NCBI GenBank assembly: GCA_035759705.1
Contig: DASTUJ010000175.1
Location: forward strand, 1-45,110
From: Actinomycetota bacterium
GTDB lineage: Bacteria; Actinomycetota; CADDZG01; JAHWKV01
Length of the DNA: 45,110 nt
Direction: 5' to 3'
Under the pieces are notes generated by a model. It had not been told where the DNA came from. It was given only the letters and a program-made list of their open reading frames with translations, and searched no databases. The position numbers and the translations under genes are program-made. Positions 1 to 45,110 of this stretch are shown in pieces. Within the stretch, counting starts at the first letter, position 1, and each line of letters starts with the position of its first letter.

Positions 1-800
1 TGGCTGCGACCGCCCGAGCGGGCCGCTCCCCAGGTGTTGGCGAACCCGGCGGGCGTGACCGGCAGGGTGAACTTGGCGAACCTTCCGGCACTCGACAGCC
101 TGGGGGCCCCGGCCAGGGGAGCGGTGACTGCCGAGACCTTGGGGGCGCCTTTGGCCGTCGCCTCCAGCTGGGCCCGCCGCTGGGCGTTCAGCTTCTGGGT
201 CCGAAGCGCCTCCTCGGCTGCCTTGCGCTTTTGTTCCTCCTGCCTCTTGGCATCCGCCAGGCGGCCCTGAACCGCGTCCTTCTGGGAGTCGAGGTTCTTG
301 GCGAGCTGGCTCTGCCGGGCCTTCGCCGCGCGTAGCTCCTCGGCCACCTCGTTGCTGCGGGCCTGGGCGACGGTCAGCTCCTCCATCAGCTGCGCGTCGT
401 CCCCGCCGAGCACGCCCATGTAGTGGATCCGCTTCACGAACTCGCCGAAGTCGGCAGACGTCAGCAGCTGGCCCAGCATGGTGGTCGCGCCTCCGGACTT
501 GTACATGTAGCCGGCACGGGACCGAAGGGCGGCCGACTTGGCGTCGATGGTCGCCTGGGCCTTCTCCTGCTCCTTGGTGAGGGAGGCTTGCTTGGCCTCG
601 GTCTGGGCCAGCTGCGTCTCGACCTTGCCGTAGTCGGCGGCCAGCCGGTCCAGCTCCTTTTGCAGGGAGTCGCTGGACGCGCCGAAGGCGCTCTGAACTG
701 GCAGAAGTGCCACAAGAGCCAGGATCGCCAGCACCGCTGCCGGGCGATGGGGCGGTCTGGACGGGAATCTCGAACGTCGCATCCACCCGAAGTCTCTCAT
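1..800 (-). CDS. Secreted coiled-coil M23-type peptidoglycan hydrolase, partial (C-terminus beyond the window edge)
   Basis: The minus-strand frame is open from ATG at 800 (alternative ATG at 782) to the window edge, about 266 codons. After a basic N-region come a hydrophobic stretch (AAVLAILALVALLPVQSAFG) and a signal-peptidase-like AFG/A site. About 160 residues of Lys/Glu/Gln/Ala-rich coiled coil follow (DSLQKELDRLAADYGKVETQ and onward). The last visible residues, FANTWGAARSGGRSH, match the opening of the LytM/M23 metallopeptidase domain, whose first zinc-ligand His lies in the RxHxGxD motif; the rest is cut off. The layout is that of EnvC/NlpD-like murein hydrolases or their activators, as also seen in the gene at 19112-20251. 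It is divergent from infA. I infer that it acts on peptidoglycan outside the cytoplasmic membrane. Whether the catalytic residues are intact cannot be seen. Confidence 0.85.
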   Translation of the reverse strand, partial: MRDFGWMRRSRFPSRPPHRPAAVLAILALVALLPVQSAFGASSDSLQKELDRLAADYGKVETQLAQTEAKQASLTKEQEKAQATIDAKSAALRSRAGYMYKSGGATTMLGQLLTSADFGEFVKRIHYMGVLGGDDAQLMEELTVAQARSNEVAEELRAAKARQSQLAKNLDSQKDAVQGRLADAKRQEEQKRKAAEEALRTQKLNAQRRAQLEATAKGAPKVSAVTAPLAGAPRLSSAGRFAKFTLPVTPAGFANTWGAARSGGRS

Positions 801-1134
801 TGACCCGGGCAAATGGGAACAGACGGCGGCTCATTTTCCCGTTCTGGGGCCTCGTAACAGCAGGCGGAGGAAAGTCCGCGCGGGAGGGTCCATAATGGTT
901 GGACGGCTGTGTGTCGGCCGTGGCGGGGCAAGCCAATCGCTGGTATAGTTTCAAGTTCCGGCCAAAGGCTGCACGCTTGACGCGTGCCCAGAAGAATTTG
1001 GGCGGGAGAACCAATCCTCCGGCGTAGTCCCAAGATCGATGCTCTACAGAATTGAGAGCTTGGATCTGCAAGGAGCCTGAACCCGCTGAATGTTAGCGGC
1101 TGTGGCACCTGGGAAGCCGGAATTAAGTGAGGAT
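801..1134. other. Divergent intergenic region with structured infA leader
   Basis: There is no credible gene in this 334-base gap. It separates the minus-strand hydrolase from infA. On the plus strand, an extended -10 (TGGTATAGT, 941-949) would start a leader of about 180 nt. The leader holds hairpin-forming stretches: GCACGC/GCGTGC (971-976/982-987), GCCCA/TGGGC (986-990/999-1003, sharing two bases with the first stem, so the two compete) and GGAG/CTCC (1005-1008/1017-1020). No known riboswitch was recognised. Confidence 0.5.
941..949 (+). promoter_or_regulatory. Extended -10 promoter element for the infA operon
   Basis: TGGTATAGT fits the extended -10 form TGnTANNNT. No good -35 was seen 16-18 bases upstream. 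Transcription would begin near 956. This is the best promoter candidate for the ribosomal-protein operon, inferred from sequence only. Confidence 0.45.
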
Positions 1135-1377
1135 ATGGCCACTAAGGACAAGTCTGGCAAGGAAGCACCCATAAGGGTTGAGGGAACGGTCGTTGAACCG
1201 CTTCCCAACGCTATGTTCCGGGTCGAGATCCCCGGCGGCCACAAAGTCCTGGCTCATATCGGCGGAAAAATGAGAATGAACTACATCCGGGTGCTGCCTG
1301 GAGACAGGGTTGAGGTGGAGATGTCCCCCTATGACTTGACCAGGGGCCGCATCGTCTGGCTCTTCCGGAACAGATAG
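1135..1377 (+). CDS. infA: Translation initiation factor IF-1
   Basis: This 80-residue S1/OB-fold protein binds the 30S A site together with IF-2 and IF-3 during initiation. The family core is unmistakable: [18 protein letters not shown], then [20 protein letters not shown], then [19 protein letters not shown]. The N-terminus ([14 protein letters not shown]) is about seven residues longer than the usual 72-73-residue protein. The ATG at 1135 is preceded by a GTGAGG ribosome-binding site at 1128-1133, very close to the start. The upstream in-frame start at 1090 would add residues without homology. It is the first gene of the operon infA-rpmJ-rpsM-rpsK-rpsD-rpoA-rplQ. Confidence 0.95.
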
Positions 1378-1389
1378 GACTTTTCGCAA

Positions 1390-1503
1390 ATGAAGGTAAG
1401 ACCTAGCGTGAAAAAGATGTGTGAGAAGTGCAAGATCATCCGCCGCCACGGTCGCGTGCGGGTCATCTGCACGAACCCGCGCCACAAGCAGGTACAGGGC
1501 TGA
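1390..1503 (+). CDS. rpmJ: Ribosomal protein L36 (bL36)
   Basis: This is a 37-residue zinc-ribbon protein of the large subunit: [15 protein letters not shown], then [18 protein letters not shown]. The Cys-x2-Cys...Cys-x4-His zinc ligands are present (C11, C14, C27, H32), so this is the zinc-binding form rather than the Cys-less paralogue induced by zinc shortage. The ATG lies 12 bases after the infA stop. The TGA overlaps the rpsM ATG as TGATG (1501-1505), indicating translational coupling. The gene is short enough to be missed by length cut-offs, but the family match is full-length. Confidence 0.95.
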
Positions 1504-1880
1504 TGGCTCGTATAGCGGGCGTCGACCTCCCCCGGGACAAGCGACTGGAAACCGGTCTTACCTACATTTTCGGCGTCGGGCCCACCAGGTCCCAGGCCAT
1601 TCTCAAGGGCACGATGGTCGACGGTGACAAGCGGGTCAAGGATCTCACCGAGGACGAGGTAATGCGCCTTCGCGGTTACATCGAGGGCAACTTCCAGGTA
1701 GAGGGCGACCTGCGCCGCGAGGTTGCTCAAAACATCAAGCGCAAGGTCGAGATCGGCTGCTACCAGGGAATCCGGCACCGCCGTGGACTCCCGGTGCACG
1801 GTCAGCGGACCCACACCAACGGCCGGACCCGCAAGGGACCCAAGAAGACCGTGGGCATGAAGCGGAAGAAGGGGAAGTAA
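1503..1880 (+). CDS. rpsM: Ribosomal protein S13 (uS13)
   Basis: This 125-residue protein of the 30S head forms bridges to the 50S subunit and contacts P-site tRNA through its basic C-terminus. The sequence has the family start [14 protein letters not shown], the central helix-two-turn-helix ([14 protein letters not shown]), the [18 protein letters not shown] signature and a basic tail ending MKRKKGK. The start overlaps the rpmJ stop. An upstream in-frame start at 1428 lies inside rpmJ and adds residues unlike S13. Length is normal. Confidence 0.96.
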
Positions 1881-1883
1881 GGC

Positions 1884-2270
1884 GTGGCCAAACCTAAGAA
1901 GCCAAAGCGCAAGGAAAAGAAGAACGTTCCTCACGGGCAGGCTCACATCAAGTCTTCCTTCAACAACACAATCGTTTGCATCACCGACCTCGAAGGCAAC
2001 GCCCTGTCGTGGGCATCCGCGGGCAACGTCGGCTTCAAGGGCTCCCGCAAGTCCACTCCTTTTGCAGCACAGCTGGCCGCCGAGGCAGCCAGCAAGCGTG
2101 CGCAGGACCACGGCGTTCGCAAGGTCGACGTATTTGTAAAGGGCCCCGGCTCCGGCCGGGAAACTGCCATCCGCTCGCTGCAGGCCTCCGGCCTGGAGAT
2201 CCTGGGGATCATGGACGCAACTCCGGTCCCCCACAACGGATGCCGCCCCGTCAAGCGAAGAAGGGTATAA
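1884..2270 (+). CDS. rpsK: Ribosomal protein S11 (uS11)
   Basis: This 128-residue protein sits on the 30S platform at the mRNA exit/Shine-Dalgarno region. Family motifs seen are [56 protein letters not shown] and the C-terminal [13 protein letters not shown]. The GTG start is 3 bases after the rpsM stop. The N-terminus is very Lys-rich ([13 protein letters not shown]). The reading frame and length match the family fully. Confidence 0.96.
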
Positions 2271-2273
2271 GGC

Positions 2274-2900
2274 GTGCCTAATCAACCAAACCCCGTCTGC
2301 CGGCTTTGCCGCCGGGAGCGAGTGAAGCTTTATCTCAAGGGAACCCGCTGCGACTCCCCGAAGTGCGCCATCGAGCGCCGTCCCTACCCTCCGGGCGACC
2401 ACGGCCGCGGGCGCATCAAGGAGAGCGAGTACCTTCTGCAGCTTCGTGAGAAGCAGAAGGCCCGCCGCATCTACGGTGTCCGTGAGAAGCAGTTCCGTCT
2501 GTACTACGACAAGGCCACCCGGGCCAAGGGCGTTACCGGCGCCAAGCTCCTGCAGCTTCTGGAGCACCGCCTCGACAACGTCGTCTACCGCGGTGGACTG
2601 GCCATGAGCCGTGCCCAGGCACGCCAGCTCGTAAGCCACGGACACTTCCAGATCGACGGCAAAAAAGTCGATATCCCCTCCTACCACGTCAAGCCGGGCT
2701 CCAAGGTGGAGGTCAGGCAGCGCTCGCAGGGCATCGACAGAATCGTCGAGTCCGCCGCGTACGCCGCCGGAAGGACCATCCCCGACTGGCTGAACCTCGA
2801 AGCTGGCGAGCTTCGAATCACAGTTATGGCCGAGCCGGCCCGCGAGATGATCGACGTTCCCGTCCAGGAGCAGATGATCGTCGAGCTCTACTCGAAGTAG
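2274..2900 (+). CDS. rpsD: Ribosomal protein S4 (uS4)
   Basis: This 208-residue primary 16S rRNA-binding protein helps nucleate 30S assembly. The N-terminal region keeps four cysteines (VCRLCRRE, then [13 protein letters not shown]), consistent with the zinc-binding (C+) form of S4. The S4 RNA-binding domain follows around residues 98-160 ([20 protein letters not shown], then [19 protein letters not shown]). The GTG start is 3 bases after the rpsK stop, the same spacing as at the previous junction. In other bacteria S4 can repress its own operon; nothing in the sequence here decides that. Confidence 0.96.
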
Positions 2901-2923
2901 CCCCAGGAAGGACATATCTCTAC

Positions 2924-3880
2924 ATGGAATCCAACATGCTTGTGGTCCATCGCCCCCAGATCAGCTTCGACTCTCAAGAGGACGGAAACTTCGCCCGTGT
3001 GAGCATCGAGCCTCTGGAGCCGGGCTTTGGTTACACGCTCGGCAACTCGCTTCGGCGCACGCTGATCTCCTCCATCCCCGGCGCTGCCGTGACCGCCATC
3101 AAGATCCAGGGCGTCCAGCACGAGTTCTCCACCATCCCGGGTGTGAAGGAAGACGTCACCGACATAATCCTGAACATCAAGCAGCTGGTGCTGCGTTCCG
3201 AGTCGCAGGACAGCGCGTTCATCCGTTTGAACGTGAACGGCCCGCAGGACGTAACCGCTGCCGACATCGAGGTTCCGGCCGGGATCGAGATCCTGAACCC
3301 GGACCTTCACATCTGCACCATCAACAAGCGGGCCCGCCTCGAGATCGAGATGACCGTGGAGATGGGCCGTGGATACGTGTCCAGCGAGCGCAACAAGCCC
3401 GCCGGCGCACCAATCGGCCTCATCCCCGTCGACTCGATCTTCTCGCCGGTACGCCGGGTGACCTACACGGTGGAGCCCACCCGTGTCGAGCAGAAGACCG
3501 ACTACGACCGCCTCATCGTCGACATCGAGACCAACGGCGGCCTTACCGCCAAGGAAGCGCTGTCGGCCGCAGGACGGACCCTGGTGGAGCTGTTCACGCT
3601 GTTCGCCGAGCTGGCGGAAGGCCCGGGCCTGCTGCTCGGACCGGAGCCGGGCGCCGAGGGCGACGGCACCGACCTCACGCTGCCGATCGAGGAGATGGAC
3701 TTTTCCGTCCGCTCCTACAACTGCCTGAAGCGTGAAGGCGTCACCAACATCGGCCAGCTGGTGGAGAAGAGCGAGCAGGACCTGCTCGACATCCGCAACT
3801 TCGGCCAGAAGTCCATCGACGAGGTCAAGCAGAAGCTTGCCGAGCTCGGCCTGGGCCTCAAGCAGCGGAGCATCGGGTAA
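2924..3880 (+). CDS. rpoA: DNA-directed RNA polymerase subunit alpha
   Basis: This is the 318-residue alpha subunit of RNA polymerase. The N-terminal assembly domain (about 1-235) has GFGYTLGNSLRRTLISSIPG and the KEALSAAGRTLVELF dimerisation helix. An acidic linker follows, then the C-terminal domain (about 250-318) that binds UP elements and activators: MDFSVRSYNCLKREGV, then NIGQLVEKSEQDLLDIRNFG. The ATG at 2924 follows AGGAAGG at 2906-2912; a second ATG at 2936 (MLVVHRPQ) is possible. The TAA overlaps the rplQ ATG (TAATG), so the two are translationally coupled. Confidence 0.97.
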   Translation: MESNMLVVHRPQISFDSQEDGNFARVSIEPLEPGFGYTLGNSLRRTLISSIPGAAVTAIKIQGVQHEFSTIPGVKEDVTDIILNIKQLVLRSESQDSAFIRLNVNGPQDVTAADIEVPAGIEILNPDLHICTINKRARLEIEMTVEMGRGYVSSERNKPAGAPIGLIPVDSIFSPVRRVTYTVEPTRVEQKTDYDRLIVDIETNGGLTAKEALSAAGRTLVELFTLFAELAEGPGLLLGPEPGAEGDGTDLTLPIEEMDFSVRSYNCLKREGVTNIGQLVEKSEQDLLDIRNFGQKSIDEVKQKLAELGLGLKQRSIG

Positions 3881-4473
3881 TGCCTACTCCTACCAAGGGA
3901 CCGCGCCTGGCCTCCGGGCCGACCCACCAGAAGCACCTGATCAGGGGCATGATCGCTTCGTTGATCGTCGAGGACCGGATCCGCACCACCGAGGCCAAGG
4001 CCAGGCTGGTGGCGCCGTACGCCGAGAAGCTGGTCAGCCTGGGCAAGACGGACACGCTGCACGCCCGCCGCCAGGCCCTGAAGTGGATCACCGACGACGA
4101 CATCATCCACAAGCTGTTCGCAGAGGTGGCTCCGCGGTTCCACGATCGCAACGGCGGTTACACCCGGATCCTGAAGCTCGGCCCCCGCAAGGGTGACGCA
4201 GCGCCCATGGCAATCCTGGAGTTCGTCGAGGAGACCCCGTCGGCCGGCGCTCCGAAAGAGACCGAGGCGGCTCGCAAGCGCCGCCTGGGCCGCCGGAAGA
4301 CCGAAACCACCGAGGAGGCCGGCAAGCCCAAGGCTCGCGCTCGCAAGGCCAAGGACGAAGACGCGGACGACTCCGCGGCTCCGGGCAAGGCTGAGGAGAC
4401 CGAAGCCAAGGCAACCCCGGTGGAGGAAGCTCCCGCCGAGGCCCCGAGCGACGAATCTAAGGAGAGCGAGTAG
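3880..4473 (+). CDS. rplQ: Ribosomal protein L17 (bL17) with long charged tail
   Basis: L17 lies near the peptide exit tunnel of the 50S subunit. The family core occupies residues 1-about 120: PTKGPRLASGPTHQKHLIRG, then DRIRTTEAKARLVAPYAEKL and NGGYTRILKLGPRKGDAAPM. The remaining roughly 75 residues are low-complexity Ala/Glu/Lys/Pro sequence ending DESKESE. Tails of this kind are common on actinobacterial L17, and their function is not established. The start overlaps the rpoA stop. The next gene, truA, begins 23 bases downstream. Confidence 0.95.
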   Translation: MPTPTKGPRLASGPTHQKHLIRGMIASLIVEDRIRTTEAKARLVAPYAEKLVSLGKTDTLHARRQALKWITDDDIIHKLFAEVAPRFHDRNGGYTRILKLGPRKGDAAPMAILEFVEETPSAGAPKETEAARKRRLGRRKTETTEEAGKPKARARKAKDEDADDSAAPGKAEETEAKATPVEEAPAEAPSDESKESE

Positions 4474-4496
4474 GCCCCAAGGGCCTCATCGGACCG

Positions 4497-5243
4497 ATGG
4501 CTACCTACCGAATGGTTGTTGCCTACGACGGCGCGCCGTTCCACGGCTTCGCCAGGCAGCCCGATGTCGAGACGGTTCAAGGCAACATCGAGGCCGCCAT
4601 GGCCAAGGTGCTCGGCGCCCCGATCGTCACCTCGGCAGCCGGACGCACCGACGCCGGAGTCCACGCGCTGGGCCAGGTCATGTCGTTCAGCACCGACGCC
4701 TCGGTCGACCCGGAGGACCTTCGGGGCCGCCTGAACTCGATGTGCGGTCCGGCCATCGCGATCCTGACGGCAGAGCCGGCCCCGGCCGGTTTCGACGCCA
4801 GGTTCTCCGCGGTGGCCAGGACCTACGAGTACGGCATCTTCACCCGCACCACGCCGGACCCGTTCGCCCGCCACACCACCTGGCACTTCCCGTACCCGCT
4901 CGATAGGGAGCAGATGGGCAAGGCGGCGGCGTCGCTTCTGGGCGAGCACGCCTGGGACTCGTTCGGCCGGGTGGAGGAGGGCAAGAGCCCGGTTCGCCGG
5001 GTGGAGTCGATCGAAATCGAGCACGACGGCGACCTCACCACAATCCGTATCACCGCCAACTCCTTCATCCAGCAGATGGTCCGATCGATAGTCGGAACCC
5101 TGGTGCAGGTCGGAGTTGGCAAGATTCGCCCCGATGAGATGGACCGAATCCTGCACGCCCGTGACCGGGCGCAAGCGGGACCGGTAGCACCGCCGCACGG
5201 CCTCTTCCTGGTCTCGGTGGAGTACCCCGAAGAGTTGGTTTAG
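4497..5243 (+). CDS. truA: tRNA pseudouridine synthase A
   Basis: This 248-residue protein converts U38-U40 of the tRNA anticodon stem-loop to pseudouridine. It has the family N-terminus (YRMVVAYDGAPFHGFARQP) and the catalytic motif GRTDAGVHALGQ with nucleophilic Asp52. The second half contains FDARFSAVARTYEY and FIQQMVRSIVGTLVQVG, typical of TruA. Placement directly after rplQ is a conserved arrangement in Gram-positive bacteria. The ATG at 4497 gives a normal N-terminus, and no clear ribosome-binding site is visible, so coupling to rplQ is likely. Confidence 0.95.
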   Translation: MATYRMVVAYDGAPFHGFARQPDVETVQGNIEAAMAKVLGAPIVTSAAGRTDAGVHALGQVMSFSTDASVDPEDLRGRLNSMCGPAIAILTAEPAPAGFDARFSAVARTYEYGIFTRTTPDPFARHTTWHFPYPLDREQMGKAAASLLGEHAWDSFGRVEEGKSPVRRVESIEIEHDGDLTTIRITANSFIQQMVRSIVGTLVQVGVGKIRPDEMDRILHARDRAQAGPVAPPHGLFLVSVEYPEELV

Positions 5244-5267
5244 GCCTGAGACGCTAGGATGAATGAC

Positions 5268-5729
5268 ATGCAGAAGACACACTCCGTAAAACAATCAGAG
5301 ATAGAGCGCGCCTGGTGGGTGGTTGACGCCGAGGGTCTCGTGCTCGGACGCCTCGCCGCCCAGGTGGCCCACGTGCTGCGCGGCAAGCACAAGCCCACCT
5401 TCACCCCGCACCTCGACACCGGGGACCACGTCGTGATCGTCAACGCCGACAAGGTGAGGCTGACCGGCGACAAGATCAACCAAAAGGTTTGGTACCGCCA
5501 CTCCGGCTATCCCGGCGGTCTGCGAGAACTGAAGTACGACAAGCTCATGGCCCAGCGGCCGGCGCTCGTCGTCGAGAAGGCAATCAAGGGCATGCTGCCC
5601 AGCAACCGGCTCGGCCGGTCCATGGCGAGCAAGCTGAACGTTTACGCAGGTGCGGAGCACCCGCACCAAGCCCAGAAGCCGCAACCTCTGGTGCTCAAGA
5701 ACACCCTGGGTGTAGGAGGTGGCGAATAA
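5268..5729 (+). CDS. rplM: Ribosomal protein L13 (uL13)
   Basis: L13 is an early-assembly 23S rRNA-binding protein. Motifs are [55 protein letters not shown] and [13 protein letters not shown]. Two in-frame ATGs exist, at 5259 and 5268. The second (MQKTHSVKQ) matches the usual family start and lies 7 bases after a TAGGAT hexamer (5255-5260), so the transcript may be leaderless; the first would sit inside that hexamer. From 5268 the product is 153 residues. The TAA overlaps the rpsI ATG (TAATG). Confidence 0.94.
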
Positions 5730-6127
5730 TGCCGACCAAAGAACTGGCCCGGGCAACCGGACGCCGCAAGGAAGCAGTAGCCCGGGTCCGCCTGATTCCG
5801 GGCGAGGGCAACTTCGTGATCAACGGAAGCCGGTCGCTGCCGGACTACTTCCCGAACCTGGCGGTTCGCCGGGTGATCCTGGAGCCGCTCGAGATCCTCG
5901 AGCTGACCAAGAACTACGACATCCTCGCCACCATCGAGGGCGGCGGCACCGCCGGACAGGCAGGCGCCCTTCGCCACGGGATCTCCCGTGCGTTGATTGC
6001 GCTTGACCCCGAGCTTCGGCCGGCGCTCAAGAAGGCAGGTTTTCTGACCCGGGACTCCCGGATCATCGAGCGCAAGAAGTACGGTTTGAAGAAGGCCCGC
6101 AAGGCGCCGCAGTACTCCAAGCGTTAA
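5729..6127 (+). CDS. rpsI: Ribosomal protein S9 (uS9)
   Basis: This is a 132-residue 30S head protein whose C-terminal tail reaches the P-site tRNA. Family motifs: [57 protein letters not shown] and the invariant tail QYSKR. The ATG at 5729 overlaps the rplM stop; the longer frame upstream is inside rplM and unrelated. It is the last gene of the operon and is followed by a strong terminator at 6147-6170. Confidence 0.96.
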
Positions 6128-6146
6128 GCACGCAGCTTACGAGAAG

Positions 6147-6170
6147 GGCCGGGGGTTCCCCGGCCTTTTT
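6147..6170 (+). terminator. Rho-independent terminator after rpsI
   Basis: Perfect 8-bp stem GGCCGGGG (6147-6154) / CCCCGGCC (6158-6165) with a 3-base loop, followed by TTTTT. It closes the ribosomal-protein operon. Confidence 0.9.
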
Positions 6171-6202
6171 CTTATTCTCGATTTCGCCTAGGATGTGACG
6201 AC

Positions 6203-7150
6203 TTGTCACGCGCAGTGGTAGCACCCCTCCTTGCAGTGCCCGGCGCCGGAAAACCGGCGTTTTTCCGTCGCGTTCTGGGACTGGTTCTGATGCTGATCGT
6301 GCTGGGGGCCTATCCGGTGAGCGCCCGGTTCCAGACCGGCGGCTTCAACCTCGATCAGCTGACTGCCGATTCCGGCACGGGACCCGATCCGGGCACGGCC
6401 AACCTCCAGGCCCGGCTGAAGTGGGCGGTGGAGACGGGTATCCCCCGTGAGTGGCGGGAGTCGGTGCGTGTGGTCTGGACGGTCGGGAACACCGGCCGCG
6501 GGCACCTGGCCCTCTCCTACCTGGACGGCCGCACGATCCTGTCGCCGCGGCTGATGACCCGGTCGGCCGAGGAGGTCGTGGCGACCGTTGCCCACGAGAT
6601 GGGACACCAGATCGCGTTCGCCCTGGTCAGCCCGGTCATCGGGATGCCGCCGCAGGGCTTCATGGACATCGCCCCGTCGTACAGCGACATCCGTGAGGGG
6701 TGGGCCGACTGCGTCGCCCGGGTCTGGACCGGCTCGACCCTGCGCACGCTCAGCGAGTCCGGGCCCTGCAGCCCCGAGACTGCGGCGTACGTCTCCAGCC
6801 TGCTTCACGACCCGGCGACCCTCGGCGCCACCGTGCGAAGCGCGCCTCCACCGATTCACGTGCCCGCACCGCCCGCCCCCGCGCCGGTTCCGGTGGAGCC
6901 GCCGCCGGTCCTGGCGCCTCCTCCCCCAATTCCGGATCTGGTTCTGCCGGCGCCTGCGAAGCTGCGCACCGCCTCGGCCCAGCCGGCCGCGGCCCCTCCC
7001 GGTGGGACCAACGGCCTGGCGATCGCACTTGCACTGATTCCTCTTCCGCTGGCCATCTGCGGCGCCGGCTACCTGCTGGTCCGCAAACGAAGTGACGGGC
7101 TGCTCGCCTGGGCAACCGGCGCCCCGCGGGTGAAGCAGGCCGGGAAGTGA
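6203..7150 (+). CDS. Membrane-anchored zincin-like protein (HEMGH motif), function unknown
   Basis: This 315-residue protein was not recognised as a named family. Residues about 22-42 form a signal peptide or anchor (RRVLGLVLMLIVLGAYPVSA). The ectodomain has the metal-binding motif HEMGH at 131-135, inside VVATVAHEMGHQIAFALVS, and a possible third ligand in REGWADC (Glu165 or Asp169), the pattern of zinc metallopeptidases. A Pro-rich stretch (about 215-250) is followed by a C-terminal membrane segment (GLAIALALIPLPLAICGAGY) and a short basic tail. The TTG start at 6203 lies 8 bases after TAGGAT (6189-6194), suggesting its own leaderless promoter just after the terminator. The likely role is an extracytoplasmic protease. 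Substrate and catalytic activity are unproven. Confidence 0.7.
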   Translation: MSRAVVAPLLAVPGAGKPAFFRRVLGLVLMLIVLGAYPVSARFQTGGFNLDQLTADSGTGPDPGTANLQARLKWAVETGIPREWRESVRVVWTVGNTGRGHLALSYLDGRTILSPRLMTRSAEEVVATVAHEMGHQIAFALVSPVIGMPPQGFMDIAPSYSDIREGWADCVARVWTGSTLRTLSESGPCSPETAAYVSSLLHDPATLGATVRSAPPPIHVPAPPAPAPVPVEPPPVLAPPPPIPDLVLPAPAKLRTASAQPAAAPPGGTNGLAIALALIPLPLAICGAGYLLVRKRSDGLLAWATGAPRVKQAGK

Positions 7151-7175
7151 CAGGGTTCCCGGCTGCCGCCGGGTC

Positions 7176-7181
7176 TAAGAT
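7176..7181 (+). promoter_or_regulatory. Probable -10 element of a leaderless glmM transcript
   Basis: TAAGAT ends 6 bases before the glmM ATG, so transcription would begin at or next to the start codon. No Shine-Dalgarno sequence precedes that ATG. Confidence 0.45.
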
Positions 7182-7187
7182 CGACCC

Positions 7188-8513
7188 ATGGGCAAACTTT
7201 TCGGCACCGACGGCGTCCGGGGCGTCGCCAACTCCCAGCTGACCCCCGACCTGGCGCTGCGGCTCGGCCGGGCAGCGGCGACCGAGCTGGCATCCGGCCG
7301 GAAGCGACCACGCGTGGTTATCGGGCGGGACACCCGGATTTCCGGGCCGATGCTGCAGTCGGCACTGGCGGCGGGGATCATGTCGGCCGGGGCGGAGGTT
7401 GTAGACGCCGGGGTCGTCCCGACACCCGCCGTGGCTTTCTGGGTCACCACCCTCGGGGCCTCCGCCGGGGCGGTCATCTCGGCTTCCCACAACCCTTATC
7501 TCGACAACGGCATCAAGTTTTTCGGGGGCGACGGGTTCAAGCTGAGCGACGAGCAGGAGTCCCGGATCGAAGCGCTGGTCGACGCCGTCCCGAGCGGGTC
7601 CGAGATGGGCAGCAGCGGCGCCCTCACCGACGCCCACCACCTGTACGTCAAACATGCGCTGGACTCGCTGGAGGGCCGCAGCCTCGAGGGGCTTCGTGTG
7701 GTCCTGGACTGCTCCAACGGAGCCGCCTTCCGCACCAGCCCCGAAGCGTTCCAACGGGCGGGAGCCGAGGTGACCGTCATCAACGCCGACCCCGACGGCG
7801 TGAACATCAACGCAGGGTGCGGGTCGCAGCACCTGGGAGGGCTGGTCGACAGGGTCCGGGCGACCGGGGCCCACCTCGGCCTGGCCCACGACGGAGACGC
7901 CGACCGGGTAATCGCGGCCGACGAGCAGGGCCGCGTGGTGGACGGGGACTGCCTGATCGCGGCTCTGGCAATCGAGCTGAAGGAAGCCGGAAAGCTCGAC
8001 AACAACCTGGTGGTCTCGACGGTCATGGCCAACCTCGGCTTCCGGCGAGCGATGGCTGCCGCCGGGATCGAGCTCGTGGAGACGCCGGTGGGGGACCGCT
8101 ACGTGCTGGAGAAGATGCGTGAGACGGGCGCCGCCATCGGCGGAGAGCAGTCCGGTCATGTGATCTTCTCGAAGTTTTCGACCACCGGCGACGGCCTGAT
8201 CACGGGCCTTCGCCTCGCCGGGCTGATGGTCTCGTCGGGCCGTAAGCTGTCCGAGCTGGCGGCGGTCGTCGAGAAGTTTCCGCAGGTGCTGGTGAACGTG
8301 CCGGTCTCCGACGCCCGCCGGGCCGGTGCGTCGAGGGCCCTCGCCGACGCGGTCGAGGCGGCGCAGAAGGACATGGGCGACCGTGGCCGGGTGCTGGTCA
8401 GGCCATCCGGAACCGAGCCCCTGGTGCGGGTGATGGTTGAGGCACCCGACACCCAGACCGCCGACTCGGTGGCGGCAGGTCTGGCGGCCTTGATCGCCGC
8501 CGAGGCGCTCTGA
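7188..8513 (+). CDS. glmM: Phosphoglucosamine mutase
   Basis: This 441-residue cytoplasmic enzyme converts glucosamine-6-phosphate to glucosamine-1-phosphate for UDP-GlcNAc and hence peptidoglycan. Family features: N-terminal MGKLFGTDGVRGVANSQLTP, the active-site serine loop VISASHNPYLDNGIKFFG (phosphoserine Ser100), the Mg-binding DGDADRV loop, the sugar-binding GEQSGHVIFS and the phosphate-binding RPSGTEPLVRVMVE near the C-terminus. Length is normal. glmM downstream of rpsI is the usual actinobacterial order. The start is fixed by the invariant N-terminus. Confidence 0.96.
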   Translation: MGKLFGTDGVRGVANSQLTPDLALRLGRAAATELASGRKRPRVVIGRDTRISGPMLQSALAAGIMSAGAEVVDAGVVPTPAVAFWVTTLGASAGAVISASHNPYLDNGIKFFGGDGFKLSDEQESRIEALVDAVPSGSEMGSSGALTDAHHLYVKHALDSLEGRSLEGLRVVLDCSNGAAFRTSPEAFQRAGAEVTVINADPDGVNINAGCGSQHLGGLVDRVRATGAHLGLAHDGDADRVIAADEQGRVVDGDCLIAALAIELKEAGKLDNNLVVSTVMANLGFRRAMAAAGIELVETPVGDRYVLEKMRETGAAIGGEQSGHVIFSKFSTTGDGLITGLRLAGLMVSSGRKLSELAAVVEKFPQVLVNVPVSDARRAGASRALADAVEAAQKDMGDRGRVLVRPSGTEPLVRVMVEAPDTQTADSVAAGLAALIAAEAL

Positions 8514-8565
8514 GGGCGGTTCCCGGCGCTCTACTTAAGAGTCTGCCAAGAACATTAGAGAAACC

Positions 8566-8618
8566 TTGTGGAACCGGTGGATGCTGGGTATAAGCTTTCC
8601 GGTACCGAATTAGGTACC
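8566..8618 (+). promoter_or_regulatory. Promoter with a repeated GGTACC dyad upstream of the STAS gene
   Basis: A good sigma-70-type promoter is present: TTGTGG (8566-8571), 17-base spacer, TATAAG (8589-8594). Just downstream, GGTACC occurs twice (8601-8606 and 8613-8618) around GAATTA. Because GGTACC is palindromic, the pair forms both direct and inverted repeats overlapping the predicted transcription start, as an operator might. The sequence CTGGGTAT within it also resembles the -10 of SigB-like promoters. Confidence 0.45.
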
Positions 8619-8686
8619 AGTTCGGCCCGCCTCTCCCCAGTCTTCAGGGACCTCGGTCACACTGGGCCTCCCATAAGGACGCACCC

Positions 8687-9058
8687 TTGCCCGCAAACGC
8701 TCGCACCGCCGACGGCTACTTCTTGGTCGACACGCAGCACAACGATCGGTCGTCCAGCCTGTACCTCAAAGGGGAGCTGGACCTGGGTTCCGCCGACATC
8801 CTGAGCGACGCCCTCACCCCCATTGAGATCGCCGGGTCCGGCCCGCTGATCATCGACATGGCCGAGGTCCGCTTTCTGGACTGTTCGGGGCTCTCCGTGC
8901 TGCTGGGGGCCTACAACCGGGCTTGCCGGGACGACCGCGACCTGTTCATCACCAACGCGCAGCCCGCCGTCCGCCGGATTTTCACCCTGACCGGGTGCAA
9001 ACACCTCCTCAACGGCAGCGCAAGGCAAGAGCCCGCAGGCGTCAAAACCCCCGCCTGA
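8687..9058 (+). CDS. STAS-domain anti-sigma factor antagonist (SpoIIAA/RsbV-like)
   Basis: This 123-residue single-domain protein has the STAS fold pattern: SSSLYLKGELDLGSAD (strands 1-2), PLIIDMAEVRFLDCSGLSVL with the conserved phosphorylatable Ser67 in DCSGL, then LFITNAQPAVRRIFTLTG. Proteins of this family bind an anti-sigma kinase and release a partner sigma factor when unphosphorylated. The TTG start at 8687 follows AAGGA (8677-8681) with good spacing. No anti-sigma or sigma gene is adjacent, so the partner must be elsewhere. The last 20 residues are a non-conserved tail. Confidence 0.85.
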   Translation: MPANARTADGYFLVDTQHNDRSSSLYLKGELDLGSADILSDALTPIEIAGSGPLIIDMAEVRFLDCSGLSVLLGAYNRACRDDRDLFITNAQPAVRRIFTLTGCKHLLNGSARQEPAGVKTPA

Positions 9059-9068
9059 CAGCCCTCCC

Positions 9069-9074
9069 TACAAT
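9069..9074 (+). promoter_or_regulatory. Probable -10 element of a leaderless nnr transcript
   Basis: TACAAT ends 6 bases before the GTG start at 9081, with no ribosome-binding site between. Confidence 0.45.
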
Positions 9075-9080
9075 GGGCGG

Positions 9081-10610
9081 GTGCAAAAAGTACTGACCCC
9101 CTCGCAGATGGCCGCGGCCGACCAGGCTGCGGCTGACTCCGGCATTCCCTCGGCGGACCTGATGGATCGCGCCGGGCGGGGGGCCGGCCGGGTGGCCGTC
9201 GAGATGCTGGGCGGAACCTACGGGGGCAGGGTGACCGTGTTGTGCGGCAAAGGGAACAACGCCGGCGACGGGTTCGTCGCAGCCGCCTATCTGGCCCGCC
9301 GCGGGGTGGCGTGCAACGTGGTACTGATGGCGGACCCTGCCGACCTCAAGGGCGACGCCCTCGACGCCTTCGACAAGATGAAGGGCTCGGGCGTGAGGGC
9401 CTGGCCCTACGACGGCGTGCGGCTGGAGCGGGAGCTGGACCGCTCCGACCTGGCGGTCGACGCCATGCTCGGGACCGGGTTCAAGGGTTCCCTAAAAGGC
9501 CAGATGGCGGAGGCGGCCGCGGTGCTGAACGCCAATCCGGTGCACGTGCTGGCGGTCGACATACCGTCTGGGGTCAACGGCGAAACCGGACTGGTCGAAG
9601 GCGAGGCGGTTTCGGCCTCGAGGACGCTCACCCTGGCTGCGCTGAAGACCGGCCTGCTGCTGCAGCCCGGCGCCCGCTACGCCGGGCGGGTCACCGTCGA
9701 GGACATCGGCATCCCGGACGAGATGATGGAAACCGACCTCTACCTGGCAGGCGCTGACGACCTTGGACGGGCGCTTCCACCCCGGCCGGCAACCGCCCAC
9801 AAACGCAGCGTCGGCAAGGTCCTGGTGGTCGCGGGGTCGGTGTCGATGGCCGGAGCGGTCGTGCTCACCGCCACGGGGGCGCTTCGGGCCGGGGCGGGGC
9901 TGGTTCGTATGGCGGTCCCGGATTGCATCGGCGGGCTGGTCGGGCCGCAGGTTATCGAGGCGCTCACCGCCCGCTTGCCGGACACCGCCAACGGAGCATT
10001 CAGCTTCGAAGGCGTGGGCAAGGTGTTGGAGCTGGCCGCCCAGATGCAGGTGGTGGCTCTGGGCCCCGGAATTGGGAAAGATACCGAGACGATGAACTTT
10101 GTGACCGAGGTCCTGGGCGAGGTGGAGCAACCGGTGGTGCTCGACGCCGACGCCCTTTCGGCTTTCCAGGGCCACCCGGAGAGGCTCAAGGAGCGCAGGG
10201 CCCCGACGATCCTCACCCCGCACTCCGGTGAGCTCGGGAGGCTGCTCGGCAGGTCGCCGGCCGATATCGACGCGAACCGAATCGCCTCCGTCCGGGAAGC
10301 GGCAGAGCGCACCGGCGCCGTGGTTCTGCTGAAGGGCGCCCGCACCGTGGTGGCCCGTCCCGACGGGCACACGGTGATGGTCGACGCCGGAGGGCCGGTG
10401 CTGGCCACCGGGGGCTCGGGCGACGTGCTGACCGGCGTGATAGCCGCCCTGGCGGCCGGCACCGACGCCTTCACGGCCGCCTGGGCGGGCGCCTGCCTCC
10501 ACGGGCTGGCCGGCGACACGCTGGCCGAGTGGATGGGGGAGCGTGGCGTCGTGGCCGGGGACCTGCTGAAAGCACTGCCCCTGGTGATCCATCAGGTCTC
10601 CACGGCATGA
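9081..10610 (+). CDS. nnr: Bifunctional NAD(P)H-hydrate repair enzyme (epimerase + dehydratase)
   Basis: This 509-residue fusion repairs damaged NAD(P)HX. Residues 1-about 215 are the YjeF-N epimerase domain (GRVTVLCGKGNNAGDGFVAA, then VDAMLGTGFKG and AVDIPSGVNGETG). Residues about 220-509 are the ribokinase-like ADP-dependent dehydratase (KRSVGKVLVVAGSVSMAGAV, VALGPGIGKDTE, PTILTPHSGELGRLLG and the GGSGDVLTGVIAALAAG signature). Both halves look intact. The TGA overlaps the alr ATG by four bases (ATGA). Association with alr is common in Actinomycetota. The GTG start gives the usual QKVLTPSQM N-terminus. Confidence 0.94.
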   Translation: MQKVLTPSQMAAADQAAADSGIPSADLMDRAGRGAGRVAVEMLGGTYGGRVTVLCGKGNNAGDGFVAAAYLARRGVACNVVLMADPADLKGDALDAFDKMKGSGVRAWPYDGVRLERELDRSDLAVDAMLGTGFKGSLKGQMAEAAAVLNANPVHVLAVDIPSGVNGETGLVEGEAVSASRTLTLAALKTGLLLQPGARYAGRVTVEDIGIPDEMMETDLYLAGADDLGRALPPRPATAHKRSVGKVLVVAGSVSMAGAVVLTATGALRAGAGLVRMAVPDCIGGLVGPQVIEALTARLPDTANGAFSFEGVGKVLELAAQMQVVALGPGIGKDTETMNFVTEVLGEVEQPVVLDADALSAFQGHPERLKERRAPTILTPHSGELGRLLGRSPADIDANRIASVREAAERTGAVVLLKGARTVVARPDGHTVMVDAGGPVLATGGSGDVLTGVIAALAAGTDAFTAAWAGACLHGLAGDTLAEWMGERGVVAGDLLKALPLVIHQVSTA

Positions 10611-11743
10611 ACAACGGACCCGATCTGGATACCGGCGCCCTGGCCCTTTGGGCCGAGGTCGACCTTGCCTGCATCCGCCGCAACGTCTCCCGCATCAAGG
10701 GGCTGATCACGCCCGGCACGCTGCTGCTGGCGGTCGTGAAGGCCAATGCCTACGGCCACGGCGAGGTGGAGGCGGCAGGGGCCGCAATCGACGGCGGCGC
10801 CGACTGGCTGGGGGTCGCCCGGGTAGAGGAGGGGGCCGCCCTGCGGCGGGCGGGGGTCGACCGGCCGATTCTTCTGCTCGCCCAGCCTCCGCTGAACGCC
10901 CTGCCTGCAGCCGCCGAGTACAACCTCACGCCGACGATCTACACCGAGGAGGCCGCCCGGGCCTGGTCGGAGCAGGCCGGGCCTTCAGGGCGCCTCAGAT
11001 GCCACCTCAAGGTCGACACCGGCATGCACCGGTATGGGGTGCCCTGCGAGGACGCCGGGCGTTTCATCGATCTGATGCGCTCTCTGGACGGGGTGGAGCT
11101 CGAAGGCATCTGGACCCACTTCGCGGTGGCGGAGGACGTGTCGAACTCCTTCACGTCGCAGCAGCACAAGCTGTTCGGTGAGCTGCTCGACGGGCTGGGC
11201 AGCCGGACCGAGGGCCTGATCCGCCACATGTCGAACTCGGCCGGGTCCCTGACCTTCCCGGAGGCGCATCTGGACCTGGTGAGGACCGGGATCGCCAGCT
11301 ACGGCATCTACCCGTCGCCCGCCCTGTCCGAGACTCTGGAGCTGGAGCCGGCAATGAGCCTCAAGTCCCGGGTCGGGATGGTCAAACGCCTGCCGGCGGG
11401 GGAGTCGATCTCCTACGGGCAGCGCTACACGTTGAGCCGGGACGGGTGGGTTGCCACGATCCCCTGCGGCTACGCCGACGGGCTGCGCCGGGCGCTGACC
11501 AACTCCGGCGAGGTGCTCATCCGGGGCAAGCGCTACCGGATCTCGGGGACCATCACCATGGACCACTTCCTGGTCGACGCAGGCGACGACGAGCTGCAGG
11601 TCGGCGACGAGGTGGTGATCCTCGGCCGCCAGGGCGACGAGGAGGTCACGGCCCAGGAGATGGCGGACAAGCTCGAGACGATTCCCTACGAGGTGGTCTG
11701 CGGCATCAGCGCCCGGGTGCGGCGGGTCTACCTGAACCGGTAG
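10607..11743 (+). CDS. alr: Alanine racemase
   Basis: This 378-residue PLP enzyme interconverts L- and D-alanine for peptidoglycan. The PLP-binding lysine is in LLLAVVKANAYGHGEVE (Lys45). Other motifs: HLKVDTGMHRYGV, EGIWTHFAVAED, HMSNSAGSL, the catalytic-tyrosine region GESISYGQRYT and GYADGLRRALTNSG. The ATG at 10607 overlaps the nnr stop and gives the expected N-terminus (WAEVDLACIRRNV); an in-frame upstream start at 10529 lies inside nnr and adds unrelated residues. The product is cytoplasmic. Confidence 0.95.
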   Translation: MNNGPDLDTGALALWAEVDLACIRRNVSRIKGLITPGTLLLAVVKANAYGHGEVEAAGAAIDGGADWLGVARVEEGAALRRAGVDRPILLLAQPPLNALPAAAEYNLTPTIYTEEAARAWSEQAGPSGRLRCHLKVDTGMHRYGVPCEDAGRFIDLMRSLDGVELEGIWTHFAVAEDVSNSFTSQQHKLFGELLDGLGSRTEGLIRHMSNSAGSLTFPEAHLDLVRTGIASYGIYPSPALSETLELEPAMSLKSRVGMVKRLPAGESISYGQRYTLSRDGWVATIPCGYADGLRRALTNSGEVLIRGKRYRISGTITMDHFLVDAGDDELQVGDEVVILGRQGDEEVTAQEMADKLETIPYEVVCGISARVRRVYLNR

Positions 11744-11841
11744 TGGACTCCTAGGAACTGCCCAGTCGCTATCATCTAGGGAACGGGTGGGGACTAGATA
11801 CGTCGCGCCTTGGGTTCGGTTTCGGTTGGGGGTGATGTGTT

Positions 11842-12501
11842 GTGTGGCAGACGCTCGATGAGGCAAAGGTCGAGGCCCTCGGATGCACCCGCTGCCGCCT
11901 GTCGGCCACCCGGACGCAGGTCGTCTGGCTGGACGGCAACCCGGATTCGGACCTGATGTTCGTCGGCGAGGCCCCCGGCATGAACGAGGACAAGATCGGC
12001 AGGCCCTTTGTCGGCGCCGCCGGAAAGCTGCTGGACCAGCTTCTCGACTCCATCGGGCTCGACAGGGGTAAATGTGTGATTTGCAACGTCATCAAGTGCC
12101 GGCCGCCGGGCAACCGTAACCCCGAGGCCGACGAGATCGCCACCTGCAGCCCCTACCTCAGAGCTCAGATCGATTTCATCAAGCCCACCGTGATCGTCAC
12201 CCTCGGCAACTTCGCAACCCGGTTCATCCTGGAGCGCCAGATTTCGATCACCCGGGCGCGGGGCCAGATATTCCGGGCGTTCGGCGCCAAGGTGATCCCC
12301 ACCTTCCACCCGGCGGCCGCCCTGCACTCGGGCGGTGTCACCTCACCCCAGTTCGCCCTGCTCCGCTCCGACTTCAAACTGGTCTCCTCCGAGCTCGCCA
12401 AGGGCAAACGACCCCCGGCCCCGCCTCCTGTTGCCGTGGCGCCGGTCCCGGCGCCCGTTCCGGTGGTCGAGGCGCTGGTCCAGCAGGACTCGCTTTTTTA
12501 A
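11842..12501 (+). CDS. Type-4 uracil-DNA glycosylase with iron-sulfur cluster
   Basis: This 219-residue protein removes uracil from DNA. Family-4 UDG features: four cluster cysteines (Cys15, Cys18 in GCTRCRLS, then Cys86 and Cys102), the motif [19 protein letters not shown] (GEAPG), and the C-terminal [11 protein letters not shown] in place of the HPS motif of family 1. A Pro/Val-rich tail (about 188-219) is not conserved. The GTG at 11842 follows GGGGGTGAT. Its placement between alr and tsaE is notable, and it ends one base before the tsaE TTG, so the two are probably co-transcribed. A possible promoter -10 (TATCAT) lies around 11769. Confidence 0.93.
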
Positions 12502-12502
12502 A

Positions 12503-13081
12503 TTGGCCACTTCCCCGAGACCCAAGAAGCTCACGATTAAATCCCACTCCTCCGAGGAGACCCAAAGCCTCGGCGGGCTGCTGGCGCCGCTGCTGGTTCC
12601 GGGCGACGTCCTGGTGATGTCCGGCGACCTGGGGGCCGGGAAGACCACCTTCGTACAGGGCCTGGCCCACGGCCTGGGCATCGTGGAGCGGGTCACCTCG
12701 CCGACCTTCGTGCTGATGAAGGAGTACCAGGGCGGGCGTTTCCCGCTGATGCACCTGGACGTCTACCGTCTGGGCAAGGTCCAGGAGGTCATCGACCTCG
12801 GCATCGACGAGTACTTCGACCCGTCCTACGTGGTGGTCGTCGAGTGGGGGGACAAGGTAGAGCCTCTGCTGCCCCAGGACCACCTGACGATCGAGCTGGT
12901 CCACGAGGGCGGCGACGTCCGCAACATCACCCTCACCGGCAAGGGGACGCCGTGGGCGGGCCGGATGGCCTCGATCAAAAAGATGGTCGAGGGCCTGGGC
13001 GTCTCCACCCGGGCCCAGGGGCCCCGCATCGGCCAGGACTTCGAGCCGGGAAGCCCCACCGAATCCGGACGGAACAATTAA
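12503..13081 (+). CDS. tsaE: tRNA t6A biosynthesis ATPase TsaE
   Basis: This P-loop ATPase works with TsaB and TsaD to make N6-threonylcarbamoyladenosine at position 37 of ANN-decoding tRNAs. Walker A is [10 protein letters not shown] (41-50), followed by [13 protein letters not shown] and HLDVYRL. The family is usually about 150 residues; here the product is 192, with a C-terminal extension of about 40 residues ([20 protein letters not shown] and onward). The TTG at 12503 is the only start that avoids running back through the glycosylase gene. tsaB begins 3 bases downstream. Confidence 0.93.
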
Positions 13082-13084
13082 CTG

Positions 13085-13789
13085 ATGCTGGTTCTGGGGA
13101 TAGAGACGTCGACGCCAGCCGCCTCGGTGACCATCGGGTCGGAGCAGGGGATCATCGGCTCGTGCCTGGTCTCCCGCGGCGTGAGCCATGGGTCGTTCAT
13201 CCTGCCGGCCGTCGAGTTCCTGATGAAGGAGGCCGACCTCAGTTACCGGAACCTGTCGGCGATCGCCGTGGGGCTCGGCCCCGGGCTGTACACCGGCCTC
13301 AGGGTGGGCGTGGCTACCGCCAAGACACTGGCGCAGGCCCTCTCGGTGCCGATCATCGGCGTGTCGTCGCTCGACCTTCTGGCGTTCGACGTCCGGTACT
13401 CGAACAAGCTGATCTGCCCGGTGATCGACGCCAAGCGCAAGGAGGTCTTCTTCGCGTTTTACCGCCAGGTGCCCGGGGGCATAACTCGGGAGAGCAGCTA
13501 CGTGGTGGGAAGCCCGGAACGGCTGCTGGCGGAGATGGAGGGGAGCAAAGACGACTTCCTGCTTGTCGGCAACGGCGCCCTGCTCTACCGGGAACGGCTG
13601 GACGGCGCCCACAAGGTGGAGTTCGGATCGATGGCCAACGCATTTCCCGGGGCGGCATCGCTCGTCGAGCTGGCCCTGCCCCGGCTGTACCGGGAGGACT
13701 ACGACCGCCTGTTCGACCTCGAGCCGCTGTACATGCGCCGCTCGGACGCCGAGATCAACTGGGAAAAGAAAGCCGCAGGTAACAATTGA
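13085..13789 (+). CDS. tsaB: tRNA t6A biosynthesis protein TsaB
   Basis: This 234-residue ASKHA-fold protein is the inactive paralogue and scaffold partner of TsaD. Motifs: VLGIETSTPAASVTIG at the N-terminus and AIAVGLGPGLYTGLRVGVATAKTLAQAL, diagnostic for TsaB. The C-terminal half (about 110-234) is divergent, as in the family. The ATG at 13085 lies 3 bases after the tsaE stop, and the TGA overlaps the rimI ATG (TGATG). It is part of the tsaE-tsaB-rimI-tsaD unit. Confidence 0.93.
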   Translation: MLVLGIETSTPAASVTIGSEQGIIGSCLVSRGVSHGSFILPAVEFLMKEADLSYRNLSAIAVGLGPGLYTGLRVGVATAKTLAQALSVPIIGVSSLDLLAFDVRYSNKLICPVIDAKRKEVFFAFYRQVPGGITRESSYVVGSPERLLAEMEGSKDDFLLVGNGALLYRERLDGAHKVEFGSMANAFPGAASLVELALPRLYREDYDRLFDLEPLYMRRSDAEINWEKKAAGNN

Positions 13790-14355
13790 TGGCTCTGGCG
13801 AACCCCCAGGAGCTGGATCTCAGCCGCGTGGAGCTGGTCACGATGCGCCGGCGCCACGTCCGGCAGGTGATGAGGATCGAGGCCCAGGTCTACCCGCGCC
13901 CGTGGAGCTCGGCGCTGTTCCTCCAGGAGATAGTCCGCCGGGCGGACCGGATCTACCTGGCGGCCCGTTACGAGGGCGACGTCATCGGTTACGGCGGCCT
14001 GATCACCTCGGGCCTGGAGGCTCACATCACCACAATTGCCGTCGACCCCGTCTACCACCGCACCGGCGTGGGGACCAAGATGATGATCGGCCTGCTGGAC
14101 GCCGCCATCGAGAGGGGCGCCCGGACGCTGTCGCTGGAGGTGCGCCGCTCCAACTACGCCGCGCAGAACATGTACGAGAAGTTCGGGTTCCGGCCGGTGG
14201 GACTTCGCCCCGGCTACTACGTGGAGACCGGTGAGGATGCGATCGTGATGTGGGTGGACCAGACCGACGGGCCGGAGTACGCAGAGATGCTCGACCGGAT
14301 GCGTGCGAAGCTGGCGGCTCGGGGAAGCGGACGAAGGGAGATCGCCGGTGGCTAG
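13789..14355 (+). CDS. rimI: Ribosomal-protein-alanine N-acetyltransferase-like GNAT protein
   Basis: This 188-residue GNAT-fold acetyltransferase has the acetyl-CoA-binding motif VDPVYHRTGVGTKMMIGLL (R/Q-x2-G-x-G/A form) and the C-terminal NYAAQNMYEKFGFRPVGLRPGYY typical of RimI. RimI acetylates the N-terminus of ribosomal protein S18 in E. coli; location between tsaB and tsaD supports the assignment. The ATG at 13789 overlaps the tsaB stop; a TTG three bases earlier is an alternative. The 3' end overlaps the tsaD start by eight bases. Confidence 0.9.
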   Translation: MALANPQELDLSRVELVTMRRRHVRQVMRIEAQVYPRPWSSALFLQEIVRRADRIYLAARYEGDVIGYGGLITSGLEAHITTIAVDPVYHRTGVGTKMMIGLLDAAIERGARTLSLEVRRSNYAAQNMYEKFGFRPVGLRPGYYVETGEDAIVMWVDQTDGPEYAEMLDRMRAKLAARGSGRREIAGG

Positions 14356-15484
14356 CGAGGTATCACCACCCTCGGTGGACATCCCGAAGGTCGACATCCC
14401 CGACCTCGTGGGCGACCTCGACGTCGACATGATCATCCAGACCGAGACCGAGATCGACGAGCTGGAGAAGTTCGACGAGCAGACCATGATCCTAGGCATC
14501 GAGACGTCGTGCGACGAGACCGGCGTGGCGATCCTTCGGGGCGGCGACCAGGTGCTGGCGAACATCATCTCGTCGTCGGCCGACCTGCACAGCAAGTACG
14601 GCGGTGTGGTCCCCGAGGTCGCCTCCCGGGCCCACGTCCAGGCGCTGAACCCGGCGATCGCCGAGGCCCTGCGGAAGGCAGACGTGACGCTCTGGGACAT
14701 GTCGGCGATCGCGGTGACGGTTGGACCGGGCCTGGTCGGGTCGCTGATCGTCGGAGTGGCGGCGGCCAAAGCGCTGGCGTCGGTCCTGGAGGTCCCCCTG
14801 CTGGGGATCAACCACCTCGAGGCCCACATCTACGCCAACTTCCTGGAGCACCCCGACTTTGCGCCGCCCTGTATCGGCCTGATCGTGTCCGGAGGCCACA
14901 CGCTGCTGGTCCACATGCCGGCCCACGGGCTGTACGAGGTGCTGGGGGAGACGTTGGACGACGCCGCCGGCGAGGCGTTCGACAAGATCGCTCGCTATCT
15001 CGGCATCGGTTACCCGGGCGGCCCGGCCATCGACCAGATGGCGCTAGGAGGCAGCAAGCGGGCAATCAGGTTCCCCCGGGCGATGATGAAGAAGGGCTAC
15101 GACTTCTCGTTCTCCGGCCTGAAGACCTCGGTGCGGGACTACATCCGCAAACAGGAGGAGGCGGGCAACGAGATCAACCTGGCCGACGTCTGCGCCTCGT
15201 TCCAGGAGGCGGTGGTCGACGTCCAGGTCCACAAGACGATCAAGGCGGCCCAGGAGTACAACGTGACGAACGTCTTCGTCTCCGGGGGGGTGGCCGCCAA
15301 CTCACGCCTGCGTGAGCTGATGACGGTGATGTGCGAGGAGAACGACCTGCGCCTGTTCTTCCCGTCGCCGGTCTACTGCACCGACAACGCGGCGATGGTC
15401 GCCTGCTGCGGCCACTACCGGTTCCAGCGCGGGATCCGGGCGGACCCGAACATCGACCCGGATCCGAACCTGCACCTGGCGTAG
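14348..15484 (+). CDS. tsaD: tRNA t6A threonylcarbamoyltransferase TsaD with acidic N-terminal extension
   Basis: TsaD transfers the threonylcarbamoyl group to A37 of tRNA. The core begins MILGIETSCDETGVAIL and has the metal-binding HLEAHIYANF (two His, core positions 110 and 114), IVSGGHTLLVH, GEAFDKIARYLG and the C-terminal YCTDNAAMVACCG. The core alone, from ATG 14486, is 332 residues, the normal length. A GTG at 14348 is preceded by AGGGAG (14336-14341) at good spacing and overlaps rimI, adding 46 mostly acidic residues (VDIPKVDIPDLVGDLDVD region). No ribosome-binding site precedes the inner ATG, so I choose the long form. Confidence 0.92.
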   Translation: MASEVSPPSVDIPKVDIPDLVGDLDVDMIIQTETEIDELEKFDEQTMILGIETSCDETGVAILRGGDQVLANIISSSADLHSKYGGVVPEVASRAHVQALNPAIAEALRKADVTLWDMSAIAVTVGPGLVGSLIVGVAAAKALASVLEVPLLGINHLEAHIYANFLEHPDFAPPCIGLIVSGGHTLLVHMPAHGLYEVLGETLDDAAGEAFDKIARYLGIGYPGGPAIDQMALGGSKRAIRFPRAMMKKGYDFSFSGLKTSVRDYIRKQEEAGNEINLADVCASFQEAVVDVQVHKTIKAAQEYNVTNVFVSGGVAANSRLRELMTVMCEENDLRLFFPSPVYCTDNAAMVACCGHYRFQRGIRADPNIDPDPNLHLA

Positions 15485-15539
15485 CTTCGCCCGGATCATT
15501 TGCCCATCCGCCTGTGAGCATCGCTTGTTCTTGCGGGTC

Positions 15540-16688
15540 CTAGAAACCCTTCGAGGCCCGGTACACCAGGCACCCTCCCAGGCCGGCCGGGTCGGTGAGC
15601 CGGAGGAGCCTGGTCCGTGAGCCCTCGAGCACCTGACAGTCGGCGCGCCACCCGAACGCATCGGCGATCTGCGCTTCCGCAGCCAGCTGGGAGGCGCGCT
15701 CGCCGGCGCCGAGCGAAGCCAGCCAGTAGCTCTGCAGCGAGAGAAGCTCGAAGTTGAGCCCGGCCGCCCTGGCTCCCCGGTCGAGCCCCGAGAAGTCCAC
15801 GTCGGCGGTGATGTCCTGTCGACCGGGCTCCTCCAGCGGCTCGGAACCCCGGCCCGCACCCGAATAGGTGGCCACAGTGCCGCGAGGCCCCCTCAGCCAG
15901 ATGTCGGGCTCCTCGTCCCCGTAGTCGATTATCAGCAGGTACCCGCGAGAGAGCGCCGCGCTGACGGCCCTACACCAATCGGCGATCTGGGGACGGATCT
16001 CGAAGCTGTCGCCCTCGTTCAGCTGCGCCTGGAAGGGGAGAACCGGTGAGGTCATCGCCTCGGACGACGGCGGCCGGACAGTTTCCACCAACCGGTTGTC
16101 CCTCCAGGCGACGCAGACCTCCTGAATCCTGCCGTCGGTCTTGCGGAATCGATGGAACGGGAAGTTGTCGAGCACTTCGTTGCCCAGGACGCAGCCGACC
16201 GTCGGTGGGCCTTCCAGCGACGAGACCCACTCGACGTGCCGCGCCGCAGGCCCCAGGTGCTCCCGCTGCATGCGGGCCACCGAGTCGAACTGCTCGACGA
16301 TGCGCCAGTGCAGGGCCTCAAGGAGAGGCCCGGCGGACCGGATCGCTCCCTCGGCCAGTCCCGCCAGACCGGCGCCGAACTCGGTGATTGTGAACGGATC
16401 GGGACGGCCGAGAGCCTCCCACATCGCCCGGAGCTCGACGGCGACCATCTCGCCGAACTCGGGGCCGATCGAGGCGGAGGTCTCATAGGAGACGCCTCTG
16501 CCGGGGACCCGGTTTGCGTAATAGCCGTGCACCGGGTGGTAAAGCACCAGCTGCAGGTAACGGTCGAAGGTGATGGGGCCGGTTCTGGTGAGCAGGGACT
16601 CGAGCTCCGACAACATGTCCTCGGGCGGGCGCGGCTGAGTCGGGCGGCGGGGGGGCGCGGGGGCGGCGGCGCTCTTCACGCATCCCAT
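15540..16688 (-). CDS. SAM-dependent methyltransferase, MidA/NDUFAF7 (DUF185) family
   Basis: This 382-residue protein matches the COG1565 family: GPITFDRYLQLVLYHPVHGYY near the N-terminus, then TSASIGPEFGEMVAVELRAMW, the SAM-binding ITEFGAGLAGLAEGAI, CVLGNEVLDNFPFHRF and LLIIDYGDEEPDIW. The mitochondrial relative NDUFAF7 methylates an arginine of a complex I subunit; the bacterial substrate is unknown. The ATG at 16688 has GGAG seven bases upstream. The frame stays open to 17354, but that upstream part is antisense-frame sequence of the DsbA-like gene and is not coding. The gene lies 86 bases downstream of the DsbA-like gene and is convergent with tsaD. Confidence 0.85.
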   Translation of the reverse strand: MGCVKSAAAPAPPRRPTQPRPPEDMLSELESLLTRTGPITFDRYLQLVLYHPVHGYYANRVPGRGVSYETSASIGPEFGEMVAVELRAMWEALGRPDPFTITEFGAGLAGLAEGAIRSAGPLLEALHWRIVEQFDSVARMQREHLGPAARHVEWVSSLEGPPTVGCVLGNEVLDNFPFHRFRKTDGRIQEVCVAWRDNRLVETVRPPSSEAMTSPVLPFQAQLNEGDSFEIRPQIADWCRAVSAALSRGYLLIIDYGDEEPDIWLRGPRGTVATYSGAGRGSEPLEEPGRQDITADVDFSGLDRGARAAGLNFELLSLQSYWLASLGAGERASQLAAEAQIADAFGWRADCQVLEGSRTRLLRLTDPAGLGGCLVYRASKGF

Positions 16689-16774
16689 TGAACCGCTCCG
16701 CTGCTCGACAGGCAAGGCCGACATATCCGAGAGGCCCTTGGCCGGTGGAAGGTAAATGCAATGCGCTTCGTCCG

Positions 16775-17395
16775 TCAGAACCCGGCCGGGAGACGCTCCT
16801 TCATCACGTCGGCGTTCGAGTAGCCGATCGTCAGCAGGTGGCCCTGGTCGCCCACCCGGGCGATCACCGTCGGAAAGCTCGTGATTCCCCACTCCCGGGC
16901 GACCGTGAAGTCGGCCCACGCGGCGTCCCGGTACTCCTCGGAGTCGAATGCGGCCCGGAACGCCTCCACGTCGCCGCCGACTTCGGCAACCAGGGGCAGC
17001 AGTGTTTCCAGGTCGGTCGTAATGATCCCTTCCGCATAGAACGCCTTCTGGATCCGCTTGAACAGCGGCCAGGCTCTTGCTTCGTCGAGCAGTCGCATGA
17101 GGGCGACCGCCCGGCAGGCCGGCTCGGTGTCGTACAGGAAGTCCCGGCGTGCGGTCGTGGAGTGGTCGAACGGCTGCCCGGTGGCCTGCTCGATCAGGGT
17201 CCACTCGTGCTCCAGGTGCCGGGCCAGCTCGTCGTCCATCTGCCGGGCGTTGGGGCCGGGCCTGAGACCTCCGGTGATCACCCGGAACCCGGCTTCGGGC
17301 AGGCGGCGCTGCAGCTCGTCCAGCTGGGGGGCGATGCCCCAGCACCACGAGCACATCGGGTCCCCGACGTAGATGATCTCCCGCTCCGTCTCCAC
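16775..17395 (-). CDS. DsbA-family thioredoxin-fold protein
   Basis: This 206-residue protein has the redox motif Cys15-Ser-Trp-Cys18 in IIYVGDPMCSWCWGIAPQ, a long helical insertion, and GITSFPTVIARVGDQ with the cis-proline expected of the DsbA/FrnE-like family. No signal peptide is seen, so it is probably a cytoplasmic thiol oxidoreductase or isomerase. The GTG at 17395 lies 7 bases downstream of TATCTT (17408-17403 on the minus strand), matching the leaderless pattern of other genes here. An ATG at 17455 would add 20 non-conserved residues. The following gene encodes the MidA-like methyltransferase. Confidence 0.82.
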   Translation of the reverse strand: METEREIIYVGDPMCSWCWGIAPQLDELQRRLPEAGFRVITGGLRPGPNARQMDDELARHLEHEWTLIEQATGQPFDHSTTARRDFLYDTEPACRAVALMRLLDEARAWPLFKRIQKAFYAEGIITTDLETLLPLVAEVGGDVEAFRAAFDSEEYRDAAWADFTVAREWGITSFPTVIARVGDQGHLLTIGYSNADVMKERLPAGF

Positions 17396-17471
17396 CCGCC
17401 CAAAGATACCGGTACGGGGAGAACTATGGAGTTTGCTACGATCGACGCCCGCCACTCAAGGAGATCGACTT

Positions 17472-17621
17472 TTGGTCAGGGCGCTTCTGAAACGGCTCCT
17501 GCCGCCGGTGCTGGCGCTGGCCTTCCTGGCCGGCTGTGTGAGGAACGACAACCCGGTTCTCGAGGGAACACCGCCGGAGAGCAGCCCGAGCGCGTCTGCA
17601 ACCCCCTCATCGAGCCCCTAG
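17472..17621 (+). CDS. Small predicted lipoprotein (49 residues)
   Basis: The TTG at 17472 is preceded by AAGGAG (17458-17463) at 8-base spacing. The product starts with two basic residues and a hydrophobic stretch (LLKRLLPPVLALAFLAGC) carrying a clean lipobox LAGC. It then has only about 28 residues of Pro/Ser/Thr-rich sequence, ending ATPSSSP. No domain is present, so it is a lipid-anchored short tail, or the remnant of a larger lipoprotein. The TACGAT hexamer with TG before it (17434-17442) may be its promoter. An STAND-type NTPase gene begins 40 bases downstream. Confidence 0.6.
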   Translation: MVRALLKRLLPPVLALAFLAGCVRNDNPVLEGTPPESSPSASATPSSSP

Positions 17622-17661
17622 TCTGCGACAGGGACGGATGCGAACCGAGGAGGCCGTCGAG

Positions 17662-18687
17662 GTGACCGCACCGCTCTGCCCCTACCGTGGACCGGCCGTT
17701 TTTCAGGCCGAGGATGCCGGCTGGTTTTTCGGCCGGACCAAGCTCGTAACGCAACTGGTTTCCCGAGTTCAGGAGCGGACCACGCTGGTGGTGGCCGGGC
17801 CTTCGCGGTGCGGCAAGTCGTCGTTGGTCGGGGCGGGTCTTCTGCCGGCAATCTCCCGGAATGCACTTCCCGGAAGCGCCGGCTGGCCGCAGAGCTTGTT
17901 TATCCCCGGCACGCACCCTCTGGACGCGCTCTGGGGCGCCATGGGCCGTCTCTCCGCGGAGCCGCTGCCCGACATCTTCTCGCTGGAGGAGGCGCCCGGA
18001 ACGGCGGCGACCAGGTTCGTCCGGGAAGGCGTCCTGGTTGTCGACCAGTTCGAAACCGTGTTCACCGCAGCCACCGACCCGGCCGAGCGGGGGGCCTTCC
18101 TCAGCGTGCTGGAGGCGCTCGATTCCGAGCAGAGCGTCCGGATGATCCTGTGTATCGGCACCGAGTTCTACGGGCCCTGCTCGGCTGTTCCCTGGCTGGC
18201 CTCGGCCATCAGTGAGAACCACGTGCTGGTGGGTCGGCCGTCTGACGAGGAGCTGCGTGAGGTGATCGAAGGGCCGGCACGAAAGGGAGGGTTGCGCCTC
18301 GAGGAGGGGTTGGCCGACCGGATGCTGGACGACGTCCGGAACGACCCGACACCCCTGGTCTCCCTGTCAGGGGTTCTGCGCGAGACGTGGAACCGGCGCA
18401 AGGGCCGCATCCTGACGATCGAGGGCTACGAGCAGGTCAGGGAACCGACCGGGGCCCCCACCCAGGCGGCGTCCCCCGCCGGCCGGGAGTCACAGCGGGC
18501 GGATCCCAAAGCCGCAGCTGCGCCAACACCGGTACCGGCGTCGCCGAGCGTTCCGGCCTCCCGGCCCTCGGCCGGTGCCCGGAGGGTTGCCTCACGTCGG
18601 GTGCCGCCGGTTTTGGTGGCTTTGTTCCTTCTGGCGCTGCTGGCGTCACTGGCCCTGGGTATCCTGCTGACACAGATGGCTCATTAG
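17662..18687 (+). CDS. nSTAND1-type P-loop NTPase with C-terminal membrane anchor
   Basis: This protein has 341 residues from a GTG at 17662, which has a strong AGGAGG (17648-17653) at 8-base spacing; an ATG at 17638 would add eight residues. The N-terminus CPYRGPAVFQAEDAGWFFGR is the signature opening of the novel STAND NTPase 1 domain. Walker A is GPSRCGKSSLVGAGLLPAI (46-54 core, with Arg where the family has Gly), and Walker B is VLVVDQFETVFT (about 124-135). Family members usually continue into WD40 or TPR sensor repeats. Here the NTPase is followed by an Ala/Pro/Ser-rich linker (about 255-312) and one membrane segment (PVLVALFLLALLASLALGIL) near the end. Its function is unknown. The stop codon lies inside the groES CIRCE element. 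Confidence 0.75.
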   Translation: MTAPLCPYRGPAVFQAEDAGWFFGRTKLVTQLVSRVQERTTLVVAGPSRCGKSSLVGAGLLPAISRNALPGSAGWPQSLFIPGTHPLDALWGAMGRLSAEPLPDIFSLEEAPGTAATRFVREGVLVVDQFETVFTAATDPAERGAFLSVLEALDSEQSVRMILCIGTEFYGPCSAVPWLASAISENHVLVGRPSDEELREVIEGPARKGGLRLEEGLADRMLDDVRNDPTPLVSLSGVLRETWNRRKGRILTIEGYEQVREPTGAPTQAASPAGRESQRADPKAAAAPTPVPASPSVPASRPSAGARRVASRRVPPVLVALFLLALLASLALGILLTQMAH

Positions 18688-18710
18688 CACTCACAGACTT
18701 AGAGTGCTAA
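18684..18710 (+). promoter_or_regulatory. CIRCE operator (HrcA-binding) upstream of groES
   Basis: A perfect copy of the consensus: TTAGCACTC (18684-18692), nine-base spacer, GAGTGCTAA (18702-18710). HrcA represses groES/groEL through this element until heat shock. It begins one base before the stop codon of the upstream NTPase gene. Confidence 0.97.
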
Positions 18711-18769
18711 TCTGACAGCGAGCGAGTTTCCGTCCGCTCCTGAGCCGATTTAGCCATAGGAGGTTTTTT

Positions 18770-19054
18770 ATGGGTCTCAAGCCACTTGGAGATCGCGTAC
18801 TTATCAAGATTGAAGAGACGGAGAATGCGCTTCCGTCGGGTCTGGTAATTCCGGACACCGCCAAGGAGAAGCCGCAAGAGGGCACCGTGGTCGCAGTTGG
18901 ACCGGGCTCCTACCAGGACGGAACCCGCGTTCCCCTGGACGTCAAGGAAGGCGACCGTGTGCTGTTCTCCAAGTACGGGGGCACCGAGGTCAAGGTCGGC
19001 GGCGAAGAGTTCATGATGCTGAACGAGCGTGACGTTCTCGCCATCGTCAGCTAA
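18770..19054 (+). CDS. groES: Co-chaperonin GroES
   Basis: This 94-residue protein forms the heptameric lid of the GroEL chamber. It is full-length: [20 protein letters not shown], then [40 protein letters not shown] and the C-terminal [10 protein letters not shown] strong AGGAGG (18760-18765) precedes the ATG. Regulation by HrcA is indicated by the CIRCE element 60 bases upstream. No groEL follows: a terminator and a convergent gene come next, so groEL must lie elsewhere. Confidence 0.97.
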
Positions 19055-19065
19055 AGGTTTCGATT

Positions 19066-19096
19066 CAAAAACCCCGCCTAAGGGCGGGGTTTTTTA
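19066..19096. terminator. Bidirectional rho-independent terminator
   Basis: Stem ACCCCGCC (19071-19078) / GGCGGGGT (19083-19090) with a four-base loop, flanked by an A-run on the left and a T-run on the right. It can terminate both groES and the convergent M23 peptidase gene. Confidence 0.92.
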
Positions 19097-19111
19097 ATGC
19101 CCGAAACCGGC

Positions 19112-20251
19112 CTAGAGGTAGGACATGGGGTTGCGGGGGGCGCCGTTCACGCGGACCTCGAAGTGCAGGTGGGACCCGGTGCAGGAGCCTGAGCACCCGA
19201 CGTAGCCGATCACCTGGCCCCGGGACACCCGACCACCCGAAACCGACTTGCGGCTCATGTGGGCGTAGAGGGTGACGATGCCGCCGCCGTGGTCGACCAG
19301 GGTGCACAGCCCGTAGCCGCCGCCGCAGGAGACGCCGAGTACGGTTCCGTCCTTGACGGCCCGGATGGGGTCGCCGGTGTTGCCGTCCATGTCGACGCCG
19401 GTGTGCGCCCGTCCCCAGCGCCGGCCGTAGGGAGAGGTCACGCGTCCTGAGACGGGGCGGACGAATCCCTGGGAGGAGGCGGCGCCTCCCTCGCCGGAGG
19501 CCGTGCTGCCCCCACGGGAGCTCGAACTGCTCCTCCGCAGTGCGGCCTCCAGAGTCTTGCTGTCACGCTCCAGGCCGTCGACGTGGGCCTGGGTCTTGGC
19601 GATCTCCGCCTGCACGCTCGAGAGCGCCTTGGACTTCTCTGCCCGGGCGGAGTCGGCGAGATCCTTGCGGGCCTTCAGCCACTCCTTCTGCGCGGTGAGG
19701 CTCCCTTTGATCTTGTTCAGCTCGCCCTGCTTCTCCTGAAGCTCGGAACGCAGCCGTGAGGTGTCGATGATGATCTTGGAGTCCTGCTCGGAGGACTTCT
19801 CCATCAAAAACTGCAGGCGGGTCAGCTCGACTATCGAGTCGGCGGAGAAGAGCATGGCCACGGATTCGGCCGGCCCCTGCACGTAGAGGCGCTTGGCCCG
19901 AGCGTTGGATGCGTCTGCCGCCTGCTTGAACCGGGCCTGCACCTGGTCGATCTGGGCCTGCATCGTGCGGATGTCGGACTCCAGCGACGAGATGTCGTGC
20001 TGGCCGCTCTCGATCTGGCGGTTGAGGTCGGAGACCTGCTTGTCCAGGTTCTCGACCTCCTTGGCGATCTCGGCCTCTTTGCCCTTGGCTGCAGCGAGGC
20101 GCTTTTTGATCTCCGCGATCTGCGCTTTGGTCGCTTTTAGCTTCTCCGACTCGCCGGCCGCATGGGTGGGAAACGCGGTGACGGCACTGATCATTGTGGC
20201 GATCAGCACGAGGACGACTATTCGGGCCTGGCGGGGGTTTGGGGGATGCAT
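19112..20251 (-). CDS. Secreted coiled-coil M23 (LytM) family peptidoglycan hydrolase
   Basis: This is a 379-residue product from ATG 20251. The signal peptide (RIVVLVLIATMISAVTAFP...HA/A) is followed by a long coiled coil (about 35-240), then a Ser/Gly linker, then the M23 domain (about 265-379). Zinc-binding and catalytic motifs are complete: GRRWGRAHTGVDMDGNTG (HxxxD), GGGIVTLYAHMSRK and the C-terminal SHLHFEVRVNG (HxH). The enzyme class cleaves peptidoglycan cross-links, and the coiled coil resembles EnvC-type activators. The ATG lies 8 bases after TAGGTT, with TTGACA 17 bases further upstream, so the transcript is probably leaderless. A TTG six bases upstream is an alternative start. Confidence 0.92.
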   Translation of the reverse strand: MHPPNPRQARIVVLVLIATMISAVTAFPTHAAGESEKLKATKAQIAEIKKRLAAAKGKEAEIAKEVENLDKQVSDLNRQIESGQHDISSLESDIRTMQAQIDQVQARFKQAADASNARAKRLYVQGPAESVAMLFSADSIVELTRLQFLMEKSSEQDSKIIIDTSRLRSELQEKQGELNKIKGSLTAQKEWLKARKDLADSARAEKSKALSSVQAEIAKTQAHVDGLERDSKTLEAALRRSSSSSRGGSTASGEGGAASSQGFVRPVSGRVTSPYGRRWGRAHTGVDMDGNTGDPIRAVKDGTVLGVSCGGGYGLCTLVDHGGGIVTLYAHMSRKSVSGGRVSRGQVIGYVGCSGSCTGSHLHFEVRVNGAPRNPMSYL

Positions 20252-20259
20252 CTGCAAGA

Positions 20260-20288
20260 AACCTAGGCGGGGGTGCGCGCGGTGTCAA
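20260..20288 (-). promoter_or_regulatory. Near-consensus promoter of the M23 peptidase gene
   Basis: On the minus strand, TTGACA (20288-20283), 17-base spacer, TAGGTT (20265-20260). The predicted start of transcription falls at the ATG at 20251. This is the best -35/-10 pair in the window. Confidence 0.7.
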
Positions 20289-20349
20289 GTTTCGCGAGCC
20301 GGAAAGACTCTTCGGGTAGAGTCGCTCTCGTAGATATCGGGAGGGATTC

Positions 20350-20718
20350 GTGCGCGAGATTCATCAGTACCTGGGCTTGGTCATTGCCGGCATCTTTTTG
20401 CTGCTGGCTCTCTGGGGCATGGTCCAGTGGATCCGCAACACCGACCCCGGCGCCCTCTACTACCGCCTCCTGGCCGTGGCGCAGGTCGGCCTGGGGCTCC
20501 AGTTGATTGTCGGCGCCATCATGTTCCTGGTGGTCCGGGAGGGCGACGTCGACCCCCTCCACTTCATCTACGGCGGGTTCCCGATCCTGGTCCTGATTGC
20601 GGCGCACAAGTATTCGAAAAAGCTCGAGGGGCTCGAGTGGGTGGCCTTCGCCCTGGCCGGGCTGTTCATCTTCGGACTGCAGCTTCGGGGCTACATGACC
20701 GGTATGGAGATGGCCTGA
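20350..20718 (+). CDS. Four-helix integral membrane protein, function unknown
   Basis: This 122-residue protein has about four membrane segments: YLGLVIAGIFLLLALWGMV, VAQVGLGLQLIVGAIMFLVV, FIYGGFPILVLIAAHKY and VAFALAGLFIFGLQLRGYM. Histidines at helix ends (HQYLG, HFIYG, AAHKY) would suit cofactor or metal binding, but no family is recognised. The GTG at 20350 is preceded by GGGAGGG (20339-20345). It lies between the M23 gene (divergent) and guaB3. Confidence 0.75.
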   Translation: MREIHQYLGLVIAGIFLLLALWGMVQWIRNTDPGALYYRLLAVAQVGLGLQLIVGAIMFLVVREGDVDPLHFIYGGFPILVLIAAHKYSKKLEGLEWVAFALAGLFIFGLQLRGYMTGMEMA

Positions 20719-20746
20719 CCCCAACATCTAGGGGGTCCGAGCTTTT
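20717..20746 (+). terminator. Weak terminator candidate
   Basis: GACCCC (20717-20722) / GGGGTC (20732-20737) stem, followed a few bases later by TTTT. The loop is long and the T-run short, so this is a tentative call. Confidence 0.35.
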
Positions 20747-20833
20747 CCCCGCTTGCTCTTAAGCCTCCAGTCAGTGGTATATATCTAGATCGGCCGCGTA
20801 CGGTGCCGGCCCCCACAGATTGGAACCCATACC

Positions 20834-21994
20834 TTGGATTCTGTAATTGGCATTGGCAAGTCGGCCCGCCAGGCCTATGGATTCGACGACATCGCAATCG
20901 TTCCCTCCCGCCGCACCCGGGACCCCGATGACGTAGACATCTCCTGGGAGATCGACGCCTACCGCTTCGACCTGCCGCTGATGGCTTCGGCGATGGACGC
21001 CGTCGTCTCCCCGGCCAGCGCAGTGCTAATCGGCAAGCTCGGCGGGCTGGCCGTGCTGAACCTGGAGGGCCTGCACAGCCGGTACGAGGACGCCGATGCA
21101 ATCCTGCAGGAGATCTCCGAGCTCCCGACCGCCGCGGCCACCGCCCGCATGCAGGAGCTTTACCAGCAGCCGGTCAAAGAGGACCTGATGGCCAGGGCGA
21201 TCTCGGAGATCAAGGCCGGGGGCGTCACCGCAGCCGCCAGCCTCACCCCCCAGAAGGTGCGGGAGTACGCCCACATCGTCGTGGAGGCGGACCTGGACAT
21301 CCTGGTGATCCAGGGGACGGTCGTGTCGGCCGAGCACATGTCGACCCAGTCCGAGCCGCTGAACCTGAAGGAGTTCATCGCCACCTTCGACCTTCCGGTC
21401 ATCGTCGGCGGGTGCGCCTCCTACCAGCCGGCGCTCCACCTGATGCGAACCGGCGCCATCGGCATCCTGGTCGGCGTCGGACCGGGCGCCGCCTGCACCT
21501 CACGCCAGGTGCTGGGCATCGGTGTGCCGCAGGCGACTGCCATCGCCGACGCAGCCGGCGCCCGCATGCGCCACCTCGACGAAACCGGCCGTTACGTGCA
21601 GGTCATCGCCGACGGCGGTATGCGCACCGGCGGCGACATAGCCAAGGCGATCGCCTGCGGGGCCGACGCAGTGATGATCGGTTCACCGCTGGCCCGAGCA
21701 GTCGAGGCGCCGGGGCGGGGCTTCCACTGGGGCATGGCCACCTTCCACTCCGGGCTTCCCCGGGGCGTTCGGATCGCCGCCCCGCCGCTCGGGACTGCGC
21801 AGCAGATCCTGACCGGCCCGACGAGCCTGAACGACGGCACGATGAACCTGTTCGGCGCCCTTAGGACCTCGATGGCGACCACCGGCTACGAGTCGGTCAA
21901 GGACTTCCAGAAGGCGGAGGTCGTGATCGCTCCCTCGATCAAGACCGAAGGCAAGTTCGCGCAGCAGCACCAGGGGATCGTCGACTACACCTAG
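20834..21994 (+). CDS. guaB3: GuaB3-family IMP dehydrogenase-related protein
   Basis: This 386-residue TIM-barrel protein matches GuaB3: ARQAYGFDDIAIVPSRRTRD, LPLMASAMDAVVSPASAVLI, LGGLAVLNLEGL, the IMPDH-like loop VGVGPGAACTSRQVLGIG with the active-site cysteine, and VIADGGMRTGGDIAKAIACG. CBS domains are absent, as in the family. GuaB3 accompanies canonical guaB in Actinomycetota, and its precise reaction was long unclear. No canonical guaB is in this window. The TTG at 20834 has no obvious Shine-Dalgarno sequence. A TATATC -10-like hexamer lies near 20780. A strong terminator follows. Confidence 0.9.
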   Translation: MDSVIGIGKSARQAYGFDDIAIVPSRRTRDPDDVDISWEIDAYRFDLPLMASAMDAVVSPASAVLIGKLGGLAVLNLEGLHSRYEDADAILQEISELPTAAATARMQELYQQPVKEDLMARAISEIKAGGVTAAASLTPQKVREYAHIVVEADLDILVIQGTVVSAEHMSTQSEPLNLKEFIATFDLPVIVGGCASYQPALHLMRTGAIGILVGVGPGAACTSRQVLGIGVPQATAIADAAGARMRHLDETGRYVQVIADGGMRTGGDIAKAIACGADAVMIGSPLARAVEAPGRGFHWGMATFHSGLPRGVRIAAPPLGTAQQILTGPTSLNDGTMNLFGALRTSMATTGYESVKDFQKAEVVIAPSIKTEGKFAQQHQGIVDYT

Positions 21995-22009
21995 CTCTGC
22001 CGCCCTAAG

Positions 22010-22050
22010 ACGATCCCCCACCGGCTTCACGTTGGGGGATCGTTTCTTTT
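22010..22050 (+). terminator. Rho-independent terminator after guaB3
   Basis: An 11-bp perfect stem ACGATCCCCCA (22010-22020) / TGGGGGATCGT (22033-22043) with a 12-base loop, followed by TTCTTTT. Confidence 0.93.
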
Positions 22051-22114
22051 ACCGGGGCCTAGCCACAGAGTGCCGGCGGCGTGAGAATTCGCAGGGACAG
22101 CTCAGGGGGTTTTC

Positions 22115-23623
22115 TTGCGCCGGGTTCGATCGCTGGGATCTAGATCGGTCCTCACTCTCGCTCTGGTGTGCGGGGCCCTGGCTTCAGGGGACCCTGCAGC
22201 CCGTGCCGCCCCCGGCGACGCAGGGGCGATTGCGGGCGGAGACCTGATCCGGATGTTGGCCGGCGACCAGGCGGCCACCCTCTCGGGATTGCGGGTGGAG
22301 GGGGACCTGAACCTGGCAGCGTTGCAGAATGTCCGCCGGCCCCTCAGGTGTCAGAGCTGCCGTTTCACCGGCAGGATCACCGGGACAGATCTCATCTTCG
22401 AACGGATCGTCGACTTCAACGGATCGGTGTTCGAGGGGCCCGTAGACCTGTCCGCCGTTCTGTTCCGGGACCGGGCCGGCTTTGAAGGAGTGACCTTCAG
22501 CGGCCCGGTGACGTTCGGCTCGACCCGGTTCCTGGCGGACGCGTCGTTCGCCGGGACCCAGTTCCAGGGGGCTGCCGTCTTCGACCGGGTCCAGTTCAGC
22601 GGAGGCGCGCTGTTCTCCGATGCCGTCTTCGCCTCGGACGCCGGCTTCCAGGCCACCCAGTTCGGCAGTGGCGCCGACTTTGCCGGCGCCGACTTCGAAG
22701 CCGCCGCAATCTTTGCGTCGGCAGGCTTCGGCAAGAAGGTGTCGTTCGCCCGGTCCAATTTCGCCGGGGCCGCCGAGTTCCGGGGGGCGGTTTTGAGCGG
22801 AGGAGCCAACCTGGGCGTAGAAAGGTTCGACCAGGGCGTTAGCCTCGAGGCGGTTACCGCCGCGGGGTCGGTTGAGTTCCTGGGCGCGGCTCTCCAGGGG
22901 GAGGGCGTCTTCAACAACTTTGCCAGCACCGGGTTGCTGGCTTTGGACGGGATCCGGGTGCTTGGGTCCAACTCCGGGCTCTTTCTGGACCAGATCTCGG
23001 TTTCCAGGTTGACGATGGACGTCGACCAGATCGAAGTGGTACAGGGCCGCAACGTTCAAAAGACCGTCCTGAAGCTGGTGGAGAAGAGCGGCAGGGAGTC
23101 GGGGGACCTGGCGCTGGCCAACCGCGCTCGATTTCAGCTCCTGGATCTGGAGGGCGAGGAGAAGGAGGGATTCTGGCGGTGGTGGGACCGCCTGGTCTTT
23201 CGTGATATCAGCGGTTATCTGGTCAGACCCATCCACCCGCTGGTCACACTGGCGATCCTGCTGCTCGCCGGCGCGATGATTCGGTCCGCCGGGTCGCTGC
23301 GCCTGGGGTTTATGAGCTGGTGGAGGTCCCGGTCTTCGACCCCGGAGCCGCCCACGCTGAGGGGCAAGCTGCGGGCGTGGCTGCTGCTGGGGGAAAAGGG
23401 GGTGAGCCGGGTCCTCGAGGGGCTGAGCCGAACCTTGAACGTCGCCATAAGGCGAAAAGCCGAGATCAAGCTGGAGAACCGGGAGCGGGTCCGCGATTAC
23501 CTCATGGCCGGCCTGCTGTGGGGCGAGTTCCTGCTCTACAAGCTCGTGTTCGCAATTTTCGTCCTGGCGCTGGGTAACTCGAACTCGACCGTGCGCCAGC
23601 TATTGGATGCGGTGACCGGATAA
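22115..23623 (+). CDS. Secreted pentapeptide-repeat protein with C-terminal membrane segments
   Basis: This 502-residue protein was not assigned to a named family. It has a signal peptide (about 10-31, SVLTLALVCGALAS...ARA/A). Residues about 80-290 form a right-handed quadrilateral beta-helix of pentapeptide-like repeats (FDRVQFSGGALFSDAVFASD, then DFAGADFEAAAIFASAGFGK). A loop-rich section with QFQLLDLEGEEKEGFWRWW-like helices follows. Hydrophobic segments lie near 370-390 (HPLVTLAILLLAGAMI) and 470-490 (LLYKLVFAIFVLALGNSN). The layout resembles pentapeptide proteins fused to channel-like membrane parts, but no selectivity filter is recognisable. The TTG start has AGGGGG five bases upstream. 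The next gene begins 4 bases after its stop. Confidence 0.75.
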   Translation: MRRVRSLGSRSVLTLALVCGALASGDPAARAAPGDAGAIAGGDLIRMLAGDQAATLSGLRVEGDLNLAALQNVRRPLRCQSCRFTGRITGTDLIFERIVDFNGSVFEGPVDLSAVLFRDRAGFEGVTFSGPVTFGSTRFLADASFAGTQFQGAAVFDRVQFSGGALFSDAVFASDAGFQATQFGSGADFAGADFEAAAIFASAGFGKKVSFARSNFAGAAEFRGAVLSGGANLGVERFDQGVSLEAVTAAGSVEFLGAALQGEGVFNNFASTGLLALDGIRVLGSNSGLFLDQISVSRLTMDVDQIEVVQGRNVQKTVLKLVEKSGRESGDLALANRARFQLLDLEGEEKEGFWRWWDRLVFRDISGYLVRPIHPLVTLAILLLAGAMIRSAGSLRLGFMSWWRSRSSTPEPPTLRGKLRAWLLLGEKGVSRVLEGLSRTLNVAIRRKAEIKLENRERVRDYLMAGLLWGEFLLYKLVFAIFVLALGNSNSTVRQLLDAVTG

Positions 23624-23627
23624 GGCG

Positions 23628-25148
23628 GTGATCGGGGTGACGACGAGAAAGGGTGTTGGGGCGATAGTGCTGAGCTTGCTCCTGGTGTCATGCGGCAATG
23701 GGGATGGTGGAGAGAATGGGGCCACTCCCACCCCCGGCGAGACCGGCGCGACCAGCGAGCCGTCCCCAGGTGGGCAGCCGGTGGGACGGGTGATCTCGGT
23801 CCTCGAGAGCCTGGCCCGGATCCAGGGGGAGCGGGCCGGCGGCGGCGACCCGATCTTCCAGGGGAGCGAGTTGAGCACCGACGTCCGGGGCCGCGCCACC
23901 TTCAGCGTCCTCGACATCCTGGAGGACTGCCAGATCCAGTCCGACTCCCGCCTCACCGTGGCGACTGCCCCCCGGAACCCGCTGGCGGTCCAGCAGGGCA
24001 GCGTGATCTGCCGCTCCAAGCCGGGCAGCGACGAGTTCCGAATCGAGGCCGGGCAGGCCGAGGTGGGGTTCCTGGACCCGATCTTCCAGTTGGAGGTGAC
24101 CCAATCCCAAACCGATGTCAGGGTTGACTTCGGGTTCGTCCAGGTCCGCAAGCCGGGCCGGTCGGAAGCCCGGTTGGTCGGCCCGGGCTCCGAGTACAGC
24201 GTGGGCCGGGGCGCCCTTCGGGCCCCCAGGGCCACCTCGTTCCAGATGGACTCTCTCGGCCGCTTCGACGTCGAGGCGCTCAACCGGATGCGGACTGCCC
24301 TCCCGAGAGACATAAGGGGATTCCCCCCGGCCGCCAACTCGCGCACCCTTCCCCAGGTCAGGTCGCAGCGCGTCCTGCGACTGGGGTTCGACGACATCGC
24401 GTCCGAACAGAGTGAGGACTTCGTCGACGCACTGGCCGGGGTGATCTCGGGTCGCTGGGGAGTCCGGTCGGAAGCCGGGCCGCTGGAGCGGGAAGAGGCC
24501 TCGCAGGCGCTCGCCGAGGGCCGCCTGGATGCGTACATCTCGCCGGAGCCGGTGCCGGGGGCGGCGCGGATCCCGTTGTTTGGAGACGAGGACGAGCGGA
24601 CCTGGTTCCTCCGCGTCAAGCCGGATGCCGGCTTTCAGGCCGTGCTGGAGACCCTGCTGAAGACCACCCTCGACCGGGGCGATTACGCCGCGGCGTACGC
24701 GAGTGCGTTCGGCCGGCTGCCTACCTACGAAGCCGTGCGGTCGCTCGTGTACCCGGACTCCGAGCAGGCCAACCGAAGCCAGTGGCGCCAGCCGGAGGAG
24801 GTCCGGCAGTCGCCGTCCGCGGAAGCCGAGGTCGGCGGCGCGGTTCTGGCGGCCAGCCCGGCGAAGTTCTCGGGTGGCTGTCCGGTCAGGGTCACTTTTT
24901 CCGGCAAGCTGGTCATCGAGCGGCCGGGCGACGTGGAGTACCAGTACCTGAGCTCCGACGGGACCGTCACCAAGATGCAGGAGGTCCAGTTCGAAAAGGC
25001 GGGCACCTTCGAGCTGAAGGACCGGCCCGCCCTGCAGGTGGACGAAAGCGCCTCGGGGTGGTGGATCCTCGTGGTTCCGAAGCAGGACGTCCAGTCGGAG
25101 AAGGCGGATTACACCGTTACGTGCGAGTCGCCTCCGGTCGTCGACTAG
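23628..25148 (+). CDS. Lipoprotein with FecR-like domain and binding-protein-like domain
   Basis: This 506-residue product starts at a GTG. The N-terminus has a lipobox (AIVLSLLLVSC), then a Gly/Pro/Thr-rich linker. Residues about 70-200 look like a FecR-type beta domain (GSELSTDVRGRATFSVLD, then QQGSVICRS and RVDFGFVQVRKPG). Residues about 250-385 resemble lobes of a periplasmic type-2 solute-binding protein (RVLRLGFDDIASEQSEDFVD, then LAEGRLDAYISPEP and TWFLRVKPDAGFQAVLETLL). A C-terminal Ig-like segment (GCPVRVTFSGKLVIERPGDV) closes the protein. It is probably co-transcribed with the pentapeptide-repeat gene. No transporter permease is adjacent. The assignment of each domain is by pattern only. 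Confidence 0.7.
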   Translation: MIGVTTRKGVGAIVLSLLLVSCGNGDGGENGATPTPGETGATSEPSPGGQPVGRVISVLESLARIQGERAGGGDPIFQGSELSTDVRGRATFSVLDILEDCQIQSDSRLTVATAPRNPLAVQQGSVICRSKPGSDEFRIEAGQAEVGFLDPIFQLEVTQSQTDVRVDFGFVQVRKPGRSEARLVGPGSEYSVGRGALRAPRATSFQMDSLGRFDVEALNRMRTALPRDIRGFPPAANSRTLPQVRSQRVLRLGFDDIASEQSEDFVDALAGVISGRWGVRSEAGPLEREEASQALAEGRLDAYISPEPVPGAARIPLFGDEDERTWFLRVKPDAGFQAVLETLLKTTLDRGDYAAAYASAFGRLPTYEAVRSLVYPDSEQANRSQWRQPEEVRQSPSAEAEVGGAVLAASPAKFSGGCPVRVTFSGKLVIERPGDVEYQYLSSDGTVTKMQEVQFEKAGTFELKDRPALQVDESASGWWILVVPKQDVQSEKADYTVTCESPPVVD

Positions 25149-25179
25149 GGGCGCCGGCCGGCCTAGTATGCCCGTCAAA

Positions 25180-25857
25180 TCAACTGCTAAAAACCTCGGT
25201 GTCCTTGAAGACCAACCTCGAGCCGGTTATCCGATCAAACAACTCGATTCTTACGAACACTCGAGCGGCGCTGGCGGTGGTCGTATCCACCCAAAACTCC
25301 CAACTTCCCAGATCGTCGTCTTTCTTTTCGGCCGTGAATGTGAGCGGAAGAGGATCGAGATCCTCCGACTCGCCCAATCGTTTACCGGAATCGGCGTCAA
25401 AGACGGACCATCGCTGCGCCAGGTCGATGTTGCGGACACCGTTCACCCTGAAATCAAAATGAACCACCCCTCCGACACGGTCCAGAAACTCGCGTTTCGC
25501 CCGCCGGAACTCCTTCAAATCACGCTCCCCGACCACTCTCTCGACGGTCGGATGATTGAGATATTGATCCAGGGTAACGTTGGGTTCAACGGCTACCTGA
25601 GCAATCTCGACCAGGTTGCCGGTGGAAGGGGCGAGGTTGGGCCTGACGATAAAGAGCGCACCCAATAGGCCCGTTACTACGCCGATGACTCCAGTCGTTA
25701 GACCGAGCATCGTTGAAGCCGCAGGACTCCATCGCCCAAAGACCGCCCCGGCACTATTCCTCCTCGGACCCTGGTCCTGGGAGCGCTTTCTTTCCTTCTT
25801 GCCGGCTCCGGACTCGGATTCGGCGGCCGGTTCTTGCCTGGATCTGCGCCGGCGCAC
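25180..25857 (-). CDS. Single-pass membrane protein, function unknown
   Basis: This is a 225-residue product. A basic/Ser-rich cytoplasmic N-terminus (about 1-48, rich in RRR and KKERKR) is followed by one membrane segment (MLGLTTGVIGVVTGLLGALF) and an extracytoplasmic beta-rich domain (HFDFRVNGVRNIDLAQRWSV, then WEFWVDTTTASAARVFVRIE). No family is recognised. The GTG start at 25857 abuts the TAG of the upstream gene, so the two minus-strand genes form an operon. Base composition is lower in GC than the flanks (hand count 99 of 180 bases at 25201-25380, about 55%). Confidence 0.72.
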   Translation of the reverse strand: MRRRRSRQEPAAESESGAGKKERKRSQDQGPRRNSAGAVFGRWSPAASTMLGLTTGVIGVVTGLLGALFIVRPNLAPSTGNLVEIAQVAVEPNVTLDQYLNHPTVERVVGERDLKEFRRAKREFLDRVGGVVHFDFRVNGVRNIDLAQRWSVFDADSGKRLGESEDLDPLPLTFTAEKKDDDLGSWEFWVDTTTASAARVFVRIELFDRITGSRLVFKDTEVFSS

Positions 25858-27042
25858 CTAGGGCGCCCGTCTGCGCAACAAGAACCAGATTCCGAGGACC
25901 ACCAGGACGAATCCTGCAGTCCATATCGCCGCAGCGGCGGCACCATCGGCAATCGGTGCGGCAAGATTTCGCAGGATCCATCCGGGCTCATTCCGGGATC
26001 CATTCTCCGGCGGATTGACCCTTTGATCCTCGTCTCGCCGAATCCCGGTCCCCGTGGGCTCGGGGGTCGGTTCAGTCGGATGTTCCGCCGGCGTTGTTTC
26101 AATTGGTCGGTCAGGTTCGGCTCCCCCACCGCCCTTCGGGTCCTCTTTCCTTACGTCCTTGGCGTCATCCTTGAGCACCTTCATGTTGAATGCAGGCTGC
26201 AGCGAAACTATCGGCGGACATGCAATCTGTGTAGGTTCCTCCACGATGAACAAACCCGAGGCGAAGACTATGGGCGCGGTTTCCTGCGCAGGAGCTTGCA
26301 TGACTTCGCCGCCGGTACTCTTGCGAACCGTTGTAACCCGGTAGCGAAGCGGGACGTCGGCCGGGGGACTTTCGTCCGAATATGAAGAAGGATTCGATTC
26401 CTGCCTTATTTCTTTCGGACCGATGACCTCAACAGAACTGAGCGGGACGAACGGTTCCTTTCCTACCGAGCGCTCAATGAGAAATTTCCCGATGTCCAGG
26501 TAACGCCTCTCTGCGCACCAGTAAAGGCGGATGGTTGCACCCAAGCGCTGGGCGCGGAGAAATTGGACCGGGAGGGGACGATTGTTGATATCGAACTCAA
26601 TTGATGCTTGTTCCGAGTCGGCTTGTCCGCCGTGGAGCGACACGATTGCAGAGAGACGGTACCGCCCATTGCTCAGGTAGGCGCCGTCGACGAAGCCCGG
26701 GTACTCGTAGATAACGGGGTAGTCCGTGTCCCATCTACCCTCGACAGTCAGTTCTCGCGGTGCCTCGTCGCCATCCCAGCTCTGCAGGGTCAACTGCTGG
26801 CTCCACTTTGGAAAGACCGGGCCCACCGACTCCACGTTTAACTTGAAGCTGCGGATGGGTTCAGCGCTGCGAGCGTTGACAACAATCGGCACAGGCCCGC
26901 CCAGATAGGCCCCGTTACCCGGGGAAGCAAACGAGAGTTCGATTTGGGGCCTGGTATCGGAGCCGGCGGAGTGCGCCGGAACAGCCGAGATCAACAAGGT
27001 GCTGAGTGCGCAAAGCAAGAAGAGTCGCTTGACTGGTCCCAT
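25858..27042 (-). CDS. Secreted protein with Ig-like/fibronectin-like region and C-terminal membrane anchor
   Basis: This 394-residue protein has a signal peptide (RLFLLCALSTLLISAVPAHS/A). A beta-rich ectodomain follows: PGNGAYLGGPVPIVVNARSA, like an Ig fold, then YRLSAIVSLHGGQADSEQA. A segment LRAQRLGATIRLYWCAERRY...PLRYRVTTVR resembles a fibronectin-III-like module. A Pro/Glu/Thr-rich stalk (about 300-350) leads to a C-terminal membrane segment (AAIWTAGFVLVVLGIWFLLR). It is translationally adjacent to the next membrane gene downstream. The function is unknown; it looks like a cell-surface protein. Like its partner, it is less GC-rich than its neighbours. Confidence 0.72.
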   Translation of the reverse strand: MGPVKRLFLLCALSTLLISAVPAHSAGSDTRPQIELSFASPGNGAYLGGPVPIVVNARSAEPIRSFKLNVESVGPVFPKWSQQLTLQSWDGDEAPRELTVEGRWDTDYPVIYEYPGFVDGAYLSNGRYRLSAIVSLHGGQADSEQASIEFDINNRPLPVQFLRAQRLGATIRLYWCAERRYLDIGKFLIERSVGKEPFVPLSSVEVIGPKEIRQESNPSSYSDESPPADVPLRYRVTTVRKSTGGEVMQAPAQETAPIVFASGLFIVEEPTQIACPPIVSLQPAFNMKVLKDDAKDVRKEDPKGGGGAEPDRPIETTPAEHPTEPTPEPTGTGIRRDEDQRVNPPENGSRNEPGWILRNLAAPIADGAAAAAIWTAGFVLVVLGIWFLLRRRAP

Positions 27043-27170
27043 GACGGTATCGCTCTTTGTCTGCCAACAGCTCGGCTAAGCCTACCCATCCGGGCACTGA
27101 AGTTGATCGGCAAAAGTACCCATTTACCGCAAGCAAAATGCCTCAAAATCTCGGCGGGACCGTTGCACGG

Positions 27171-27176
27171 TATCCT
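27171..27176 (+). promoter_or_regulatory. Probable -10 element of guaA
   Basis: TATCCT ends 8 bases before the ATG at 27185. No ribosome-binding site lies between, so a leaderless transcript is likely. This supports ATG 27185 over the TTG at 27176, which overlaps the hexamer. Confidence 0.4.
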
Positions 27177-27184
27177 TGATCCAC

Positions 27185-28189
27185 ATGACGTTCCAGGATG
27201 ACTTCGACACCATTCTCGTTGTCGACTTCGGGGCCCAGTACTCCAAGCTCATCGCCCGGCGGGTGCGCGAGTGCCACGTCCTCTCCGAGATCGTGCCCCA
27301 CGACGTCACCGCGGCCGAGATCGGCGAACGCCGGCCCAAAGGGCTGATCCTCTCCGGCGGCCCCAGTAGCGTTTACGAGCCCGGCGCCCCCGCAATCGAC
27401 CCCGGCCTGTTCGAGCTCGGCATTCCGGTCCTCGGCATCTGCTACGGCCACCAGGTGATGGCTTCGTCGATGGGCGGAGTCGTCGCCCGGGGCACCAAGG
27501 GAGAGTTCGGCAAGGCGGACCTCAGCGCCACCGGCGGGCTGCTCTTCTCCGAGCTCCCGCTGGAGCAGCAGGTCTGGATGAGCCACAACGACGCAGTCTC
27601 CGAGGTCCCGCCCGGCTTCACGGCGGTCGCCAGCACCACCTCCTGCCCGGTGGCGGCGATGGAGGACACCGAAAGGGGCCTGTTCGGCGTCCAGTTCCAC
27701 CCCGAGGTCGTCCACACGCCGTACGGCACCGAGGTCATCCGAAAGTTTGTCCAGAACGCCTGCGACTGCCTGCCCGGCTGGACTGCGACCAGCGTCATCG
27801 AGGCCGTGGTGGAGCAGATCCGGGCTCAGGTCGGCGACGCCCGGGCCGTTTGCGGGCTCTCCGGAGGAGTGGACTCGGCGGTCGCGGCGGCGCTGGTCCA
27901 CAAAGCCATCGGCGACCAGCTCACCTGCATCTTCGTCGACCACGGAATGATGCGGGCGAACGAGGCGGAGAAGGTCGTCGACACCTTCGGCCGGCACATG
28001 GGCATGGAGCTCATCCACGTCAAGGCTCAGGACCGGTTCCTCAGCAAGCTGGAGGGCGTCGCCGACCCCGAGACCAAACGCAAGATCATCGGCACCGAGT
28101 TCATCCGGGTCTTCGAGGAGGTCGCCTCCGAGGTCGGCCTGCGTGACGACATCGCCCCGGACGGCACCCCGATCGCCCGCGACGGCTAG
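27185..28189 (+). CDS. guaA: GMP synthase, N-terminal portion ending at an in-frame TAG
   Basis: This portion has 334 codons before the TAG at 28187-28189. The glutamine amidotransferase domain (about 1-195) is complete: LILSGGPSS, the nucleophile Cys86 in GICYGHQVM, and GVQFHPEVVHT. The ATP-pyrophosphatase domain begins with the PP-loop CGLSGGVDSAVAAALVHKA and runs through HVKAQDRFLSKLEGVADPET and KIIGTEFIRVFEEVASEVG. The frame then enters a variable loop (LRDDIAPDGTPIARDG), stops at TAG, and continues in the same frame with [19 protein letters not shown]. GuaA makes GMP from XMP, glutamine and ATP. This half alone lacks the XMP-binding dimerisation part, so the gene is either read through, split, broken, or carries one wrong base (CAG to TAG). 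Confidence 0.93.
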   Translation: MTFQDDFDTILVVDFGAQYSKLIARRVRECHVLSEIVPHDVTAAEIGERRPKGLILSGGPSSVYEPGAPAIDPGLFELGIPVLGICYGHQVMASSMGGVVARGTKGEFGKADLSATGGLLFSELPLEQQVWMSHNDAVSEVPPGFTAVASTTSCPVAAMEDTERGLFGVQFHPEVVHTPYGTEVIRKFVQNACDCLPGWTATSVIEAVVEQIRAQVGDARAVCGLSGGVDSAVAAALVHKAIGDQLTCIFVDHGMMRANEAEKVVDTFGRHMGMELIHVKAQDRFLSKLEGVADPETKRKIIGTEFIRVFEEVASEVGLRDDIAPDGTPIARDG

Positions 28190-28192
28190 CCC

Positions 28193-28783
28193 GTGGGGTT
28201 CCTGGTCCAGGGGACGCTCTACCCGGACGTGATCGAGTCCGGCGGGACCAACGATGCCGCGGCGGTCATCAAGTCGCACCACAACGTGGGCGGTCTCCCC
28301 AAGGACATGAAATTCGAGCTGGTCGAGCCGCTCAGAAACCTGTTCAAGGACGAGGTCCGCAAGATCGGCGAGGAGCTCGGCCTGCCCGAGGAGATGGTGT
28401 GGCGCCAGCCCTATCCCGGACCGGGACTGGCGGTGCGCATCATCGGGGACATCACCGTCGAACGCCTGGACATGGTCCGGGCGGCCGACGCGATCGTCAT
28501 CGAGGAGGTCAAGCGGGCCGGGCTGTACAAGGACCTGTGGCAGTCGTTCGCGGTCCTGCCGACGATCCGTTCGGTGGGCGTCCAGGGCGACTCCCGCTCC
28601 TACGGCCACCCGGTGATCATCCGGGCGGTCACCTCGGAGGATGCGATGACGGCCGACTGGGCCCGCCTGCCTTACGAATTGCTGGGACGGATGGCGAACC
28701 GGATTGTCGCCGAGGTTCCCGGCGTGAACCGGGTCGCATACGACATCACCTCCAAGCCGCCGGGCACCATCGAGTGGGAGTAG
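28193..28783 (+). CDS. guaA: GMP synthase, C-terminal portion after the in-frame TAG
   Basis: This is the same frame as the preceding portion, with one codon (CCC) between the TAG and the first possible start, GTG 28193. It encodes the rest of the ATP-pyrophosphatase domain ([55 protein letters not shown]) and the dimerisation domain ([34 protein letters not shown] at the end), all well conserved and with no other disruption. No Shine-Dalgarno sequence precedes the GTG. I infer it is normally translated as part of one 532-residue protein; independent translation as a second subunit is less likely because the split falls inside the catalytic domain. Confidence 0.92.
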
Positions 28784-28799
28784 GGCCTCGCATCCCGGC

Positions 28800-30029
28800 T
28801 TGAAGCTCCGGCTGCTGGGCTTCCTCGCCCTCCTGGTGCTGCTCGCCGGGTGCGGGCAGGACCCCAACGTGGAGCCAGACGACCCGACACCCACCGAGGC
28901 CTCCCCGGCGGCCAGCGAGTCCCCTGCGGCGAGTCCTCCGGCCGCTGCAGCGGACCTGCAGGGAGACCCCCGCCTGGAGAGGGTCGGTTCGTTCAACCGT
29001 CCGATCCACGTCATCTCTCCGCCCGGCGACAAGAGGCTCTTCGTAGTGGAGCAGGAGGGCCGGGTGGTCGAGGTGGACGGCGGCAGGGCCAAAAGCCCGC
29101 CGTTCATCGACATTACCGACCGGGTCGGCTGCTGCGGCGAGAGGGGTCTGTTCTCAATCGCCTTCGCCCCCAACTACGCCGAGAGCGGCCTCGCCTACCT
29201 CAGCTACACGAACACCCAGGGCGACAGCCGCATCGACGAGTACAAGGTAGACCCGGGCAACCCCGGCCGGCTGGACCCGGCAACCCGGCGGGAGATCCTG
29301 GCGGTGGAGCAGCCTTTTTCCAACCACAACGGCGGGCTGATCGCCTTCGACCCCACCGGCATGCTGATGATCGGTTTCGGCGACGGCGGAGGGGCCGGGG
29401 ACCCGGGCAACCGGGCGCAGAACCTCAACACTCTGCTAGGCAAACTGCTGCGGATCGACCCGAGCAGGCCTTCCGGCGACCGGGCCTACGGCATCCCCGC
29501 CGACAACCCGTTCGTCGACCGGTCGGGCGCCCGCCCCGAGATTTGGGCCTACGGGCTGCGAAACCCGTGGCGGTGGTCGTTCGACCCCGAGACCAAGGAC
29601 CTGTTCATCGGTGACGTCGGCCAGAGCTCCATCGAAGAGGTAAACTACGCAGCACCGGCCGACCAGCCGGGCGCCAATTACGGCTGGCGGAAGTTCGAAG
29701 GAAACGAAGAGTTCGCAGAGGGCGAACGGATCGACGAGTCACGCCTGATCCGTCCTATCCACACCTACCCGAACTCTTCTGGCAACTGCTCGGTGACCGG
29801 CGGAGGCGTCTACCGAGGAAGGGTGGCGCAGCTCAAAGGTTTCTACCTGTACGCCGACTACTGCGGCGGCGTGGTGCACGGCTTCAAGGTGCAGGGCGGC
29901 CGTGCGGTGGAGAGGAGGACGTTCGACGAGCTGAGCGCTGCGAACCTGTCCTCGTTCGGGGTCGACTCCGAGGGCGAGGTGTACATCACCTCGCTCGAGG
30001 GCGACGTCTACCGGATTACAGCCGGCTGA
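28800..30029 (+). CDS. Lipoprotein of the glucose/sorbosone dehydrogenase (PQQ-dependent, six-bladed propeller) family
   Basis: This 409-residue product starts at a TTG. It has a lipoprotein signal LLGFLALLVLLAGC and a Pro/Ala/Ser-rich linker. The propeller of the GSDH family follows: PIHVISPPGDKRLFVVEQEG, LFSIAFAPNY, NHNGGLIAFDPTGMLMIGFG, DGGGAGDPGNRAQN, EIWAYGLRNPWRWSFDPE, and GDVGQSSIEEVNY near the middle. NHNGG and GDGGGAGDP are characteristic of the soluble aldose/sorbosone dehydrogenase fold that binds PQQ. It is probably anchored outside the membrane and may oxidise sugars. Whether the catalytic His and PQQ ligands are complete needs alignment. Its 3' end overlaps the convergent small gene by 22 bases. 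Confidence 0.88.
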   Translation: MKLRLLGFLALLVLLAGCGQDPNVEPDDPTPTEASPAASESPAASPPAAAADLQGDPRLERVGSFNRPIHVISPPGDKRLFVVEQEGRVVEVDGGRAKSPPFIDITDRVGCCGERGLFSIAFAPNYAESGLAYLSYTNTQGDSRIDEYKVDPGNPGRLDPATRREILAVEQPFSNHNGGLIAFDPTGMLMIGFGDGGGAGDPGNRAQNLNTLLGKLLRIDPSRPSGDRAYGIPADNPFVDRSGARPEIWAYGLRNPWRWSFDPETKDLFIGDVGQSSIEEVNYAAPADQPGANYGWRKFEGNEEFAEGERIDESRLIRPIHTYPNSSGNCSVTGGGVYRGRVAQLKGFYLYADYCGGVVHGFKVQGGRAVERRTFDELSAANLSSFGVDSEGEVYITSLEGDVYRITAG

Positions 30030-30283
30030 GAGACGCGCCGCATAACGCGGCAGTTGCGCCTCTCAGCCAGGTTATTGAATTTGGCGGCCCACCTGGCGCC
30101 GGCATCGACGTTCATGGTGACCAGAACGATTGCGAACAAGGCCACGCCCAGAAGGATGCTTCCGAAGAAGAGCGCCAGTCCGACGCAAGCGGCCGACCCG
30201 AAAGCGAGAAGCTGGGTGCCGGTGCCGGGGGAGGCCTGGAACTCTGGAGCTTCGTCGTCGGCGAAAACTGCGTTCTGGGTCAT
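30008..30283 (-). CDS. Small membrane protein downstream of the KAP NTPase
   Basis: This is a 91-residue product. An acidic N-terminus (TQNAVFADDEAPEFQ) is followed by a 33-residue hydrophobic region (LLAFGSAACVGLALFFGSIL, then LGVALFAIVLVTM), which could be one long or two short membrane helices, and a basic tail (RWAAKFNNLAERRNCRVMRR). The ATG has AGGAGG about 11 bases upstream. It is the third gene of a minus-strand set with the KAP NTPase and the 114-residue gene. No family is recognised. The TAGGTT hexamer in the 100-base gap upstream may give it its own promoter. Confidence 0.6.
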   Translation of the reverse strand: MTQNAVFADDEAPEFQASPGTGTQLLAFGSAACVGLALFFGSILLGVALFAIVLVTMNVDAGARWAAKFNNLAERRNCRVMRRVSQPAVIR

Positions 30284-30383
30284 GGTGTTCGAGCCTCCTG
30301 GGTTGGGTTTGTTTAGCTCCCAACCTATGAGGGCGGCGTTACGGATACTTCCGTGGGATTGCGGAACCGGTTACGGAGATTGA

Positions 30384-30728
30384 CTAGGCCTTCGGCGCCT
30401 GGATCATCTTCAGGGACTTGGTCATCTCCAGGTAGGCGTCGTCGCCCAGCCACTTGCGCCACAACGCAACGCAGAACTGCTCGACGATCTGCTGGCGGGT
30501 CTTGCTCCGGAGCAGCGACGACTTGTCCGCGTTGCTTAGGAGCTGTTTGAACAGCGCCTTGTGGGTGTCGGCGGCCCGGTCCCCGGTTGAGGTGGCGGGA
30601 GCGGCCTTCCGCGCCATCTGCTTGATCGACGCCGCTTCGGCGCTTGATTCGAGCAACTTCATGTAGTCGGTGATCAGCTTCTCGGCGTCGCCCTCCGCCT
30701 CTTTCATCTTCTTGTCGAAAAAGCCCAT
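30384..30728 (-). CDS. Small soluble protein downstream of the KAP NTPase
   Basis: This is a 114-residue product. It is mostly helical, with a basic/acidic N-terminus (GFFDKKMKEAEGDAEKLITD) and a C-terminal half IVEQFCVALWRKWLGDDAYL. No signal peptide, membrane segment or known motif is seen. It begins 32 bases after the KAP NTPase stop, so co-transcription is likely. The coding frame is supported by the absence of stops, family-like amino-acid composition and operon spacing. The function is unknown. Confidence 0.65.
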   Translation of the reverse strand: MGFFDKKMKEAEGDAEKLITDYMKLLESSAEAASIKQMARKAAPATSTGDRAADTHKALFKQLLSNADKSSLLRSKTRQQIVEQFCVALWRKWLGDDAYLEMTKSLKMIQAPKA

Positions 30729-30760
30729 GATCGCCTCTCTGTTGAACCCTTATTGGAATC

Positions 30761-33700
30761 CTATGCCGGGGACGGTTCCGGTGTTGTTTCCGGCTCCGCC
30801 GGCTGGGGAGGGATCTCCACGTCGGCGGCGAACGGTGACAGCAGGAAGGAGAACCTGGCCACCTGGGGCGCCCACTCCTGGTAGGGGCGGATGGTGGTCT
30901 GCTTCACCTTGGGCAGCAGGTCCTTGAGAGTTGTAGCGATCTCGTCCCACGCCGGTCTGTCGGCCGGGGGGATGGACGCCAGCAGGGCATTCTCGGCCAC
31001 GATTGTCGTTCCGCTGTAGTAGTAGTTGGGTGCGAGCCCCTCGACAAACTCCTTCCACGATCCGCCGGCCGGCCGGTGGAGCAGGCCGCCGAGCCTTATG
31101 TCGCCTCCGTCGGGCCGGGCAGTGATGATGTGGCCCAGGATCTTCGGGTGCGCGGTCAGGATCGCAAGGAGCTGGGCCACCGCCTGGTACTCGCCGGGGT
31201 GCTTCTCGGTGCCGAGGAACTCGGAAGCTTCCTCGACGCTGCGGGCGGAGCGCAGCATGCGGTAGAGGTTGAACATCCGCTTGGCCGACCTGGGGGTCCT
31301 GACCAGGTCGCCAAGCTCATCGAGGAACTCGAGCTCCCGGTCGGTGAGCGGCTGGATGACGGGTTGTTTGCCGGTGGCGAGGTTGTCGACCGCGGAGCCC
31401 TCCTGGCCGGTGAGCGGCACCGCTGCGGCGGCGATGGTGGCTGCAGCCTGTGCGGCGTCCGTGGCGGCGGGAGCCTGCTCGTGTGTTGCAGGAGCAGCCT
31501 CCGCAGTGGGTTCCTGGGGTTTTGTCTCGACTGGTTGCGCCGGCTGAGCCTCCTCCGGGGCCGGGCTTTCCGATGGGACGGGTGCCGGGTCCGCCTGAAC
31601 GACGGCTTCGACGGACGGGGCTGCCGGCTCGGAGGATAAATCCGGGCTGGGGGCCTGTTTGGAGGTGCCGTAAGCCATGACCCTCAGCAGCTTGGAGAAT
31701 CCCTTCTTGTCCATGGCGGGCAGCACCAAAGGGATGTTGAAGATCTTCTCCAGGTAGTCGTTGGGGGTCGAGCCCCGGAACCCATCCTGTTCGACCTCGT
31801 CCGAAGCCCCCATGATCCCCTGGTACCGCAGCCGGAGGGAACGCTGGAGCCAGCGGGGGTCGACTCCAACCACGACGACGAACAGGTTCATCGCCAGCAA
31901 CAGGTGGACCGCCTGCAGAACGTCGACCACCTGGGCGGGCTCGCAGCGGTCGAGGTCGTCGATGTACAGGACAATTCGGTCGAGCGGAGGCGGCTGGACG
32001 GCCTGGTCGGTGGCCGGCAGCGGGGTGTCCCGCTCCTTGGTCCAGGAGGCGATGAGCGCCACCAGCTGTTCGAAGTCCTTCCGGATCATCGATACGATGC
32101 CGAGCTGCTGCTGGTACTCGGCGCTGGCGGCCCGTTCCGCCAGAAACGCGTAGAGGCGGGAACCCGGGTTGAGCTCGGCCAGCTCCCGGCCGAGCTGCCC
32201 CACCTTTGCGACGACCTCGTCGAGCTGGGCGCTTGCGACCTGGACCCCAGCCTCGGCGGCCTGAAGCTCGCCGATCTTGTCCTTCAGTTCGTTGCTCGTC
32301 GCCGTCCGTTTCAGCTCGCGGGCTTTGACCATCCCGCTCTGCAGGGCGACCATGCCCTGACGGAGCCCGGACAGGAACTTCGTCACACTCGTCGCGGCCG
32401 CGGCGATCGCAGCGAGACCGGCCCATTTGAACTCCACCTGATCGGCGATCAGTACCGCTCCCACCCCCAGGAGTAGCAGGAGCACCAAAGTCACAGCCCG
32501 CCCGGTAGACCACTTGGCCGAGGCAAGCAGCTGCCAGGTTGAGCGGGCGTCCCGGTGGGTGCCGGAAAGCTCGTCGGCCAGCCGCTGGATTTCGTCCTCC
32601 TTGTTCAGACCGAGCTTGTCGGCGGCCACGTCGAGCTGCTTTTTGACCTCGGGATCGGCCCACAGAGCCTTGGCTACTCCGATGGCCGACGCCTCGTGGT
32701 TCGCCCTTTCCGCCTCTAGCTCACCGCGGAGCTCCTCGGCCCGGGCCCGGGCCTGGGCGGTGCTCTCCTCGAGCTCCTTGCGCTTGTTGAGGGTGCGGCC
32801 CAGCTCCTCCCGCAGTTTGTCGCGCCGGTCGGAGTTGGGGTCGGCGACGCCGTCCCGGCCCGCCAGCTGCTCGAAGATCTCGTCGGCGAGGCTGGCCCAC
32901 AGGTTGGCGTCCGAGTAGTGCCAGGCGTTGAAGTTGATGTGGACGACGTCCGAGAGAAAGGTCGAGCCCGGCTCGCCCGAGCGGGAGGTGAGTTCGCCGA
33001 TCTCCTGCTGCAGGAGCCTCATGAAGTAGCTCTTGCCGGTGCCCCACTCCCCGAACAGCCCGACCGACAGCGGCATCGGGGTGTTGCGGTCGGCGATGGC
33101 GAGGGCGAGCATCGAGACGTAGATCTGGACATCCAGCTCGTCGACGAATTTGGTGGCGCCGTCGAGGGAGGGGACCGCGTCGCCGCTGAGGCCCCCGCTG
33201 AGGAGGAAGTTGGCGGGTTCCGAGGTTTCCTCGGGGCCCGGCTCGGGTTCGGTGGGCGGCTCGGCCGCCTCCGGGCTGGCGAGATGCTCGTCCGGCGGAG
33301 CAGGTAGATCGAGGGCGGCGGCCCACCAGGGGGGCCACGGCTCTGAAGAGGTGTTGGGACGAACTGCCTGGATGGCCAGGCCCAGCCGGGACTGCAGCTC
33401 CTCGCCCGAGATACCCAGTACCAGAGGAATGGCACCGGAAAGAACCTCCACCCGGCCCGAGACGCAAGCGACCAGCAGGTGGACGACACCGACGGTCGAG
33501 CTGTGATCCACCGCCGCCATCTCGGCCGATGTGCCCAGGATCTGGGGCAGCGGCCACCTCATAATCCGTCCAAAGTTCACCGGGGCCGGGTCCAGAAGGC
33601 TGAAGTCGCTGATGGTCCCGGCGGAACCGGCCAAGCGGCGGAGCGCCGCGTCCCGTTCGGCGTACGGGCGCGAGCTCTCCAAGCCGGGCAGTTGATCGGT

Positions 33701-34333
33701 GAAAGCCACTGCGACGGCATCCCGGTTGGCGTCGACTGCGATCTTGAGTGCCGCCACCAGAACCGCTGGAGGTCCCGGTACCCGTTCGGGGTTGTTGCCC
33801 ACCAGCCTGGCGGCGAGGGTCATCACCTCGGCGGCAGTCGGGCTCAGTAGATGGTCGCCGATTCTGACCGGCATCAACAAGGCCCTCGTTGCTGCGTCCA
33901 GGACCCCGGTTGCCGGCAGACCCTCGTTGTTCTGGAACCGCTTGACGGCGGACTCGGTTCCGGAGCTGTAGATGCCGTTCGGCGCGCCGGAGATCAGTCC
34001 CGCCGAGGCGAGGGCTTCCTGGAGCTCCGCCACGTCGGGTCCTTCGCTGGCGCCGTGCAGCATCCGGCGCAGCGGGAAATCGCGGAGAAACTGGGCTCCG
34101 TCCCTCTCGCTCAGTGCCCGCCAGGTCGGGGGGCCCGTCATCCCGTCATCCGGAAATCCCACCTCAAGCTGGAACGCCCTGATGGCGGCCACCGTCTTCG
34201 GGCCGTAAACGCCGTCCACCGGGCCCGGGTCGTATCCGGCGTTGAAGAGGGCGGTCTGTAGGTTGGTGACGTCCTCGCCCTGGCTGGCCGGACGCAACTC
34301 CCTCGGCTCTTCGGGCGTGACCAGTTCAGACAT
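30761..34333 (-). CDS. Large KAP-family P-loop NTPase with peptidoglycan-binding-like repeats
   Basis: This is a 1190-residue product. Residues about 17-73 and 95-153 are two PG_binding_1-like repeats (LQTALFNAGYDPGPVDGVYG, then VAELQEALASAGLISGAPNG). Residues about 160-325 weakly resemble a Clp N-terminal repeat (VGVVHLLVACVSGRVEVLSG). An acidic Pro/Glu linker follows. The KAP NTPase occupies about 395-1150: Walker A GLFGEWGTGKSYFMRLL (428-435), VHINFNAWHYSDANLW (464-479), a coiled coil (about 505-545), two membrane segments (612-630 and 636-655), a second coiled coil, Walker B RIVLYIDDLDRCEP (786-799), then VVVVGVDPRWL. An Ala/Pro/Glu-rich insertion (about 885-985) is present. There is no signal peptide, so the wall-binding repeats would be cytoplasmic. 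It is divergent from pcrA. Confidence 0.85.
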   Translation of the reverse strand: MSELVTPEEPRELRPASQGEDVTNLQTALFNAGYDPGPVDGVYGPKTVAAIRAFQLEVGFPDDGMTGPPTWRALSERDGAQFLRDFPLRRMLHGASEGPDVAELQEALASAGLISGAPNGIYSSGTESAVKRFQNNEGLPATGVLDAATRALLMPVRIGDHLLSPTAAEVMTLAARLVGNNPERVPGPPAVLVAALKIAVDANRDAVAVAFTDQLPGLESSRPYAERDAALRRLAGSAGTISDFSLLDPAPVNFGRIMRWPLPQILGTSAEMAAVDHSSTVGVVHLLVACVSGRVEVLSGAIPLVLGISGEELQSRLGLAIQAVRPNTSSEPWPPWWAAALDLPAPPDEHLASPEAAEPPTEPEPGPEETSEPANFLLSGGLSGDAVPSLDGATKFVDELDVQIYVSMLALAIADRNTPMPLSVGLFGEWGTGKSYFMRLLQQEIGELTSRSGEPGSTFLSDVVHINFNAWHYSDANLWASLADEIFEQLAGRDGVADPNSDRRDKLREELGRTLNKRKELEESTAQARARAEELRGELEAERANHEASAIGVAKALWADPEVKKQLDVAADKLGLNKEDEIQRLADELSGTHRDARSTWQLLASAKWSTGRAVTLVLLLLLGVGAVLIADQVEFKWAGLAAIAAAATSVTKFLSGLRQGMVALQSGMVKARELKRTATSNELKDKIGELQAAEAGVQVASAQLDEVVAKVGQLGRELAELNPGSRLYAFLAERAASAEYQQQLGIVSMIRKDFEQLVALIASWTKERDTPLPATDQAVQPPPLDRIVLYIDDLDRCEPAQVVDVLQAVHLLLAMNLFVVVVGVDPRWLQRSLRLRYQGIMGASDEVEQDGFRGSTPNDYLEKIFNIPLVLPAMDKKGFSKLLRVMAYGTSKQAPSPDLSSEPAAPSVEAVVQADPAPVPSESPAPEEAQPAQPVETKPQEPTAEAAPATHEQAPAATDAAQAAATIAAAAVPLTGQEGSAVDNLATGKQPVIQPLTDRELEFLDELGDLVRTPRSAKRMFNLYRMLRSARSVEEASEFLGTEKHPGEYQAVAQLLAILTAHPKILGHIITARPDGGDIRLGGLLHRPAGGSWKEFVEGLAPNYYYSGTTIVAENALLASIPPADRPAWDEIATTLKDLLPKVKQTTIRPYQEWAPQVARFSFLLSPFAADVEIPPQPAEPETTPEPSPA

Positions 34334-34402
34334 CGCAGGCGGCTTTCACTCTTCGACGAATCATAGTTTCCCGTTTCCCACCCGGCGGTCACCTCTCCGA
34401 GG

Positions 34403-34408
34403 GATAAT
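34403..34408 (+). promoter_or_regulatory. Probable -10 element of a leaderless pcrA transcript
   Basis: GATAAT ends 6 bases before the GTG start at 34415. The divergent KAP gene has TATGAT on the other strand within the same 81-base gap. Confidence 0.45.
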
Positions 34409-34414
34409 TACAAG

Positions 34415-36663
<2,249 letters not shown>

Positions 36664-36667
<4 letters not shown>

Positions 36668-38094
36668 TCGGAGCCGGCTTCCGGCGCCCCGGGTTCGCCT
36701 GAAGGCCTCCTGCGACGCAACGACAGGACCAGCGCCAGCGCCAGAAGTGCAGATCCCACGGCGATCAACGCCTTCGGTGCGATCGACGCGAAAGCCGAGC
36801 GTTCGGGCACTTCGCCGGCGAGCTCCTCGGTAACTGTCCACTTCGCGTCCATGCCGACCTCCACACCCGCGAGCGACCGGAGGTTCTCGGGAACCGCCTC
36901 CAGCAGCTCGGGCGGAATCTTGTGGACGTTCCCGGTGAGGTTGGCGGTTGCGTCGACCTCGGAGCTGATGAGCACCCCGGTCTCCCGGTCGACCACCGAC
37001 CGGTGGTTGAGCTGCACCGGCCCCTGTAGGTTGAGGGAGACGACGCCTTCGTTCTGGGCCGGGTTGTTGCACGCGGCCAGCCCGAGGAGCGTCATCAGGC
37101 AGGCGATCACCATCCGGGTTCCACGGCGTGACCGCCTCCGGGCCCTCTCCGGCCGCCTCCGCTGCGCCGGGATGGCTTTCAGCGGCAGGGGCGGCATGAG
37201 CGACTCGTAGGTCGACCCCTCGGGGAACAGGGCGCTGAAGATCGTTCCGGCGAAAAAGTCGTTGGGAACCGGCTTCTGTTTGCCCTGCAACGCCTCCACC
37301 GCGTTGTCCATCGCTCGGACCCGGAGCATCCCGTCGTTCGATACGTGGACGCCTTTGACCCTGACCACGTCCCGGCCCTCCTCTGTTGCAGGGCCCTCCA
37401 CCGTTATCGACCCGTCGACGGTCCGGTGCCCGAGCGACCAGCCCGAGGGCAGCGCCGCGGTGTCGGTGAAGCTCTCGCCGTCCTGGTAGTCGTCCGATGG
37501 GATGACCGGGTTCAGCAGGTGGGACCAGATCGCCAGGTCGACCATTCGGATGGCTCCCGGGTCGCCGAATGCCGAGATCGCCTCGGCGTCGGTCAGGTCG
37601 GGGTCCCCGTTTGAGTCCTCCTTCAAGATCACCTGCATCTGGCCGGACTCAGGCCGCAGCTGAAGCTCGCGGCCCAGGGCGGACTCCTCCTCGGCTTCCG
37701 CCAGGAACCCCTCCGCTTTGGCCTCGGTGACCTCAACCGTCACCAGCGGGCCGTCGTCGTCCTCGGTGACGCTCTCGGTGAGGACCAGTTCCAGGGTCCC
37801 GCTCACGGGGTCGGCCGCCTGGGGGCCTTTCGGCTGCAGGTTCTGCGTCACCTCGACCCGGTAGGAGAGCTCGTCGCCGTCGGAGTAGGCCCGGGCGTTG
37901 CCGCCTGCCATCTTCCGGGCCATGCCGGGCAGCGCCACCTCTTCGTGGTGGCCGGCCTCCGTCGTGGGAGCGGGGGCGTCGACGGGCCCGCTGTGGGGGG
38001 TTTCGTCCGCCCGGGCCGCGCCCATCGACGAGCCGAGGGCCAGAAGCGTCGCCACCAGGGCGGCCAGCATCCGGGTCCCCAACGTCAGGGCCAC
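36664..38094 (-). CDS. Secreted protein with an internal lipoprotein-type signal and C-terminal anchor (possible gene fusion)
   Basis: This 476-residue product starts at GTG 38094, three bases after the hemD stop. A signal peptide (MLAALVATLLALGSSMGAAR/A) leads a beta-rich domain (DELSYRVEVTQNLQPKGPQA, then VSGTLELVLTESVTEDDDGP). At residues 312-327 comes an Arg-rich run, then at 328-342 a hydrophobic segment with a lipobox-like site (LMTLLGLAAC, Cys342). A second beta segment (GPVQLNHRSVVDRETGVLIS) and a C-terminal membrane anchor (IAVGSALLALALVLSLRRRR) complete it. The inner part would make a normal 149-residue lipoprotein if translated from ATG 37113. It is therefore either a fusion of two envelope genes or one protein with an odd insertion. 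No family is firmly recognised. Confidence 0.65.
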
Positions 38095-38096
38095 AA

Positions 38097-38966
38097 CTAA
38101 GCCGCTCCGGGGGAGCCGGCTTTGGCCAGAACCTGCTCCCGGGCCGCGGCCAGGGACCTGAGCAGCGCTCCGAGCCGGGGCGGGCTGGCGACCAGGCCCG
38201 GCGCCAGGCCCCGTTCCTCGAGGGAGACCGACGCCACCGACCCAACCGACGCCAGGAACACCCGGTTCTGCAAAGCGTCCTGAAGTTCCTGCTCCCGGCC
38301 GATGTCGCGGGCGACCTGGAACAGGTTGCGCACCTGGGGGGCGCTGGTGATCACCAGCGCGTGGACCCGCCCTGCGGCCAGCTCCCGGACCAGGTGGTTC
38401 GCCGGCCCCCGGTCGGCCGGGATCTCCCAGTGGTAGGTGGCCAGCTCGACGACCCGGGCTCCCGCCTGCTCCAGCGGGTCGGTCAGGCCGGGGACGCGCT
38501 CGCCGTGGCGTTGGACCGCCACCACCTCGCCCCCGGCGACCCTGTCCTGCATCCAGGCTGCGATCTCCCTGGAGGTCTCGCCCTCCGGCACCCACTCCGG
38601 GGTCAGCCCGAAGCCGCGCAGCGCCGACGACGCCTTCTGCCCCCGCGCCACCACCCGGGCCCGGCCCAGCGCGGCGAGAAGCGGGTCCAGCAGGTCGTGG
38701 TCCCCGGCGATCGCAAACCATCGTTTGGTGCCCACGCCGGTCAGGTGGACCGACCAGCCGGCGGGGGAGTCGATCACCTCGCGGGTGGCTGCGAGCACCG
38801 GGGCCGGGTCGTCGACCTCGACCTCCTCAACCGTGGGGCCCAGCAGCGGGATCCCGCCCCACCGTTCGATCAGCTTGGCGGTCTCGGTCGCCCTCCGGCC
38901 GGCGGGAACGCCCACGACCATGCCCGCAAGGCCCCCCGGCACGGGTTGTTCAGACTCAGAGCTCAA
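38097..38966 (-). CDS. hemD: Uroporphyrinogen-III synthase (HemD-like)
   Basis: This 289-residue product starts at a TTG. The bilobed pattern of HemD is recognisable: GMVVGVPAGRRATETAKLIE, TGVGTKRWFAIAG, RARVVARGQKASSALRGFGL, VVAVQRHGERVPGLTDPLEQ, VHALVITSAPQVRNLFQVAR and FLASVGSVASVSLEERGLAP. HemD closes the tetrapyrrole ring of uroporphyrinogen III. No other heme gene is adjacent, so this could also be a HemD-like regulatory paralogue. The TTG lies 9 bases after TAGGAC, similar to other promoters here. The secreted-protein gene downstream starts three bases after its stop. Confidence 0.82.
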   Translation of the reverse strand: MSSESEQPVPGGLAGMVVGVPAGRRATETAKLIERWGGIPLLGPTVEEVEVDDPAPVLAATREVIDSPAGWSVHLTGVGTKRWFAIAGDHDLLDPLLAALGRARVVARGQKASSALRGFGLTPEWVPEGETSREIAAWMQDRVAGGEVVAVQRHGERVPGLTDPLEQAGARVVELATYHWEIPADRGPANHLVRELAAGRVHALVITSAPQVRNLFQVARDIGREQELQDALQNRVFLASVGSVASVSLEERGLAPGLVASPPRLGALLRSLAAAREQVLAKAGSPGAA

Positions 38967-39031
38967 CGCAGTCGTGTCCTAACGGTCGTGGTGGGCAGTC
39001 CATTTTAGGGGGCTTGGGGATGTAGGCCGGG

Positions 39032-39037
39032 TAGACT
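39032..39037 (+). promoter_or_regulatory. Probable -10 element of a leaderless HD-domain gene transcript
   Basis: TAGACT ends 7 bases before the ATG at 39045. No ribosome-binding site is seen. Confidence 0.45.
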
Positions 39038-39044
39038 TTTTGCC

Positions 39045-39623
39045 ATGACACTGGACGAGGCCCGGGCCCTCATGCACGAGTGGGTCTCGAGCGAGGCTCT
39101 CCGCATCCACATGGAGGCGGTGTCGGTCTGCGTCGGAGCCTACGCCGACCGCCTCGACCCCGACGACGCCGAACGCTGGCGGGTCGCCGCCCTGCTCCAC
39201 GACTTCGACTACGAACGCTTCCCGACCCTGGGCGACCACCCGTTCGTGGGCGTCAAGGAGCTAGAGCGCCTGGGGGTGGACGAGGATATTCGCAACGCAA
39301 TCCTCGGACACGCCGACTTCAGCGGGGTTCCCCGGGAGTCCCCGATGTCCATAGCCCTCTACGCCTGCGACGAGCTGGCCGGCTTCATCGTCGCCTGCTG
39401 CAAGGTCCGGCCGAACGGGATCGGGGACCTGGAGCCCAAGAGCGTCAAGAAGAAGCTGAAAGACAAGGCCTTCGCCGCCGCGGTCAACCGGGAGGACATC
39501 TCCCGGGGGTTCAACGAGCTGGGCCCGGTCTGCGGGGAGCCCGACCCGGCCGCGTTCGGCACCCAGCACATCCAGACCTGCATCGACGCCCTTCGGGGTG
39601 AAAGGGAGCGGCTGGGGCTCTAG
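39045..39623 (+). CDS. HD-domain hydrolase
   Basis: This 192-residue product has HD-superfamily features: IHMEAVSVCVGAYADRL (first His), RVAALLHDFDYERFP with the HD pair, the second His in LGDHPFVG, and LGHADFSGVPRESPMSIALY, then CDELAGFIVACC with a further Asp ligand. Proteins of this kind are metal-dependent phosphohydrolases on nucleotides or related substrates. The exact substrate is unknown. It is cytoplasmic with no extra domain. Its stop overlaps the stop of the convergent Rieske gene by three bases. Confidence 0.85.
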   Translation: MTLDEARALMHEWVSSEALRIHMEAVSVCVGAYADRLDPDDAERWRVAALLHDFDYERFPTLGDHPFVGVKELERLGVDEDIRNAILGHADFSGVPRESPMSIALYACDELAGFIVACCKVRPNGIGDLEPKSVKKKLKDKAFAAAVNREDISRGFNELGPVCGEPDPAAFGTQHIQTCIDALRGERERLGL

Positions 39624-39928
39624 ATCTCGACCTGGATCTCGTCGCCGACGACCTTGACCGGGTAGGTCAGGATCGCCTCCGGAGGGGGGCCGTCGAGAAC
39701 CTCGCCGGTGGTGATGTCGTACTCGCCGTCGTGGCAGGGGCAGATGATGGTGGTGCCGCTCAGGTCTCCATCGGCCAGCGAGCAGTGCTCGTGGGTGCAG
39801 GTGTCGTCGAAGGCGTAGTACTGGTCGCCGACCACCGCGATGGAGATGAGCTGGCCGTCGACGTCGAACTGCTTGACCTCGACCTCCTCCATGTCGCCGA
39901 CCGTGGTTACCGGAACAAAATCACTCAT
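39620..39928 (-). CDS. Rieske [2Fe-2S] ferredoxin-type protein
   Basis: This 102-residue product contains the Rieske cluster motifs CTHEHCSLADG (Cys-x-His) and ICPCHDGEYDITTGEVLDGP (Cys-x2-His), with the surrounding pattern AFDDTCTHE and the Pro-rich end GPPPEAILTYPVKVVGDEI. Such small Rieske ferredoxins pass electrons to oxygenases. No oxygenase is adjacent here. The ATG at 39928 overlaps the end of the MOSC gene and is preceded by GGGAGGGTGAGG, indicating coupling to it. Confidence 0.92.
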   Translation of the reverse strand: MSDFVPVTTVGDMEEVEVKQFDVDGQLISIAVVGDQYYAFDDTCTHEHCSLADGDLSGTTIICPCHDGEYDITTGEVLDGPPPEAILTYPVKVVGDEIQVEI

Positions 39929-40649
39929 CCTCACCCTCCCGACTGTCCCCTGCTGGGATATTAGGTGAAGGCGCCTCGTCGCTCCAAGGGTATTTTGGCG
40001 GGAGATTGAGGGCGCCCAGGACCTCGGCCCACTCGTCGGGGGTCGGTTCCTCCGGGATGAGCGCCATGAACAGTCGGGAAAGCTCCGGGTCGGTGTTGTT
40101 GAGGAAGGCGATCATGCCGACGCTGACTGGGTGCGACGGCCGCGAGACGACCTCGATGGTGTCGCCGGCGCCGACGTCGCCCTCACGGACGATGGCCAGG
40201 TAGGCGCCGGCCCGCCCGGCGTTTTTGAACCGCCGGACGAAATATGGTTCGCCCATCTTGGCCGCCAGCTTCCAGCAGGGCGTCCGCGGCTGGGTGACCG
40301 CCAGCAGGGCGGTCCCGACTGCCCACCGCTCGCCGATCAGGGCGTCGACGGCCGATATGCCCTCGATCGTCAGGTTCTCCCCGAAGGTAGCCGGGGGGAG
40401 CGACCTGCCCAGCTCCCGCTCCCACCAGGCGTAGTCCTCCACGGTGTACGAGTAGACCGCCTTGTAGGGGCCCCCGTGGAACCGGCGGTCGGCCTGGACG
40501 TCGCCCTCGACCGAGTTGCCGGACAGCCGCACCCGGCCCTCGACCGGCTCCTTGAATATGCCGGTTTTGTGGGGCTTGCCGCGCAGCTCCAGCTCGCGGA
40601 CCTGCCCGACGTTGACGGACCGGACCACGCCCTTGCCGTTGCTTTCCAT
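39921..40649 (-). CDS. MOSC-domain protein, YiiM-like
   Basis: This 242-residue product has the motifs VVRSVNVGQVRELELRGKPH, RLSGNSVEGDVQADRRFHGG, AVYSYTVEDYAWWERELG, FGENLTIEGISAVDALIGER and VTQPRTPCWKLAAKMG, matching the YiiM type of MOSC proteins. The conserved cysteine in RTPCWKL is the expected cofactor-contact residue. YiiM-type proteins use a molybdenum cofactor to reduce N-hydroxylated compounds. Pairing with the Rieske protein downstream would provide electrons, which is an inference. The ATG at 40649 lies 6 bases after TACTAT. Confidence 0.9.
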   Translation of the reverse strand: MESNGKGVVRSVNVGQVRELELRGKPHKTGIFKEPVEGRVRLSGNSVEGDVQADRRFHGGPYKAVYSYTVEDYAWWERELGRSLPPATFGENLTIEGISAVDALIGERWAVGTALLAVTQPRTPCWKLAAKMGEPYFVRRFKNAGRAGAYLAIVREGDVGAGDTIEVVSRPSHPVSVGMIAFLNNTDPELSRLFMALIPEEPTPDEWAEVLGALNLPPKYPWSDEAPSPNIPAGDSREGEDE

Positions 40650-40655
40650 GCATAG

Positions 40656-40687
40656 ATAGTAGTTGCGGCTACGACCCTAGTTAGGAT
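40656..40687. promoter_or_regulatory. Divergent pair of leaderless-type -10 elements
   Basis: The minus-strand TACTAT (40661-40656) serves the MOSC gene with 6 bases to its ATG; the plus-strand TAGGAT (40682-40687) serves the MFS gene with 7 bases to its GTG. The two start codons are only 45 bases apart, so the two promoters must overlap. Confidence 0.45.
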
Positions 40688-40694
40688 TCGGCGG

Positions 40695-41903
40695 GTGAGC
40701 GAAGAGGTGTACCTGCCGGAGCCTGCGTCGTGGATGAGCCCGGGGGTCGCGGGGATCGGCCTGGCCAGCTTTTTCTCCGACGCAGGCCATGAGATCTCCA
40801 CCGCCCTGCTGCCCGACCTGCTGACGGTAACCCTCGGAGCGCCGGCCTCGGTCCTGGGGTTGATCGAGGGCATCTCGGACGGGGCAGCCGGCGCGGCGAA
40901 GCTGGCCGGCGGCGCCCTGGCCGACGACCCGTCACGGCGCCGCTCGATAGCCATAGGCGGCTACTCGACGACCGCGGTCCTGGTGAGCGTCTCCGCCGCT
41001 GCGACGGCTGCCTGGCAGGTCGGCGTCCTCCGGGCCGGGGCCTGGGCCGCCCGGGGCGCCAGGGGGCCTGCGCGCAATGCGATCCTGGCCGACCTGGTCC
41101 CGCCCGCAGCCTACGGACGGGCCTACGGTTTCGAGCGGGCAATGGACAACCTGGGAGCGATCGCCGGCCCCCTGCTGGCGATTCTGCTCGTGGGGCTGGT
41201 CGGGGTCCGGAACGCCATCGCCCTCTCGATCATTCCCGGCCTCCTGGCTGCCGCCTCCATCTACTACGCGGTCCGGCGGGTGCCCCGCGCGAGCCGCGGG
41301 AAACGGGAGCCGATCCGGCTCAAGATCCGCCCGGTGCTGCAGGGTCGGCTCGGCCGGGTGATGGTCGGAGTGACCGCGTTCGAGTTCGGCAACGTCGCCG
41401 CCACCCTGCTGATCCTCAGGGCGACCGAGTTGCTGCGCCCGGAGCACGGCCGCCAGGCCGCCACCCAGCTCGCGATCGGTCTTTATGTCGCCTACAACAC
41501 CGCAGCCACCCTGGCCAGCGTTCCGGCCGGGCGGATGAGCGACGCCAGGGGCACCACCAGGGTTCTCGCCCTCGGGGTGGCCCTGTTCGCCCTGGCCTAC
41601 CTGGGGTTTGCGGCCGGCGGCCCCAGTGTGGTGGCCCTGGCGCCGTGGTTTGTCGCCGCCGGGATCGGCATCGGGTTCGTGGAGACCTCGGAACACGCGG
41701 CGGTCGCCGCCCTGGCCCCGGAAGCGATCAGATCCTCGGCCTTCGGCTTGCTGGCGACGATCCAGAGCCTCGGCAACTTCGCCGCCAGCGCCATTGTCGG
41801 CGCGTTGTGGAGCGCAGCGTCGCCCCGGGTGGCGTTCCTCTACGTCTGTGCCTTCATGTTGATCTCGCTCGGTGCGATCTTCGCCACCCGGACTACCAGC
41901 TGA
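40695..41903 (+). CDS. Major facilitator superfamily transporter
   Basis: This 402-residue product has about 11-12 membrane segments. MFS hallmarks are the N-terminal loop FFSDAGHEISTALLPDLLTV, the motif-A-like KLAGGALADDPSRRRSIAIG and RMSDARGTTRVLALGVALF, and the helix RGPARNAILADLVPPAAYGR. The substrate is not recognisable from sequence; the GPARNAILADLVP stretch occurs in drug- or metabolite-efflux-type members. The GTG start fits the leaderless promoter at 40682-40687. Its 3' end overlaps the convergent ClpP-like gene by about 11 bases. Confidence 0.88.
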   Translation: MSEEVYLPEPASWMSPGVAGIGLASFFSDAGHEISTALLPDLLTVTLGAPASVLGLIEGISDGAAGAAKLAGGALADDPSRRRSIAIGGYSTTAVLVSVSAAATAAWQVGVLRAGAWAARGARGPARNAILADLVPPAAYGRAYGFERAMDNLGAIAGPLLAILLVGLVGVRNAIALSIIPGLLAAASIYYAVRRVPRASRGKREPIRLKIRPVLQGRLGRVMVGVTAFEFGNVAATLLILRATELLRPEHGRQAATQLAIGLYVAYNTAATLASVPAGRMSDARGTTRVLALGVALFALAYLGFAAGGPSVVALAPWFVAAGIGIGFVETSEHAAVAALAPEAIRSSAFGLLATIQSLGNFAASAIVGALWSAASPRVAFLYVCAFMLISLGAIFATRTTS

Positions 41904-42441
41904 CCGCCCAGATCGCCACGTCATCCTGGGCTTCTGCTTTGGGATTGAGCTCTTCGATCGAGGTGACCAGCCCCCACTCCACGGCCCTGTCCGGGTCGGC
42001 AACCACCGGCTTGGAGCCGCGGCCGTAGAGGGTCTCGACCAGCTCGCCGGGCACGTTCGCCCGCTCGGCGACGATCCTTCGTGCCGACAGGACGTCGTTC
42101 AACATTCGCTCGCCCACGTCGTCCAGGGCATCCAGCCGTTGCGAGGAGTCGAAGCTCCAGGCGAACGGGTGGAAGTAGAACCGGGAGGCCGGTGCGCAGG
42201 TCCGGGTTGCCCCGGCGAGGAAAACCGGGACCCCCATGCTGTCGACGTGCCCGCACGCGTGCATGTGAACCGGCTGGGGCAGGGAGCGTAGGAAGTTGTA
42301 GAGGGCCAGCCCCTCCCGGGTGTCGCCGCCCTCGGTGGAGAACAGGATCGTGAGCGACTCGAAGTCCTCCTGCTCCAGAACCGAGGCAACGCGGGCCCGC
42401 AGGGCGTTCCCAGGGGTGGCCTTCAAAGGGCCGTTGAACAC
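41893..42441 (-). CDS. ClpP-like (crotonase-fold) serine protease homologue
   Basis: This 182-residue product follows the ClpP/crotonase pattern: LTILFSTEGGDTREGLALYN, ACGHVDSMGVPVFLAGATRT with a Ser in the nucleophile position of SMG, and RFYFHPFAWSF with a His as in the ClpP HQP motif. It may therefore be a Clp-type protease subunit homologue; activity is unproven, and no ClpX or second ClpP is adjacent. The GTG at 42441 is the first conventional start. A CTG at 42456 is preceded by GGAGG at 6-base spacing and would add five residues that continue the same strand (NYRLV). Confidence 0.75.
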   Translation of the reverse strand: MFNGPLKATPGNALRARVASVLEQEDFESLTILFSTEGGDTREGLALYNFLRSLPQPVHMHACGHVDSMGVPVFLAGATRTCAPASRFYFHPFAWSFDSSQRLDALDDVGERMLNDVLSARRIVAERANVPGELVETLYGRGSKPVVADPDRAVEWGLVTSIEELNPKAEAQDDVAIWAVSW

Positions 42442-42525
42442 CAGTCGATAGTTCAGTCGAAGCCTCCAATTGAGTCCGGGCAGCGCCTACCGTAATCCAT
42501 CCGTCGTTGGGCCACAGTTGCGCCT

Positions 42526-42531
42526 GATAAT
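42526..42531 (+). promoter_or_regulatory. Probable -10 element of sucC
   Basis: GATAAT ends 9 bases before the TTG at 42541. No ribosome-binding site lies between, so the transcript is probably leaderless or nearly so. Confidence 0.4.
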
Positions 42532-42540
42532 CTTTGGCAC

Positions 42541-43683
42541 TTGGACCTACTCGAATACCAGGGCAAAGAGCTGTTTCGCAGGTGGGGTTTGGCGGTGCCT
42601 GAAGGTCATGTGGCGAGCACACCCGAGGCTGCGGCAGGGGCCGCGCGGGCAATGGGGCCCGTGGTAGCCGTCAAGGCCCAGGTACGGATAGGGGGCCGCG
42701 GCAAGGCCGGCGGGGTGAAGGTCGTTTCGAGCCCCGAGGATGCCGAAAAGGCAGCCGAGGCGATCCTCGCTCTCACCATCAAGGGATACCCGGTGCTGGA
42801 GGTCCTGGTCGAGGCCGGCGTGGACATCGCAAGCGAGTCCTACTTCTCCATCCTTCTCGACCGCACGACCAAGACCCACCTGGCAATCGCCTCCTCGAAG
42901 GGCGGCATGGACATCGAAGCGGTGGCCGCCGAGACGCCCGACGCGATAACCCGGGTCTTTGTCGACCCGTTGATCGGCCTCCAGACGTTTCAGGTGAACA
43001 AGATCCTGGCCGGTCTCGGCATCCCAGCCGCCTCCCGCCGGCAGGGGGCCGACGTGGTCCGCCGGCTGTACCGGCTGTACACCGAAGCCGAGGCGACTCT
43101 CGTCGAGGTCAACCCGCTCATAGTCACCGGGTCGGGCGACGTGATGGCCCTGGATTCCAAGGTCTCGCTGGACGACTCGGCGCTTTTCCGGCACCCCGAG
43201 CTGGCCGTCTACGCCGCCCACAAGGGGTCCGATTCCCAGGAGTCGAAGGCCGTGGAGCAGGGTCTTTCCAACTATGTGGCGCTCGACGGCGACGTCGGCA
43301 TCATCGGGAACGGCGCCGGACTGGTAATGTCCACACTGGATCTGGTTGATCAAGTGGGCGGCAAGGCCGCCAACTTCCTCGATGTCGGTGGGGGAGCCGA
43401 TGCGAAGGTCCTATCGAGCGCCCTGCAGCTCATCCTGGCGGACGGCAGGGCCAAGTCGGTGCTGGTGAACATTTTCGGGGGCATCACCCGCTGCGATCTG
43501 GTCGCAGAAGGAGTGGTCGACGCCCTCGGCGCAGTGGAGGTCAAAGTTCCTATAGTTGTCAGGCTGGCCGGAACGAATGCGGAGGCAGGTCGCCGCATCC
43601 TGAGTGAGGCCGGGCACCCGATGCTGGTCCCTGTGGAGACCATGCTCGAGGGGGCCGAAAAAGCGGTGGAGGCTACACGATGA
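42541..43683 (+). CDS. sucC: Succinyl-CoA synthetase (ADP/GDP-forming) subunit beta
   Basis: This 380-residue product has an ATP-grasp domain with MDLLEYQGKELFRRWGLAVP at the N-terminus (from a TTG start), VVAVKAQVRIGGRGKAGGVK, LVEVNPLIVTGSGDVMALDS, then the CoA-ligase domain NGAGLVMSTLDLVDQVGGKA, NFLDVGGGADAKVLSSALQL and VNIFGGITRCDLVAEGVVDA. It forms the alpha2beta2 or alpha-beta enzyme of the TCA cycle with SucD. The TGA overlaps the ATG of the propeller gene (ATGA). The usual next gene, sucD, comes one gene later. Confidence 0.96.
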   Translation: MDLLEYQGKELFRRWGLAVPEGHVASTPEAAAGAARAMGPVVAVKAQVRIGGRGKAGGVKVVSSPEDAEKAAEAILALTIKGYPVLEVLVEAGVDIASESYFSILLDRTTKTHLAIASSKGGMDIEAVAAETPDAITRVFVDPLIGLQTFQVNKILAGLGIPAASRRQGADVVRRLYRLYTEAEATLVEVNPLIVTGSGDVMALDSKVSLDDSALFRHPELAVYAAHKGSDSQESKAVEQGLSNYVALDGDVGIIGNGAGLVMSTLDLVDQVGGKAANFLDVGGGADAKVLSSALQLILADGRAKSVLVNIFGGITRCDLVAEGVVDALGAVEVKVPIVVRLAGTNAEAGRRILSEAGHPMLVPVETMLEGAEKAVEATR

Positions 43684-44618
43684 GGATTTTCCTTGGTGGT
43701 TCCAAGGGGTTGGTGTTGTACGAGGACGAGGAGCTCACCCAGCTCCACAGCGAGCCGCTTCTCAGCGCGGTCAGGCCCAGCTCCAATCGACTGGTTGCAG
43801 GCACCGACTCCGGGTCGATCCTCGTCTACGAGGGCAACGGCGACGTCCGGGTGGCGGCCAAGGACCTGGGCCGGGGAGTGGAGGGCCTGGCGGTGGGGTG
43901 TGACGGCACGATCTTTGCCGGGCTGATCCCTGCAGCGATGTGGGTCAGCACCGACCAGGGCGACACCTGGGAGGAGCTCGACGCCTTCGGCAAGATCCCG
44001 AACGCAAGCTCCTGGCACGCGCCGTGGGAGACCCCGCTGGTGTCGGCTATCGCCACCCACCCCAAGGATCCGGGCACTGTCTTTGCCGGAGTCGAGGTAG
44101 GCGGCATCTACCGCAGCCGGGACGCAGGAAAGTCGTGGGCGGACCTCAACGCCCCGGTCTCCGACATCCACTCGATCCAGGTCTGCCCGGCCAAGCCGGA
44201 GCGGGTATACGTCACCACCGGGGAGGGGGGCTTCGTCTCCGACGACGAAGGCTTCGGCTGGCGGGCGATGGGGACCTCCAACAAGCGCCAGTACACGATG
44301 GGCCTGGCGGCCCACCCGTCCGAGGCCGACCGGGTGATCGTCTCCGCCGCCCAGGGCCCACCGCCGATGTGGGACGGACCCGACGGCGCCCAGTGCGACA
44401 TCTACCTCTCCACCGACTCCGGCCGGCGCTTTCGCACGGTGGTCCGGGGGCTCGAAGGCGGCGTGCACCGAAAGGCGCTGGTCATCAACTCCAAGGTGCC
44501 CTCCGAAATCGTGTTCGGCACGTCAACCGGCCAGCTGTTCTACTCCAACGACGGAGGTGAGACCTTCGACGAGGAGGCCACCGACCTCGGGGACCTCAGG
44601 ACCATAGTTTTTGCCTAG
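43680..44618 (+). CDS. Asp-box (BNR) repeat beta-propeller protein between sucC and sucD
   Basis: This 312-residue product starts at ATG 43680, overlapping the sucC stop by four bases. Five Asp-box motifs (S-x-D-x-G-x-x-W/F) are seen: STDQGDTWEEL, SRDAGKSWADL, SDDEGFGWRAM, STDSGRRFRTV and SNDGGETFDEE. Each lies at the end of a propeller blade. The N-terminus (MRIFLGGSKGLVLYEDEELT) has no signal peptide, so it should be cytoplasmic, unlike secreted sialidases with Asp boxes. No sialidase catalytic residues are recognised. sucD begins directly after the stop. Its location suggests a role tied to succinyl-CoA synthetase expression or assembly, which is an inference. Confidence 0.8.
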   Translation: MRIFLGGSKGLVLYEDEELTQLHSEPLLSAVRPSSNRLVAGTDSGSILVYEGNGDVRVAAKDLGRGVEGLAVGCDGTIFAGLIPAAMWVSTDQGDTWEELDAFGKIPNASSWHAPWETPLVSAIATHPKDPGTVFAGVEVGGIYRSRDAGKSWADLNAPVSDIHSIQVCPAKPERVYVTTGEGGFVSDDEGFGWRAMGTSNKRQYTMGLAAHPSEADRVIVSAAQGPPPMWDGPDGAQCDIYLSTDSGRRFRTVVRGLEGGVHRKALVINSKVPSEIVFGTSTGQLFYSNDGGETFDEEATDLGDLRTIVFA

Positions 44619-45110
44619 GTGAGCATCTTCATCGACGAGAACACCCGCGTTCTCGTCCAGGGGCTCACCGGGGAGCAGGGCCGCTTTCACGCCGCCCGCA
44701 TGGCCGAGTACGGCACGAATATCGTGGCGGGGGTCACCCCGGGCAAGAGGGGGCAGCAGGTCGACGGGGTCCCGGTCTTCGATGCGGTGGAGGATGCCGT
44801 GGCGGCAACCGGCGCCAACGTCGCCGTGATCTTCGTCCCTGCGCCCTACGCCACCGACGCGATCCTGGAGTCCGCCGCCTCGAACGTCCCGCTGGTGATC
44901 TGCGTCACCGAGGGCATCCCGGTCCACGACATGGCCCGGGTGTACAACCATCTCGACTGCGGCCGGCCCACCAGCCGCCTGATCGGGCCCAACTGCCCCG
45001 GCGTTATCTCTCCCGGCAAGTCGAACGTGGGCATCATCCCGGGGTCGGTCGCGAGCCCGGGAGGGGTCGGCCTGGTCTCCCGCTCCGGCACGCTCACCTA
45101 CCAGATCATG
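44619..45110 (+). CDS. sucD: Succinyl-CoA synthetase subunit alpha, partial (window edge)
   Basis: Starts at the GTG at 44619, immediately after the propeller gene's TAG. The 164 visible codons give the N-terminal CoA-binding domain: IFIDENTRVLVQGLTGEQGR, GVTPGKRGQQVDGVPVFDAV, VAVIFVPAPYATDAILESAA and LIGPNCPGVISPGKSNVGII. The catalytic phospho-histidine region lies beyond the edge. The frame is open to the last base. Confidence 0.95.
   Translation, partial: MSIFIDENTRVLVQGLTGEQGRFHAARMAEYGTNIVAGVTPGKRGQQVDGVPVFDAVEDAVAATGANVAVIFVPAPYATDAILESAASNVPLVICVTEGIPVHDMARVYNHLDCGRPTSRLIGPNCPGVISPGKSNVGIIPGSVASPGGVGLVSRSGTLTYQIM

Follow-up and report, generated by a model that had tools for sequence, protein, structure and literature searches.

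Two adjacent genes in the window (the whole 45,110-nucleotide stretch of DNA that was analyzed) encode a PF13576 repeat protein with C-terminal membrane helices (pent) and a predicted lipoprotein with a FecR-like domain (lip), and their adjacency is conserved in other genomes of the phylum; no channel domain is recognizable in pent. Our tentative reading is that the pair is an accessory cassette whose two products assemble outside the cytoplasmic membrane and stay attached to it, and in this complex the beta-helix of pent would serve as a platform and lip as a sensing or ligand-presenting partner. We give almost the same likelihood to a role that is structural only.

The gene pent (22115-23623, plus strand; 502 aa) ends in a stop codon at 23621-23623, which is followed by four bases and then by the GTG start codon of lip (23628-25148, plus strand; 506 aa); a second candidate start for lip is the GTG at 23637. 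Both genes, their coordinates, and the 4-base gap agree with the original prediction. Relative to the genome of another genus, pent has 54% and lip 42% identity, both reading frames are kept, and in both the third codon positions are the most changed. In its own genome, pent has a single clear copy, as the second-best place reaches just E = 0.218. A terminator-like hairpin with a T-run on the plus strand (22010-22051), 3' of guaB3, would separate pent and lip as a unit of their own; it was spotted by eye and is absent from a scan with a loop limit of 8.

We built pent and lip profiles from the window genome (G000) and G005 alone and searched them over 396 genomes of the phylum; this analysis identified pent in five genomes and a clear FecR part of lip in three, and all three clear lips are immediately downstream of pent, which upholds the claim that the two genes belong together. 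G000 and G005 match these profiles by construction, and the independent finds are pent in G149, G188, and G385 and lip in G385; later profiles also include G385, which therefore matches those by construction. In G385, a member of a distant family, pent (E = 3.7e-19) and the FecR part of lip (E = 5.8e-12) are adjacent, and this lip is detected by the profile alone, as plain TBLASTN did not find it. The two genes are 4 bases apart in the window and overlap by 1 base and by 17 bases in the other two pairs. Because the G385 lip is FecR-only, lacking the putative binding lobe and the beta-sandwich described below, the core of the system is pent plus a FecR-lipoprotein. By eye, the C-terminus of the G385 lip is a long low-complexity tail in place of the lobe.

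Independent occurrence of the two genes had been named as the observation that would count against their pairing. It is found for pent, as lip was not detected in the pent-bearing genomes G149 (87% complete) and G188 (81% complete), and pent therefore appears to have a use of its own; it is not found for the clear lips, each of which is beside a pent. Only three pairs are known. Searches of the 4 genomes in the G385 family, the 27 in the G188 order, and the 24 in the class yielded no further pents, and a plasmid search with the C-terminal part of pent returned two chance-level matches only. A scan of genome contigs returned one locus, apparently on the same contig as G005. Several weaker matches were not counted: G051 as a pent (0.0045, with an internal stop), G062 as a pent (1.3e-10, repeats only), 7 of the 10 genomes with a lip-profile match at E ≤ 0.001, which align over the lipobox stretch only (five) or the beta-sandwich (G274, 1.2e-7; G382, 3.4e-6), and five of the eight genomes with a lip-profile match at E ≤ 0.01, whose values of 0.003-0.007 are about the chance expectation in 396 genomes.

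The pent protein matches PF13576 (Pentapeptide_3) at E = 1.1e-20, with 74 bits against a curated cut-off of 27, and all five pents match at E ≤ 0.1. It begins with a predicted signal peptide (22115-22210, plus strand; approximately residues 1-32), and the maximum hydropathy over 12 residues at the N-terminus is 2.24-2.97 in all five pents vs. 0.26-0.92 in eight of eight plasmid-borne PF13576 control proteins. An N-terminal cap (22220-22414, plus strand) follows, with an RCxxC motif (C79 and C82) that is invariant in the five pents, and then the coils of the beta-helix (22415-22954, plus strand). The original prediction of a signal-bearing repeat beta-helix with membrane segments at the C-terminus is borne out, as hydropathy shows a hydrophobic start and two such segments, whereas its 5-residue repeat unit is replaced by one of 11 residues (5+6), giving a 22-residue coil. 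Between residues 117 and 222 of pent, 20 Phe are spaced alternately by 6 and 5; Phe pairs number 22 at lag 11 (maximum of 8 in 2000 shuffles), 21 at lag 22, and 0 at lag 20. A phase-5 test showed no period of 5, with 9364 of 10000 shuffles as high, because the Phe period is 11. AlphaFold2 (AF2) places strands at residues 132, 154, 176, 198, and 220, which are 22 residues apart.

In classic pentapeptide (Rfr) proteins, each coil is built from four repeats of 5 residues (PMC8145042, in excerpt); pent does not show this 20-residue coil, yet its fold is still a right-handed beta-helix close to HetL. In a second fold comparison covering 585 chains, HetL is the best match (Z 20.0, 2.5 Å, 221 residues aligned), and other right-handed beta-helices reach at most 18.4; Foldseek returned nothing for the pent model at E ≤ 0.001. 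The 11-residue repeat is present in all 13 PF13576 proteins that we looked at, including the eight plasmid-borne ones, although the 22-residue coil comes from the model of one; in the Haloarcula protein, one of these eight, up to four successive Phe at intervals of 5 occur as well. Searches with three proteins and one five-row profile gave no sequence match between the repeat region and solved structures. As the repeat is common to these 13 proteins and gave no such match, one structure might serve a whole family. One solved-structure match of the Haloarcula protein falls in its channel domain, outside the repeats.

Downstream of the repeats, positions 23048-23230 (plus strand) encode a linker helix and a GYLVRP motif, which is invariant in the five pents and directly precedes membrane helix 1 (residues 376-394; 23240-23296, plus strand; hydropathy 1.77). 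The G005 equivalent of this helix has a hydropathy of just 1.41, below the threshold of 1.6. A basic loop that is predicted to be cytoplasmic (23297-23512, plus strand; 16 K+R, 7 D+E) is present in all five pents with 23-38% identity to the window loop, and it contains 11-21 K+R vs. 3-7 D+E across the five. The second membrane helix and a conserved tail (LGNSNSTVRQLLDAVTG) (23513-23620, plus strand) are 78% identical in G005 and 33-54% identical in the other three pents, and this tail is predicted to lie outside. AF2 modeled the membrane part mostly at pLDDT < 50. Hydropathy and charge alone give the topology, in which the beta-helix of pent would be outside and the basic loop in the cytoplasm; the control loops have 3-10 K+R vs. 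1-7 D+E, and several are also net basic.

The membrane PF13576 controls share with pent the beta-helix, a linker, a GYxxR motif, a membrane helix, a loop of 54-87 residues, and a second hydrophobic stretch, which in five of eight controls has a hydropathy of 1.29-1.41, below the 1.6 threshold. However, they lack a hydrophobic N-terminus and have a basic tail, and their beta-helix is predicted to be inside; the topology of pent thus appears inverted relative to that of these eight plasmid-encoded relatives. Pent is further set apart from PF13576 proteins with the same 5+6 repeat by its N-terminal signal, two-helix membrane tail, and lipoprotein partner. Alignment of the linkers with hhalign gave a probability of 3.2 (E = 0.014) for three controls and a score of 25.3 (probability 7.2) for all eight, compared with a maximum of 18.9 in 60 column shuffles; 1 of 200 block shuffles scored as high, and the score was 22.5 for the reversed alignment, 21.7 without Haloarcula, and 13.3 for Haloarcula alone. 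These values are only suggestive of homology between the linkers.

The lip protein is predicted to be a lipoprotein with a lipid anchor at Cys22, as its signal (23628-23693, plus strand) contains the lipobox LLLVSC, the Cys of which is conserved in all three lips. The FecR-like domain (residues 50-195; 23775-24212, plus strand) has two invariant Cys (C101 and C128) and matches PF04773 at E = 0.0026 with 18.6 bits (22.2 bits in the genome search), below the cut-off of 24. All three lips match PF04773 at E ≤ 0.1 (best 0.0013), no other Pfam domain was detected in lip at this threshold, and lip is the sole PF04773 match at E ≤ 0.1 in its own genome. Like PupR/FecR, in which a PF04773-like domain is outside the membrane, lip would present this domain outside; unlike them, it scores below the Pfam cut-off and carries a lipid anchor rather than an anti-sigma domain and a membrane helix. 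We rejected lip as a FecR-type sigma regulator, since it starts with a lipobox signal and has no other Pfam match, and since the four-gene insert that separates guaB3 from guaA contains no recognized sigma factor; no TonB-dependent receptor was identified there either.

The part of lip that was originally described as solute-binding-like (residues 236-376; 24333-24755, plus strand) resembles, in a model of low confidence, just one of the two lobes that such proteins have, and the lipobox and the below-cut-off FecR-like domain stand as described. Within this putative lobe, whose fold would be that of a type-II solute-binding protein, pLDDT by tens of residues is 31-77; on this model, the best Foldseek match is 6y16, the isolated domain 1 of TmArgBP (E = 3.4e-4), and the single-domain constructs 6y16 and 6xks match well. 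VIA 6det, the best chain, aligns at Z 13.2 and 3.3 Å, with 134 residues aligned over the whole 243-residue chain, again based on a low-confidence model. Pfam gave no match for this part, and its sequence profile reached at best E = 0.063 against the PDB, with the amino-acid binding protein AncQR. As modeled at this low confidence, the fold resembles lobe 1 of the type-II amino-acid binding proteins TmArgBP, LAO, and Tv2483, whereas their second lobe seems absent in lip. The C-terminal beta-rich domain (residues 398-500; 24819-25127, plus strand) is probably a beta-sandwich, judging by the strands that AF2 places there with pLDDT of 43-71 by tens for residues 401-500, and it is 32% identical in G005. 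The AF2 model of lip as a whole is poor (mean pLDDT 42.5).

In the complex that we propose, pent would be exported, with its beta-helix outside as a rigid platform, its two membrane helices holding it in place, and its basic loop in the cytoplasm. The lipid anchor would tether lip next to pent, and lip would dock on pent through the FecR-like domain, the sole part common to all three lips. In the window's bacterial family, lip also carries the putative lobe and the beta-sandwich, whose target may be a ligand or a further protein, and a change at lip could then travel along pent to the cytoplasmic loop. We infer that pent and lip bind each other, and signal transfer across the membrane through pent is the most inferential step of all. 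The periplasmic region of PupR, a FecR-type sigma regulator with a beta-solenoid-like first part in this region, acts by binding another protein (PMC7186176, in excerpt). Surface sensing, as first suggested, is possible. A bolder version seems unlikely: pent as a topology-inverted membrane pentapeptide protein, with the beta-helix, GYxxR, and two-helix module of that family, that senses outside through its beta-helix and reports inside through its loop, forming with the FecR-lipoprotein a surface-signaling unit that needs no TonB receptor, no sigma factor, and no transporter; the lip of one lineage would have gained half a binding protein as a ligand sensor. Few pentapeptide repeat proteins have a precise known function (PMC8145042, in excerpt); pent is testable because its partner is conserved, its beta-helix is predicted to be outside, and the partner has a docking-type domain.

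A passive envelope structure, with pent as a surface rod, lip as a spacer or adhesive, and no sensing, is the alternative that comes closest to our reading in likelihood. No signaling domain was recognized in the pent loop by Pfam, pent is without a detectable lip in two of five genomes, and the G385 lip has its low-complexity tail where a binding lobe would be. The role would be comparable to that of HglK of Nostoc/Anabaena, a pentapeptide protein of the cytoplasmic membrane on which both heterocyst glycolipids and septal junctions depend (PMC8145042, in excerpt); HglK, however, has four N-terminal membrane regions and C-terminal repeats, and the excerpted source mentions no lipoprotein partner. 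Against a passive role, a mere spacer need not retain the loop in five of five pents, nor need it show 43% identity in the putative lobe, as the two lips having one do. Among other pentapeptide proteins in the same excerpt (PMC8145042), Rfr32 of Cyanothece has a signal peptide like pent but only 167 residues, and Rfr23 has a Cys39-Cys42 disulfide with a spacing like that of the pent RCxxC; no membrane helices are mentioned there for either, unlike pent. Pentapeptide domains fused to HAAS domains are intracellular (PMC11237479, in excerpt). Our literature searches found no paper combining pentapeptide with FecR, none on a FecR-domain lipoprotein in Actinobacteria, a single-lobe solute-binding protein, or an undecapeptide repeat, nothing relevant among the papers listed on pentapeptide with a transmembrane ion channel, and only unrelated papers for PF13576/Pentapeptide_3.

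An ion channel formed by the C-terminal membrane part and gated by the beta-helix is very unlikely. Some PF13576 proteins do carry Ion_trans_2 and share GYxxR ahead of the first membrane helix: the Haloarcula protein (WP_284011228.1), our positive control, has C-terminal membrane helices, an Ion_trans_2 match at 5.7e-6, and the filter TIGYG. In contrast, Ion_trans_2 (Pfam) and a T-x-G-[YF]-G filter were each detected in none of the five pents; PF13576 membrane proteins of Streptomyces, Rhodococcus, Gordonia, and Kitasatospora likewise lack the filter motif. Compared with the eight plasmid proteins, the basic loop fits the cytoplasm better than a pore loop, although loop charge by itself is not decisive for this question. 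We therefore rejected the channel-like part of the original prediction.

It is highly improbable that lip serves an uptake system as its binding protein: its model matches amino-acid binding proteins, but over about 141 aa vs. 226-254 residues in the top whole binding proteins, its lobe has no Pfam match and is missing from the G385 lip, and none of the four genes from guaB3 to guaA was assigned to a transporter family, in line with the claim that a transporter is missing. Inspection of the G005 and G385 surroundings by eye showed no permease.

The pair lies within a four-gene insert between guaB3 and guaA, a variable spot that holds different cargo in relatives, so the two genes could in principle be chance neighbors dropped there; this least credible reading is largely refuted by the same gene order, with overlaps, in G385 (with other neighbors) and G005 (where a gene other than guaA follows the pair, and the upstream flank ends at the contig end), unless the G385 lip is unrelated. 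The two further insert genes (25180-25857 and 25858-27042, minus strand) have 58-59% G+C, compared with 66% in pent and 69% in lip. We rejected them as parts of the system, given this lower G+C and given that TBLASTN at E ≤ 1e-3 detected neither of them in 10 other loci and that neither matched Pfam/NCBIfam. A defense-system reading was also rejected, as neither pent nor lip nor the two insert neighbors matched PADLOC at E ≤ 0.01. A PADLOC match to a KAP protein belongs to a separate gene.

A gene in the window that encodes a predicted PF13576 repeat protein with an export signal (pent; 22115-23623) is followed next by a gene for a predicted lipoprotein (lip; 23628-25148); the two genes are co-oriented and abutting, and their pairing is conserved. 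Upstream of pent lies a gene assigned by Pfam to the IMP dehydrogenase family (20834-21994), which we take to be guaB3, and a terminator-like hairpin was recognized by eye between this gene and pent (22010-22051). Two minus-strand genes encoding products of 225 and 394 aa (25180-27042) separate lip from guaA (from 27176; named by eye from sequence). Both minus-strand products contain hydrophobic segments by eye, their genes have a G+C content of 58-59% versus 66.6% for the window, and no family match was identified for them in Pfam or NCBIfam. The genome is a 3.0-Mb draft in 225 contigs.

With protein queries against 120 relatives, lip was found only in this genome and in G005, a member of another genus and the closest of the relatives compared to carry both genes; pent was found in the same two genomes, with a third match in G062 that consisted of repeats only. 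Neither gene was found in three genomes of the same genus or in one genome of another genus within the family. We applied search profiles for pent and lip, built from this genome and G005 only, to 396 genomes of the phylum; this analysis identified pent in five (this genome, G005, G149, G188, and G385, the last from a distant family) and a clear FecR part of lip in three (this genome, G005, and, at 5.8e-12, G385). When a profile was built from the FecR-like stretches of these three lips and run on the same 396 genomes, it recovered the same three, with the remaining matches at chance level. The G385 lip, which plain tblastn missed, is 343 aa long and has the FecR-like domain; the binding lobe and beta-sandwich are absent. 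In G385, lip and the end of pent share 17 bases; in G005, the two genes share a single base. The genes surrounding the pair, read by eye, differ between the window and G385; the gene downstream of the G005 pair is different again, and the contig ends within the flank upstream of this pair. Because all three lips adjoin a pent in these differing surroundings, the pair is real and recurs as a unit; for two of the five pents, those in G149 (87% complete, with a masked stretch upstream of pent) and G188 (81% complete), no lip was detectable either adjacent to pent or at any other place, so lip is not required by pent in every genome. The proposed co-occurrence of the two genes in other genomes thus held for every lip, but not for every pent.

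The guaB3-guaA junction (21994-27176 in the window) is a variable spot. Six relatives were compared. In G002, G006, and G007, the junction is reduced to tens of bases and is thus nearly empty; in G003, it spans about 370 bases, which include short repeats and masked bases. The junction of G001 is 1.4 kb long and carries a sigma-factor-like gene, that of G004 is 3.9 kb long and carries other genes, and that of the window reaches 5.2 kb. Since the empty form is present in two genomes from another family of the order, the pair is most simply explained as a gain at this junction. Within the G003 junction, a short repeated sequence and a stretch of masked N lie at L042:7350-7800, and the G001 junction, from the same genus as the window, holds the sigma-factor-like gene and a 286-aa neighbour, both named by eye (L040:7845-8546).

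Residues 117 to 222 of pent contain 20 Phe residues with spacing that alternates 6, 5, 6, 5; 22 Phe pairs occur at lag 11, whereas shuffled sequences gave at most 8. For all 13 proteins examined (the five pents and eight plasmid-borne PF13576 controls), the observed lag-11 value exceeded that of every one of 2000 shuffles, and the PF13576 repeat is 11 residues (5+6) in all 13, although the Haloarcula protein mixes in some 5-spaced runs. The AlphaFold2 model of pent (mean pLDDT 63.7; 73-94 by tens for residues 41-250 and lower afterwards) places strands at 132, 154, 176, 198, and 220, which gives a coil of 22 residues in the one PF13576 model made (repeat region 22415-22954). The model aligned to HetL with Z 20.0 (2.5 Å, 221 residues aligned) and to other right-handed beta-helices with Z 18.4 and below. 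Searches of solved structures with three proteins and one profile returned no match in the repeat region. The modeled membrane part, mostly below 50 pLDDT, was excluded from use.

All five pents share a hydrophobic N-terminus, an invariant RCxxC, a conserved tail, GYLVRP ahead of the first membrane helix, and a basic loop (11-21 K+R versus 3-7 D+E); in G005, the first helix scores 1.41, below the threshold of 1.6. The eight controls have GYxxR in the same place; however, they lack the hydrophobic N-terminus and carry a basic tail. Their loops contain 3-10 K+R versus 1-7 D+E, and the second hydrophobic stretch is below threshold in five of them. Based on this comparison of N-terminus, tail, GYxxR, and loop, hydropathy and charge make pent look like the same module as the control proteins with its topology inverted; profiles hint only weakly at shared descent of the pent and control linkers. 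A filter motif among the eight controls, and a channel domain among the three scanned with Pfam, occurred in the Haloarcula protein only. The pent-lip pair contains no recognisable channel or transporter; the channel-like assembly of the original prediction is not supported.

In the lip sequence, the lipobox cysteine is Cys22, and a FecR-like domain includes two invariant Cys residues; this domain scores below the Pfam cut-off, yet it was found in all three lips, and lip is the only PF04773 match in the genome at E≤0.1. Between the window and G005 lips, the FecR part is best kept (53% identity, versus 43% for the lobe and 32% for the sandwich). Residues 236-376 matched isolated domain 1 of TmArgBP (Foldseek E 3.4e-4); VIA Z was 13.2 for the lobe (134 aligned residues over residues 10-252 of a 243-residue chain) and 11.1 against isolated domain A of LAO (123 of 144 residues). 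In amino-acid binding proteins, lobe 1 is built from both chain ends, and the alignment across the whole chain fits such a lobe. Because the model is poor (mean 42.5; 31-77 by tens for residues 236-376), Pfam gave no match for these residues, and the best E of the lip sequence profile against PDB was only 0.063, we regard a single-lobe fold of the amino-acid binding protein type as no more than probable.

The FecR-like domain is the sole part common to all lips, and the periplasmic domain of the FecR-type regulator PupR works through protein contact, according to PMC7186176; lip may therefore dock on pent via this domain. The lobe and sandwich would add binding in one lineage, and a signal might, more speculatively, reach the basic loop of pent. 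A purely structural role for the pair is nearly as likely as this docking and signalling. This is a real, rare envelope pair, in which a new variant of pentapeptide membrane protein has a FecR-like lipoprotein partner. PMC8145042 describes HglK as a pentapeptide protein of the membrane that has a role in the envelope, Rfr32 as carrying a signal peptide, and Rfr23 as having a CxxC disulfide; no publication on the pairing with a FecR lipoprotein was found in literature whose coverage of subscription journals was poor.

Elsewhere in the window, a gene at 17638-18687 encodes an nSTAND1 NTPase (E 2.8e-65) with a hydrophobic segment at its end by eye; it adjoins a 325-aa gene with no Pfam match (16688-17665), and TsaE and TsaD genes lie upstream of the two. 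A 1190-aa protein (30761-34333) combines PG_binding_1 peptidoglycan-binding domains, in two stretches, with a KAP-type NTPase, and it gave partial matches to the QatA and PifA models in PADLOC (best 9.5e-15).
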